Assembly (NCBI GenBank): GCA_037447655.1
Contig: JBBHKE010003528.1
Span: forward strand, 35,216-99,215
Direction of reading: 5' to 3'
Source of the DNA: Zygnema cylindricum
Lineage: Eukaryota > Streptophyta > Zygnematophyceae > Zygnematales > Zygnemataceae
DNA: 64,000 nt
Shown: positions 1 through 64,000 of the stretch, piece after piece
How the letters are laid out: each line of letters begins with the position of its first letter
How positions within the stretch are numbered: position 1 is the stretch's first letter
Notes under the pieces: generated by a model
The model's database searches: none
Seen by the model: only the letters and a program-made list of their open reading frames with translations
What the model was told of the DNA's origin: nothing
Made by a program: the position numbers and the translations under genes

Positions 1-786
1 TGCAATCAAGTCCAGGTGGTCGGCTTATCTCGTAAATAATTACACTCAGTTTCAATCCGCAAAGTGCAGTTAAATCTTGAAACAACGAGTCCTAACACAG
101 TATTTTTTGGTGCACCGAAGATTAGATCGGTCTCTATCAGCGGATTGAAAAACGGGGCTCACATCATGTTGGACAAAAAAGAATACAGGCATGCTATTGT
201 TAAGGACCGGCCACTAACCGAGGATCATAACGAAACTGAAACCATGATAGCCATCCTGTTTGAACCGAACATATTCCGTGAACCCCGACTTCCTCTGTCC
301 CACGACAAAGTCATGACAGAGGACTCTTTTTGGGATCTGGTTGTACTACACTCGGGGCAAAAAGTTAGGCGACTATCTCTGGCTAGATTAGAAGCCACGT
401 GGTTTTTTATGACACAATCCTGAGCAACAAAGTTCTAAATTGACGTGAAACGCCTAACTTTGACTCACATTAATAAATGCTCTATTCGGCTGGTGGACCT
501 GAACTAACGTCCTACTGATAGCCAACAGCAAAATCTACCAGACTATCCCAAAAGTTACGTGGCGTTCCACAATGTAGCCCCCAATAGGACAGTTGGCATC
601 TTGTCACATGTAACAGGATGGTAATCTTTGGAACGGAGTAACTTTGTCTTCCGGCCTCCGTTAGGCGCGAAATAAAGTGCGTTCCGTTCAGTTAGGAAAA
701 TAGAAGAATCTAGTCTGGCTGAGTGCGCTCCTTTCCCCGTACTTTAAGGACCGTACAGAGGAAAAAGGGCCCGGGAATCTTTGGTA
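1..786. other. Unassigned sequence left of Copia element A
   Basis: I see no recognisable gene or terminal repeat here. An open frame runs from 64 to 423 on the plus strand, but it has no ATG at its start, matches no family I know and has no splice context. The 5' LTR and the first part of gag of the neighbouring Copia element are not visible, so that element is either cut off or rearranged before about 787. Confidence 0.5.
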
Positions 787-806
787 AGATAAAAGGGGTG
801 CCTGTG

Positions 807-1076
807 AAGCACATGAGCTTGACAGAGCTCTAGTTGGCTGAGCAAAAGCTAGTGAGTTACACTTACAAACGAGGAAAGATGTTAGACTACTGTAATGATT
901 TTTCTTGTTTGTATATAGAGATGGAAAGAGTCGGGTGGACAGGTACAAAGAAAATGAAAGTTAACACCGTTATCATGAAGTTACCAGATGAGTTCGAGAA
1001 CATAGTGTACCGAGTACAGGAAATGCTTGATAGTTCATGGAAATGGAACACAGTGGTCAAGATGATACTTGTGTAG
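807..1076 (+). pseudogene. Copia A gag fragment
   Basis: Remnant of the Copia gag (UBN2/retrotran_gag type). The translation reads LAEQKLVSYTYKRGKMLDYC and continues with KVNTVIMKLPDEFENIVYRV, the region that normally follows the gag N-terminus. The homologous segment of element B is at 16016-16429 (INTLIMKLLDEYEDIIYRMQ). A TAG at 831-833 interrupts the frame, and the frame ends at 1076 before any zinc knuckle. The protein would form the virus-like particle; this copy cannot. Confidence 0.75.
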
Positions 1077-1203
1077 GAAAACACAATGGAAATTAGGAGA
1101 GGAGGTTAAAACATTCAAGCTCTAGCAACAGGAGTGGACAGATGGGGGAAGGACTCAAAGAAATCGTACAAAGGGGAAAGAGATCATTCTCGAGGACCGA
1201 GGC

Positions 1204-2483
1204 CCCCAAAAGGTACTTACATTCTCAAATGTACTCTACATTCCTCAGCTGAGTAAAAATCTTGTCTCTACTTCTGTGTTAGATGACAAGGAGTTTGATA
1301 CCTTCACTAAAAAGGGAGTCTTTACAACTTAGTTTGGGGATGAAGTTTACTTCACGGCAGATAAGGGTAGCAAAGGAATATTAGGCTTAACCTGCGTAAT
1401 GAAAATAATAATGCTTTCTATGTTGGTGTTCCTAAGTTGATGATTTGACATAAGCGGTTGGGGCATGTGCATTTTGATAGGTTGAGGGAAATGAAAAAGC
1501 TTTGGGTAGTAGAAGGAATTCAGTTTGGGGATAATGAAATGATGGAAGATTGTAGTGGTTGTGCTCAAGGTAAGGCTCACAGACTTCCCTTTCCTAAAGC
1601 CACCACATTTACAGGTGATAAAGTGTTAGATTTGGTCCACACAGATATTTGAGGACCTGCAAAAGTACCTTCGGTTGGAGGAAAGAGGTTTATGATTACA
1701 ATAATCGATGACTGGTCTAGATACTCTAGAGTCTATTTTCAGAAAACAAAGTCTGAAGCATCAACTTACTTCAAAGAATATAAAGCATGGAGTGAGAAGT
1801 TGCAGGAAACCACCATTAAAAAGATAAGGAATGATAATGGGGAAGAATATAACTCTTACCATTTTGAGGAATATTTGAGAGATGAGGGAGTGCAGCACCA
1901 GAAAACTGTACTATATAACGCGGAACAAAATGGGGTAGCTACGAGATTGAATCAAACACTAGGAGATAGTGCATGCAGTATGTTGGCAGACAAGAAAATA
2001 GGAAAGAGATTTTGGGCGGAAGCAATAAACTGTGCTAACTACATTAAGAATAGAGTCCTTACCTTAGCTCTAAAGGGAGTGACACTTAATGAGAGATGGG
2101 TTGGAAGGAAACCAAATATCTCACACCTTAAAGTATTCGGTAGCCAAGATTACAGTCTTGACACGGATAGGAAAAACTGGAAACTAGATGCTAAGGGAAA
2201 ACGTAGATACTTTGTGGGATATGATGAGGATGTTGAGGGACATAAAGTCTATGACTTAGCAAAGAAAGATATCATTCTGGTCAAACACTTAGTTGTCATG
2301 AATGAAGGGAAGTCATTTGACCCCTTCAAATATATAAAGAAGATAAGAATCAGATTTGAGTCTGAAAGTGAGGAGAACTCAGTCGTTCCTGAAATGGACA
2401 TGAGTGAAACCCTGATTGCATATTCATGGGGGATCCGAGATACAAAAGACTCACCGGAAACCTCACATACTCCTATGGACTAG
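1204..2483 (+). pseudogene. Copia A protease tail, GAG-pre-integrase and integrase
   Basis: From 1204 the translation reads LTFSNVLYIPQLSKNLVSTS, the usual stretch downstream of the Copia protease. HKRLGHVHFDRL and DCSGCAQGK near 1449-1575 form the HHCC zinc domain of GAG-pre-integrase/integrase. The catalytic core follows: DLVHTDI with the first Asp, and IRNDNGEEY with the second. The position expected to hold the third acidic residue (normally NGVxER) reads NGVATR, so the catalytic Glu is gone. A TGA at 1650-1652 replaces a Trp codon. The frame shifts between about 2426 and 2480 into the next segment. Confidence 0.85.
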
Positions 2484-4258
2484 AGGAGATAGAAGAAGTG
2501 GGACCAGAACTGGCTTCCATGGACAAGGGAGCCGATGAGACAGTGAGGAGAAATCCAAGACTTCCATCCATTCCAGCTTCAGAGTTTAAGGGAGGGAGAA
2601 GGAGCAGCAATAGGATACAGGGAAAACAGGCCGCTCATAAGGTAACTAAGCTATCTCACCCAAATGAGCCTCAGTCTTACTCGGAGCCAATGAATAGTCC
2701 GGAGAAAGAAAGATGGATTAGAGCCATAAATGATGAGATGGCTTCTATCATGGAAGCAAATACTTAGGAACTAGCAGATTGTCCTCCAGACAAAAAATCT
2801 ATTAGGTGTAAAAAGGTATTTAAACTAAAACTAAACCCAGATAATACCATTGAGAGAAATAAGGCTCGATTGGTAGCGAAGGGGTTCATCCAAAAAGAGG
2901 GGAATGACTATGAGGAGACCTTTGCTCCAATTGTTCGGTTTCCATCAGTAAGGATTCTCCTCAGTCTGGCAGCAACGCAAGACATGGAAATCCACTAGAT
3001 GGACATTAAAACTGCTTTTCTTAATGGTGAGTTAGAGGAAGAAATTTTCATGAGACAACCCGAGGGGTTCGTGGAAGAAGGAGAAGAGAGAAAAGTCTGC
3101 AGGCTTATAAAGTCCTTAAATCAACTAAAGCATGCTCCGCGACAGTGGAATAAGAAACTAGATGAGTTTCTTACCCGTCGGGGATATATCCGTATCAGCT
3201 CTGAACATTCTATTTATATGTTTGAAGATGAGAATGGTGTCATTTTTATTGCAATATATGTGGATGATTTGCTTGTGTTAAGTAAATCTTTGGGAAAGAT
3301 CAATAAGTTAAAAAGAGATCTTAGAGGTAGATTTGATATCAAGGATGTAAGGGAGGCAAGATATATTTTAGGGATTCAAATGGAGAGAGATAGGGGGAAG
3401 AAAATTATCATACTTACTCAAAAATTAGCAAAAGGTAATAAGCTTGAAAAATTCCAGATGGAAAATGCTAACAATTGTACCACTCGCATGGACTTGAAAA
3501 AAGTAAGTGAGGGGAGTGAAGAAGGAGGAGTGATGATCTTAGATGATCAGATGAGTTCAGAGGAAAAAGAGTTTATAAAGTTTATCCCTTATAGACAGGT
3601 CGTTGGAAGTTTAATCTATTTTATGAACTGTACCAGGTGAAACATAGCGGCAGCTGTTAAAGTGCTCAGTAGGAGTCCTAATGATCCTAAGAAGAGAGAC
3701 TGGGAGGCAGCCAAGAGAGTCATGAGATATCTGGTGGGAATTAGAGAGTTATGGTTGCATTTGGTAGGGGAGCACACTGACATCACTACTTGGATTGATG
3801 TCAGTTATGGGGACGCACCTATAAGAAGATGCACTTTTGGGTATGTGTTGTATGTTGGGGAAGGTGCATGCTGTTGGAGCAGTAAGCAACAAAAGGTGGT
3901 TGCTCAGTCTACTATAGAGGCTGAGTACATGGCCTCTTGTTCTGCTGTGAAAGAGATGATGTGGGTCAAATCCTTGCTGCAAGAACTGGGGTATAAGAAG
4001 GAGGGAGTGCATGAAGTGTTTTGTGATAATCAAGCTGCCTTTGACATTGCAGCTAATCCAAAACATCATTTTAAAGCTAAGCATATAGACATAAGATTGA
4101 GTTTTGTGAGGGAAAAAGTTGAAAATAAGATTGTGAATCTTGTATATAGATCTGATGAAGAAATGGTGGCTGATATGATGACAAAGCCAGTGCCCTTTCA
4201 TAAATTGAAATATTGTAGAGAAAAATGTGGACTAAAACTGAAGGTAAAATTAGACTAG
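2426..4258 (+). pseudogene. Copia A reverse transcriptase and RNase H
   Basis: The linker PRLPSIPASEFKGGRRSSNR is followed by the RT domain: ARLVAKGF near 2866, MDIKTAFLNGELEEE at 2999, and the catalytic YVDD at 3257-3268. RNase H follows to 4258 with WSSKQQKVVAQSTIEAEYMA, DNQAA and HIDIRLSFVREKV. In-frame stops at 2765-2767 (Trp to TAG), 2996-2998 (Gln to TAG) and 3638-3640, plus frame changes, break it. The nearest relative in the window is the minus-strand pol of element G at 55620-58500, which shares long blocks of residues. Confidence 0.88.
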
Positions 4259-4271
4259 AAAATAAGGGGAG

Positions 4272-4857
4272 TGTTGAAATTAATAAATTTCTGGAGTATT
4301 TTCTAGGTGTAAATATATTAGTACAAAAGGAAAAGAAAAGGACTGACAGCCTGCCTCCACCTCCTTTCACTAGCCCCCATACATGTTGTAGTCACTGAAG
4401 GATAGAGAGGGTGGTTGATCCATGGCTGCCTTAGTTCAACAGGCAGTTATTTTTAGTAAGTTATTAAAAATATAATTGACGGACCCAAGATTTTATCCCG
4501 GTACCGGCCGTCCGTCGAGTTGGTCGGTAGCGGTCAGCTTTATCCTATTAGACTAGGACCAATGCTAAATTTTATAAGGTTTGATAGATATTTATGTATT
4601 TAGGAATGAACTAATTCATTTAACTCAAACTATATACGACATGCATAGATACCGTTTTTGTAAAGTACGGAATACGGTACAGTTTCGAAACGGATACAGC
4701 GCATTTTGTTTCGACAGCGAAACAAATATCGCGCAAGTATTTATAACGGCTGAGATTGCATTTCGATTCAAATCTAACGGCCGAACCATCGTCGAAATCC
4801 CAGAATGATCACTTTAGCATTTAGTGACGTGGCATGACCTGGCACCACGTGGAGAAA
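4272..4857 (+). repeat. 3' LTR of Copia A, first segment
   Basis: Begins TGTTGAAATTAATAAATT directly after the purine tract at 4261-4271. Diagnostic blocks shared with the LTRs at 14340, 17341 and 62629 are the CAGCCTGCCT stretch, GCCCCCATACATGTTGTAGTC, ATGGCTGCC, and a block around 4700-4800 nearly identical to 63050-63160 (TTTCGACAGCGAAACAAATA). It ends in the 5-bp AGAAA duplicated by insertion of element C. Confidence 0.88.
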
Positions 4858-5545
4858 TGTTTAAGGTCATGGGCATTTAGACTCGGTTGTGATCAACTCC
4901 AACTAGGAGTCACACTTCCACCAGCTGGGATATTCGTCCCTGGAGATGCAGTTGGAGCACCAAGGCTAATAGGAGCAATTCTAACAGGAGCTGAGCCATT
5001 ATCAAATATGTTAGGGGATGCAAACCGAAAGAGGAATACCTATTAGACTAGATCAATACAGTAAGATATGTAACTACAAATGAAAGAGGTCTTTCAACCA
5101 AACAAATATGTACTACAAGCAGATCAAAGACAATAGAGCACAAAACACCTTAAACTACACTTAGTGCTCTCATTTCCTTAAGCTCTGTGTAGAATGTACA
5201 TTCTGTATCGAATTGATCAATCCTAATTGAACTAAATACTCAAAAGATATAGAAAATATCTAAAACGTATGTACAGGGTTCACTAGACAACCTACTAACA
5301 AAAATCGAAGTGTTTGGACCAGAATTGTCCACTAACAATATCTGTACCCTAAAAATTCGGGTGATTCTTATCATGTCCACATTCATTTGCGGCCCTACAC
5401 ACTAATTTACTTAAAGATAACTATTCTTGTAGATACTACAAAATTTCCACACTAAATTTGGTAAATATTGAACAGTTGGTATTCCAAAAATATTCTAAGT
5501 CCTAGACTCAAATTTCTAATGCTTACTAAAGCTTACTTTTCAATA
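4858..5545 (-). repeat. 3' LTR of Copia C
   Basis: 688 bp. The plus-strand right edge CTTTTCAATA is followed by CTCCCCTT, the complement of the purine tract. The left edge TGTTTAAGGTCATGG matches TGTTGAAGGTCATGG at 8460. It is flanked by the TSD AGAAA and sits inside the 3' LTR of element A. Confidence 0.85.
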
Positions 5546-5960
5546 CTCCCCTTAAACTTTAGAAGACTAACTCACTTAGACCACATGCTTTTCTGCAGTT
5601 CTCCAACTTAGGAGCGGGAAGGGCTTTTGTCAACATGTCGGCAACCATTTTCTCATCTGGTTAATAACAAACTTTGACCACTTTTGCAAATACTTTCTCT
5701 CGTACCAAATGTAGCCGAATGTCCATATGTTTACTCTTAAAATGGTTACTTGGGTTTGTAGCAACAGAAATAGTTGCTTGATTATCGCACCACATTAATT
5801 GTGTCCCGTGTTGTGTAAAACCCAATTCTATGACTTTTCAATAGTTTGGGCCTCCATGATGGACTTCATTTCTTCATTAACTGCTTCTACCCAATGTTCC
5901 CTTTCATTACACGAAAAAGCTTTCGTTAACGTTAGAAGCTCTTCTGTGTGTGCTGAGTGA
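5546..5960 (-). pseudogene. Copia C RNase H remnant
   Basis: On the minus strand the RT entry block ending EEMKSIMEAQT (about 5845-5880) is joined directly to RNase H residues LMWCDNQATISVATN, HFKSKHMDIRLHLVRER and, in a shifted frame, ADMLTKALP-like residues. The roughly 700-bp RT core that should lie between them is absent. The purine tract AAGGGGAG at about 5546-5553 borders the 3' LTR. Confidence 0.72.
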
Positions 5961-6694
5961 GCAAAAGCTGCACTTTCTCCCCTGAGTCGTGCACTTCGCC
6001 TAACTCCTCCTGGAAATTCTCTCGCTGGTGTAGATGGCTGGGTCCTCCTCCTTCATACATATGATTCTTCTTGTGATTCAGTTTTGGCTTGAGGTAGAGG
6101 AAAGTCTGTTATTCTTTCGGGCATAACACTTCCTGTTTCTGGTGGAGAAGATGATTGCAAGTCACTTTGAGCTAATGTAGATGCATTTTATACATTTTTC
6201 TTGAAAAACATGGGATTTTCCTCTAAAAAGATATAATCAACACTTCGACTTTTCTTTTTATCGCGACGTTGACTAAATACACCTACTCGTTTTACCTCAT
6301 CCTTTACTATGATGTTCCTGGCTACCACAACTTTATTTCTCTTAACGTCATATACTTTATAACCCTTAGCATGATCATCATACCCTAAAAATATGCCTGG
6401 TGTGCCTTTAAGCTCTCATTTCCATTTTTGTGGATCATTATCTAGGAAGAATACCTTACTTCCAAAAACGTTGAACTGACTTACATTTGGTTTCTGTCCT
6501 ATCCACATTTCATACAGGTTTATCTTTTACTGCCCTTGTTTCTAGCCTGTTTCTCACATAAGCTGCACAATGCATAGCCTATGGCCAAAATTTTAAATTT
6601 ATGTCTATATCAGCCATCATTGTCGTAGCACACTTAGATATGGTCATATTCATCCTTTTTGAAACACCGTTTTGTTCCGGAGAATGAGGAACGG

Positions 6695-7775
6695 TTAGTT
6701 GACGTGAGATTCATGCAATTTTATGAATTCTGCAAACTCATTAGAAATGTACTCCCCTCGATTATCAGATTTGAACCGCGCTATCTTTCTCTCATGTAGA
6801 TTCTCAACCCAAGCCTTATACTCGTTAAATTTTGAAAAGACTTCATCCTTACTTTTCAAAAAATAAATTGTAGTAAATCTACTATATTCATAAGTAAAGG
6901 TAAGCATAAACTTAGCTCCTCCCACAGATGGATACCTAGATGGTCCCCATACATCTGAATAAATTAGTTTTAGCACCGTGCTACTTCTATGATCAGTTTG
7001 CGAAGGGAAAGGCAACTTATGATTTTTTCCCATTGCACAACCATCACATACATTTGATGCTGGTTTTTGACTAATTTTTACACCTTCCACCATTTTTTGA
7101 TTTACCATCTTTTCTAATCTATCATAATTTCACATTTTCTAAACGTTTATGCCATAAATCACAATCACTGATTACAGTTGAGTACATAACATCATTATCA
7201 TTATCATTTGCAAGACTCAACCGATACAAATTGTTTCCTCCATCATATCCCTCTGCCGCTATTTTCCTATTCTTACTTACTATTTTCTTTCCATTCTCAG
7301 ATATAGTTTTAAAACCTTTCTTTTCTACCACTGATGTCGAGAAAAAGTTTCTTTTAAAAGCTTGGACATGCACAACATCTTCCAAGACCCTTTTGACAAG
7401 TTTTCCCTCTACGTTCAACATAAGTGACACCCTCCCTTTTGCCTTCGACTCAACAAAGGTATCATCACTAAAATAAATTTTGATGGGTGAAATTGATTGA
7501 ATACTCTCAAACAGATGGCGATTGCAGCACATCTGTGCAGATGCACCGGAGTCCATTATCCATTCGTCTTCCTCCACGCATTCCGTTGCTTGTGCCAACG
7601 CAAAGTATTTCTTTTTGTTGTTGGTGGGAAAGTTGTTCACGTCCTCCTCCTTAAGTTTGTTGAAGAGAGCAGTTGGTCGACCACCTGATTGAGAAGGAAC
7701 CCGACTTTCGTCCCATCCAGAGCAAAAATTTCCTCTGGCTTTCGCTCTCTTATATGCATTACACATTCTAAACAC
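6695..7775 (-). pseudogene. Copia C protease, GAG-pre-integrase and integrase
   Basis: The frame 7775-7122 holds the aspartic protease site (EDEWIMDSGASAQMCC, with D-S-G-A) and then VEGKLVKRVLEDVVHVQAFK, ending in DLWHKRLENVKL of GAG-pre-integrase. The frame 7108-6695 continues with the zinc-binding CDGCAMGKNHKLPFP, IYSDVWGPS with the first catalytic Asp, and ARFKSDNRGEYIS with the second. The frame is lost at HESHVN, before the catalytic Glu. The rest of integrase down to about 5960 is only recognisable in broken pieces. Confidence 0.78.
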
Positions 7776-7904
7776 ATGCCCTTTTTCATCACAGGACTAG
7801 CAGGTTAAAGGTGACTTTCTAGGACCATTACCTCTACCACTGCCACTACCAATATTAGAATCTGAAAACTGGTTAACTAGTGCCAGAACAGACTTAACAT
7901 TACC

Positions 7905-8650
7905 TCATTGTGAAATCAGGTTAGCTTTTTCACTCAAAATAAGTTGAATTGCTAATGCTATGTTCCATTGACGCTGTGGAAGAGCCCTAAGCCTATCCAT
8001 GGCTCCCTTATACTCATTGGGTAAGGTTCTCATCAATAACATAGCCTGCTGAGGTGGTGAAAAGTCCCCACCTGACTTGTACTCTGAACAAACAACCTTT
8101 TCATAGCATGGCAATGATCTAACATACTACCTCTAGAATATCTAAATTCAAATATTTATGTGGCTATATTAGTCTGAACACTGACTTCAAGATGAACATA
8201 CATAGCTTATACACTAAACCAGATTTGAGAAGCCTTTTTCATATCAAGGTAAGACATTACCAACTCTTTTCTCATAAACTGCTTCAAGACATTGAGGCAA
8301 TGGAGATTCTTCTTTCTCCAATCCGGTGCAATCTCATCAGCAGTCCCATCCACAATGGATGACAAGTCCCTCTCTTCGAAATAGGAGCTCAGCATATCTT
8401 CCCAGTACAAGTAGTATGATCCATTAAAGATAGGCAATTTGGGCGGTGGGCCCATAACCTGTTGAAGGTCATGGGCATTTAGACTCCGCTGTGATCCACT
8501 CCCACTAGGAGTCACACTTGCACCAGCTGGGATATTCGTCCCTAGAGATGCAGGTGGAGCACTAGGGCTATTAAGAGCACTTAGAGATGCAGGTGGAGCA
8601 CTAAGGCTAATAGGAGCACTTCCAACAAGAGTTGAGCCATTATCAGACAT
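7905..8650 (-). pseudogene. Copia C gag
   Basis: The ATG at 8650 opens a frame that runs out of the LTR, through the primer site, and into the conserved gag start QQVMGPPPKLPIFNGSYYLY. About 64 codons, rich in Ser, Ala and Pro, lie within the LTR. The first frame stops at 8207. The second half resumes at 8114-7905 (AMLLMRTLPNEYKGAMDRLR), the usual gag middle, in another frame. The CCHC knuckle near 7760-7805 reads C-x-S-C-DEKG-H-VFRM-C with a TAG within the first Cys pair. Confidence 0.75.
8444..8459 (-). other. Primer-binding site of Copia C (half-tRNA type)
   Basis: Minus-strand sequence GGTTATGGGCCCACCG follows the LTR end CAACA directly. It is complementary to the anticodon stem-loop of plant initiator tRNA-Met (GGUGGGCCCAUAACC, from memory) rather than to a tRNA 3' end, which would give TGG at the start. 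See the finding on half-tRNA priming. Confidence 0.72.
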
Positions 8651-9184
8651 GTTAGCGGAAGCAAACCCAAAGAGGAATACCTATCAGACTAGATCAATAG
8701 TGTAAAATATGTAACTACAAATGAAAGAGGTTTTTCAACAAAAAAACATATACTACAAGCAAATCAAAGACAATAGAGCACAAAACACCTTAAACTGCAC
8801 TTAGTGCTCTCATTTCTTTAAGCTCTGTGTAGGATGTACATTCTGTATCGAATTGATCAATCCTAATTGAACTAAATACTCAAAGATCTAGAAAACATCT
8901 AAAACGTATGTACAAGGTTCACTAGACAACCTACTGACAAAAATCTAAGTGTTTGGACCAGAATTGTCCACTAACAATATCTGTACCCTAAAAATCCGGG
9001 TGATTCTTATCACGTCCACATTCATTTGCGGCCCTACACACTAATTTACTTAAAGATAACTATTCGTGTAGATACTACAAAAATTCCACACTAAATTTGG
9101 TAAATATTGAACAGTTGGAATTCCAAAAATGTTTGAAGTCCTAGACTCAAATTTCTAAGACTTACTAAAGCTTACTTTTCAATA
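8460..9184 (-). repeat. 5' LTR of Copia C
   Basis: 725 bp. Read on the minus strand it starts TATTGAAAAGTAAGC (TATTG stands where related LTRs have TGTTG) and ends CTTCAACA just before the primer site. It is nearly identical to the left LTR. The gag ATG at 8650-8648 lies inside this LTR. A block rich in GATGCAGGTGGAGCAC is duplicated near 8555-8610 and single in the left LTR, which explains part of the length difference. Confidence 0.85.
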
Positions 9185-9189
9185 AGAAA

Positions 9190-9638
9190 TAACATTCGGT
9201 CGCGGGAATTGCGAGGAACGTACGGACGAGTGGAAAATGGACACGCGTCCGCTCAATGGCCTTGTCGTACGAAGGTCGTACAAAAAGTACATCGGCAGTA
9301 GTACTTTTATGTACTTTACAGTATTCTGATTGGAGTATAATGTAGTAGATAGGGTTTGTGAGAGAGAGATCCAGGATTTAGAATATTTAGACAGTCACCT
9401 CTCCCTTAGGAGTTTTGTATAAATTGGCATCTTTGCCGACTTATAACTTATCGCCTGGATGGGCTTTTTTAGAGATTCTTTAACCTACGGACTCAAGAAA
9501 GTCCAGGCTGTAGAAGGGTGCAGTCAGATTGTCTACTTGTTAGCTTGGGTAGCAGAAGTTTCCATTGAAAGTGGGTTAGTTAATAATTATCTAGAGGCTT
9601 CCTGAATAATATAGTCCAATGGAGGACACAGAATTGCA
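9190..9638 (+). repeat. 3' LTR of Copia A, second segment
   Basis: Continues the LTR broken at 4857. From ACATTCGGTCGCGGGAATT on, it aligns with 63209-63672 of the solo LTR, including the region just upstream of TATAAATTGGCATC and the last block GTCCAATGGAGGACACA ending in GAATTGCA. The downstream flank (TGCAACAAG) belongs to an antisense LTR fragment of element D, so A probably inserted into D. Confidence 0.85.
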
Positions 9639-9804
9639 TGCAACAAGTGTGGGAGTTAAAGAGAGAAGTTAGAGGCAGACTGCCTTATCTTCTTTTCTAA
9701 ATTATATTTTATAACTAGAAAATACTAAACTAACCATCAATTTCTACACTAACAACTTGTCTACCTCCTTTCAAAATGACTTCAAAGCCTTTGCTTTCCA
9801 CTAA

Positions 9805-10500
9805 TTATGAAGAGAAAAGATTTTTTTTGAAGTCTACAACATACAAAACATTGTGAAGAGTTCTCTCTACCGCCTTTCCCCCCACATCAACCATTAAAGA
9901 TACATCACCCTGAGATGAGGTTTGAATACTCATCCCAGAAGCATAGTATATACTCTTTGGAGACGTTTGCTCCTGATTTGTATAAGTCGCCTTCTTCCAG
10001 CACATGTCGGTCGATGCTCCGATGTCCATGATCCATCCTGCATCCTTCGGACCCTCCATTGTTGCCGCCATAGCAAATAACTTTGCTTCCTCTTGCTCTT
10101 TGAAGCTCAGAGACTCATCTGAGTTGCCGCCATAGCAAATAACTTTGCTTCATCTTGCTCTTTGAAGCTCAGAGACTCATCTGCATCAGTTGCAGAAGCT
10201 GAAAAGATAGCATTTCCACGAGTAGGATTTCAAGAAAAGCATCTATGATATTTGCTTTGCTGCTAACCCGACCTGTATAAACCTGTCTCATTAGCCTTTT
10301 TCAACTTAGGACAATACCCATATCTATGACCCTTCTCAAAACAATATAAACAAGCAGTAGAAAATTGTCTATTTGGCCTCTGATTAAACTGATTAAAGTG
10401 ATTCTGGTTATGGTTAAACTAATTCCTATTCTGATTAAACTAAGCTTTTTTGTCAGATTATGTTGCAAAAGCTTCAACCATTCCTTCTCCTTCAATGAGT
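9805..10500 (-). pseudogene. Copia D gag zinc knuckle and protease
   Basis: An Asn/Gln-rich stretch (10370-10440) precedes the CCHC knuckle. A 74-bp block containing TTGCCGCCATAGCAAATAAC and CTTTGAAGCTCAGAGACTC occurs twice in tandem (10060-10182). The protease motif reads GWIMDIGASTDMC: the usual D-S/T-G is D-I-G, so it is probably inactive. LHNVLYVVDFKKNLFSS is the standard region just downstream. Confidence 0.7.
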
Positions 10501-10634
10501 TTAGTATTAGACTCTTCCTCCAATATTATATTGTATGCTAATTGAAACGACCAACTAGCTTTATCATGATTCTTTAACTAAGCAAACACATCTTTCATGC
10601 TACTACGAAGTCCTCTAATAAGCAAAGCAGCCTA

Positions 10635-11135
10635 TTAAAACTCAAGAAATGACCTCCTCACCAGAAGAGTCTGCATCAATAAGTGCACGAAAGATGTCAC
10701 AATACTCGACCATAGTTCCCCCGGAGTATTTTTGTACCCCCAAATTTTTCGAGCCACTAAGAGCTCCTCTTGGACATTCGCATTCTCAAAAGCAAATTTC
10801 AGTGATGTCCAAATCTCTTTCACCTTCTTCATTTTCATGAGAGACATGACCAGAATTTCTGAAATACAAATAATTAGATTGTTCCTTGCCATTGAATTCT
10901 TTTTCGCCGAACTTGGATCTGTTTCATCAAGAGAGCCATCGAAGACCCCCAATAAGTCACCAGTTTCAAACAAAGATTCAACCATCGCCGCCCAATACGT
11001 ATACTTTTGGCAATTGAAGATAGGAATTCTTGACGAAAGTCCCATAACTTGTTGTTCTACAACCACAGTTGTAGGAGGAGGACCAGCAGTAGAAGTGGAA
11101 GTAGACATGGAAAAACAGCAAAAGCTATCAAGCAC
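10635..11135 (-). pseudogene. Copia D gag N-terminal region
   Basis: The frame includes VEQQVMGLSSRIPIFNCQKY, the same gag start seen in B (VMGPPSRVPMFDGTDF) and C, followed by ESLFETGDLLGVFDGSLDE and ARKIWGYKNTPGELWSSIV. The likely start ATG at 11106 lies upstream of the primer-site remnant at 11049-11038, so as in B and C the first codons would be inside the LTR. Below 10635 the frame is broken by stops. Confidence 0.72.
11038..11049 (-). other. Degenerate half-tRNA primer site of element D
   Basis: The minus strand reads CAACA then AGTTATGGGACT. Compared with B and C (GGTTATGGGCCCACC) it differs at the first base and after GGG. It occupies the same place relative to gag QQVMG. Confidence 0.5.
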
Positions 11136-12073
11136 CTACTCAACAGCCAGCTTTGAGCTTACACAAAATATGACTCAAAAGACCAATATGCCTCAAATTT
11201 CTCACAGTAATACAAAAAAGAGTAAAATGACAATTCCCGAAGTTCCAGCCCAAATGACTTAGTAAAACATAAGATATTACTCCTGGAAGTTTCCCAAAAA
11301 TTGCCCTTAAAATGTCATAATCCCAAAACTGGATACTACAAAATTGGCTAAGTCCTACGTTATATACTCACTGTGTGTATCTACTGGTCTACACTAATAT
11401 GGGTAACTGTTACTGCAATTATTACCTTGACTAACGACAAAGTATCCTACCTGTACGTTATTGTAACGTTATTACCTCAAAAACCCTAATTACTATTTTC
11501 CATAAACCTAATTAGTATAACACTATTTTTTATTACACTAAACTACAAAACAATGTTTATTCAGATATTTTAAGATATCGAACTGTACACAAAACGTCCC
11601 AGATACTAAGTCAGCGGTAGTCCCTAAAGTCCAGCCGAGTGTGATCGTGTAGTACGAAGCACCTGAGTGCTTCGTCACTTGTGGTCCCACATGAATCGCG
11701 CTTGCGGTCCCTCGTGAAGCACGCTTGTGGTCCCAAGTGAATCGCGTCTATTGGAACAAATTCAATCGACAATGGTACCGTCGATTCGTACCATATATTT
11801 ATGTAATACACGGTTATGATTCCGTTCGTCCGATTTTGTGAGTCCAATCGTCAACTGCGTGACGTGTGTGGATGACTGTCGACGCCACTCCGTAAAACCT
11901 GCTTACGTTTTCTTGCCAACACGTGTCCATGTAAAAGTACAGTATACTCTATTGTACTTTCCCAATTGTAACACTAATTAAGGTAAGTATTACAGCAAAC
12001 TACTTAGAAAATATTCTAAGTTATTTTAGCCCTATATACTGAAATAGAGATTTCTAAATAAAAACAGCCAACA
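11050..12073 (-). repeat. Candidate 5' LTR of element D
   Basis: Placed by the primer-site remnant at its left edge (TGTTGTTC in plus orientation) and by TGTTGGCTG on the minus strand at 12073. Length 1024 bp fits the group (1035-1136 bp). It does not align clearly to the short antisense LTR piece at 9639-9754, so the right edge is uncertain. It holds local repeats around 11640-11750 (GTGCTTCGTCACTTGTGGTCC and variants). Confidence 0.4.
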
Positions 12074-12102
12074 CCTATTACTGCCAGCAAGTATTGACTT
12101 GA

Positions 12103-14339
12103 GGCCTATTTCACACGTTGAAAAACACTATTTTTTGCTTGGATGTACACATTAGAAACCCCACTATTTAATGTTCACAATACCTATTTCACATGTTGAA
12201 AAACATTACTTTTGGCTTAGATGTACTCTTTTGAAACCCCACTCTTTAATGCTCACACGTATTTCGACATGAACGAAGAGAAAAGAAGCCACTTAGATGT
12301 CACTGAGGGGGTGTCCCCATGCATTAAAGTATTGATTTTTTTTGTCGTTTTCCCCCAAATTCCGTCACGACGAGAAAAACTTTTGCCTTATGAAAATATT
12401 ACTTTTACCAGAGACAATGAGCGTCAATTCGATACTTTGAATGTACTCCATGTTGTCGTCTTATGTACTCATTTTGTTGTTTTCCTCTTTTCGTCCCCCG
12501 AGCATGTGAATCCAGCTCCTAAAAAAAAAGATTGAAATCACCTCGCGAGGTGATTTTATTTGGAGTATCACTCAAACGACGAATGAAAAACCTTCCACGC
12601 ACGCTCTACACGAGAGAGAAAATTTTAGCTGGATGGAGAACTCTAGCTAATTTTTTCTTTGCATGTCAGATGCATGTACGGAAAAAAATTTGTTGGGGTC
12701 TGGGAACTCCACTTTTACTCATGGGTCCTTTGTGGAATTTTTACGGTGTTGTCGCCTTTCCCTCTCCTTCTCACACTTCGATTTTATTGCATGCTTTTAT
12801 GAACGAAATACAACAATACTGGTAAATGAAAGAGCTTTAACAAATAAACTTTTTGACTACCAAAGAGCGTATTTTGATGACAGGTTGAGTGAGAAAAGAT
12901 GAAAATATAAAATTGGAAACCCATGGCATAAGGTTTTGGAATTGGTGACGTCAACAGTATCACAAGTGAGCATGGCGCTATAATATCACAAAACTCTACA
13001 ATGTCACAAAATCTAGACGTCGACAACTGTCGTTGTTTTTTTAAGCGTCACCAATTGTGAAGAGGTTTCGTAGTCGTTTTCAACCATCACAAGTTGTATC
13101 TACGTCTACAATCGTCACCTTTCAAAATTATTATGTCATTTTCGCCCATTGTAACGATATAAAATGTAGTGTGGATAATCGTCACTAAACTCCTAAATAC
13201 CTCTTTAAAATATCGATTACATGGGGACACCCACGGTATTAAAGTATAAACTTTTTCTCGCTTTCCCCAAAAATTCAGCCTTCAACGAGAAAAACTTTTA
13301 ATCACTTATGCCACAATGCAGTGAACTTCAATTGAATATTTCGAATGCACTTCATGTTTGTCGTCATGTGAATGCATTTTGGCGTTTTCCTCTATTCGAC
13401 CCCCAGACAATAAAATCAAACCCATCAAAAAACTTCATAAAAAACAACCTCGCGAGGTGATTTCATTTAAATTATCGCACTAACAACGAATGATAAACGA
13501 TCCACGCACACGCCACACGAGTAGGAAAAGTTTAGGACGAGGGAGAATATCGCTACCCGAATACTCACACCCTGTACACCCGTGTTTTCTCACGACCAAT
13601 TTGCAAGGGTCTTGGACCCCCACTTCTATTAATGGGTCATTGGAGAATTTAACGTCGTCGTCGCCTCTCCCCTCTCTCTCACATTATCGTTTATATTTCA
13701 CACTTTGTAGAATGAGGCATGACAATACCTGTATGAAATGAAATATGTTTGTTCTTTTTTTTTTTTACTACCTTTAGGGCTTTAGGTATATTTTTATGGC
13801 AAGTTGAGTGATAAAGTCGAAAAACGAAATCGGGAAGCCATGGCTTAAAGTTCTTAAATTTGTGACGTCGACGTTGTCACAAGTGAGCATGACGTCACAA
13901 TGTCACAAAACCCTAAACATCAACAATGGCACAAAAATCTAGACGTCTACAACTGTCGCTGTTTTTGTTAGCGTCACCAATTGTCGGAAATTTCGTAGAC
14001 GTCTTCGACCGTCACAAGTTGTACCTACGTCTACAACCGTCACATTTCAAAGTTCCGATTTCATTTTCGCATATTGGGACGCTCTTCAAAGTAGTACATA
14101 GAATATTCTCTAGAGTCCAACATACGTCTTCAAATTATCGATTAAATGGGGACACCCCCTTAAGTCTTTAATCAATATCTTCACTCTATAAGGTCACGCT
14201 ATGACAGTTATGGTGACAGGAACACCAAATGGATCGAAAAACCAAACTAAACTTAGCTGAAATAAACCGAGCTAACTAAGAGTAGCAGCACTGCACTATA
14301 CTCTCAATGTTGTCAATCTTTCGGCTTAGAGGCCACATG
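12103..14339. mobile_element. TIR element X1, interrupted by Y and by Copia B
   Basis: Starts GGCCTATTTCACACGTTG, matching the left end of X2 at 20559 (GGCCAGTTTTCACACGTTG). A 78-bp segment is duplicated in tandem (12105-12182, 12183-12260). After the Y insertion, 14160-14250 (TCTTTAATCAATATCTTCAC, TGGTGACAGGAACACC) matches 20690-20760 of X2. Copia B inserted at 14339, and no right TIR of X1 was found. No coding sequence. Confidence 0.5.
12307..14159. mobile_element. Tandem dimer of non-coding TIR element Y
   Basis: Outer ends are inverted: GGGGGTGTCCCCAT at 12307-12320 and ATGGGGACACCCCC at 14146-14159. Two diverged copies of about 925 bp follow one another, the first ending ATGGGGACACCC at 13221-13232. 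Each has, in order, GAGAAAAACTTTT, a palindrome around TCGCGA (12536-12556 and 13442-13463), CCACGCACNC, and several CGTCGACAACNGTC blocks. Short open frames in it show no known protein. Confidence 0.6.
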
Positions 14340-15475
14340 TGTTGATATTTGAGTAATTTCTAGGTCTATTATAATAGAAAAAGAGCAGAGGCAGTCTGCC
14401 TATAACTCCCTTCTCCAAGCCCCCACACTTGTCGTAGTCACTGAACGTTCGATTGGGAGCTAGAACCATGGCTGCCTAAGCTCACTCGAGAAGACAAAGG
14501 TTGATTTAGGTAGATGTATGAAAAGGTACTTGACGGACCTAAGAATTGATCCTGGTACCTGCCGTTCGTCAAGTCTCCCGTAGACGGTAGCTTTGTCCGT
14601 TTAGTCTAGGACTAGTGCTAAGGTATATTGGGTTTGATATGTAAATAAACATGTAAATGTAGGATTTTCCATTTAACTAGATTACGGTTTATTGGACATA
14701 GAAACAGTTGTACTATTAGTACCGGACGAAACAAATAGTACAGACATTTGTTTCCGCGGTCCGCATTAAATACCGATATCAATTGGACGCCCGGGGTTAG
14801 CGTCGGCTTCGCGAAAAAGACAATTTGGCAGTTTGTGGACTGCGCCACCCTGGATGACACGTGGGAACATCATACGGGTTTACGCAATCTCCGAAACGGA
14901 AGACAACAAATCCGGATGTGACAAATGTCGCATAATGGCGACGTTGTACATTGTCCGTACATAACGTACACCGGCATTTGTACTTTATTGTACGGTACAG
15001 TCCTGTGATTGGTCAATACCTCGGTACTAGAGCGTTTAGAAAGGGGTTTAGGACTTAGAATATTTTGGGTAGGTAGCCGCCTCTCCTAGAGAGCATCTTG
15101 TATAAAAGGCAAACTTTGGCTAGCCATATCTATCAATTCAGTTTAGCATTTTCAGCGATTCTTTTTGCTGCAAACTGACGAAAGTCCATGCTACACACGA
15201 GTGTAGTTAGTCAGAGTTTTTGCCTGCCTGGTTGGCTGCATTTCTAAAGGAAATTCAAAGTGGGTGAATGTGTCCAAATCTCATATTCTAACTTTGCATT
15301 CTATGGTGGAACTGAGCACACAGAAAGTGTTATTTCACAGTGGTGAAGCTATATTTGGGTTTTGATTGTAAAAGGGTCAGTAATTTGGGTTTATATAAAC
15401 TTGGAGTCGGCACTATCTAGATCAGCTTCTTATCATCTGCGAATTCTGTGTGGCAATGGAGCCCATAGAATTTCA
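14340..15475 (+). repeat. 5' LTR of Copia B
   Basis: Starts TGTTGATATTTGAGTAATTT and ends ATAGAATTTCA. TATAAAAG at 15101-15108 is the likely promoter. The gag ATG (15456) is inside its last 20 bases. It shares the GCCCCCACACTTGTCGTAG and ATGGCTGCC blocks with the LTRs of A, the solo LTR and G. Confidence 0.92.
15101..15108 (+). promoter_or_regulatory. TATA box in 5' LTR of Copia B
   Basis: TATAAAAG preceded by GAGCATCTTG; the equivalent in the solo LTR is TATAAAT at 63451-63457. Its position about 370 bp before the LTR end fits an LTR promoter. Inference from sequence only. Confidence 0.6.
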
Positions 15476-16457
15476 GGTTATGGGCCCACCATCTAGGGTG
15501 CCTATGTTCGATGGAACAGACTTCACTTATTCGGAGTTTACGATGGAGGGGTTGCTTTTCGAGAAGCACTTATGGGGAATTGTTTCGAGACAAGTGAGAT
15601 GTCCGCCACCTGGCTTTGGAGGAGCTTTCTATAGAGAATCATAAGAGGCTGCCCAGAATATCAACCAAAGTTTAGATGCAAAGGAAGGTGAAGGGAAAAA
15701 CCTTGCCGTGGATGGGGAAATAGGGGAGAAGGATAAATGTACACCTATGGTGAGGGGAGCTAGGCTCTCAGCTATGGTACCACTTGTAGGGATTAAAACT
15801 GAAGAAAATGAAAGAAAAAATATTGGAATATAATAACACTATAGCAAAACATCTCATACTTAGATATATCTAAGTCCATAGCTATCTTACTTTTAAGTCT
15901 AACTAAGTCTTCGAAAATCTGGGAAACACTAATTCAAATTTATAAGAGTGAGACTATACAAAGGCAGCAGTTAGTAAAATAAGAAATAGAGGCCTATGTT
16001 TATAAAGGCGGTAGCATGATACACTTTTGCAATAATATTGCTGCACTATATGTTGAGCTAGCTAGTGCGGGATATGTAGAATCTGAGGAGAGAAAGATTA
16101 ATACACTAATCATGAAGCTCTTAGATGAGTACGAAGACATCATTTACCGTATGCAGGGAATGGATGTCTCCTCATGGACTTTGAGCATTACCATGGGGAT
16201 AATTCTTCTGAGGGGAAGCACTTTGGAGCTTCGTAGGGGAAGTGACAGGGTGAATACATTTACAGCTGGTGGTGACTGGCGGAAGCGTGATGAGAAGAAC
16301 GACCCTGACAAGCGGAAGCGTGATGAAAGTAAGAAAGAAAAAGGTAAACCTTATCAGAACTTTGGTGGAAAAATAGGGAGAGGAAAAGAAAGGGGAGCTT
16401 TAAAGAAAAAGCGTTTGCTTCTTTTGTAGAGAACCGGGTCACTATATAGAGGAGTGT
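15456..16457 (+). pseudogene. Copia B gag
   Basis: The ATG at 15456 gives MEPIEFQVMGPPSRVPMFDG, crossing the LTR end and primer site. The first frame ends at 15644. A frame at 16016-16429 holds DEYEDIIYRMQGMDVSSW and a basic Lys/Arg-rich tail. The zinc knuckle CFFCREPGHYIEEC (CX2CX4HX4C, 16416-16457) is intact but in the next frame, so one indel separates it from the basic tail. The region 15700-15970 between the two frames is not recognisable as gag. Confidence 0.75.
15476..15491 (+). other. Primer-binding site of Copia B (half-tRNA type)
   Basis: GGTTATGGGCCCACCA starts at the first base after the LTR. All 16 bases are complementary to the initiator tRNA-Met anticodon stem-loop of plants as I remember it (UGGUGGGCCCAUAACC). 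No TGGTATCAGAGC-type site, which pairs with a tRNA 3' end, is present. It also encodes gag residues VMGPP. Confidence 0.78.
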
Positions 16458-16535
16458 CCTCGTTTGGAAGAACTTAGAAGTTGGAGTTTGAATGAGGAGG
16501 AAGAAAGGGAAGAGTAGAAAGAGGATGAAGAAATC

Positions 16536-17261
16536 TTGGAGCTTCTTCGCATCGGTAGAATGGAGAAGAGAGAAAAGTATACAAAAATTCCACGAAGGCA
16601 ACAATCTACTTTTGGAGGTATAAGGGAAGTAAAGAGAGAGGAGGTACTTGAGGATGTCGAGGAGTGTAGAGTGTATGACTTAGAAATGAAAAAGTCAGAT
16701 CTAGGATCCATAAGTGAAAACGGGAAAGATAAAATTCATGAGGTTAATTTCATAGATATTTTGGAAACTGAAAATTGGTCGGAAATGGAGACTTCAACGG
16801 ACTCCGAGGAAAAGGGAGAAGTAAATCTAAAGGGGACTCTAAAGCATAGGGGAGAAGGAAAATATTTAATGAAAGATTTAGGGGAGGAGAAATATTTTTT
16901 GGGAATAAAAATAGAAAGTGATAGTGGAAAGAAATTGATGGGAGAGAGTGAGGAAAGTTTAATTTTTGGGGGTAATGGGTTTGACATCACTAAAGGGAGT
17001 GATGGCATTTATGAAGGTGAGCTGGTAAAAGGGTTAGCATCTGGGTGTGTGTTGCAGATTGGAGATGGGGCAGGCTGTGTGAATTGCAAGAGGGAAATTG
17101 GATTTAGTGTGGATGGAAAAGAGAAGTGGATTAAATCTTTGCTTGGATTTATGAAAAGTGGGATGCTAAATAGAATGTGTGATGCAATTTTTATTTCAGT
17201 TCATCTAATGCACTGTTGTAAATACGAGAGTATTTTTCTTAAGTTTATGAAAGGTAAATGA
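16536..17261 (+). pseudogene. Hybrid open frame with RT and RNase H scraps (Copia B)
   Basis: A 241-codon frame, first ATG at 16536. Residues near 108-130 (MKDLGEEKYFLGIKIESDSG) match the RT block MKDLGEAKYILGI of element G. Later pieces (LASGCVLQIGDGAGC, KWIKSLLGFMKSGM) resemble RNase H regions such as the A segment around MWVKSLLQELG. YVDD, DNQA and the integrase core are missing. The long charged N-terminal half has no family I recognise. It reads as repeated internal deletions that happened to keep one frame open; expression is unknown. Confidence 0.6.
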
Positions 17262-17340
17262 AAATGAAAAAAAAGGGAGGGGGTGTTTGTTTATTTGTTT
17301 GTGGGAGTTGAAAGGAAAATAGACTTTAAAATAAGGGGAG

Positions 17341-18475
17341 TGTTGATATTTGGGTATTTTCTAGGTCTATTAGGATAGAAAAGGAGCACAGGCAGCCTGC
17401 CTCTAACTCCCTTCTCCAAGCCCCCACACTTGTCGTAGTCACTAAAGGTTGGATTGGGAGCTAGAGCCATACCTGCCTAAGCTCACTAGAGAAGACAGGG
17501 GTTGATTTAGGTAGATGTACCAAAAGGTACTTGACGAACCCAAAAATTGATCCTGGTACCTGCCGTCCGTCAAGTCACCCGTAGCCGGTAGCTTTGTCCG
17601 TTTAGTCTATGACTATTGCTAAAGTATATTGGGTTTGATATGCATATAAATATGTACACATAGGATTTTCCATTTAAATAGATTACGGTTTATTGGACAT
17701 AGAAACAGTTGTACTATTAGTACCAAACAAAACAAATAGTACACACATTTGTTTCGACGGTCCGTATTAAATACCGATATTAATCGGATGGTCGTGGTTA
17801 GCGTCGGCTTCGCGGAAAGGACAATTTGGCAGTTTGCGGACTGCGCCACTCCGAATGACACGTAGCAACATCATACGGGTTTACGAAATCTCCGGAACGG
17901 AAGACAACAAATCTGGATGTGACCAATGTCGCATAATAGCGACGTCGTAGACTGTCCGTACAGAAAGTACACCGACATCTGTACTTTATTGTACGTACAA
18001 TCTTGTGATTGGTCAGTATCTCTGTACTAGAGGGTTTAGAAAGGGGTTTATGACTTAGAATATTTTGGGTAGGTAGCCGCCTCTCCCAGAGAGCATCTTG
18101 TATAAAAGGCAAACTTTGGCTAGCCATATCTATCAATTCAGAATACCATTTTCAGTGATTCTTTTTGCTGCGAGCTCAAGGGAGTCCATCCTACACAGGT
18201 GTGTAGTGGATCAGAGTTTTTGCCTGCCTGTGTGGCTGCATTTCTAAGGGAAAGTCAAAGTGAGTGAATGTGTCCAAATCTCATATTCTAACTTTGCATT
18301 CTGTGGTGGAACTGAGCACATAGAAAGTGTTATTTCACAAGGGTGAAGCTATATTGGGGTTTTGATTGTCAAAGGGTCAGTCATTTGGGTTTATATAAAC
18401 TTGGAGTCGGCACTATCTAGATAAGCTTCTTTTGATCTGCGAATTCTATGTGGCAATGGAGCCCATAGAATTTCA
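17341..18475 (+). repeat. 3' LTR of Copia B
   Basis: Copy of the 5' LTR with scattered substitutions. It starts TGTTGATATTTGGGTATTT after the purine tract, ends ATAGAATTTCA and is followed by the TSD ACATG. TATAAAAG recurs at 18101-18108. Confidence 0.92.
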
Positions 18476-18480
18476 ACATG

Positions 18481-19143
18481 TTGGCCGGAAAAGATGGAAT
18501 GTAATGGCTATTTCCCCGTCGAAGACGGCAGTAGGGCATTAGTGCGCGATGAGGCCTGTTCTGGCGGCGGATGGAGTGTTGGGTGACAGTGACGACGTCC
18601 GACTGTCGCCGAGAACATAAAGGACTCCAGTTAGTTGCTTAGCGACCTTGATAGTCAGCAAATGTCGTGCTCGAATGCGTAAGGGTGACCTATCATCAGG
18701 ACGTGCCAGTACATGTTTTTTTGTACGGTTACTGGAAGTTTTTCTGCGCAATTATTCATCAGGTCGTCCCAGTAAATGTGTTTATGTGAGCGCGGCCTAT
18801 TTTGAATGGTACCACGTAGGCATGAGCATAGATTCTGATATCTTCAACAGATTCTAATCCTAGAATCGATCGCGAGGCAAAGCGTCTGGTACAGTACTCT
18901 ACTAAAGTGTCATGTACGGTTATTTAGGAAGATATAAAGTTTGGGAAACCATTAAGTTTTCTTTAGGACCCCAGGCAAGGGACCGCGGAATAGAATGTTC
19001 TATTTGGGGATTCTCTGAATTCCCATCCACCTTGTCAGATGTCACACTTCCATCGTTCCTTCGGGCACTTAACCCACGTATACAATTTATGTGCGGCGAG
19101 AAAATGATACCCTCGTCCTTGTCGACGGTACGACAGTCATCTA
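18481..19143. other. Unassigned sequence between Copia B and MITE Z1
   Basis: It may be the continuation of the X1 region displaced by B, since it directly follows the TSD copy. Open frames at 18539-18857 and 18912-19193 overlap on both strands, and I recognise no family in them. Confidence 0.35.
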
Positions 19144-19646
19144 CACCGCGAATCGTAATTAGAGTAATGAAAAAAATAATGTGCAAAAACTAACAAAAAA
19201 AAATTAGAGTAATTTACGCTAATTTATGTGATAGAGTTGTTTCAACTATTAAGTTTACTCTAATTTATTTAAGTACTCTAATTTGGCACGCTAATATTCT
19301 CCACTGTAAATAAGGTATTCGTACTAAATTTGGCAAAACGTACAATTTATCGTCAGTATGACGTTTGCACAACGCGGTTTGTTAAAACGCAATTACATGA
19401 TAACGGCCTGTATTAAATCATTATTTGTACTTTTTTACTTAATAAAGTACAATTTTGCACGGTCGGAGGTCGTCCGTACTCCATACTATTTAAAACGAAC
19501 CTTAATTAGAATTAAAAACGCTAAATAAACTTTACCTTAAATAAAATAATGAAAAAATTAGAATCATTTACTCTATTTCCTATGATAGAGTCGAAAATTT
19601 CGAGCGACAAAATTATAGTAATTTACTCTAATTACGATTCGCGGTG
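19144..19646. mobile_element. MITE Z1 (TA-flanked, mariner-like)
   Basis: Ends CACCGCGAATCGTAATTAG and its inverted copy CTAATTACGATTCGCGGTG, flanked by TA at 19142-19143 and 19647-19648. 503 bp, non-coding. The internal block GTACAATTTTGCACGGTCGG and the TTTACTTAATAAAGTAC palindrome recur in every full copy of the family. Confidence 0.85.
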
Positions 19647-19648
19647 TA

Positions 19649-20558
19649 TTGGCTCGATGGTGCTAACTATAGTTCAAAAGTAGGCGTTTATATTGTCGGC
19701 CTTATATAGGCGCCTTTATCTTAAGTTGTGTTATGGGTTTTTCATGTGATCTTCTTAAATCGCTACTTTGATCAACGACCGTCCAATGGTACAAATCTGA
19801 CGATAGTCATATCGTAAGTTGTGTTATGGGCTTTTCATGTGATCTTCTTAGATCGCTACTTTTATCAGCGACCGTCCGATCGTCCAAATCTAACGGTTTA
19901 AATATTAAACCCCTCAAAACTCACAGAAGGATATTTTTTTGTCCGAATGATTTTCAAAATTTAGACATGACGTTTAATTCTCTATCGATCGACGTGCAAC
20001 AAGACACTGTTACTGTTTTTTTTTCATTTTGCGACCAATGCAATATGGGTCTTAAGGTCATATTGTATGTTTTGCGTATAGTAGGCATATTGTATGGGCC
20101 TACATTCACCTACTTTTGAACTATGGTGTTAACGCTTCACGAATGCTAAAAATTTGAAAAAACAAAAACAAACGGTTTTATGTTTAATCATGTCTGGAGA
20201 ATCTTCATAGACTCACCGTAAAAATATTTTTATAATAAAAGCGGAAAATAAGTGTACGATAAAAGAAAGTTTTCCCGTAACTTTCATTATGATGGAAGGT
20301 TTTAGCTAATTTTAAATGACAGAACGCAAGGTCGGTATTGTAGCTGTCGACTTTGGACGCGATTTGACGGGTGAGCGGATGTTCACATGGTTGTTTTGTT
20401 GTGGCCACTCTCGTCAGTTGCAGAATGTCGCTTCCAACCCTTAACGACGATGTGGCATGTAATATCTTGCATGGATTCAAAATCCATACAATACAAAGTC
20501 TTGTAACGGTACACATTGAACAAACATTGCGTTAAGCGTTGAAACTTTATTGCCTCAA
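19649..20558. repeat. Intergenic stretch with an ~80-bp direct repeat
   Basis: TTAAGTTGTGTTATGGGTTT to GACCGTCCAATGG (about 19722-19790) recurs at about 19816-19885 with few changes (TCATGTGATCTTCTTAGATC). The rest, to 20558, has no feature I can support; short open frames on both strands lack known motifs. Confidence 0.6.
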
Positions 20559-21518
20559 GGCCAGTTTTCACACGTTGAAAAGCATTATTTTTTGCTTAGG
20601 TGCCTTGGAAACTGCAATTTTAAATGTATCACGGCGTCACGGGTACTTCAACATTAGCGAAAACGATAAACGTACTTAGATGCTTATAGGACTTTAATTA
20701 TGTATTCTAACATTTTAAGGACACGTGTTATGTCAAGCATGGTGACATGAGCACCAGAGTGCATCAAAGCATAGTATTGTAGTCGCCTTTGGAATCCATA
20801 ATTATTGGAAAGTGATTATATGCCGCTTCCCTAATGGACCGACAGGACAAACCCACTGATAGCCTATTCCCACCGGAGCATTTGTAACTTTTTGCCCATT
20901 CCGATGATTTTCTCATAACTGATCGGAAAACTGGTCTTGTTCACACCAAAATTTTGGCACGTAACCCCGATTGAATGTGTCACGCTTCAACGTCATCAAA
21001 CATAGGAGCGAAAACTAATTTGCAGTTTTTCAAACTTAATAATGTTCGAAAGACGACGACGTTGGTTCAAAGTTGGACAGTCTTTTCGCGCGAAAACAAT
21101 GAAATAGCCGTTCGGATCTTGTTTTTGCTTCGTCAACTTTTGGGTTTACCGTTGGCTTGTTTTAAAGAAAGACGCAACCTTAACCCGACTTCAATATCCT
21201 CAAATATTTTGAGGAAGTTATATTGTACGGTTTTCCGGGAACTTCCGAGAATAACAAAGTCGGTGCTTGGAAAGCCGTACATTATTTGAACGCCCGTCTG
21301 TTGCGGAAGTTAAGTTTTTTTCAGTGGGAATAGATTACGAGTCACTGACCGTTACACAGTTGGAGAAGAAAAACTAAATGTCAGTCATGAAGCCTAATAA
21401 GTCTCGGAGACAGATTTTTCCCAAATCGCCAGAATGGCTGTACGGCTTTAGCTATTTTCACTCTTGCATTGCGATCACACGTGTGAAAACATTTTTTTTT
21501 CAACGTGTGGAACCGGCC
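20559..21518. mobile_element. TIR element X2, non-coding
   Basis: Left end GGCCAGTTTTCACACGTTGA; right end TCAACGTGTGGAACCGGCC, an imperfect inverted copy. About 960 bp. A second inverted CACACGTGTGAAAACA block lies just inside the right end. No clear target-site duplication could be read (CTCAA left, TTAGT right), so the superfamily is open. The open frame 20975-21289 has no family match. Confidence 0.6.
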
Positions 21519-21529
21519 TTAGTTAACTA

Positions 21530-22040
21530 CACCCCGAATCGTAATTAGAGTTATATACGCTAATTCCGTCACCCCAAATTTTGACTCTATCACCATAAAT
21601 AGAGTACATTATTCTAAATGATTCTTTACATTATTTAAGGTACTTTTTGAATGAACGTTAATAACTCTAATACAATGCCGTTTTAAATAGTGTGGCGTAC
21701 AGTCGGTGTCTGACCGTGCAAAATTGTACTTTATTAAGTAAAAAAGTACAAATAATGATTTAAGACATACCGTTATCATATAACTGCGTTTTAACAAACC
21801 GCGTAGTGCAAATGTCATAATGACGTGATACTGTACGTTTTGTCAGATTCTGTATGTATACCTAATTTACAGTAGATATATTCAGCGCCCAAATTTACGC
21901 CCAAATTAGAGTCATTGATAAATTAGAGTAATTTTTTTTTTTGAAAAGGGTTGATTAACCAAAATAGAGTTTATAACTCTAATTATTATATTCGTTTTTT
22001 TACTCTAATTATTTCTTTACTCTAATTACGATTCGCGGTG
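21530..22040. mobile_element. MITE Z2 (TA-flanked)
   Basis: CACCCCGAATCGTAATTAG to CTAATTACGATTCGCGGTG, TA at 21528-21529 and 22041-22042. 511 bp. It shares the internal GTACTTTATTAAGTAAAAAA block with Z1. It lies 660 bp upstream of the GAPN start codon, so it could contribute to the promoter region. Confidence 0.85.
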
Positions 22041-22042
22041 TA

Positions 22043-22700
22043 GCCTATTCTTGTTTTATCTTGGATGACTGTTACTGTACTGTTCAACGGGCCAATAATA
22101 GAGCTGCTTTTTTCAAATATGATTCGATGTCATCGAGACCAAGCTAGGCACCGACAGCCGCGGACGCCTCGACGCCTCGACTCGACAGAAACGGTGCTAT
22201 CGGTTTCTATTATGACACGTGGGATTTGACCTGGAGCTCTAGTCGCCCCTGAATCTAACCATTCCTTTGCTCATACGTACACCGCAGTTATAATAATTCA
22301 CTCTTATCTTCTAGCGTACGTACTCTAGTACAGAAATACAGACTAGGTAGCCCCTCCGTGCTCCACCTAATCAGAAGAATTATTGCGCATTATTAGCGAG
22401 TTTGTCTCCGCAGAAAACGAATCTTGACGTTGTGCGTTCACAAAAGGCTTCTTGCTCTTTGAGATACCAAATAGTCAGTTCACACTACAGTAGCTTGCCA
22501 GACTATTAAGGTCTTCCAAGCCGATTGGTTTTAAAGTCTCGCGCCTATTGCTTCTTGCTGATCTCCAGCCCCTGCGCTGCACTGAAGCTCAAATTCCGAA
22601 ATTATCATTCATTAATACTGTAACAATTTCCCGTCTTAGGACTTCTATATTTTGGCCGTTCCTCAGCTCCGACCAGCTGAAACGATCGTATTTTTCAGCT
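22043..22700 (+). promoter_or_regulatory. GAPN upstream region and 5' leader
   Basis: Likely promoter. ACACGTGG at 22215-22222 has a CACGTG core typical of plant G-box/ABRE sites. TTATAATAA near 22284-22293 is a possible TATA element. The start of transcription is not visible from sequence. An upstream in-frame reading from 22548 is open to the ATG, but it has no ATG of its own before 22701 in that frame. Confidence 0.45.
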
Positions 22701-25700
22701 ATGGCTGCTGCCGGAACTGGCTTTTATGATGAGATTCTAGATAGTGAAGTTTTTAAATACTATGCCGACGGTGAATGGAAAGTTTCATCCTCGGGCAAAT
22801 CTGTTCCTATCATTGATCCAACAACACGGAAAGTAGTTTATAAAGTTCAAGGTTTGTTCAAGATCTCAAATGACGAATGTAATAAACTTTCATGCACAAA
22901 ATTGGTTTCATTGGTTTTCGGAGCCGGCTTCCATTTTTAATCCAGCTATCACTGATGCAAAACATGTCATTTAGAATGCCAATCATTTTGCGGCTTGCTG
23001 ATTTTTAAGCTAACCTTCAACTGTGAATTTCACCTCACGAAGGTGGAAGATAATATGTATTTGTCATGAGCTGGCTTGACACCATTATTTGTCATTTGGA
23101 ATATGTTTGAACTTTGGTTCTCTTGAACTTTTCTTGTGCTCAGTTTTTGATATAGCTAGATTTACATTTTAGCTGTTAAAGGAAATACATTATAGAGCAT
23201 GAAAGAGATATAAACAGATTTGGCTATGCTGTTTTCTCATGTCAGGAATGCCCTCACACTTGCTGCTTGTCGGTATCTGAAGCTGACAGAGGCTTCTCGG
23301 ATCTGTCTCGCAGCTTGCACACAGGAGGAAGTGAATAAGATTTTTGACAGTGCCAAAGTTGCTCAAAAGCAATGGGCGAAAACTCCTCTGTGGAAGAGAG
23401 CTGAGCTTATTCATAAGGCAGCTGCAATCCTCAGGGAGAACAAGGATCCCATTGCGGAAAGCTTGGTCAAGGAGATCGCTAAGGCGAAAAAGGATTCAGT
23501 CACTGAGGTAAAGACTATCAGCCCCTCTACATCTCTTTCCACTTTGTATTCTTGAGCGCAGTATTAATTGTGCAAAGAATTCAAGTGTTGGTGAAGAAGC
23601 TCTTTATGGTCTTAAGTCTTTCGTTAAAATTTATATTTGCCATGTGTGTTAAACTGGTGAGCTAAAACAAAGTAGATTGATAGAATGCCCCCACATAATT
23701 GACGATTTGAGCTGCAATATTATGTTTGGTGAACGTTTAGAATTATTGTCAGTCTCATAAAAAAGTGTGTATAGCTGTATTTGTTAAGGGAACTTGAAGT
23801 GTTAGTTGCAGTGAATGTTCAGTAAAAGCTAACCGTATCACGGCTGGCCTGTTGCAGGTGGTGCGATCTGCTGATCTGCTTTCTTATACTGCCGAGGAGG
23901 GTGTACGGATTTTGTCGGAGAACAAATTTATTGCTTCAGACAGCTTCCCAGGAACTGATCGGACAAAACTCTGTTTGAGTTCGAAGGTACATTTTGCAGG
24001 CCACTATGGCAAGAATGAGCATTTATATGAACATTCATTAAAGATATGCATTGCTTTACCTGACAGTATGTGTCAAAACAGCTGATATGGTCAAGCAAGA
24101 ATTTATTTGCAAAACATTTCTTTAGGCTTTCATTCAGATATGATTTTTTATGGTCCATTCTTATGCTCTGGGTATGTTTTGATACAGATTCCCCTCGGTG
24201 TTATTCTATGTATTCCACCTTTCAACTATCCTGTCAACTTGGCCTGCTCCAAGCTTGGCCCTGCCCTTATCGCAGGGAATGCTGTGGTTCTGAAACCTCC
24301 CACTCAGGTACTCATTTCTGCTGACTGTCATTTTTTGTTTCATATTTTTGTTTCCTTGTGCACATCCATCTTTCTACTTAGTTTGTTGGGTCCATATGGT
24401 CACTTCAAGTAAAGCGAACCTTTTATAGTCTAGCTGGTTGTTTATCATGGCAAATGAACTCTTGAAGGGAGTGTCAGCATGGAAACGGGGATATTGACGA
24501 AAATTCCATTTGTCTGATTTGCTCTAAATAAGTAATTAATATTTTTATCAGTTTCTTCTATTCCTTTCTGATAACTCTGTTTCCTTTGGAAAAGAAAAGT
24601 GTTCTGAGGATCATGTGTGCTCAACAATCAAGAATCCATTTTTCACTTGAGCTTGGGTTCTCAATTTTCTTGTTTTTCAGAAGGGCCTTATTCTGGTTGC
24701 TCTTTTCCCCCATTTTCTCCCACTTATCTTTGTTGTGTAGGCTTGTTTGGAGGGGAGCGACCATAACTTTGACTTCCCCTCTTTTTTTTCTATTTTTTTT
24801 AATGTGACATTGTTCTAATAGCTGCATTTCCCCTCCCTTATTTCTTGTGTGTGTGTGATATTGCTCTTACAGCTGCATTATGGCTCTTTCTCTGCAGGGT
24901 GCTGTCTCTGGTCTTCACATGATGCAGTGCTTCGCAGCTGCGGGGTTCCCCAAAGGCCTCATCAGCTGTGTGACTGGTAAAGGATCTGAGATTGGAGACT
25001 TCCTTACCATGCATCCTGCGGTGAATTGCATAAGGTACACCTGCTTCCAATTTTAAACTAAGAGTATTGTCTATTGGAAATTTCCAATTGTGATTCTGTA
25101 TTATGACTTTTCCACCATATCTCTTCCGTTTGGTTCTCAACAGTTTTGCAGTAGCTGCTGAATAAAACAAGTATACATGAATCCTTGAACTTGTAAATGT
25201 AGAGTCTCCTCCCCCCCCCCCCCCACCCCCCCTCCCCTCCCCCCTCCCTCCCCCTCCCCCCCCTCCTTCCTCCCTTCCCTCCCCTCTCCCCTTTCCTTTT
25301 TTGTCGTATTCAGGTAATCCGACAATTGTTATAATTCTCGAACCTGTTCTTTTTGTTTTCATCAAATGAACTTAACCATTTCTCATTAGTATGCCGTTGC
25401 TGAAAGGAGACTGATTCCTGACTACTTTTCTTTTGCCAGCTTTACCGGAGGCGACACAGGAATTGCCATTTCCAAGAAGGCGGGCATGATTCCTCTGCAG
25501 ATGGAACTAGGAGGGAAGGATGCCATGATTGTTTTGGAAGATGGTGACCTGGAACTTGCTGCAGCAAATGTTATCAAGGGTGGTTTCTCATACAGGTGAA
25601 CATTTGTGATCCCCAACTCATTACTTTATGCTGATTGTATCAATGTGCCAATCATGTGATTTTGCATATTAGGGACTCTGTAAATACAAAAATTCTATGT

Positions 25701-28700
25701 AGCAAGATTTCCACTCGGATTGAACGACTGTGCTCGTCGACTTTAAGACCTCTTGGTTCTGCTGCAACACACTGTAGAACAGAACTTTGAGCAACCATTC
25801 AGCGTTGAAGTTGATAAAAATTTAGAGCTCATTTGCAAAATCATGGGATAGTCTGTAGTTGTCGCTGTTCAACCTTTGATTTCACTCTGAATTTTTGAGC
25901 CTTGGATTGTCTCCTTTTTGTTTCTTTAGAGGTTTCATTGTGATTTAATTGTCACTAAGTGAACCCCTTTGTTTGGCCTATTCATCGCAAGCATTTCTGT
26001 GAAAGTTTTATTTTGTTCCACAGCAAGCGCCTTAACTAATTGTTTGATTTTTTTATCTGTGTTTTGCAGTGGACAAAGATGCACAGCTGTCAAGGTGATC
26101 CTTGTGATTGAAAGTGTTGCAGATGAGTTAGTGAAGAAGATTAATGAAAGAGTATCAAAGCTTAAAGTGGGTGACCCACGGGATAACGCTGAAATCACTC
26201 CCGTCGTGAGTGAGTCATCAGCCAACTTCATTGAGGGCCTAGTGAAGGACGCACAGGAAAAGGGGGCAACCCTCTGCCAGGTAAGCTTTTTGATACCTAG
26301 AGAAATTGCTTTCTCACTGTTTCTTAGCTTGGTTGTTGTGAACTTTGTATGTAAGTTCTTTGTGGTTTAGTTTGCAAATTTATCGATCAGACCTTTTATT
26401 TGTAATTTGATACATTCGTCATTAAAACAAATGGTGGATGGACTTTGGGCAATATTTGCATTTCCACTCTTAAAATGTCCTCCACAGGTTTTCCAGAATC
26501 CTGTGCTTATTAGTCACTTGTAATTGGAAATAAGAACTACAAAGAAAAAGGAGGTGATAAGGATGAAAAATTGCAGTCCCAGTAATATGAGTATGTTGCC
26601 TGCATGGTGAAAATTTTATATTTGCGTGATAAGAAAATTTATTTAACTTCATATGTATAAGAGGCTAAATACTTGTCTTGTGTATGATCATTTCATGTCA
26701 ACTTTTGTTGTTAGAATCTGTTTTGTGTGGTCTTCAGCCAATATATCTCTTCCGCATGTAGTGAATGCATACTTTGCATGGGAGTCCAAGATACAGCATT
26801 GGTGTCGGAATTCACTGGCTTATTCAAGCAATTTTGCAACCTTTGCTTTTCTGAAACTTCACTGGACCTACGCGGATCAAGATAGTCAGTGTCATGAGAA
26901 AGCGTTTCTAACCAGTTTTATCTGAGGATCAGTGTTCAATTTCAGTTCTCGGTTCTAACTTTGTGAGGCATGCATTATTCACGGAACTGAAGTACAATGC
27001 TGTCAGCTTACTAAAGGTTTTTTTGTATGATTGAGGACAGACGTGGGTATCAAATGCAAGCTTTTTTCAATTCTGGCATCTAATTGGTAGTCTAATTTTA
27101 TGCAGGAGTACAAGAGGGACGGTAATCTCATATGGCCTCTTCTCATTGACCATGTTCGACCGGACATGCGTGTGGCATGGGAAGAACCCTTTGGTCCCAT
27201 TGTACCGGTCATCCGAATTTCTACTCCAGAGGAGGGCATTCAGCACTGTAATGCCAACAACTTCGCTCTGCAGGTATGTCCTCTCTGCCTTTCCATTCTT
27301 CATCAAGACAAGACCTCTCTCTTCGATACTCCGAATACGGAATTACATTCAAATCATAGAAGGGAATTCACAGAATCTGAGGTATTGAAGGACTCGACTG
27401 TTTTCTGTTTCCAAAACGAGATAGAAATAATCTTGTACTTGAGCGTTGAGTAATTTTATGAATTGTAGGCTCTGGTCAAACGCTGAGATGAACTAAAGTG
27501 TTTGCTTTTTATAATCATTCCAGTTCTATAGTTTCACGAGCAGTTGATCCTGCCTTTCTGTTAGACTACGTGTGTTCAAACCACAGTATTTAGTTGAATG
27601 AAATTATTTGGACTGAGTGTCCAGAAAGGCCTTTATTGTATACATGGTTGGTGCGAAACGTGCTATTATTCATTCTTTCCTTGCGTACATGATTGACTGA
27701 AGGATATTTTTTTCGATTCTTTGCTTTTTAGTTTTTACAGATTGATTGCAGTGAGAAGTGAAATTTACATTTTGGCATTAGTCTCAGTATCTGTCCGGAG
27801 CATCCTCGGAAGATTCTTTCATCATCACCTCCTTTTGAGGGTGATAACTAATTTGGGATCCATCAAAAAGATTTGTGGTCTAAGGCAATACAAGATTTAC
27901 TGTCTGAAATAGAGTGGGTAATTCATCTTGATTTTTGTGATTGATAGTTGGCATCAATGCTTGGACTGCAAGGATTTCTAATTGTTCCGAAGGATCCTCT
28001 GATTCTGTAGGGTTGCGTTTTCACCAAGGATATCAACAAGGCCATCATGATATCAGATGCAATGGAGACTGGAACTGTTCAAATCAACTCAGCACCAGCC
28101 CGTGGGCCAGACCATTTCCCTTTCCAGGTACTGTCTATGTTTGAAGGGAAAGGGAGTAGTATTAGCCTGGGATTGAAGATATTGCAACATTCGCCCTCTT
28201 CAACTTCCAAGCTATGCAGTAATAATCATGTTCTTGCCTGAGGTATTTGGAATGTGTAGCTTGTTAATGATTTTTCTTAAGATTTGAAGTACCTGTATTA
28301 TCGTGTGAACATTTTCCCAATTTTTTCTTATTCAAGATGAAACTGCCTGGCTTTTAAGATTTGACCTTTTCTAGCTTCAGCTACTTGTCAACTTTTTTGA
28401 ATCTTTAGGCTGTGTCCCTGGTTTCTGAACTTTTGTGCAATTGCAATAATACTTCTTTATTCAACTGTCATTTTTTCTATGTTCATATTCATGAACGCAA
28501 AGATTTGAACTCCGAGCGAGAGTTACAAAACAATCTCGTAGTGTACAACAAGAAAAAATAGACAGGAAGAAGAGAAATTAGACAGAAAGAAGCAAAAGCA
28601 TTTGAAGACAAAAGAATAAAAGTCAAAACTAAAACAACAAATGAAATTAAGCCGTTCAAGTTTTGTCTGTGTCGCAGGGATTCCGTGACAGTGGCATCGG

Positions 28701-28791
28701 ATCACAGGGTGTCACGAACAGCATCCTCATGATGACAAAGATCAAGAGTACTGTTATCAACCTTCCAGGGCCATCTTACACCATGGGCTAA
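22701..28791 (+). CDS. GAPN: NADP-dependent non-phosphorylating glyceraldehyde-3-phosphate dehydrogenase
   Basis: Cytosolic ALDH11-family enzyme that oxidises glyceraldehyde-3-phosphate to 3-phosphoglycerate with NADP+, bypassing two glycolytic steps and giving NADPH. Ten exons: 22701-22851, 23314-23507, 23858-23986, 24188-24307, 24898-25034, 25440-25595, 26070-26280, 27106-27273, 28011-28127, 28678-28791. Together they are 1497 nt, a 498-residue protein plus stop, the usual length for plant GAPN; all nine introns are GT-AG with consistent phase. Catalytic Asn171 (PPFNYPVN), Glu266 (MELGGKD), Cys300 (SGQRCTAV) and Glu393 (EEPFGP) are present; Glu and Cys are 34 residues apart, as in other ALDHs. 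The ATG at 22701 gives [20 protein letters not shown], the family start. No break is seen; this is the one clearly intact gene here. Confidence 0.97.
25206..25304 (+). repeat. Polypyrimidine microsatellite in GAPN intron 5
   Basis: About 100 bases almost purely C and T: a run of 14 C, then C-rich tracts with single T or A. It lies in the intron 25035-25439. The complementary strand gives a spurious Gly/Glu-rich open frame. Confidence 0.9.
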
Positions 28792-29382
28792 AATATAATA
28801 TTACAGGGACAGAGTTATGTGTCCAAAAGGATAGGAACTCCCTCTTAAGGACAGATAACTACAAAACTGGCCAAGCTGTATTCCTTTCGATGACTTGAAA
28901 GCTCTTGTCCAGAGTACTGGTATGTTATCTGCATAAAAAACGGTGCATATCACCAAATTTTTTTAACTTGTTTAGTGGAATAGTTGAGAGGGAAATGGAC
29001 TTAGAAATTTTGTCCCTCGGGAAAAATGTTTAGTTTTTGGGTAGATGGCAGCTAGTTTATTTAGTACTTAGAGCAATCGTTCATTGGAATAGTGGTGTGC
29101 TTTAGTGATCTAGGGGTGATACAGGGGAAGGGAGGAAAATATGTAAAGTAGTCAACCGTGGGCTACCTTTGGCATTTTTGTAAACATGTTACAATGACAT
29201 TTTCTTGTCTTTTTAGTAATCAAAATCGTTTCACCACAATGGAATTTTGGAAGGATAGTGCTTTTGCATTTTCCTCATTCGTCAATCATGTTAAGAGTGA
29301 AACATGTGGAAGTTAACTTGTCTCGTTTTGCTTAATGCGAGGAACTTGGGAGTAATTTAAGGACCTTGTTACTGCAATAGAG
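28792..29382. other. GAPN 3' flank
   Basis: Probably contains the 3' UTR; no unambiguous AATAAA-type signal stands out. AT-rich, no further gene seen. Confidence 0.4.
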
Positions 29383-29582
29383 TGCACTGCCCATTGGTAG
29401 TAGATCTAAACGCTCATCGGGCAGTCGAGCGTTAAGCTTTGTAATTTTTTGAATGCAAGCAATCGAAAGGTAACGGTTTACCTTTTGATCTTAATGCCAC
29501 GGTTGGAAATTGGAAACCTTTGTGATGACAAAATACACTTTTGACTGCCCGAAAAATATTTAACGCTGGTAGTGCTGGGCAC
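29383..29582. repeat. Small repeat R1 (possible MITE)
   Basis: TGCACTGCCCATTGGTAGTA to TAACGCTGGTAGTGCTGGGC. Internal blocks AATCGAAAGGTAACGG, AAATTGGAAA and AAAAATATTTAACGCT match a second copy at 40747-40954. The termini are imperfect inverted repeats. Confidence 0.5.
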
Positions 29583-29677
29583 TTTAGTTGTGAAGCAAAG
29601 GTAGGAATGCCAGCGACACAAAAGTGGACAAATGATTTGTTTATTCAATGATTGTTCTGTTATTTTTGTTTTAACTA

Positions 29678-29814
29678 CACCGCGAATCGTAATTAGAGTA
29701 AATTACTCTAATTCGGTCGCTCGAAATTTTGACTCTATCACATCAAATAGAGTAAATGATTCTAATTTTTTCATTATGCTATTTAAGGTAAGGTTTAATT
29801 AACGTTTTTAATGG
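29678..29814. repeat. Partial Z copy (left end only)
   Basis: 137 bp starting CACCGCGAATCGTAATTAG after TA. It is almost identical to the first 137 bp of the adjacent full copy at 29817 and stops at AATGG just before the TA that begins that copy. Confidence 0.8.
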
Positions 29815-29816
29815 TA

Positions 29817-30317
29817 CACCGTGAATCGTAATTAGAGTAAATTACTCTAATTCGGTCGCTCGAAATTTCGTCTCTATCACATGAAATAGAGTAAATGATT
29901 CTAATTTTTTCATTATTCTATTTAAGGTAAAGTTTAATTAGCGTTTTTAATTATAATACAGGTTCGTTTTAAATAGTGTGGAGTACGGACGACCTCCGAC
30001 CGTGCAAAATTGTACTTTTTTAAGTAAAAAAGTACAAATAATGATTTAATACAGGTCGTTATCATGTAAGTGCGTTTTAACAAACCGCGTAGTGCAAACG
30101 TCATAGTGACGATAAACTGTACGTTTTGCCAAATTCTGTACAAATACCTTATTTACAGTAGAGGATATTAGAGTGCCAAATTAGAGTACTTAAATAAATT
30201 AGAGTAAACTTCATAGTTGAAACAACACTATCACATAAAATAGCGTTCATTACTCTAATTGTTTTTTTTAGTTTTTGTACTCTAATTTTTTCATTACTCT
30301 AATTACGATTCGCGGTG
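29817..30317. mobile_element. MITE Z4 (TA-flanked)
   Basis: CACCGTGAATCGTAATTAG to CTAATTACGATTCGCGGTG, TA at 29815-29816 and 30318-30319. 501 bp with the family's internal blocks. Non-coding. Confidence 0.85.
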
Positions 30318-30319
30318 TA

Positions 30320-30648
30320 GTTAATCCACTTACCTTGTAGTTCGTTGTATGGTTTTGTGAGTAATTGTATGTTGAACATATAATTCCTCAAGAATATGTG
30401 GGTGCTTAACCTTCCAAATCATGGCAATTCTATCGTATCACTGAAATTTGACATGCATAAAAAAAAGTATATATAAAATTAAAAAAAGTTGGGACCGGGG
30501 AGAGTGGGCTGCACGCGCAGGAACCCCTTGATGGCCAAAAACAAGAAGCAGGTGATGAATTAAAATTAGGGGTTCCTACTGGTTACCTTTTTCTTTTTAG
30601 CTTTTAGCTTCACCTTTTCCTTTTGCCTTGAAGGATTAAGAATAATTA
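30320..30648. other. Short intergenic stretch
   Basis: AT-rich DNA with no gene or repeat that I can support. Confidence 0.4.
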
Positions 30649-31456
30649 GGGTATTTTCGCATGTAACCGAAACTTAGTCATGCTACTTTGTTTTTTAGCA
30701 AAGATTCTCCGTACAGATTTCAGAGCATTCGGATGTAAACGCAAATAACTTGTCTCTTAAAAATGTGACTTACGTAGACGTGTACGAAGAATTGTGACAG
30801 ATGAAGTGGTACATAAAATGAGGCGAAACTTCCACTCGCCTTCAATTTGAGGCGTTTCTCCGCAAGCTGTACAATTTTTGTGACTTCGTAATGTCCGTGC
30901 GCCACATTGTCGACGTGTCGAAACCCTAAAACACCTTTCGCTATCGCACAGAATTTGCGGTTTTGTTTATCGTCTTCCCACTTGCCGACAGGTGGCCAAT
31001 ATTTTTCATACGCCGTATGTGTGAAGACACGTGTTTTTGAGAGAGACGGCCCTTGTACGGATCAGCGCAAGCAAAACATTACGCACATGATGGAAACGTG
31101 CAGTGTGTTTTTTTTTTGGTACTCCGCGCACAATTGCAAAAAACTTCAGACACATGCGACAGTGTCTGCCTATTTGCTCACCTTATTGGACTTTATTTCA
31201 AATCACCTCTCGAGGTGATTTGATGTAAAGTTTGAACATGTGTTGAAAGGACTCGAAAGTGGGTCGAAATGCGCTAAACGACAAATTTGTTCGCGCTAGA
31301 CGACAAACTACTGTACGTATAAAGTTTCAGGGTAACGCAACTTGTACGGTGGTAATTTCTATTTTTTGTTACGGCTGCGGATTTTCTCCCTTTTTTCTAA
31401 GTTATGGAGGAAAACGACAGAAAATAACTGTAACTTTAACACATGCGAAAATACCC
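30649..31456. mobile_element. MITE U1 (Tourist-like)
   Basis: Inverted ends GGGTATTTTCGCATGT and ACATGCGAAAATACCC, preceded by TTA and followed by TAA. 808 bp, matching U2 and U3 over the whole length. Central palindrome AATCACCTCTCGAGGTGATT near 31201. Trinucleotide TTA/TAA target sites and GG-starting ends are typical of PIF/Harbinger-derived MITEs; no transposase is present. Confidence 0.8.
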
Positions 31457-31798
31457 TAAGTGAGTAACATAATGACCGCTGACTGGACACCCCTAAAAAA
31501 GTAGTACAAAAACGGACACTTTCAGGACAGCTTCAGAGGGGTGTCCCCTCACTCCGTCAAAAATCTTGCTTCCGTATTGGCGGCCGCTAATACATTCGTT
31601 GGTAGCGCTCGCGGAGTCACCGGCAACCAGTAGACAATACATATTTGCCGATCTGGTCGTCCACCTGTCGTCGGTATCGATGTTTCCAGCTGAGACGGAC
31701 CGTTCGCAGGCGAACCGAACCGAACCGACTATTTGACCTCAATCTTCCTTTTTCAGCGTGGAACTGTGAAAATATTCTACATATGAACAGCCATACTA
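31457..31798. other. Intergenic, with a small inverted repeat
   Basis: GGACACCCCT at 31484-31493 and AGGGGTGTCC near 31533-31542 form a short inverted repeat around 40 bases, similar in sequence to the Y ends. Nothing else is supported. Confidence 0.4.
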
Positions 31799-32347
31799 CA
31801 CCGCCAATCGCTATTAGCGTACAGGTTTCTTTAGCGTATAGGAATAATTACAGTGATTTACGCTAATTAGGAATTTGAAAATTTTCAAAAAAAACATACA
31901 TTGTAATTGTTTACTAATGCTAATTTGGGTCTTTGAAAAAAATATATGTCGGTCGCAAACATGCTTACACTAATATTGGAACTTGTACAAAATCTAACAA
32001 ATCGTACGTTCACACAGTCGAAACGTGGTTGTTGGACGAATATGTGCGAACGTGATATTTGACAGCCCGATTTCATCCCCTTTTTAGAGCGCATATTCTC
32101 ATGCGTCCGCGGTTACTAAAACTCATTAATTATACTTTTTCACTTAAAAAGGTATAATTTTGTACGGTCTGACATTTACCGTACACCTCACTATTTAAAT
32201 GACAACGTACTTTCGTTTTTACGCTAATTGGACAAAAAACCCTAAATATCGTAAAGGAAAAAACACAATAATTTATGTTATTTAAGAATTTGGGAAAAAA
32301 AAAACGGACCCAATTAGCGTTCAATACGCTGATAGCGATTGGCGGTG
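31799..32347. mobile_element. MITE W, divergent relative of Z
   Basis: Ends CACCGCCAATCGCTATTAGC and GCTGATAGCGATTGGCGGTG, TA at 31797-31798 and 32348-32349. 549 bp. The core TTTTTCACTTAAAAAGGTAT with AATTTTGTACGGTCTGAC corresponds to the Z core, but base by base it differs. Confidence 0.8.
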
Positions 32348-32349
32348 TA

Positions 32350-32754
32350 GTATACTACGACCACAAAACCAAGGTCGTAGGACAACAGGCAATAGATTGC
32401 GGAAATTCGTATCCAAAATAATAGTATGGACTAGCTCAAAATATTAGTGTCATGTATCAGTAGCCATTTGCCATTAACCAATATGTAAGTTTCTAACCTA
32501 CACCGTGAATAGTAATTAGTGTTGATGTTTTTTCGTCTATTTAAACATCTTTTATCCGTACACGCATATCGGTTTTTAGATCTCACGGTTGCGATTGAAA
32601 GATAAGATTCTCACCTTGCGATTGACGGTCTCAAGTTGAAAATCGGACAAGTGTAGGCCGGAAAAAAAATGTTTTAAGTGGCCAAAATTAATAACACTAA
32701 TAGCGATGCCGCGATTGTACTTTTCATCAATATATTGACTACAGTACTTACCTG
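32350..32754. other. Intergenic with a Z-like end fragment
   Basis: CACCGTGAATAGTAATTAG at about 32502 matches a Z left terminus, but no body or right end follows. Bases 32747-32754 (CTTACCTG) are the left target duplication of element V. Confidence 0.55.
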
Positions 32755-34401
32755 TAGTGTTGGGTATCCAGTAAATTCATATCGCGATAATTTCGATATT
32801 CGACATATCGAATATCGATCGAGTAAAATCCTCGATACATCGTACCGGGACCAACATAAATTATCGCAATATATATCGCGATATATAGTAATTTTTAAAT
32901 TTAATGTTTTATATTTTTATATAATATGTTATTTTAGCAAAAAAGATAAATTGTCTGATACGCCACGTACGACGTGATTTTCGTTCTGTGACATAAAGGT
33001 AGACTCTGCAAAACATAACCGACAAAAAAGTACTAAGGGTACTTTCGCATGTAACCGAAACTTAGTCTTGTTACTTTATTTTTTAGCGAAGATTCTCCGT
33101 ACAACTTTCAAAGCATTCGTATGTAAACACAAATAACTTGTTACTTAAAAAAGTGACTTACGCAGGCGTGTACGAAACAATGTGACAAATGAAGTGGACA
33201 CACGATGAGGCGAAAATTCCACTCGGCTTCAACTTGAGGCGTCTCTCCGCAAGCTGTACAATTTTTGTGACTTCGTAATGTCCGTACGCCACTTTGTCGA
33301 CGTGTCGAAATCCTAAAATACCTTTCGCTGTCGCACAAAAATACAGTTTCGTTTTTCGTCTTCCCACTTGCCGACAGGTGCCCAATGTTTTTCCTACACC
33401 GTATGTGTGAAGACACGTGTGTTTAAGAGAGACGACAAATTAGCGCACGGCAAAAGTACACACAAGCTGGAAACGTCAAGTGGGGTTTTTTTTTTTGGTA
33501 CTCCGCGCACAAAAATTGAAAAAAAATCCGACACGTGCGACATTATCTGCCTATTCGCTCACCTTATTGGACTAAATTTAAAATCAACTCGCGAGGTGAT
33601 TTGATGTAAAGTTTTAACATGTGGTGGAAGGAGGCGAAAATGGGTCGAAATGCGCTAGACGACAAATTGCATCGCGCTAGACGACAAACTACTATACGCA
33701 TAAAGTTTCAAGGCAAAGTAACTTGTATGGTGGCAATTTCATTTTTTTGGTACGGCTGCTGATTTTCTCGTTTTTTTGTAAGTTATGAAGGAAAACGACA
33801 GAAAATAATTGTAACTTTAGCACATGCGAAAGTACCTTAATTATGTAATTCAAATATTTAATTATTTAGGGTATGGTTACATTAGGAGGTCTTTGTAATA
33901 GTACGGAAAACGAAATTTCTGTATTACGGAGGCCTCGGTTACATCGGGCATCGTCTATAAATAATTTTTTACATACCTGTTCTGATTTGAGTAGTTACAC
34001 GTAAGTTGATGATCAAATCTCTATAATCGTCAAATATTTAGAAACCGACCATTTTCGTATGGGAATCCTTACTTGCGTAGTAAGTACGTGTACTTCACAA
34101 GTGTACCGCGTCAATCTACCTCCACGATCTCCTTCACTCTGCTGACTTTCAAGAAAAAACCGTATTTCATTTTGGCAAAGATTTTACAGTCACCTTGTCC
34201 GAAGGCACTTTTCTTTGGAGACTTGGGAAAATTTTCATTATTTTTTTTAAAAAGCCTTGATATATCGACGATATGATATATTGGCAATATATTGGCGGTA
34301 TATCGCGATATTTACCTAATCGAAGCGATATATCGATTATTGGGTACCTGAAATTTGATACATATCGAATATCGACAAATGGTCCTCGATACCCAACACT
34401 A
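32755..34401. mobile_element. hAT-like non-autonomous element V
   Basis: Ends TAGTGTTGGGTATC and GATACCCAACACTA with subterminal ATATCG/CGATAT repeats. The 8-bp target duplication is CTTACCTG (32747-32754) and, beyond the Z6 insertion, CTTACTTG (35019-35026), one mismatch. It contains U2. Ends and 8-bp TSD fit hAT. Element S (49077-50254) has related ends. Confidence 0.72.
33037..33836. mobile_element. MITE U2 inside V
   Basis: GGGTACTTTCGCATGTAACC to GCACATGCGAAAGTACC, flanked by TAA (33034-33036) and TAA (33838-33840, after one drifted base). 800 bp, about as long as U1 and U3. Centre: CAACTCGCGAGGTGATT. Confidence 0.8.
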
Positions 34402-35016
34402 CACCGCGAATCGTAATTAGAGTAAAGAAAAAGTTAGAGTAAAAAAAAAAAAAAACAATTAGAGTTATTAACGCTAATTTGTGTGATATAACTTTTTCAC
34501 TGAGGAAGCATTCTCTAATTTATTTAAGTACTCTATATTGGGTTATGTCGGCAATAATTATCCGCGTTGTATTTATGAACATTAAATTACGTAGACGTAC
34601 AAAATTTGTCAATCCGTATAGTTTGACGTCATTATGACGCTAGAACTATTTGTCGCGCTGAAAGTCAGTTAATGTTCACATTGACGACGATGCTATCGAC
34701 AGACGAGAGTTATGCGAACGACTTTTTTTCAATTTGATTGATGTTTTTGTTTAGTGCGATTTCACCTGCGAGCGCGATTCTATTAAATCAATATTTTGTA
34801 CCTTTTTACTTATTAAAGTACAATTTTGCACGGCCAGACATCGTCTCTACTCCACACTATTTAAAACGAACCTAGATTAGAACATTTTACGCTAATTAAA
34901 CTTTACCTTAAATAGCATAATGAAAAATTTAGAATCATTTACTCTATTTAAGGAGATAGAGCCAAAATTTAGGGCGACCGAATTATCGTTATTTACTCTA
35001 ATTACGATTCGCGGTG
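34402..35016. mobile_element. MITE Z6, inserted in the terminal TA of V
   Basis: CACCGCGAATCGTAATTAG to CTAATTACGATTCGCGGTG, TA at 34400-34401 and 35017-35018. The left TA is the last two bases of V. 615 bp, longer than the other copies. Its last 68 bases fall within the left arm of the mirror repeat. Confidence 0.85.
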
Positions 35017-35546
35017 TACTTACTTGAATTTTTTTGGGCCACGGAGGCGTCCCAAAGGGGTCCTCGTCGCCCTATCCTCCCGTTTTACATAATTGATGCA
35101 TTTCACACTAGAAATGGATCGATGGAGGCGTCCCGAAGGGGTCCACGTCGCCCCAGCCTCCCATTTTACATAATTGCGGCATTCACACTAGAAATGGATG
35201 GTGAATGAGATGAGGAAAATGAATGATCCCGTGCCAATAATTCCGCAAAAAAAAAAAAAACGTGCCCTAGTAAGTAAAAGGAGTAGAGTAAGTGGTAGGT
35301 AAAGATCACACTTACGGCGTTAATACATTTTACCCTCCGACCCCGCTGCACCTGGGGAAGCCCTGCGGAGGTAGCTAGGTAAAGATCACACTTTACGTAG
35401 TTAATACATTTTGCCCTCCTATCCCGCTGCTCCTGGGGAAACCCTGCGGAGGCACCGGGTTTTTTTAAGTTCATTCATGTGGCGCTTAGCATTAATCTCA
35501 TTTATTGCTATTAAGCCAGCGGGATTTAAAACCGAGATAGAGGAAT
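34949..35546. repeat. 286-bp perfect mirror repeat next to a gap
   Basis: Bases 35261-35546, read backwards without complementing, equal bases 34949-35234 at every position I compared (position i pairs with 70495 minus i). The centre 35235-35260 ends in 14 A. The right arm stops exactly at the N run. The left arm contains the genuine Z6 end and V duplication, so the right arm is the copy. Two ~80-bp direct repeats (GGAGGCGTCCC...) sit within each arm. Confidence 0.95.
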
Positions 35547-35556
35547 NNNNNNNNNN
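35547..35556. other. Assembly gap (10 N)
   Basis: Ten undetermined bases. A fixed run of ten usually marks a gap of unknown size. Confidence 0.99.
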
Positions 35557-35863
35557 GCGTTTAAAACACGCTGTCGATTTCCATAAAATACCAAAGCTGT
35601 GCAGCTGTTACACCGCATGCTTGTAATGCTTCAGTGTTTTTAACATGTCGCACGCCTCTTTGCGGAGTTTAACTTCCGCTCACCTTCAAAGCGGAGTAAA
35701 ATACATGGTGAAGTAGACAGTGTTAAGAAGCATGTGCAGATGCATTCAGTGAAAAAATTCATTGTTCACATATTTTTGGTGATTTAACATTATCAATCTA
35801 GCAAAGTAAATTCCTATTGAGATTTATCTGTACAACTTCTGTCTTTTATGACTCGTCACCTTA
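35557..35863. other. Unassigned sequence right of the gap
   Basis: No repeat recognised. On the minus strand, a short frame near 35623-35680 reads KEACDMLKTLKHYKHAV then stop; it could be a terminal exon of the minus-strand gene to the right, but nothing links them. Confidence 0.25.
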
Positions 35864-36672
35864 GGGTATTTTCGCATGTAACCGAAACTTAGACTTGCTA
35901 CTTTGTTTTTTAGCGAAGATTCTCCGTACAACTTTCAGAGCATTCGGATGTAAACACAAGTAACTTGTTACTTAAAAAAGTGACTTACGTAGACGTGTAC
36001 GAAGAATTGTGACAGATGAAGTGGTACATAAAATGAGGCGAAACTTCCACTCGCCTTCAATTTGAGGCGTTTCTCCGCACGCTGTACAATTTTTGTGACT
36101 TCGTAATGTTCGTACGCCACATTGTCGACGTGTCGAAACCATAAAATACCTTTAGCTGTCGCACAAAATTTGCGGTTTCAATTATCGTCTTCCCACTTGT
36201 TGACAGGTGGCCAATATTTTTCATACGCCGTATGTGTGATGCCACGTGTTTTTGAGAGAGACGGCCCCTGTACGGATCGGCGCACGCAAAACATTACGCA
36301 CAGGCTGGAAACGTGGTGTGTTATTTTTTTGGTACTCCGCGCACAAAAATTGTAAAAAACTTCAGACACGTGCGACAGTGTCTGCCTATTCGCTCACCTT
36401 ATTGGACTTTATTTCAAATCACCTCGCGAGGTGATTTGATGTAAAGTTTGAACATGTGTTGAAAGGACGCGAAAGTGGGTCGAAATGCGCTAAACGACAA
36501 ACTGTATCGCGCTAGACGACAAACTACTGTACGTATAAAGTTTCAGGGTAACGCAACTTGTACAGTAGTAATTTCTATTTTTTGGTGTGACTGCGGATTT
36601 TCTCGTTTTTTTCTAAGCTATGGAGGAAAACGACAGAAAATAATTGTAACTTTAGCACATGCGAAAATACCC
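35864..36672. mobile_element. MITE U3 (Tourist-like)
   Basis: GGGTATTTTCGCATGTAACC to GCACATGCGAAAATACCC with TTA on both sides (35861-35863, 36673-36675). 809 bp. Perfect central palindrome ATCACCTCGCGAGGTGAT at about 36418-36435. Confidence 0.85.
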
Positions 36673-37534
36673 TTAGAATAATCGAATCCAAGAAACTTAA
36701 AACTGCATTTGAACGATTTTTGGGTGAAAAACGTTGGGATATCGGGCGCATCGGCGGATCGGCCGAAACTGCGTTAACTTCCAGTTTGTATTGTTTAGTC
36801 ATTTGTTCAATTCCCGGTTTTGTTGTTTTTCGTCTGATTTATTTTTTATTACAGTTGTTTCAATTGCTCCGTCGGTTTCGTACGGTCCTGGACGGTCGTT
36901 AATTCAATTAGCGAAAGGACCTGTCTTGTTCGGTTTAGTGCACTCCTCTCAAGCCTAGGCAATATTGTTTTATTCGGTGCACACCCGCTTGAGGACTTCG
37001 GCGCCAATGTGTCTTTTTTGTATAGTGGTGTTAGTGGTTGTTAGTAGTCGGTCATTGAGAGGTATTTTAGTGGATGTCTGAATTAATTTTAATCATGGAT
37101 CAAAGGAGTATCTGAGTTAGAGTAAAGGATGAAGTTTTAATAAGGGATCAAAGGAGTATTTGAGTTAGAGTGAAGGATGCAAGGTGTAAGTGGAGTGAGA
37201 GTGAGGGTTTGTATAGAAAAGCGCGCGGCTTGACGTAATTATATTTGGCCGAGATGATTTGTTGTGAGGCTGTGGTATAATATCTGAGCTCCTTTAAGAA
37301 TCCTTTTAACAAAAAAATGATGAACCTTTCAGTATTGGAGATTAAACTTTGTCAAGGATTAAAAACTTCGGTTGGCGATCTATTTCTGAGATGAATCTTT
37401 GACAACAAATGTTCTATGCATCATTTACTACCCTACCAAACTAGTATTTTAAAAAGCAAGAGAAGACTTGAATTTGCCATCAATTATTTCCTATGATAAC
37501 AGGAGAGGAAATCATACAAATACTAACCACTTAC
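36673..37534. other. Intergenic or intronic, unassigned
   Basis: Two similar segments (GGATCAAAGGAGTATCTGAG near 37099 and GGATCAAAGGAGTATTTGAG near 37146) form a short direct repeat. If the minus-strand exon at 37535-37756 is real, its downstream intron begins here at 37534 (GTAAGT on the minus strand). Confidence 0.4.
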
Positions 37535-37756
37535 CCACGGTGGCTCCACCCCCTTAGAAACACCTTGCAGATGAAGCCATTTGTGAGATTTCCCACCCGG
37601 CCCTCTCATTTCGGAAGCTTCTCGCTCTTTTGTAAGACGTTCGCAATCTTCCAAGTGAGGAGCGATGGGATAATCTTGGCCTTCAATCCACCCTTGTCGC
37701 CTTTCAACTTCAACAGGAGGCACATCATTTGCAAGGCCATACAAAATGTCCCACAT
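37535..37756 (-). CDS. Candidate exon of an unrecognised minus-strand host gene
   Basis: A 222-nt block of 74 codons in one frame: it begins MWDILYGLANDVPPVEVERR, continues GWIEGQDYPIAPHLEDCE and ends GVSKGVEPPW. It is bounded on the minus strand by a pyrimidine-rich acceptor (TTTTTCTTTGGTTGTAG) and a strong donor (GTAAGT). Both boundaries are phase 0. Dense charged and aromatic residues and clean splice signals argue for a real conserved exon rather than chance. I do not recognise the family. It may belong to the same gene as the candidate first exon at 42612-42956, also phase 0 at its end; the ~4.8-kb space between them would be an intron. Confidence 0.55.
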
Positions 37757-38335
37757 CTACAACCAAAGAAAAACATTGTAATTTTAGAACATTAGACAAG
37801 ATTATTTGCTGCTTAGTTATTTCTATTGAGGTGGCTTTCATTTAAGAGACTATCATGACAAACAAAATTGATCATTGTATTATTAGATTATGAACCATGT
37901 TAATTGTCATCTTAGTTCTTTATTTCGGGGCGGGTTTCTTCAAGGATACCTTGAGGCCGATTCTTTTTCAATGCGTTAGAAAAGGACATCAAAGTGGGCG
38001 ATCAAGTGTTGACCAAACAAGAGTGGCTTAGCAATAATGACGGTTTAAGACATTCGCACTAACTATAATGAGAAATGTAGTCAAAACTCGCGGTTTTTAG
38101 GGAAGAATGTTTTCAATCTTAGACTTTTGATTTAATCTATTCAATTACACTTCCCCCAAAAAACTTCGGTATCGAGTTTCTATTGCTCAAAATGTTTCTA
38201 TCACCTATGTGACACCATATAATTAACGGCTATACAAATGTTAGTTTGTTCTGTCATATTTTTGAGAACCACCGCCATCCCCTATTGTGCCTTTTTTCTA
38301 AGAGAAAGTTTTCCCTTTTGTTTGTGCTTTTTTCT
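37757..38335. other. Unassigned, probably intron
   Basis: AT-rich DNA without a supported feature; would be part of the intron if the two minus-strand exons belong together. Confidence 0.35.
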
Positions 38336-40055
38336 CCAAATCAAACATCCTACTGTGTCCAATGGGAAGCCCATCGGGGAACGTTACCACTTTGGAATCT
38401 GTAACTGGTACTTGTTCTGGTGACCCTTTAGGAGCCCTTTTATTTGCTCTCACTCACTTGCTCGGCTACGGATTTCCCACGTTGCCTGTTCCCATCGGTT
38501 GCTGACGACACTCATATCATTGGCCCGCCAAAATCAGGTTGTTCTTGCCTTTCACCATTTTGTAGAACAACTTACTAAAATATATATTTTCCGTCAAAGT
38601 CTCTAAATGTGTCGTATAAAGCCCTGTTGGTCTGCCACAGGATTTCTCTCTACCTTCCTGATTTCGCATGTCCACTCCTCAATAGGGTTTAAGAGTTTTA
38701 AGTTCTCTTATCGGAGCCCTACTTTTGTAAACCAATTTGTTTAAGACCCCTTTTTGGATGACCTTTCCCACTATGAGGACCTTCCCAAACATTCGGATTC
38801 TCAAGTGGCGTTTCTATCTTAACTCATTGTTTTAGCTAGCACTTTACCTCCCAACTCTTCTTTCCTTTCCTCCCTTTCAAAATTTGATAATCGCCTCTTT
38901 TTGGGATCTAGATCAACTTGTCGGCCATGGTATATTTGATCGCCCGAAAGGCCAGCTCGCTCGTAGACAAGTTGTTTTACCAATCTTTTACCGTGGTCTC
39001 AGTTTCCATCCTACGTCCACCTTGCTGCAAGCCGCTTACTTAGGGAGTTGGGCTCTTGTAGCATCTATTATGACTTTAAGGTTTTTGGTACACGATATTC
39101 ATATTTTAAATCATATGGTATCTCACGTCAATGAGGGCTTATTGTCATTTCAACAATCGTTATTGTCCACTCGAGGGCTTTTACCAGTTGAGGCCTAAGA
39201 TGAAGTTCTCCCGTTTTCTTCGCTCATCACCAGAAGTCACTCTCTCTGAAACAACATATCGCCAATAATGTAGCCTCGTGGAATTTAAGAATCTACTTGA
39301 GGAGCTCTCCACGGTTGAAGCGCAGAAGTTCGGGGCTTAGGGCTTGAGCTTGGCTTGGAGCTACAACAATTTTTGCCCCACTCCGTTTATCTTCACCTCA
39401 AGTTTTTGATGCGCTTCACATACAGCCCGTTGCATATGTGGTCAACTAATAGACAAGCAAGGAGTCTATTTGCTTCGTTTCTCACACATTCAAGTTGTCA
39501 ACAACACGCAAACATGATACAAGATGCCGTGTTGTCATGGGTTGTGAAGCAAGATACATAGTGAAACCCAATGTGCTGCTTATACTCCCATCACGTTCTC
39601 AATCTAAGGGTACACATGACCCTCCTATGGATCTTGTGTTTCTACAAGGAGGGGGGAAATTATTGGGTGACGTAGTTCTCACATACCCTACAAGATCTCA
39701 TGTTTGCTCACGCGCAACACTGTCTATTGGCGTTGCGGCTCGGGATGCAGCGGCCTCCAAAAATCGCGATAGCTTCATGCCATTTGGTATGGAGATCTTA
39801 GGGACGCTGGACTCTTCCTTCGACAACTTTTTGCGTGATTGCGCTCGACGATATTTGAAGTTGGAGGACTTTACAACCCTTCTCCATCTCTCATGTCGTT
39901 TTTTCTATCGCAAACGTATCTTTGTTGCCCTTCAGTGTTCCGAAGCTTCGGCCTTTATCCGACAGAGCATATGGGTGAATGGCGGTAGAGGTTTGCGAGA
40001 CCTACCTCCACCCTACCCGGCGTATAAAGACGATATTCATAGTTTTGACCTCTAG
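38336..40055 (+). pseudogene. Decayed non-LTR-type reverse transcriptase with C-terminal nuclease-like domain
   Basis: Recognisable blocks in several frames: GDPLGALLFALTH at 38419 and ADDTHIIGPP at 38501, the RT motif with the catalytic Asp pair; then LLQAAYLGSWALVASI near 39020 and, in 39612-39850, a segment with GKLLGDVVLTYPTRSHV, AARDAAASKNRDSF and MPFGMEILGTL. The last part resembles the PD-(D/E)XK-like region that ends a family of plant and animal RT proteins. Many frameshifts and stops. It would lie antisense in the intron of the minus-strand gene. Confidence 0.7.
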
Positions 40056-40746
40056 TCTTAGACTAAATTGTCTAGGGTAGTTTTTATTGTTTGTACGGTT
40101 TGGTTTTTGTTTTTTTTTTCTTGTATTTACTTTCCCTTTTAGGCTTTTATTGTTGTTTAACCTTCGTTGTGCTTTTAATCCTTATTGACGTTGGTCTTTT
40201 ACCTTTGAGGGTCATCAACTATTTTTAGTTACAATCATGTTTTGTACTTTGATGGTCTTACCAACGCGTTTTTGGCAATAAAATCTACATCCCCCATTTA
40301 TAAATTTGGATTTTTTAAGAGTGGAATGTCCAACAAACTAAAGTACAGAAATAACAAATTGACGAAAGCAACCGTGCGGTAAACCGTTACCGCGCGAACA
40401 AGCCACGGACTTAACCGCACAGGACACCACTCGAAATGATTAGCTTTGATCGGGTTTGGAACGACCGAAACTAATCATTAGAAACAAAACGCACAACCGA
40501 AACTAATCATGAAAAAAAATCATACGACCAAAACAAATTATTCGAATCAAAACGTAGAACCAAAACTATTCATTGGAAACAAAACGTGCAATCGTAACTA
40601 AAAGCTAGGCAGTGTGCGACCAGATCAATCAACACTAATTTCGAACCAACATTGCAATCCCTAACATTGATTCCACAGATTGCAATCATTAACAATCTAC
40701 ACACCACGGTAATAATTCCTTAACACTAATGGAGACATTCGGTAAA
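40056..40746. repeat. Tail region with degenerate ~30-bp repeats
   Basis: T-rich to 40320. From about 40440 to 40600 the motif ACCGAAACTAATCATT-GAAACAAAACGCACA returns about four times with changes. Could be the 3' tail of the RT relic, or independent. Confidence 0.45.
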
Positions 40747-40954
40747 CTGCCCATTGTTATTAGTGTTAAGCATATTGCAGGCATTTTGAGGCACTTAATT
40801 TAAAGTTCTAACTGTTAAAGTCTTCTTTATGAGGGAAGAAATCGAAAGGTAATGGTCCTACATTTCAATTGTGATGTCGGAATGCAAATTGGAAAACTTA
40901 GAGGAAAAAAATACTTTGACAACTTGAAAAATGTTTAACACCATCGGTGGGCCT
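40747..40954. repeat. Small repeat R2
   Basis: Diverged second copy of R1 (29383-29582): CTGCCCATTG, ATCGAAAGGTAATGG, CAAATTGGAAAACTT and AAAATGTTTAACACC in the same order. Confidence 0.5.
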
Positions 40955-41269
40955 CTAGCTTACCTAGTATCATAATCCAAAAATTGTAAATGTCCTGGTT
41001 GGCAAATTCCTACTAGAGGACACAAACTTCTTCTCTCGACACCAAAATCACCAAGGCTACTATAAAACCTTGGGAAGTTAACCGAATGAAACTTGTTAAG
41101 ACATTGTGTCAGTCAGGTATCGAGGGCCAAAAGATTTGTACATGTTCAAAATGCAAAGGGAAACCAAGTTTGTCTAACATTCCGTAAAAAAAAAAACAAA
41201 ATGTTTGCATAATGGGTGGATTACCTACGTGGGTGATGAGCCATGGTTTCTCCTGCAATTTTCATGTCA

Positions 41270-42535
41270 TGCCTACTGTTACTAATCCCCTAAACGCTAA
41301 TTCAGTTGCGATTGTTGATTATCAAGGTCGATTCCAATGCATATGTCCCTACCAGTGTCACGCCAATTTCAGGATCTGTTTACTTCCAATGCCAATGTAA
41401 GTGTATGCCAATATGTTGCCTATGTCAATTTCAAAGCTCAGTTTACCTCAATGACATTCCCATGTCAATTCAAATGCAAACTTCAGCTCCAACACCCATC
41501 TCACGGACTATGATAGTGCCAATTGAAAAATAATAATGTCAAATCTTGAATATCAGCTAAGATGACAATCTCAACTCAGATGCGTATATAAATTTCAATA
41601 CAAATAACCATGCCAATGTCCTGTCTCTTGCTTATGTTTGTATTTAATGCAAATGTTAGTGTCAAATGTAATAATGCCAATGTTAAAATCAGCTTCAACG
41701 TCAAAGTTACAAAAGGTTTACTTTTCAAGTTATCTTCCAGCACCTACAAGCCGAATACAGACTGTCGATTGTAATGTCAATGTCAAAGTTTATATGCCTC
41801 CCATGAATCCCATGCCAGTGTCGTTTTTAGCACAATTGTCAATGCCAAATTCAATGTCACTATGAAGTCTCTTAAGGTTAGTATCAATTCCAATGCCGGT
41901 ACTTCCAACAATAGCGTCCAATCCAGTCCTATCATTAGCTCCACATCCAATGTCAACTCTGACACCGCCATCGTATTTCATTGTGACGATCATTATGCTA
42001 ATTTCAACATCGTCGATGATGTCAAATGTCATGTAAATGTTATTGTCGATTCCACTGTCGTTGTCAACATCAATTCTAATGCTAATGCCGACCATATTAT
42101 AAATGTCCATTTAGATGGAAGAGAACGCTTATGCTAGTGTCAATCGCAATAGTAGGTCGATGTTCTCCGATTTTCCAACTCCCCTATTGATTAAGATGCC
42201 AAGGTCAGAATGAACGAACCCAGCATCGAAACTAATGCGAATGTTGTCAATATATCAAAGTCAACGCATATTCCTATGTCAAATTCAATACCAATGTATT
42301 TATTGTACATAATGTACCAATGGCTCAAACGCCAACAATGTCAGTCGGGACATCAATTTCAGCATTGAATATATTCCCGATACCGGAATCAATTCCAATG
42401 GGAAAGTATTATTATTCCGAACATTGTACCTCATGCTTATGCCGATCGTAATGTAAAATTCAAATGTAATGACAATTTTTATGTCGAATTTAATGTCGAT
42501 TTTGAAGTCAAATGTAATTCTTTTGTTTAATTGAA
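41270..42535. repeat. Hexamer-rich degenerate array
   Basis: About 1.27 kb made mostly of AATGTC/AATGCC/TCAATG-type words (for example AATGTCAATGTCAAAG near 41775, ATTCTAATGCTAATGCC near 42072). Open frames on both strands (41638-42137) are by-products with a period of six bases. No fixed unit length can be read; it looks like an old, diverged hexanucleotide satellite. Confidence 0.65.
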
Positions 42536-42611
42536 TACGATCCCAGATCCACCCAGAATCCATCCTCTTACCATCACTACTTCCCCTTAAATAGTGTTCC
42601 CATCATCGTAC

Positions 42612-42956
42612 CTTAACAAGATCCTCCACAACGACCTTGTCATCCTCAAAAACGACCTCATCCTCCTCCCTCGCCTTTCTCCTCTCCGAATCTGATTCAT
42701 TTTTTCCGTACGTCGCACTAAATCCGCCCGATTTTGGAGGCGGCGATATTTGATCTCTCGCGTCCCTCGTCGTCCGGCGAAGGCCTCGCAGCGACGCAGT
42801 TTTCAGTTTCGCGCACTTTCCAGCTTCGGCGAACCAAAAGTAGTCTGGACGGAGCAGAAACAACGTCATGCCGGCGCACAAGATGACGGCACCGAATATG
42901 ACGGCCGGCAAAAACTTGACGACCGCTTGCATGCCGCTGGATTCGACACGTCCCAT
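42612..42956 (-). CDS. Candidate first exon of an unrecognised membrane protein
   Basis: The minus-strand ATG at 42956 opens 115 codons ending EDLVK at a GT donor (AAG|GTACGA, 42611). The start MGRVESSGMQAVVKFLPAVI runs into one hydrophobic segment (FGAVILCAGMTLFLL, about residues 21-35), then a basic stretch (LRGLRRTTRDARDQ) and an acidic tail (EEDEVVFEDDKVVVEDL): the layout of a signal-anchored single-span protein. The frame is open further upstream only through a GGAGAG microsatellite, so the ATG at 42956 is preferred. GC and codon use differ from the AT-rich repeats around it. Family not recognised; possible next exon at 37535-37756. Confidence 0.55.
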
Positions 42957-43020
42957 GATCGTGACGCTGTACGGAAATATATGGAAGTCCACGTGTCCTA
43001 AGGAGAAAGCTATCTTCAGC

Positions 43021-43127
43021 TTGTTTCTCTCTCTCCCCCTCTCTCTCTCCCTCTCCCTCTCCCTCTCCCTCTCCCTCTCCCTCTCCCTCTGCCTCTGCCT
43101 CTCCCTCTCCCTCTCCCTCTCCCTCCC
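43021..43127 (-). repeat. GGAGAG/CTCTCC microsatellite
   Basis: About 105 bp of (CTCTCC)n with CTGCCT interruptions on the plus strand. It lies about 65 bp upstream of the minus-strand ATG at 42956, so probably in its 5' leader. The chance Arg/Glu frame through it is not taken as coding. Confidence 0.9.
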
Positions 43128-43549
43128 GATGGAAAACGTTTTTTGCTCGCGAGATCGTATAGCACAGTATAAGTCAACAAGTACAGAAACGTACATAAAT
43201 TCCGTACACCTAAGACAAACAGAGGACAAATATCATTGCTTGCCAGAACGTGCATCCTGTTGTTGTACTTTTTGGTGAATCTCCAATCGGACGAAAAGTG
43301 AGGCCGCCGTATCTTTTTGTACTATTCCGTACTGTAATTTTCTATTAGGGTCCGATCGAGATTCTCCAAAGGTCCGGGAGTTAACTTCGACGGTTGGATT
43401 ATAATTAGGTTTTGATCCGCGAATCAATCCCTCCATCCAATTCTGTATCGGATTGCCCGCGTATCAAAGATTTCTTCGTCTTTACGATTTTTGCTTCTGT
43501 CCGATTTTTGCGTCAGTACTATTTTTGGCAACGCCAGATTGACAAGAGG
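43128..43549. other. Putative promoter side of the minus-strand gene
   Basis: Upstream of the candidate first exon. No TATA element stands out and no repeat was recognised. Confidence 0.35.
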
Positions 43550-43557
43550 CCCCATGT

Positions 43558-44028
43558 CAGAGGTCAAAAAAGTCAAAATTTTAGATAACCGAAACCGACA
43601 ATTTTTTTTTTTTCAAAATCTGAGTACCCGACGCCCGACTGGGTTATGTCACGCTCCAAAATTGCTATCCGTTACACGATACGCGTTTACAAAAAAAAAA
43701 GTTAACCGAAATTCGATTTCTCGCGACTACCAGTACCCGCCCGTACCCGAATAAGTACAAAATTAATGGTACATTTCCCTTATACCTTCCACGATACCTA
43801 AGAGAACAAAGTACAATAATGTTGGATAGTATGGACAGTAAAAAACTATCAATTTTTTTTCGTTTGTTGCTTACCCAACCGTAACCAATTTTTTTTGTTT
43901 TATCTGAATCAACCGCCTGAATCCGCCCGGCCCCCCAAATTTGGCACCTGAATGTGTTTCGGATCCATCCAGCGCGGGTGGTCGGTTAATGGTCGGTTAA
44001 GGTTTCAGTTAACCGTTTGCGACCTCTG
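43558..44028. mobile_element. hAT deletion derivative T1
   Basis: 471 bp, ends CAGAGGTC and TTTGCGACCTCTG, 8-bp duplication CCCCATGT at 43550-43557 and 44029-44036. Its left part (CAAAATCTGAGTACCCGACG, TGTCACGCTCCAAAATTG) is the inverted form of the right end of the full hAT element at 48890-48993; its right part matches that element's left end inverted. Confidence 0.88.
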
Positions 44029-44036
44029 CCCCATGT

Positions 44037-44494
44037 CATAGGTCGCAAACGGTTACCCGAAACCGTAGCCGATCGTTATACGACCGCTCGCGTCGGATCC
44101 GGAACAGATTCGGATGCCAAATTTGAGGGGTCGGCAGATTCGAACAGGTGATTGACAGAAAAAAAAAATCGGTTACAGTCAGGTAAGCAAAAAACGAAAA
44201 AAAATTAAGGTTTTGTACTGTCCCTACTATCCAACATTATTGTAATTTGTACTTTTGGTATCCTGGAAGGTATAAGGGAGATATACCACTAATTTTGTAC
44301 AAATTCGTGTACGAGCGAGTGCGGGTGGTCACGGGAAATCGGGTTTCGGTTAAACTTTATTTTTGTAAATGCCTATCGGATATCGGGTAACAATTTAGGA
44401 GCGTGACATAACCCGGTCGGCCTCAAGTACTCAGATTTTGAAAAAAAAAATTGTCAATTTTGATAATCTAAATTTTTGACTTTTGCGACCTTTG
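44037..44494. mobile_element. hAT deletion derivative T2, inverted relative to T1
   Basis: 458 bp, ends CATAGGTCGCAAAC and CTTTTGCGACCTTTG, duplication CCCCATGT at 44029-44036 and 44495-44502, the first shared with T1. Same orientation as the full element at 44667. Non-coding. Confidence 0.88.
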
Positions 44495-45368
44495 CCCCAT
44501 GTGTCAAAAATATGACAGCAATGTAATGATGTGTACCCAGCAATAAGCGACAAAAACTTGACGCTTTAATGTACTTTACCGTACATTAAAAATGCAAATG
44601 ACAGTCCGATGTCCGACAAAATCGCGTAAGTTGTCTTTAACAAATTAGCGAACGCTCACCGCGAGACAGAGGTCGCAAACGGTCAACCGAAACCGTGACC
44701 GACCGTTAACCGAGCGCCCGCGCCGGATCCGGAACGGATTCGGTTGCCAAATTTTGGGGGTCGGGCGGTTACGGTCGGTTGACTCACCAGGAAAATAAAA
44801 AACGGTTGGTTACGGTCGGTCAAACGAAAAACCAAAAAAAATGAAAATTTTGTATTGTTTTTTTCCAACATTATTGTTCGTTGTACTTTTGGTATCGTGG
44901 AAGCACGTGGCATCATGATTAACGTCGCAAATCTGACACGGTGCTAATGCTATTCATTTCGCGAATCTTACAAAAAGATAAGGGCCGCAAATCGTATATC
45001 TATTGTAGAGTGTTAATTATGCACTTTATGCGGTGTTTCCAAAAATATGTCAAATTATTATATCAATATAACGCGACAGATCGTAATTATTGGCTTACTC
45101 ATACATCGTACATTATTGCAAAGTGCTAATTATGCGTTTTATACCGCGTTTCCACAAATATATCATATTATTATGTCAATGTCACGCGACATGTAGTCAT
45201 TATTAGTTAATAAATCAGCGGAAATCAAATTATTACGTCAATTTCCCAAGACAAATCCTAATTATTAGCTTACTCACATGTTTCAAACAATAAATCGATA
45301 AATGGGAATGCTATATAAGTTAGAGAAACTTGACCACAATTCAAACAGAAACCTAGTCATACACCAAA

Positions 45369-47623
45369 ATGGACAAAAGCATTATCGCTTCTCTTAAAAC
45401 TACAATCCAAAACGAACTTCAAAAATCAAAAAATGGTGAAACTGCTCAGTATTACTTAGTGAAAGAAAGCAAGGCCACTTCAAGTTGCTGGAAAAAATTT
45501 GAACATGTCTATGAAACTAGAACATCAAACAAGTACATAGTAAAGGGGGGAGGTTTAGTGGCCTGTAATATATGTTTCGTAGTTTATCAATACAAGTCAA
45601 CAAACGGTACTTCAACAATTAACACTCACACATGTTTAGCTTCGGGCGACATGGATAGTTCTAGAGGAATTCTTCTTAAATTTCTTTCAAAAACGGAGGC
45701 GAAAACGAGTGACCGAAAAAAAAATTGCGAAAATGGTGGCGTTAATGTGTTGCGAGGACCTTCGGCCATTTTCGATGGTCGACGGTTTAGGTATGATTTA
45801 TTTTGAATTCCATTTAGAATGGCGTTAATGTATATGTCATTATAACTTGTTTTGTTAATAAATTTATATTATTGAGCTTCATCACTATTTTTTTATCTAT
45901 AATTAATATTCGTACGCTTATTTTATTTTATTTTATTATTATTTGGTTTGTCATGATGTTATTTTGATATACAATTTATTTGATGATCATGGTTAATAGT
46001 TGTATGCTATTTTCTTATTCTTTTTTTTTTGTTCCCAGGTTTTCAAGCATTTTGTCAAGCATTATTTGATGTTGGTGTTTCGTCCAACAAAAGTGTTGAC
46101 ATCGACCAACTTCTCCCGTCCGCCAATGGCGTAAAAAACTACATTATATCTTCTGCCAAAGATATTCGTAGTTTGATCATCCCAAAACTTAAAGAAAATA
46201 TTGATAACAATATTTTCGTCGCATTTATGACCGATCTCTGGACCGAGACAATAAAAAGAACCTCATTCATGTCAGTAACAGCTCATTTTATTGACAAAGA
46301 ATTTAAACTTCATGCTCGGACGCTTCAAGTCGATCATTTTCCGGAGGAAAAACATACCGCGGAAAATGTTTTAACGGCTTTCAAAAAATGTTTGACCAAT
46401 TTTAAATTGTACAATTTTGATGTTTTGGCAAATAGTTGCATTGTTGTGACCGACAGTGGCACAAACATGTGTGCGACTGAAGGTCTACCGAGTATGTTTA
46501 CTTTGATACCTTGCGCGGACCATAAAATTGCTACAATTGTGACAACAATTTTGAACAAGAGCGGAACTTCCAAAAAATACAAATACGATGTGGAAGTTCC
46601 TGAATTCTTTGATCTAATAGATGCGTGTAAATCATTGGTCACTTTTTTCAAACAGATTAATTTACAAAATCTTTTGAAAAACACTTTAAAACAAGAAAAC
46701 ACAACGCGGTGGAATTCTTTGCTCCGAATGCTTAAGAGTGTTTACGATGCATTCAACGAGATAGGACCAATCGCTCAAGCAAAAAATAAATTGTTACTTT
46801 TTGCTTGTATCGATAAGACTCACCTTACCGAACTTATTCGATTTTTGGAAAGGTTTCAAGAAGCGACCCTAAAGTTGGAAAAGTTCAAAGAACCAACTTT
46901 ACATTTGGTTTTGTTCAAACTAACGTCTCTGCATAACCATTGTAAGATAAGAAAAACATCTTACAATGACGGTGAAAAAGAATGCCCGGCCGATTACCCA
47001 AACTTGCAAAAAATTGAAAGAACTTTTTATGAAATTTCCGTTGCCGAAGTGGGGCCTTCATGAGTATCATATTATCGCGGCTCTCTTAGATCCCCGACAA
47101 AAACAAAAACTTGAAATAATTGGGGTATCGAAAACCGAAATTGAAAGCGCTAGGGTCAAACTTCGAGAACTTGCTAACGACCTTGGTGATGACGTTGATT
47201 TCGGTAGTCCTCAACGTATCACAAAAAAAACGAAAAATATCGCAAAATATGGACGGTTTCCACAATTTTTTTGGTGAGAGCGATGACGAAAATGAGGTTT
47301 TTATTACCACCGACAAAAAAACGCTCGTTAGTGACGAATTGAAACGTTATTTTGATTTAAAATTCACCAACGGCGAAAGGTTGAACTTTAACATACTTCA
47401 ATGGTGGAAAAAGAAATCATATGTACGTGCGAAAGATGGAGGATTTCCTATTCTAGCCGGTGTTGCTAGATCTATTCTAGCTATTCCGGCTTCTAGTTCC
47501 ATGTCGGAATGCAATTTTTCGGATGCCGGGAACACAATAACAAAGAAGAGGAGCACACTAGCGGCTTCAATTGTTAGTGATCTTTTATGTGTTAGATCCA
47601 ACCGAGATCTTTTAAATGCATAG
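45369..47623 (+). pseudogene. hAT transposase
   Basis: Exon 1 from the ATG at 45369 to about 45790 encodes a BED-type zinc finger (SSCWKKFEHVYE, then CNICFVVYQ and NTHTC). A ~248-bp intron (donor GTATGA, acceptor TTTGTTCCCAG at 46038) leads to exon 2 with GFQAFCQALFDVGVS, FMTDLWTE (first catalytic Asp), CADHKIATIV (the C/DxxH-type motif) and the insertion domain. The frame shifts near 47040 and again near 47250. The C-terminal dimerisation domain is then clear (LQWWKKKS, LAGVARSILAIPASS, NTITKKRSTLAA) to the stop at 47623. Exon phases do not join cleanly, which suggests one more indel. Confidence 0.85.
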
Positions 47624-48222
47624 TTATTTGTTTTGTTTTGTTTTCTAATTATTGTTATTTTTTTGGTATTAGTTATACATATATATATTTTTTTCTTTAT
47701 TTATTTTTTTATTTTCACAATTTTTCTAGTGTTTTTTTAATATTTTTCTTAAGCCGAGATGTTTATTTTTACCAAATTACTAAAGCGAAGTATTTATACC
47801 ACATTTAGATTTATATATTTTGTGTAAATTTTAGGTTTGAGGTTGAGAATTTGTATCATAGAGTCGAAAATAGGACACGGTTGTGATTTGATTTTTCATA
47901 TATTTGATACTACAAAATATGTTTTGATTTTTTTGCTCATCACATTGTGTTTCTTGCTTATTGATTTTCTATGTGAAAAACTAAGACTTTTTTTGTAAAC
48001 ATTCATAATTAAAACTTTACCTTTTTTGCATAATTAATAACATAGTATTCTAGTCGAAAGAAAAACTGTCCGAAATATTGTAGCGAAAAATTTAGATTTG
48101 CGAGAGAATAAACATTAACATTACAAAATAAAGTTAACAATATTATTTAAAGACGTGGGCTATAACCTGCCACGTCTCTTTGCATTAAATAGTATCATTA
48201 ATCAAATTTTCCATTAACACTA
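47624..48222. other. 3' part of the hAT element
   Basis: T-rich and A-rich non-coding DNA between the transposase stop and the nested MITE. Probable 3' UTR; no separate feature. Confidence 0.5.
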
Positions 48223-48750
48223 CACCGCGAATCGTAATTAGCGTTATTAACGCTAATTCCGTCACCAAGAATTCTGACCCAAAAACCTTAGAAAGAGTAA
48301 ATAACTCTAAATTTTTCTTTACATTATTTAAGGTACTTTTTAATCAACGTTAACAGCTTTAGTATAGTGTCGTTTTAAATAGTGTGGCTTACGATCAGTG
48401 TCTGACCGTGCAAAATTTTACCGTATTAACGACAAAAGTACAAAAAATGATTTAATACATGCCGTTATGATGTACCTGTGTTTTCACAAACCGCGTGGTG
48501 CAAACGTCATAATGACGTGAAATTGTACGTTTGTCAGATTCTCTATGTGTACCTAAGAAATCGGATAATTATGATGTGAAATTGTACGTTTGTCAGATTC
48601 GGTAAAACGGATAATTATTACTAACAGAAACCTAAACTTGAGTTATTGATAAACTACAATAGAGTACAACTTTGTTTTGAAAAAACGAAAAAATCTACAT
48701 TGGAATGGATAACATTGATTATTTGTTTACGATGATTACGATTCGCGGTG
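48223..48750. mobile_element. MITE Z7 nested in the hAT element
   Basis: CACCGCGAATCGTAATTAG to GATTACGATTCGCGGTG, TA at 48221-48222 and 48751-48752. 528 bp. A block TGTACGTTTGTCAGATTC occurs twice (48524-48541, 48584-48601). Confidence 0.8.
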
Positions 48751-49076
48751 TATTAAATGCTTAACGTTAAAAATAATGAGCGTTGTAATTTTGTACTTTT
48801 TCGGTTACGGGCGGGCACGGTTAGTCGCGAAAAATCAAGATTCGGTTTTTTTTTTTTTTCGTAAACGACGGTCGGTTAACGGTTAACAATTTTGGAGCGT
48901 GACAAAATTCGGTCGGACGTCGGTTACTCAGATTTTGAAAAAAAAAAAACGGTCGGTTTTGGGTGTGAAAATTTTTGACTTTTGCGACCACTGCCGCGAG
49001 ATGAGCGATATAAGACGATAGATATTTCGCGCGACAACTTGTACGGACCACGATGGTACATACAATGTTTAATTTC

Positions 49077-50254
49077 TAGTGTTGTGTATCATTAAGGATA
49101 TACCGATAACCGATATGGGCCTTTTTCAGGTTATCAATAATCGATTTATTGGTACGATATATCGATATCGGTGTTTTCGCCGATAAGTAAGCGATAATAT
49201 CGGTTGTTTATCGACGATAATACTGATTTCGATAATTATCGGCGATAAGTGTACGAACCGTGTACGGCCAGTACACTCATCATTACATGTTATTCCCCGG
49301 AAGTGCCCTACTCACAACCCATATCTACTAAGCTGTCCACCAATCACATCACTGTATTGGACATTTGTACAAGCAGAAAGTACTGTAGCCGCTAAGAAGT
49401 CTGTACGGTTTTGGTACCTATCCAGTAAAAAAGATGTACCTTTCACATCAGACGCCATGGCTTTGTCCCTTTCTTCTTTGGGATCCATTGGAGAATTGCC
49501 ACGTGTCAATCTGTCGGCTTTTTTGGCATAAGCTGCCAAAATACCCATTCCTAGATGTCGGCGCTCTCGCTGGCCATTTGCTCGTATTTTCTCATTCCAA
49601 GTCGTCCGTTCGATTCCGGCAGCGCGCACAATGTTATTTTTTGTCTGTTCTACTCTGTGTACGTTGTCTTTTTTCCATTCCATGTTCATCAGTTTGTTGG
49701 TACAATTATATACGTTTTCGTAAATTTTTTGTTCAATTAACCGGCAAGAAAATACTACAAAGTGCAACGTATCTTTTCGTCAAAGTCCGTACATTTCCCA
49801 TAAAAAACCGTACATTTCCCCTGGATTATTCGTTCAATTTACCAGACAAAAAGTACTCTGCATTTTTTTGCGATTTTTTCAAAAGTCACGAATTAACATA
49901 GAAATCGGAAAAAAGGAAAAAAACGCACAAACAACTATGGTTTCGGTACTATATTGTAGTTTTAGACTTATAAAGTTTTTTTTTTTAATTTGTCAATGTT
50001 TATATGCTACACTGTCTGCAATAAATTGCTGTTAAACCAAAACAGAACATATTTTTATGCGTGGCATGCCACGCTATATAAATTCAATAATATAATACAA
50101 TATGTTAAAACGTACTATTGTATGCTTATTATATATTTTTTAAGTTATCGCTAATATAGTTCACCTCAGACTGATATATCGGGACCTCTGATAGTTAGAT
50201 AATCGATAACTATCGAGATCGCTTTTATGGCGATAATTTTTTATCGATACACAA
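49077..50254. mobile_element. hAT-like element S
   Basis: Left TAGTGTTGTGTATC and right TTATCGATACACAA with dense ATCGATAA/CGATAT subterminal motifs, like V. The right end abuts the LTR of Copia E at 50255, so its duplication cannot be read. A 151-codon minus-strand frame at 49312-49767 matches nothing I know. No transposase. Confidence 0.5.
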
Positions 50255-50814
50255 TGTTAGGATTGAGTACAGATAACTCATTTAGCGACGAGACATTCTC
50301 GTAGTTAAAGGAGCGACGACGAGCGACGACGAGCGACGAAGTAGTTTCGTCGCTAGATATTTTGACGTGGAAATCATTTGTTCGTTTCGCGTAAGTCTTG
50401 TTGCACCATAGAAGTGACGTGGAAATTGTTTGGTTGTTCGTTTCCCATAAGTCTTATTCGTACCGTAGAAGTGATGCTGAATTTGTTTGGTCACGGTTCA
50501 CGGAAGTTCTAGTCGTACCGTGTCGATTAAGTCGGTTGGTGTTTGACTTTCTTTGTTAGTGAACTTATTCAGGACGGCTACCTTTTGTCGGTTGTGTATT
50601 TTCGCCACGTTTACTTTTACGTGTTTCTAGTCGTGTACATATATATTTCTTGTGACTTAGTGGTAGAGTTATCTTTTTGGAGGCGTAGACTATTATGGAG
50701 GTGTAGAAAGATCAGCAGCTAAAGGAGATTTGTATTTTTGTTGTATTTAATATATTGAATTTTGGAGGAACATTGTCTTTTTTGGGTATACATTTTTTTG
50801 TTTGTTATCTTTCA
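50255..50814 (+). repeat. 5' LTR of Copia E
   Basis: Starts TGTTAGGATTGAG and ends TTATCTTTCA two bases before the primer site. 560 bp. A short tandem GAGCGACGAC array is at 50310-50340. Confidence 0.8.
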
Positions 50815-50816
50815 TT

Positions 50817-50828
50817 TGGTATCGGAGC
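50817..50828 (+). other. Primer-binding site of Copia E
   Basis: TGGTATCGGAGC, one change from the plant consensus TGGTATCAGAGC complementary to the 3' end of initiator tRNA-Met. Confidence 0.88.
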
Positions 50829-50852
50829 GGGTTATTGGTAACGCTTGCCGGT

Positions 50853-51931
50853 ATGGCGGAGAAAGGGAAATCCTAGGCGGAACCTAGTGGAGGAGCTAGT
50901 GGGGGAGTTAGTGGCGAAGGAATTACAAGGACACAATATGATGAGTTTGACGAATGGGGGGAGAAAAATGTGAAGATGGACGAGGGAATACTTGGACGCT
51001 ATCAAGATTTTCTCAAAACACAAGGAGATGATGGAGATGGAGGTGTAAGTGGAGACTCACACAACTCAAAGAAAAAAAAGAAAAAAAAAGGAAATCTAAA
51101 CTTTATGATGAAGAGGAGGAGAGCGACGATGATGATCTTAAAGAGTTTGATAAGACCATTGTCTTCACGCGTTCTAACTATGCAATTTGGAAGAGATACA
51201 TTCGAGGAGCATTCACACTCAAAAAATTTGGGACATTGTTATCAGGAAAGAAACACGACCGGATCCTTCCGAGGATCTAGCCGGAGCAAAGAACTGGGAC
51301 AAGAAAGATATGGCGGCCTCCACCGCACTAATACAAAGTTGTGCTAGTTTTATGCATGAACATATTTTATCTCATGATAGGGCTTATGATTTTTGGACCG
51401 CTTTGCACAATGCTTTTGAAAAACGGTTTGAGGCAAATGAAAATTATCTCTTTGAGGAGGTATATTGGGTTTAGAATGAAGGAGAATGAGTCCATTGATG
51501 ATGGAGTAAAAAGGTTTAATGCCATCATAGATCAACTTAACTCACTCAATAACTTCCCTACAGAAAAAGAGAGGTTGTTTGTTTTTATGAGGAGTCTTCC
51601 AAGCAAGTTTGCGGTAGCGAAAGAGGTCATCAAGGGGCGAGAGAAACCGACAATGGCATACGCTATCAACCATTTGAAGAGTACGAAGAAGGAGAAGGCA
51701 ACATCGAAAGAGGAAAACAAGGGGTCATATGATCCGAGTTATCAAGAGGAGGATGACGAAGGAGCTTACAGCTTTAGGGGAACTATGGGGAGAGGAGGTG
51801 GACCTCGTGGACAAGGAGGAAGCTTTAGGGGAACTATGGGGAGAGGAGGTGGACCTTGTGGACAAGGAGGAAGGTCACAGGGTCTAGGGAGAGGCTCATT
51901 TCAATGCGATACCTCTAAGATGACATGTTAA
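50853..51931 (+). pseudogene. Copia E gag
   Basis: The ATG at 50853 reads MAEKGKS then TAG (50874-50876). Later blocks in three frames are IWKRYIRGAFTLKK-like, FMHEHILSHDRAYDFWTALH, NAIIDQLNSLNNFPTEKERL and FVFMRSLPSKFAVAKEVIKG, typical of Copia gag. The C-terminal part has a duplicated SFRGTMGRGGGP-GQGG unit (51770-51870) and a decayed knuckle (FQCDTSKMTC). Confidence 0.8.
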
Positions 51932-52079
51932 GAAGTGGAGGAAGAAGCTCGTCAGGTACATGGGATTTTGTTGGGGATGGGCCTGCGGGACAAGATCAAG
52001 AATTTTTTGTTTCACTCATGAAGGAATCACAGAAAAAGAAGGAGGATATCCTATTTTACACACGAGGTAAAGAGAGTAA

Positions 52080-53056
52080 AGTAAAATTTAACAATTAGAT
52101 AATAGACTCAAGTGATACACATCACATGTGTTCAAGACTATTCAATGACAATAGAAAACTCACAATACTAAAATCCATCAAAGTGGCTCATGGTTCGATG
52201 ATGGTTATTGATACAGTGGGAACAGTACGATTGAATCTACAAAGACAAGACAGGGAAGGGAAAACTAGAGTCTAAAGAGTACGTTTTAACAATGTGCTTT
52301 GTAATCAGGGGGGGTGCATTAATCTCTTAAATGTCCCACAACTTCAGAGCAAAGGTGGAAGAGCCACATGCATGGAAGGGGGTAGAATCATTTTGAGTAG
52401 TAAAACAAGACCATTTGCAGAGGGAGTTGTAACTCGAAATATGCAAAATAGGTTGATTTGGAGGAAACTAAAAAATAGTACGGCGGACAAAGAAGGGCAC
52501 CTCCATTCGGCAGTGGTCACCAAAAAGGACCTCCCCTTATGGCATCATTGTATGTCTCACACTTCAGAGAGTAACATCAAAGAGATGATTCGTCATGGTG
52601 CGGTTCGAGGACTAGACGTGATGACAAGAAAAAAGGTCATTCGATGTGTAGGTTGCACAAAAAAGAAGCATAAAAGGAAGCCTCATCCGGTGAAAGATCT
52701 TCAATTCAAGGCGAATGCCCTTTTAGACCTAGTCCATGTAGATCTTTGTGGTGACATACATCTAGAAACCATTGGAAAAAATAAATACGTTATGGTGATA
52801 GTAGATGATTTCAACAGGAAGACATGGGTGTATCTTTTAAAGGACAAGTCACACGCACTAGAGACATTTAAAGAATTATTGGTTATGACTGAGAGGGAAA
52901 GTGGGAGGTAGGTAAAAGCAATACGATCAGACCGTGAAGGTGAATTTCTTGCCTTTGCTAAATATTGTAAGGAGACGGGGATTGAGCAACAGTTCACAAC
53001 TCCTTATTCCCCACTGTAACAGGGTTACATCATTGAGTGCTTAGTGGCTAGAAACT
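52080..53056 (+). pseudogene. Copia E protease and integrase
   Basis: The protease site reads IIDSSDTHHMCSR, where D-S/T-G-A is expected; the Gly is lost. From 52294: LWHHCMSHTSESNIKEM and CVGCTKKKHKRK make the HHCC domain, LLDLVHVDLCGDI carries the first catalytic Asp, VDDFNRKTWVYLLKDKS follows, IRSDREGEF has the second Asp, and TPYSP-x-x-QGYIIE the Glu region. Stops at 52909-52911 and near 53018 interrupt it. It ends at VARN where Gypsy F begins. Confidence 0.82.
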
Positions 53057-53495
53057 AGGCTGCTATAGTTGCGGTTGTAGAGCAGCGCAACTACGATTCC
53101 ACTCCCGCGCAACATAGCAGCATATCAACTTAGTTGAATAGCGTAGTGCAATAAAGCAACGCAGCGTAGCAGTATAGCAACGCCGCAGAATGTAGATTTA
53201 ATTGTATAGTTCTAGAAGGATATTTTGGATAGATCTCGGTTGACCATGAAGGTCCACATTTACAGTTGTAAAATATTAGGTAGACTAACAGCTAGTTAGG
53301 TTAAATAGTGGAGCAAACCTAGTAAAAAGATGGACTCTTTGAGTAGACTTTTGCAGTGAATTGTCAACTTGTAATCTCCCTCCTGATTAATAAAGCTTGG
53401 CCTTTATCTGTGGATGCTGTGTACTCGTCCTGTTGCCACGGAGCGATCCTTGGAGCTTTCTGCTCTGCATTGTGGTATTTTTTTTCCTTTTACAT

Positions 53496-53507
53496 TGGTA
53501 TCAGAGC
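53496..53507 (+). other. Primer-binding site of Gypsy F
   Basis: TGGTATCAGAGC, perfect complement to the 3' end of initiator tRNA-Met, one base after the LTR end. Confidence 0.9.
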
Positions 53508-53528
53508 TATCCCTCGTGACTCGACAGC

Positions 53529-54460
53529 ATGGGAGAACACGACGTATCTACCACAAAAATGTTAGCGCAAGTTCTTCGGGAGTTGGAAAACGTCAGATTA
53601 CAGAATGGTCAACTGAGTAACACCGTCGCAACCTTGGAATCTCGTCTTGGGGAACGACCTCATAGAGGCATAGAGAAAGACTTAAGGAGACTGAAGTTAA
53701 GACTTCCTGATGAGTTTGACCCGGCCAGACACAAGAAACTTGATACGTGGATATTCTCCATTGCGAATTACCTTGAGAATTTCCCTTGCTTGTCGGATCG
53801 TGAGAAGATTCATTATGCGGGTGGTATTCTAAAAGGGGCAGCGGAAGCATGGTGGAGGACGATGGTATAAAATGATGAGATACCATCTGTTTCGGCCATT
53901 TTCATTCAGCTCCCTAGTGACTCTTGGCAACCCGTCAATACGGTTAAGGCTGCAAGAGATAAGATCGCAATTTTGAAGCAAGGAACCTTGGTGTTCGAGT
54001 ATACGCAGCGGTTCTTGGAGTGCAAGGTTAAAATATCCAAGATGACGGAGGATGAAGTTGTGGATCCTTACGTGAAGGGGCTTAAAGCATCAATTCGGAG
54101 GGATGTGGAGCAATGGCTCGCCCGGGAAAGTAGGACTCCTAGTCTATCGACCATTGTTTAGTTTGCGGAACAGACCGATTTAGTGGACTTCACCTTACGT
54201 AGACCCTATCATTATGGGTCGAGTAGCGGCATGGGAGGTCGACGTGATGATGGTTTTACCCCAATGGAGCTCGGAGCGATTGATGAGGATAACGAGGTGG
54301 TCAACGTGTTGTGAAAGAAGAAGAAGACCACCAAAGCCAAGACCAATGATTTGTCACTCGAGGAGCTCCAACGGAGGAAGCAAAATGGCTTATGTTTCCA
54401 ATGCAGTTCCCCAAACTATATGCCGGAGAATGTCCAAAAAGGATACGTCTTAAGAAAGGC
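53529..54460 (+). pseudogene. Gypsy F gag
   Basis: MGEHDVSTTKMLAQVLRELE starts a coiled-coil-like N-terminus. KLRLPDEFDPARHKKLDTW, ILKGAAEAWWRTMV and VFEYTQRFLECKVKISKM are the retrotransposon gag domain (Retrotrans_gag). Stops at 53868-53870, 54159-54161 and 54314-54316. The knuckle begins CFQCSS but lacks the His and last Cys. Confidence 0.8.
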
Positions 54461-54481
54461 AAACTTAACGTCATGAGGTTA

Positions 54482-54715
54482 GCTAGTGAAAGGAGAGACC
54501 CCTTAATATTTCAAGGTCCGATCAGAGTGAGCGTAGCTAGCTTCATGGTGGACTCCGGCGCATCAGGGACTTTCATCATTAAGGTGACGGTGAAGAAGCT
54601 GAAACTCCCTCTCGTGGTGCTAAAGGATTGTCTTTCAGTTCAATTAGTTGACGGAATTTCTCTATCCATTACTCATCGTACTCTGAGATTATGTGTCGGA
54701 ACTTGGAAGTTCTTA
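54482..54715 (+). pseudogene. Gypsy F aspartic protease fragment
   Basis: GPIRVSVASFMVDSGASGTF contains the D-S-G-A active site and is followed by KKLKLPLVVLKDCLSVQLVD, as in Gypsy retropepsins. Cut at about 54715 by the LTR of G. Confidence 0.72.
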
Positions 54716-55608
54716 TGTGAAATTATGTGGTCTCCATTGACCCACAGAATGAGCAGCTTATGTAAAGCCTCTAGGATAATATTTTCCCCTTCTACTTTCC
54801 CGCTGAATAAGTGCCGCCCAGGTACACAAATATTCTGACCACTCTCACCCCTATAAGAACAAGACTCCTCTGAGTCAAACGCAAAAAGAATCACTGAGTT
54901 TGCTAACCTCAGCTGTAAGTTATGGCTGGTCAAAGATGACCTTTATAGTTACAAGCTCTCTTATAGAGAGAGGTACCTAAATTTTACTAAGTCTTGGTCT
55001 TCCTACTCACGACTACCTACTACTAAACCCTAGTCCAACAGGAACACTATACAGTACAAGAAGTTACAATGGACGATGTACTTATTGTACGACCATTGTA
55101 CGAGAAGGTCTACAAAGTGACACTTGTCAAATCGGAAGCCATGGTTGCTCCTCTCATCTTCTCCAGTATCAAATAATGTGGCGCCACGTGGCACCGCGTG
55201 ACGATTTCTCTGTATGCCACCAAAAGCTCACTTCGCGTGGCAGCTATAATGCCGGCCGTCCGATCAAAACATATTTTTCACGGTTCAGATTCGCGTACAT
55301 GCAGGAATTGCTCTTTTTAGTTAGTCTGCTGTTAATTAGCTGTTGCGTTAATGTTTATATATTTATGAAACCTGTCATGTGTATCGTTTCGTAACGCCTT
55401 AATGGTTAAGGCGTTAGGCTATAGAGAATCTAGAGGTCGCAAGCTCAAATCTAGACTTAGGCATCATTTTAGCAAAATACCCTTTACTTCAAAAATTGCC
55501 ACTTTCTAAATATTGCGCCAGCCATGGCGCGCCTTTGATCCTCACTCTCTTTCTTTAAAGCAAAAGTTAAAAAGAAAAGTGAACTATTAATTACCTCTTT
55601 TCAACACT
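54716..55608 (-). repeat. 3' LTR of Copia G
   Basis: Right edge CTTTTCAACA followed by CTCTACTTAA: on the minus strand a purine tract then TGTTGAAAAG. The left edge near TGTGAAATTATGTGGTCTCC corresponds to the inverted end of the A and solo LTRs and is approximate. A tRNA-like stretch on the plus strand is at 55393-55463. Confidence 0.75.
55393..55463 (+). other. tRNA-like module in the LTR of G
   Basis: TAACGCCTTAATGGTTAAGG has A-box character (TGGTTAAGG) and, 40 bases on, AAGCTCAAATCTAGAC resembles a B box (GGTTCAAATCC). Antisense to the LTR, as in the other LTRs of the group. No intact cloverleaf or anticodon is claimed. Confidence 0.5.
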
Positions 55609-55619
55609 CTACTTAATTT

Positions 55620-56376
55620 TTAGCCACTTTTCAATTTTAACCCACAGTTTTCTCTGCAATAAATCAACTTAGGGGAAGGCACTACTTTTGTCATCATGTC
55701 TGCAATCATTTCTTCATCAATTTTATGAACCAGTTTAATAATTTTATTTTCTACCTTCTCTCTTACAAAGCTTAGTCTAATATCCATATGCTTTGCTTTG
55801 AATTGATGTTTCGGTTTAGCTGAAATAGAGATATGAGCTTGATTATCACAAAAAATATTTTGAGTTCCAGACTTCATGAACCCAAGTTCTTAAAGAAGAG
55901 ATTTAACCCACATTAATTCTTTGGTGGCAGCACAGGAAGCCATTTATTCAGCCTCCATAGTAGACTAAGCAACTACTTTTTGTTGCTTGCTACTCCAACA
56001 ACATGCATCGGATCCAATTTGCAACACATATCCAGTCGTACACCTCCTTAAAGGCACATCTCGCATCACTTCAAGTGGTGATGTCAATGTGCTCCCCTCC
56101 CAAATGCAACCAGAATTCCCTTGTCCCCACCAGATACCTCATCACCCTTTTGGCAGCCTCCTAGTCTCTCTTTCTTGGTTCATTTAGATTTCTACTAAAG
56201 ACACCTACAGCTGCAACTATATCCGGACGGGTACATTTCATAAAATAAATTAAACTGCCTACAATCTGCCGATAAGGAATATTTTCCATATATTTTCTTT
56301 CTATCTCATCCATCTCATCATTAATGATAAATATTCCTCTCTCTTCACTTCCCTCATACACTTTCTTCAAATCCAT
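55620..56376 (-). pseudogene. Copia G RNase H and RT thumb
   Basis: The block 56376-56161 reads NIPYRQIVGSLIYFMKCTRP and DIVAAVGVFSRNLNEPRKRD. RNase H resumes at 55877-55620: FCDNQAHISISAKPKHQFKA, HMDIRLSFVREKVENKI and ADMMTKVVP. The middle of RNase H (55880-56160) is in another frame with stops (ASCAATKE-, AEYMA-like pieces). Confidence 0.8.
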
Positions 56377-56380
56377 AGGA

Positions 56381-57904
56381 TTAGTACATCCGTTTATTTT
56401 TTTTCATCTGAAATTTTTCTAACATATTACCGATTGCTTCCTTTTGAGTTAGTTTTATAATTCTATTCCCTTTATCTCTCTCCATCAGAATTCCCAAAAT
56501 GTACTTTGCTTCGCCAAGATCTTTCATATCAAAATTGCTTCTAAGATCCCCTTTTAGTTTGTTAATTTTATCTAAGGACTTGCTTAAGACCAACAAATCA
56601 TCCACATAAATAGCAATAAATATCACTCCATTCTCATCCTCAAAAAAATATATAGAGTGATTTGAACTAATTCTGATATACCCCAAACCGGTCAGAAATT
56701 CGTCGAGCTTTATATTCCACTGTCGCGGGGCTTGCTTAAGCCCATATAGTGATTTTATCAGTTTGCCATCTTTATTTTCTTCCCCACTTTCCACGAATCC
56801 TTCCCGTTCCCTCATGTAAATTTCTTCTTCCAACTCTCCGTGCAAAAAGGTCGTTTTAATATCCATCTGGTGGATTTCCATATCCTTCTTTGCGGCTATA
56901 CTTAAAAGGATTCTAACAGAAGGAAATCTGACTACAGGTGCAAAGGTTTCTTCGTAGTCTATCCCCTCTTTCTGAGTATAACCTTTTGCAACTAACCTAG
57001 CTTTGTACCTCTCAATGGTATTATCCTGGTTTAATTTAAGTTTAAAAACCCACTTACATCCAATCGGTTTTCGGTCCGGTTGACAATCTACCAACTCCCA
57101 TGTATTGGCTTCCATGATAGAGTCCATTTCTTCATTTATAGCTGTGATCCACCGGCTACTTTCTGGAGTGTTTATGGCCTCTAAGTATGTTTGAGGTTCA
57201 TCTGGGTGAGACATCTTTGTGAGTTGGTTATTTACTTGTCTTTCTTGAAGTCGTTTACTACTTCTTCTTCCCCCTTCAAAATTGGATGCCGGTATGGAAG
57301 TCATCCTTGGGTTTCGTTTGGGGAGATTTTCAGCTCCCCTATCTTCCAATTCCGGTGTCTCATCAAGTTCCTCATCGGTTTCCACTTTGTTTTGTGGCGT
57401 TGCCTCGGATGTTGTCCTTTCCTCCTTCTCCTTTGGTAGATCTGCAGATTTTTCTTTTTCTCCCTCTTCCTTCTCTTCATTTTCAAAATCAAAGTCAGAA
57501 AACTGATCCGTTTCAAATCTGATTTTGACTTCCTTATTATATTTGAATGGATCAATGGACTTCTCTTCATTCATCACCACTATGTGTTTTACCAAAATTA
57601 TATCTCTCTTTTTCAAGTCATACACTCGGTATCCTTTTGTGCTCTCATCATATCCTACATGATATCCTGGCTTCCCTCTCCCCTCTAACTTCCATTTATT
57701 TTTATCGGAATCCAAATTGTAGACTTGACTTCTGAACACTCTCAAACTAGACAAATCAAGCTTTCTTCTTGTCCACCTCTCATACGGAGTTTCCTCCTTA
57801 TTTGCTGAAGTTAGGACTCTATTTTTGATGAAATTAGCATAGTTTATAGACTCGGCCCAAAATTGCAACCCTATCCTCTTATCAGTTAACGTACTTTTGG
57901 ACAT
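56381..57904 (-). pseudogene. Copia G integrase C-terminus and reverse transcriptase
   Basis: An uninterrupted 507-codon frame. LQFWAESINYANFIKNRVLT ends the integrase core. An acidic hinge (SDFDFENEEKEEGEKEKS) leads to RT with WELVDCQPDRKPIGCKWVFK, ARLVAKGYTQKEGIDYEETF and FLHGELEEEIYM, and the catalytic YVDD encoded at 56608-56597. It ends at QMKKNKRMY. Despite its length the element is dead, because IN and RNase H are broken and its 5' part is interrupted. Confidence 0.88.
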
Positions 57905-59072
57905 ATATCCTAAAGTTCTATTTACTCTTTTTGCTACTCCATTGTGTTCCGGATTATAGGGAAAAGTTTTCTCATTATGAATTCCTTCTTCTTTAAGATA
58001 TTCTTCAAATTCCCTTGAGGTGCATTCTTTCCTATTATCACTTTTTATCTCTTTTAATGAGGTTTCATGTAGTTTTTCACTCCATACTTTATACTCTTTG
58101 AAATATAATAATACCTCTGACTTATGTCTGAGAAAGTATACCTTCGTGTATCTAGACTAATCATCTGTGATGGTTAACATCCATCTCTTCTCCCCATGTG
58201 AAGCATACCTAGCAGGTCCCCAAACATCAGTGTGAACTAGATCTTATACTTTCTCTCTCCTAAATGTGGTTGCCTTTGGAAATGGAAGTCTATGAATCTT
58301 CCCTTGGCACATCCACTACAATCATCAAAGGTCTCATCATCCTCAAAAGTAATACCCTCCACTATTCCCTTTTTCTTCATTTTCTTTAACCTATCTAGAT
58401 GCACATGCCCCAACCTTTTATGCCAAAGCATCATCGCACTTGCACACGAGTAGAGAACACTCTTTTCATTGCAAAGAACAATTCTGATCATTCCTTGACT
58501 GCCCTTCTCAGCAATGAAATAAACTTCATTATCAAAGCTTGCTGTGAAGATTCCTTTCCTAGTTCCTGTTTCAAACTCCTTTTCATCTAGGACACCTGTT
58601 GAGACTAGGTTCTTGCTAAGGTGAGGAATGTAAAGAACTTATGAGAGTGTTACAATTGAGGCCTTTCCATCAACTAGAACCTTCAAGTCAACAGTTCCAA
58701 CAAGACTTGTGGTTTCTACTCTACCATCTGCGTACTCTATCTCAACTGTTGGGATCTTTCTTAATTTAGCAAACCACCGCTTATCTTTGCACATATGCAT
58801 TGAAGCCCCTGAGTCTATGATCCACCCATCCTCGGGTGGATCCCTCTTACCTTCGAAAGCACACTTTTGTCTCCGTGGAATGTCGACATGCTATTCAGTG
58901 TTTTTCGGATTAAGAAGAAGCTCCTCAAGCTCCTCTTCTGGTTCAGTTTTTCCTTCTACTTCCTCATCATGAACTTGAGTAAGGAAAGCCTTTTTCTTTC
59001 CTCCATCCCTTGAGGTTCCTTGACCATCTTTGAGTCGAAGATCTGCATGTTTGATACAATATGCCATATAGT
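57905..59072 (-). pseudogene. Copia G gag end, protease, GAG-pre-integrase, integrase start
   Basis: From 59072 leftward: YMAYCIKHADLRLKDGQG (end of the zinc knuckle), LEELLLNPKNTE, the protease GWIIDSGASMHMC (intact D-S-G-A), VLYIPHLSKNLVSTGVLDEK, then LWHKRLGHVHLDRLKKMKKK and DCSGCAKG at 58491-58237. The integrase core to 57905 is in shifted frames with stops. Confidence 0.82.
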
Positions 59073-59493
59073 TGTTAAGGGTAATTTCCGGTCAGTTTCC
59101 ATACGTCAACCTTAGTCTCATTTTGTCTTAGGTCAACCGAGACCGCACTCCACTTATTCAAGTACGGTCTCGTCCACTTAGTCTTTTTTCCTACGAGAAC
59201 AAAGACCGTACTCCACTTATTCAAAGCGGTCTTGTCCACTTTAGTCTCATTTGTCCTATGTGAACAAAAACCGTACTCCACTTATTCAAGTGCGGTCTTA
59301 TAATTGTACTTTTGGTCTTATTCTTTCCTTTTCTTTTCGTCAGTCAACTTTGTTTAATAGATTTGGTCTTTGTGTAGCTACCCAAATCTACTTTGTGTAG
59401 CGTAGTTTAGTACTATCCACAGTAATTAGCATTTTGTAACTTTATATGAAAGGATCTCGTTTCATAATGAAATTATCAATCTCGATCACACAA
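59073..59493 (+). repeat. 5' LTR of Copia H with 62-bp tandem repeats
   Basis: Three tandem copies of a ~62-bp unit containing CGTACTCCACTTATTCAA and GCGGTCTTGTCCACTTAG occupy about 59105-59300. The right edge is near CGATCACACA but is not fixed. Confidence 0.65.
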
Positions 59494-59525
59494 TTCAAAT
59501 GTTTTAACTCTCTCTATCTTTTATT

Positions 59526-60694
59526 ATGGCGTCTAATAATCCTACTCCTATAGATTATGGGCAAAACCATGCAACTTACAATAATATTCAGAAGTTCGAT
59601 GGTTCAAATTTCTATGATTGGTCATTTTCTGCCATGCATCTTTTTAAGTTAGAGAAAATTTGGGATTTTTTCACTGGCACATCTAAACCACCAGTCATTA
59701 ATACTACAGATGACGCGGCGACCAAAACAACCAAAACTCAAGAAATTGCGGAATGGAAAGTCAAGGACGACAACGCTCACGCGCGCCTAGTAATGGCACT
59801 AACGACAGAAAAAACGGGACTCATTCGAGGCGCCCTCACGTCGGCCGACGCTTGGTCTTGTTTGATGGCCGCGTACGTACAAACCGGTTGGGCGGCTCGT
59901 CGCATTCAAAAGCGAGCATTTTTCAATTTATTGAAAAAAACGACGGAATCGATGCAAGATTGGATAAGTACAGTTGACCTATTTTCAGGGAAGTATGAAA
60001 TGATTGGCGTAATCTTGTCTAATGAAGATTTGTCATCCTTTTTATTAGGGGGATTGCCAGAATCTTTTGCACCTTTCATCTCATTTTTGACAATCTTGAA
60101 AATCCGATCCCTTTTTACGTTTTATGTACAAAATTATTGCATGAAGAAACAAAAATCTTGTATTTTTGTGCATCTAACCCTTCCCAAGTCAATGTGTACT
60201 TTGCTTCAAATTTTAGACCTAACTTGGGGGGGCCGCCGTCTGTCATTTGCAATTATTGCAAAAAGCTAGGACACACGGCAAGTGAAGGTCGCAAGCTGGC
60301 ACGCAAAAAAGCTGCAAAGGCGTCAAATTCCAATTCCAACGGTGAAGCCAAAACGGCTGACGTTCTCCCCACTCCTACTCCACTCCCCCACTCCTCCTCG
60401 CAACCTGTTTTTTCCCCAAATTTTCCGTACCATTACCCTTATCCTCCTCCATCCCAATTTCCACATCACTCCACGACCCCCTTTGCCGCCGCCCATTTCA
60501 CGTCATACAATCCCCATTGGCCAATCCCTCCACCTCTCCTTTCTTTTTTGTCTAATCCTCCTCTCGCATCCAAAAATCCTTCTGGTCCTCCTCCAGCTCT
60601 GGAATTCGGCTACAGAAATCTCGCCCACGCCGGTCTGGACATTTCTTTTACACCCGGGTATGCGTTTTTATCTCATGGCACGCATAATGATTAG
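59526..60694 (+). pseudogene. Copia H gag
   Basis: The ATG at 59526 gives MASNNPTPIDYGQNHATYNN. IQKFDGSNFYDWSFSAMHLF and TTESMQDWISTVDLFSGKYE are gag landmarks. A frameshift near 60090 moves to CASNPSQVNVYFASNFRPN. The knuckle CNYCKKLGHTASEG has Gly where the last Cys belongs. A long Pro/Ser/His-rich tail follows and the frame ends TAG at 60692-60694, where the protease Trp codon is expected. Confidence 0.82.
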
Positions 60695-62458
60695 ATCATT
60701 GATACTGGTGCCAGTCACCACCTCTCTCCTCGATCTGATTGGTTTACACATTTAACTCCTTTACTCTCCCCCTATGCAGATACGTTAAGGGGACGACCGC
60801 ATCCTATTGGCCACTCACTCTGGCCACGTCAGCGTTCCAAATTCCTCGATTAACATTGAGAATGTCTTTTTAGTCCCTGGCTTAGCTCGGAATTTATTTT
60901 CTATTCGAGTCGCTTTGACTGACGGCGTTAAGGCCGAGTTTGATGAAGATAACGTTCAATTTTTAAGCAAAATGGACAAAATTAGCGTAGGTTTTCGAAT
61001 AGCAAAAGACTCTTTGTATTTTTTACAATCCTACAATCCTAAAAATCTTTTTGCATTAAGTGTTAGCGTCCGTTTTGCTTTAAATGCTTGTGCAGACGAT
61101 TTTTCCCTTTGGCATTTACGCTATGGGCATTTAAATAGCGCTAGTTTAACTTCTTTGCCAAAACTTGTAAACGGAATCAGCTCTTTTTCTAACAAAAAAT
61201 TGGATTTTTGTCATGGGTGCATTCAAGGCAAAATGTTTCGTCAATCTTTCCCTATCAATACTACCATTATCACGGAAAAAATTGCTCTCATTCACGCCCA
61301 CCTATGCGGTCCCATGCGCACACGAAGTTTTGGCGGCTCTTTGTACTTTGTTTCTTTCATCGATCATGCCACCCGCTTTTCCCATGTGTATACTATTTGT
61401 TATAAATTTGACGTTTTTGCACGTTTTCAGGAATTTAAAGCGCTTGCAGAAAATTTTCACAACAAGCGCATCAAGGCTTTACGCACTGACAACGGTGGCG
61501 AGTTTATGTCTCACCAATTCTCCTTCTTCCTCGCTCACCATGGCATCTCGCACCAGTTGAGTGCACCATACACCCTCAGCAGAACGGCGTTGTCGAAAGG
61601 TACAATCGTACTTTAGCGGAAATGGCTCGATCTATGTTGTATTTTGCAAATTTGCCTTTTTCTTTTTGGGCTGAGGCAACCATATGCGCTAACTATCTTC
61701 GTAACTTGTGCTCGACAAGTACTAGGCCTAACATTACCCCCATGGAAGCATGGTCCTCTATAAAACCCGATGTCGGCCACCTTCGTACCTTCGGTTGCGA
61801 AGCGTGGTATAAGGACCTCACCCATTCTAGCGCGAAATAGGGTGCTCGCGCATTTCGTGGAACGTTTGTAGGGTATGCCCCTAACTCAAAAGCCTACCGC
61901 ATTTGGTGCCCTTCGCGTTGTCGTGTGATCACCACACGTGACGTTGCTTTTAACGAATCCCCCCTTCTCCAAACTCTCTCCCGTCCTCTCATTCCATCCA
62001 CTCATGTCGATATCTCCTCTTATCTGTCTCTTTGTGATTTCCCCACCCCCATCCAATCCCCACCCGACTTTATTTCTCTCTTAGTTCCCGCACTTTCCCC
62101 ACCTCCACTCCCCTCTCTTCATCCTACCCCTAATATTAATGAACCCATCATCTCAAATGATCCCTCTCCCTCCCCATCTCGGTCCTCTCAACTTACCAAT
62201 GACGACGATCCTCTCTTTTCCTCTCTTCCGTCCAATATACTCCCTCCCCCTCCCCTCCTTTCAGATCCCCACCATCTTTTATCCCCCACAGATTTCTCCC
62301 CTGATACATCTCGTCGATACCTGACCAGATCTCGTGGTCCTCCGTCTCGCCTCATTGAGACCATGGGTCATGCATCCCTTGCTTGCGCTTATTCAACTGG
62401 TGTCTTTGCCTCTCTCATCTACTCCTCTTTCTCTCAAATGCGCTCTCAAGCGCCTTGA
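60695..62458 (+). pseudogene. Copia H protease and integrase
   Basis: IIDTGASHHLSPRSDWF at 60695 is an intact D-T-G-A protease site just after the TAG. VLVPGLARNL-type residues, LWHLRYGHLNSASLTSLPK and CHGCIQGK form the HHCC domain. The integrase core is LIHAHLCGPM (the first Asp reads His), ALRTDNGGEFMS with the second Asp, and, after a one-base shift near 61575, NGVVERYNRT with the Glu. FWAEATICANYLRN and LRTFGCEAWYKDL follow. A Pro/Ser-rich hinge ends at 62458. Confidence 0.83.
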
Positions 62459-62628
62459 CTCTCATCTATGGAAAAGTGCAGTTGACGCAGAGTATTCCGC
62501 CCTCATATCCAACAACACTTGGAATCTTGTTCCTCTTTCTTCAGGTCGCAAAGCCATCGGTTCAAAGTGGGTTTTTCGCGTTAAACAAAAAGCGGACGGA
62601 TCCCTCGACGAATACAAAGCCTGATTGG
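62440..62628 (+). pseudogene. Copia H reverse transcriptase, first part
   Basis: ALKRLDSHLWKSAVDAEYSA, NTWNLVPLSSGRKAIGSKWV and DEYKA, then TGA in place of the Arg codon of KARLVAKG. Interrupted at 62628 by the solo LTR, after the target bases ATTGG. Confidence 0.82.
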
Positions 62629-62825
62629 TGTTGAAATAAGTAGTTTTTAGTATATTTTCTAGGTCTAAAATTTATTAGAAAAGAAAATGTAGGCAGCATG
62701 CCTCTATCTCTTCTCTCTCTCTCGCCCCCATACTTGTTGTAGTCATTGAAGGAGAGAGAGAGAGAGCAATGGAGCCATGGCTGCCTCAACTCCATAGGAA
62801 GGACTAAAGAGTGGCTTAAGCCACT

Positions 62826-62905
62826 CTCAACAAAAGGTTGAGTCCGGCAGGACTCAAACCCCCGACGGGCAGAGCGCGGCTAGCCGTTAGCTCTAACCAG
62901 TGTGT
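62826..62905 (-). other. tRNA-like module in the solo LTR
   Basis: The minus strand reads TGGTTAGAGCTAACGGCTAG (A-box-like) then GGGGGTTTGAGTCCTGCC (B-box-like) at tRNA spacing. Antisense to the LTR. Similar positions in A (4480-4560), B (14530-14630, 17530-17630) and G hold more decayed versions. Confidence 0.5.
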
Positions 62906-63450
62906 CGTAGAAGTCCGTTAGGAGATATAGGGTTTCATTACTATTTAAACTATTGTAATGTACTAGATTCATTTAACTGAAACCCATAACGCCACACATA
63001 GATACAGTTCTAGAAAATACGATGTACTGTACTTGTTTGAAATGGATATCACGCATTTTGTTTCGACAGCGAAACAAATATCGCGCAAGTATTTATTACG
63101 GCCGAGATTGAATTTCGCGTCAAATCTAACGGCGCACATCATCGCCGAAATCCCGGAATGGTCATTTTGGGATTTAGTGACGTGGCATGATTTGGCGCCT
63201 CGTGGGAAGACATCATTCGGTCGCGGGAATTCCGAGGGACATACGGACGAGTGGAAAGTGGACACGCGTCAACTTAATGGCCTTGTCGTACAGAGGCCGT
63301 AGAGAAAGTACATCGACAGTAGTACTTTCTAGTACTATACAGTTTTGTGATTGGTTCGTACAGGCAGTAGATAGGAGCTGTGAGAGGGAATTACGAAAAA
63401 CTAGGACTTAGGAAAATTTAGGTAGATAGTCCTCTCTCTCTGAGAGTTTG

Positions 63451-63457
63451 TATAAAT
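63451..63457 (+). promoter_or_regulatory. TATA box of the solo LTR
   Basis: TATAAAT after TGAGAGTTTG, at the same place as TATAAAAG in the B LTRs. It could still initiate transcription rightwards into H. Confidence 0.5.
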
Positions 63458-63672
63458 TGGCATCTTTGCCACCCTTTAACTTATCGGCTGGTTGGCCGTT
63501 TTCAGTGATTCTTTTTGCTACAGACTCAGGGGAGTCCAGGTTGCACAGGGGTGCAGTCAAATTGTCAGTTTGCCTTCTTGGGCAGAAGTGGTCGTGGCTT
63601 AAAGTGGGTTAGTTAAAACACTATCTAGAGGCTTCTTGTATTCTGTAGTCCAATGGAGGACACATAATTGCA

Positions 63673-64000
63673 ATTGGTAGCCAAGGGATTCTCTCAAATT
63701 GAAGGTATAGATTTCATTGAAACTTATGCTCCAATTGCTTGTCTCACGTTGATTCGCGCTCTCCTTGCATTAGCTGTTGAACATGATTTCCATATTCATC
63801 AAATGGACGTTAAAAATGCCTTTTTGAACGGTGTCCTCTCAAAAAACATTTATATGCAGCAACCTGAAGGGTATGTGTCCCCTGGCTCTGAACACTTAGT
63901 CTCTCACCTCATCAAAACAATATACGGTTTGAAATAATCTCCTCGTGTTTGGAACCATACTATCGATGCCACTATGAAGAAAGAAGGCTTCACTCGCATT
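63673..64000 (+). pseudogene. Copia H reverse transcriptase, second part
   Basis: LVAKGFSQIEGIDFIETYAP, HQMDVKNAFLNGVLSKNIYM and TIYGLK, then TAA in place of the Gln codon before SPRVW. Cut off by the window end before YVDD. Confidence 0.85.

Follow-up and report, generated by a model that had tools for sequence, protein, structure and literature searches.

H-DNA-forming mirror repeats show mirror symmetry on one strand and are, as a rule, rich in purines or in pyrimidines, while fold-back reads give reverse complements. Sequence beside assembly gaps may also come from gap-filling tools. The excerpted text on one of these, GAPPadder, describes local sequences that are derived from reads and anchored on the gap flanks (300 bases by default), an orientation that the program must judge, and gaps that may be extended only where they cannot be closed; GapCloser and GapFiller are named alongside as tools of the same kind (PMC6551238).

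The window analysed here is a stretch of 64,000 nucleotides of Zygnema cylindricum (C2643:35216-99215), part of an assembly of 352,776,454 bases in 2689 contigs. It contains exact mirror repeats that are very probably an assembly artefact, in which gap extensions appear to have been reversed without being complemented and pasted in without being merged.

Exact mirrors beside the gaps of one scaffold

The only N run of the window is a gap of 10 N at 35547-35556, at which an exact mirror stops. A same-strand reversal of its left arm, 34949-35234, gives 35261-35546 with no mismatch over 286 bases, base i corresponding throughout to base 70495 minus i, and the centre between the arms (35235-35260) consists of 12 mixed bases followed by 14 A. 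An earlier note on this DNA had described a perfect 286-bp mirror ending at the gap and a 26-base centre ending in a run of 14 A, and both descriptions agree with the complete comparison of the arms (286/286). The features adjoining the two gaps are listed below in window coordinates.

1-338, no strand: block reversed without complementing that follows a run of 1883 N; 1-172 is 339-510 backwards (172/172)
173-338, no strand: putative backwards extension of 166 bases within block 1-338 (reverse of 1-338 against L012:929-1265)
339-510, plus strand: apparently genuine start of the contig, which the reversed block overlaps (ordinary-sense alignment with L012)
34949-35260, plus strand: apparently genuine end of the contig that precedes the 10-N gap, made of the left arm and the 26-base centre with its A run (ordinary-sense alignment with a paralogue)
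35261-35546, no strand: block reversed without complementing; 34949-35234 backwards (286/286, identity of 1.00 by plain reversal only)
35547-35556, no strand: 10-N gap, the sole N run of the window (N scan)
35557-35768, no strand: block reversed without complementing, right of the 10-N gap; 35963-36174 backwards (212/212)
35769-35859, no strand: 91 bases, probably the remainder of the reversed block (no match in either sense)
35860-36174, plus strand: apparently genuine contig start right of the 10-N gap, including the presumed true arm 35963-36174 (ordinary-sense repeat alignment)

The identity of block 35261-35546 to the left arm is 1.00 when the block is plainly reversed, 0.26 when it is read directly, 0.27 when it is complemented and 0.00 when it is reverse-complemented. 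Since identity is complete only on plain reversal, the two form a true mirror, rather than an inverted repeat that was misread. The number of exact mirrors of at least 286 bases expected in 64 kb from base composition has a log10 of about -157, which rules out chance.

Comparison of the window with its own reversal gave two further exact mirrors. The second (35557-35768 and 35963-36174, 212 bases) begins straight after the 10-N gap, and the third (1-172 and 339-510, 172 bases) begins at window base 1, which is directly preceded by the run of 1883 N at C2643:33333-35215. Mirrors and N runs were compared over the whole scaffold C2643 (111,914 bases; the window and stretches L009-L014), which has two N runs with four flanks, three of them bearing a mirror. 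The remaining flank, to the left of the 1883-N run, carries no mirror: its reversal gave no match, and ordinary-sense matches reach to 2 to 8 bases from its end. The earlier note had described the fault at a single site; its reading of an error at the 10-N gap is supported, and the scope has to be widened to both flanks of this gap and to other gaps.

Orientation and content of the mirrored arms

For four of the five large mirrors identified in total (two more are described in the next section), relatives aligning in the ordinary sense mark the arm away from the gap as genuine, the exception being a mirror in stretch L022 that has no deciding relative. Judged by these alignments, the backwards copy in the four mirrors is the gap-side piece. 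On the left side of the 10-N gap, a paralogue on C985 (L002/L015) matches the 312 bases of 34949-35260 in the ordinary sense, with 311 of them aligned at 91%; the paralogue runs on past the A run, and neither L002 nor L015 contains a mirror of at least 25 bases. Because the paralogue aligns through the centre and the A run, the 14 A appear to belong to the genuine contig. The same alignment led us to drop the idea that they are padding of a 300-base block (286 + 14). Right of the gap, the sequence from 35860/35861 to 36500 aligns in the ordinary sense with 30646-31284 (93.6%) and 33033-33665 (86.5%). After the 1883-N run, the sequence from 339 onward aligns in the ordinary sense with L012:1095-1579 at 94.5%, and for L024, ordinary-sense relatives of the part from about position 6142 on include window 32879-32753.

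The block at the start of the window gives the clearest view of what was reversed. Over its whole length, its reverse aligns at 94% with L012:929-1265, a repeat copy lying about 4 kb away across the 1883-N run. Once un-reversed, its last 172 bases are those of the contig start 339-510 (172/172), and its first 166 bases are the sequence expected upstream of base 339, judged by the relative in L012. The un-reversed block is thus collinear with both the relative and the contig, and reads as a sensible extension into the gap that was reversed without complementing and whose overlap was left unmerged. This supports the explanation put forward in the earlier note, in which a gap fill or the handling of reads reversed sequence but did not complement it. 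Judged by the L012 relative, what lies at the centre of this mirror would then be new sequence and not a loop. The block in L024 consists of overlap only. Two observations at the 10-N gap count against this explanation: the overlaps do not start at the contig ends but 26 bases (left) and 103 bases (right) inside them, and the segment 35769-35859, which probably completes the reversed block right of this gap, matched neither the window nor L002-L020 at E 1e-3, whether read forwards or reversed. At several gaps, the blocks look like an overlap that was left unmerged, with new extension sequence added at one gap or more; they are reversed and they are not merged with the contigs that they overlap.

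Reads that fold back on themselves or retain a missed adapter yield palindrome-like structures, and their carry-over into the assembly might be considered as a source of the mirrors. Such an origin needs a reverse complement, whereas reverse-complement identity is 0.00 over the 286 bases, and the window-start block holds 166 bases that are absent from the contig. Fold-back reads as the sole cause are refuted; they would be relevant only if a later step had also lost the complement, and we regard any origin in such reads as very improbable.

The left-arm stretch is a member of a dispersed repeat family with at least 44 matches (40 of 1761 first-look candidates were scored). The true end of a MITE and the hAT target duplication that the earlier note had placed in this arm were not confirmed. 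Between 34650-34830 and 34960-35030, no terminal inverted repeat pair with 15 of 20 matches was found. A tandem duplication of the end of the same family occurs at 29676-29951 (period 139, 2.0 copies, 94% match). The intervals 30646-31284, 33033-33665 and 35861-36500 are three same-orientation copies of one repeat, about 2.4 to 2.8 kb apart. Long low-complexity tracts of CTCTCC-like sequence recur at 43027-43125 of the window, at about 8600-9900 of L024 and at about 3150-3850 of L025. Frames of copia-type retroelements are present at 56381-58156 (minus strand) and 1653-4258 (plus strand). The former, of 591 aa, has distant relatives, the best of which is 39% identical over the full length among the best 120 of 6506 matches. 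Of six open frames scanned against Pfam, three were without any match; the scan gave one match to a copia-type gag, a marginal one to an aspartyl protease (20.4 bits for a cut-off of 20.3) and two further matches below the cut-offs. The window yielded no Rfam match at the gathering thresholds and no match in a tRNA scan.

Recurrence of mirrors at other gaps

The region C571:1-50000 (L021-L025), which lies on another scaffold and was chosen blind to gaps, has two N runs. In L022, a run of 10 N is followed by a 170-base mirror (3371-3540 and 3772-3941), and in L024 a run of 4581 N is followed by a mirror without a centre, with a total length of 145 bases (6067-6211). The centre of the L022 mirror (3541-3771) is made up of two direct copies of about 109 bases with 85% identity. 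By comparison, C262:100001-120000 has neither an N run nor a mirror of at least 25 bases. In the whole sample of about 257 kb (N included), there are four N runs with eight flanks, and mirrors of 145 to 286 bases are present at five of the eight, that is at all four right flanks and at one of the four left flanks. All five start or end at the base adjoining the N run. These counts refer to four N runs on two scaffolds, in a sample that is not random, L003-L008 and L015-L020 having been picked for holding relatives of the left arm.

The three flanks lacking a mirror are all left flanks, an asymmetry that counts against the artefact. Besides that of the 1883-N run, they are the two on C571. In L022, the flank to the left of the 10-N run has no mirror, and ordinary-sense matches reach its end; in L024, the flank to the left of the N run is of low complexity and has no mirror of at least 25 bases. 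In two other mirrors of at least 40 bases (42 and 100), one arm is a gap-edge block and the other a further copy of its repeat; the mirrors of 26 to 38 bases are of this type too. The longest mirror without a gap-edge block in the sample of about 257 kb is of 25 bases (17281-17305), for a search that requires an exact seed of 16 bases with at least three kinds of letter, handles one stretch at a time, and misses two-letter and distant mirrors.

A real mirror repeat, arising by an unknown copying process or representing an element that forms H-DNA, has as its sole support the presence of the letters in the assembly. All five mirrors adjoin N runs, and in each one that could be judged it is the arm next to the gap that stands out as odd. 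Moreover, the arms are identical, whereas differences of 5 to 14% are seen between ordinary copies of the repeats. The arms are not purine-rich either: the purine fraction is 0.503, 0.500 and 0.512 in three of them, and the longest purine or pyrimidine run is of 6 to 8 bases, unlike the purine or pyrimidine richness of the H-DNA type. We know of no established process that copies a strand in the reversed sense, and the chance that these repeats are real is negligible.

An error of handling after assembly, for example during file conversion or copying, would place the fault outside any gap-filling program. The reversed pieces are all short and lie beside N runs only, and bases 173-338 are absent elsewhere in the contig end yet collinear with a repeat copy, which is not expected of file handling. 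We consider such an error extremely improbable.

A gap fill that reverses its sequence predicts recurrence at gaps and not elsewhere, which matches the sample. We lean towards the view that, through a software fault, a large share of the gap edges in this assembly of 353 Mb carry sequence that is reversed and uncomplemented.

Proposed origin and relation to known systems

The mirrors are most likely explained by the following series of steps in a gap-filling program, which we propose as the cause. A gap-filling step would build short local sequences that overlap the contig ends beside a gap and that, in at least one case, reach into it. Where the gap is not bridged, these local sequences would be kept as partial extensions, and they would be written reversed, with no complement step and with the overlap untrimmed. 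At each affected gap edge, part of the adjoining contig end would then be repeated backwards, giving a perfect mirror repeat.

The mirror repeats have no biological meaning, but they mark an assembly fault clearly and are easy to scan for. Bases adjoining gaps in this genome are unsuited to work on repeats, genes or primers until they have been checked. If the proposed cause is true, assemblies made with the same program may carry the same fault, with false repeats and broken reading frames as a consequence, and a simple scan for mirrors beside N runs would reveal it in other assemblies. The fault is not described in the titles and abstract openings among the literature matches listed, which is weak evidence of absence.

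Compared with known systems, the arms share mirror symmetry with H-DNA tracts, but they are of mixed composition, 145 to 286 bases long and, in the sample, found at gap edges only. Partial gap extension of the GAPPadder type resembles the present case in its anchoring on flanks and in leaving some gaps extended only, whereas the excerpted text describes reverse complements and the blocks found here are plain reversals (PMC6551238). GAPPadder serves as an example only, and nothing ties it to this assembly. Long-read fold-back artefacts are reverse complements inside reads, whereas the blocks described here are plain reversals beside assembly gaps. What such artefacts share with the present case is a false palindrome-like structure that stems from technique (PMC12870357).
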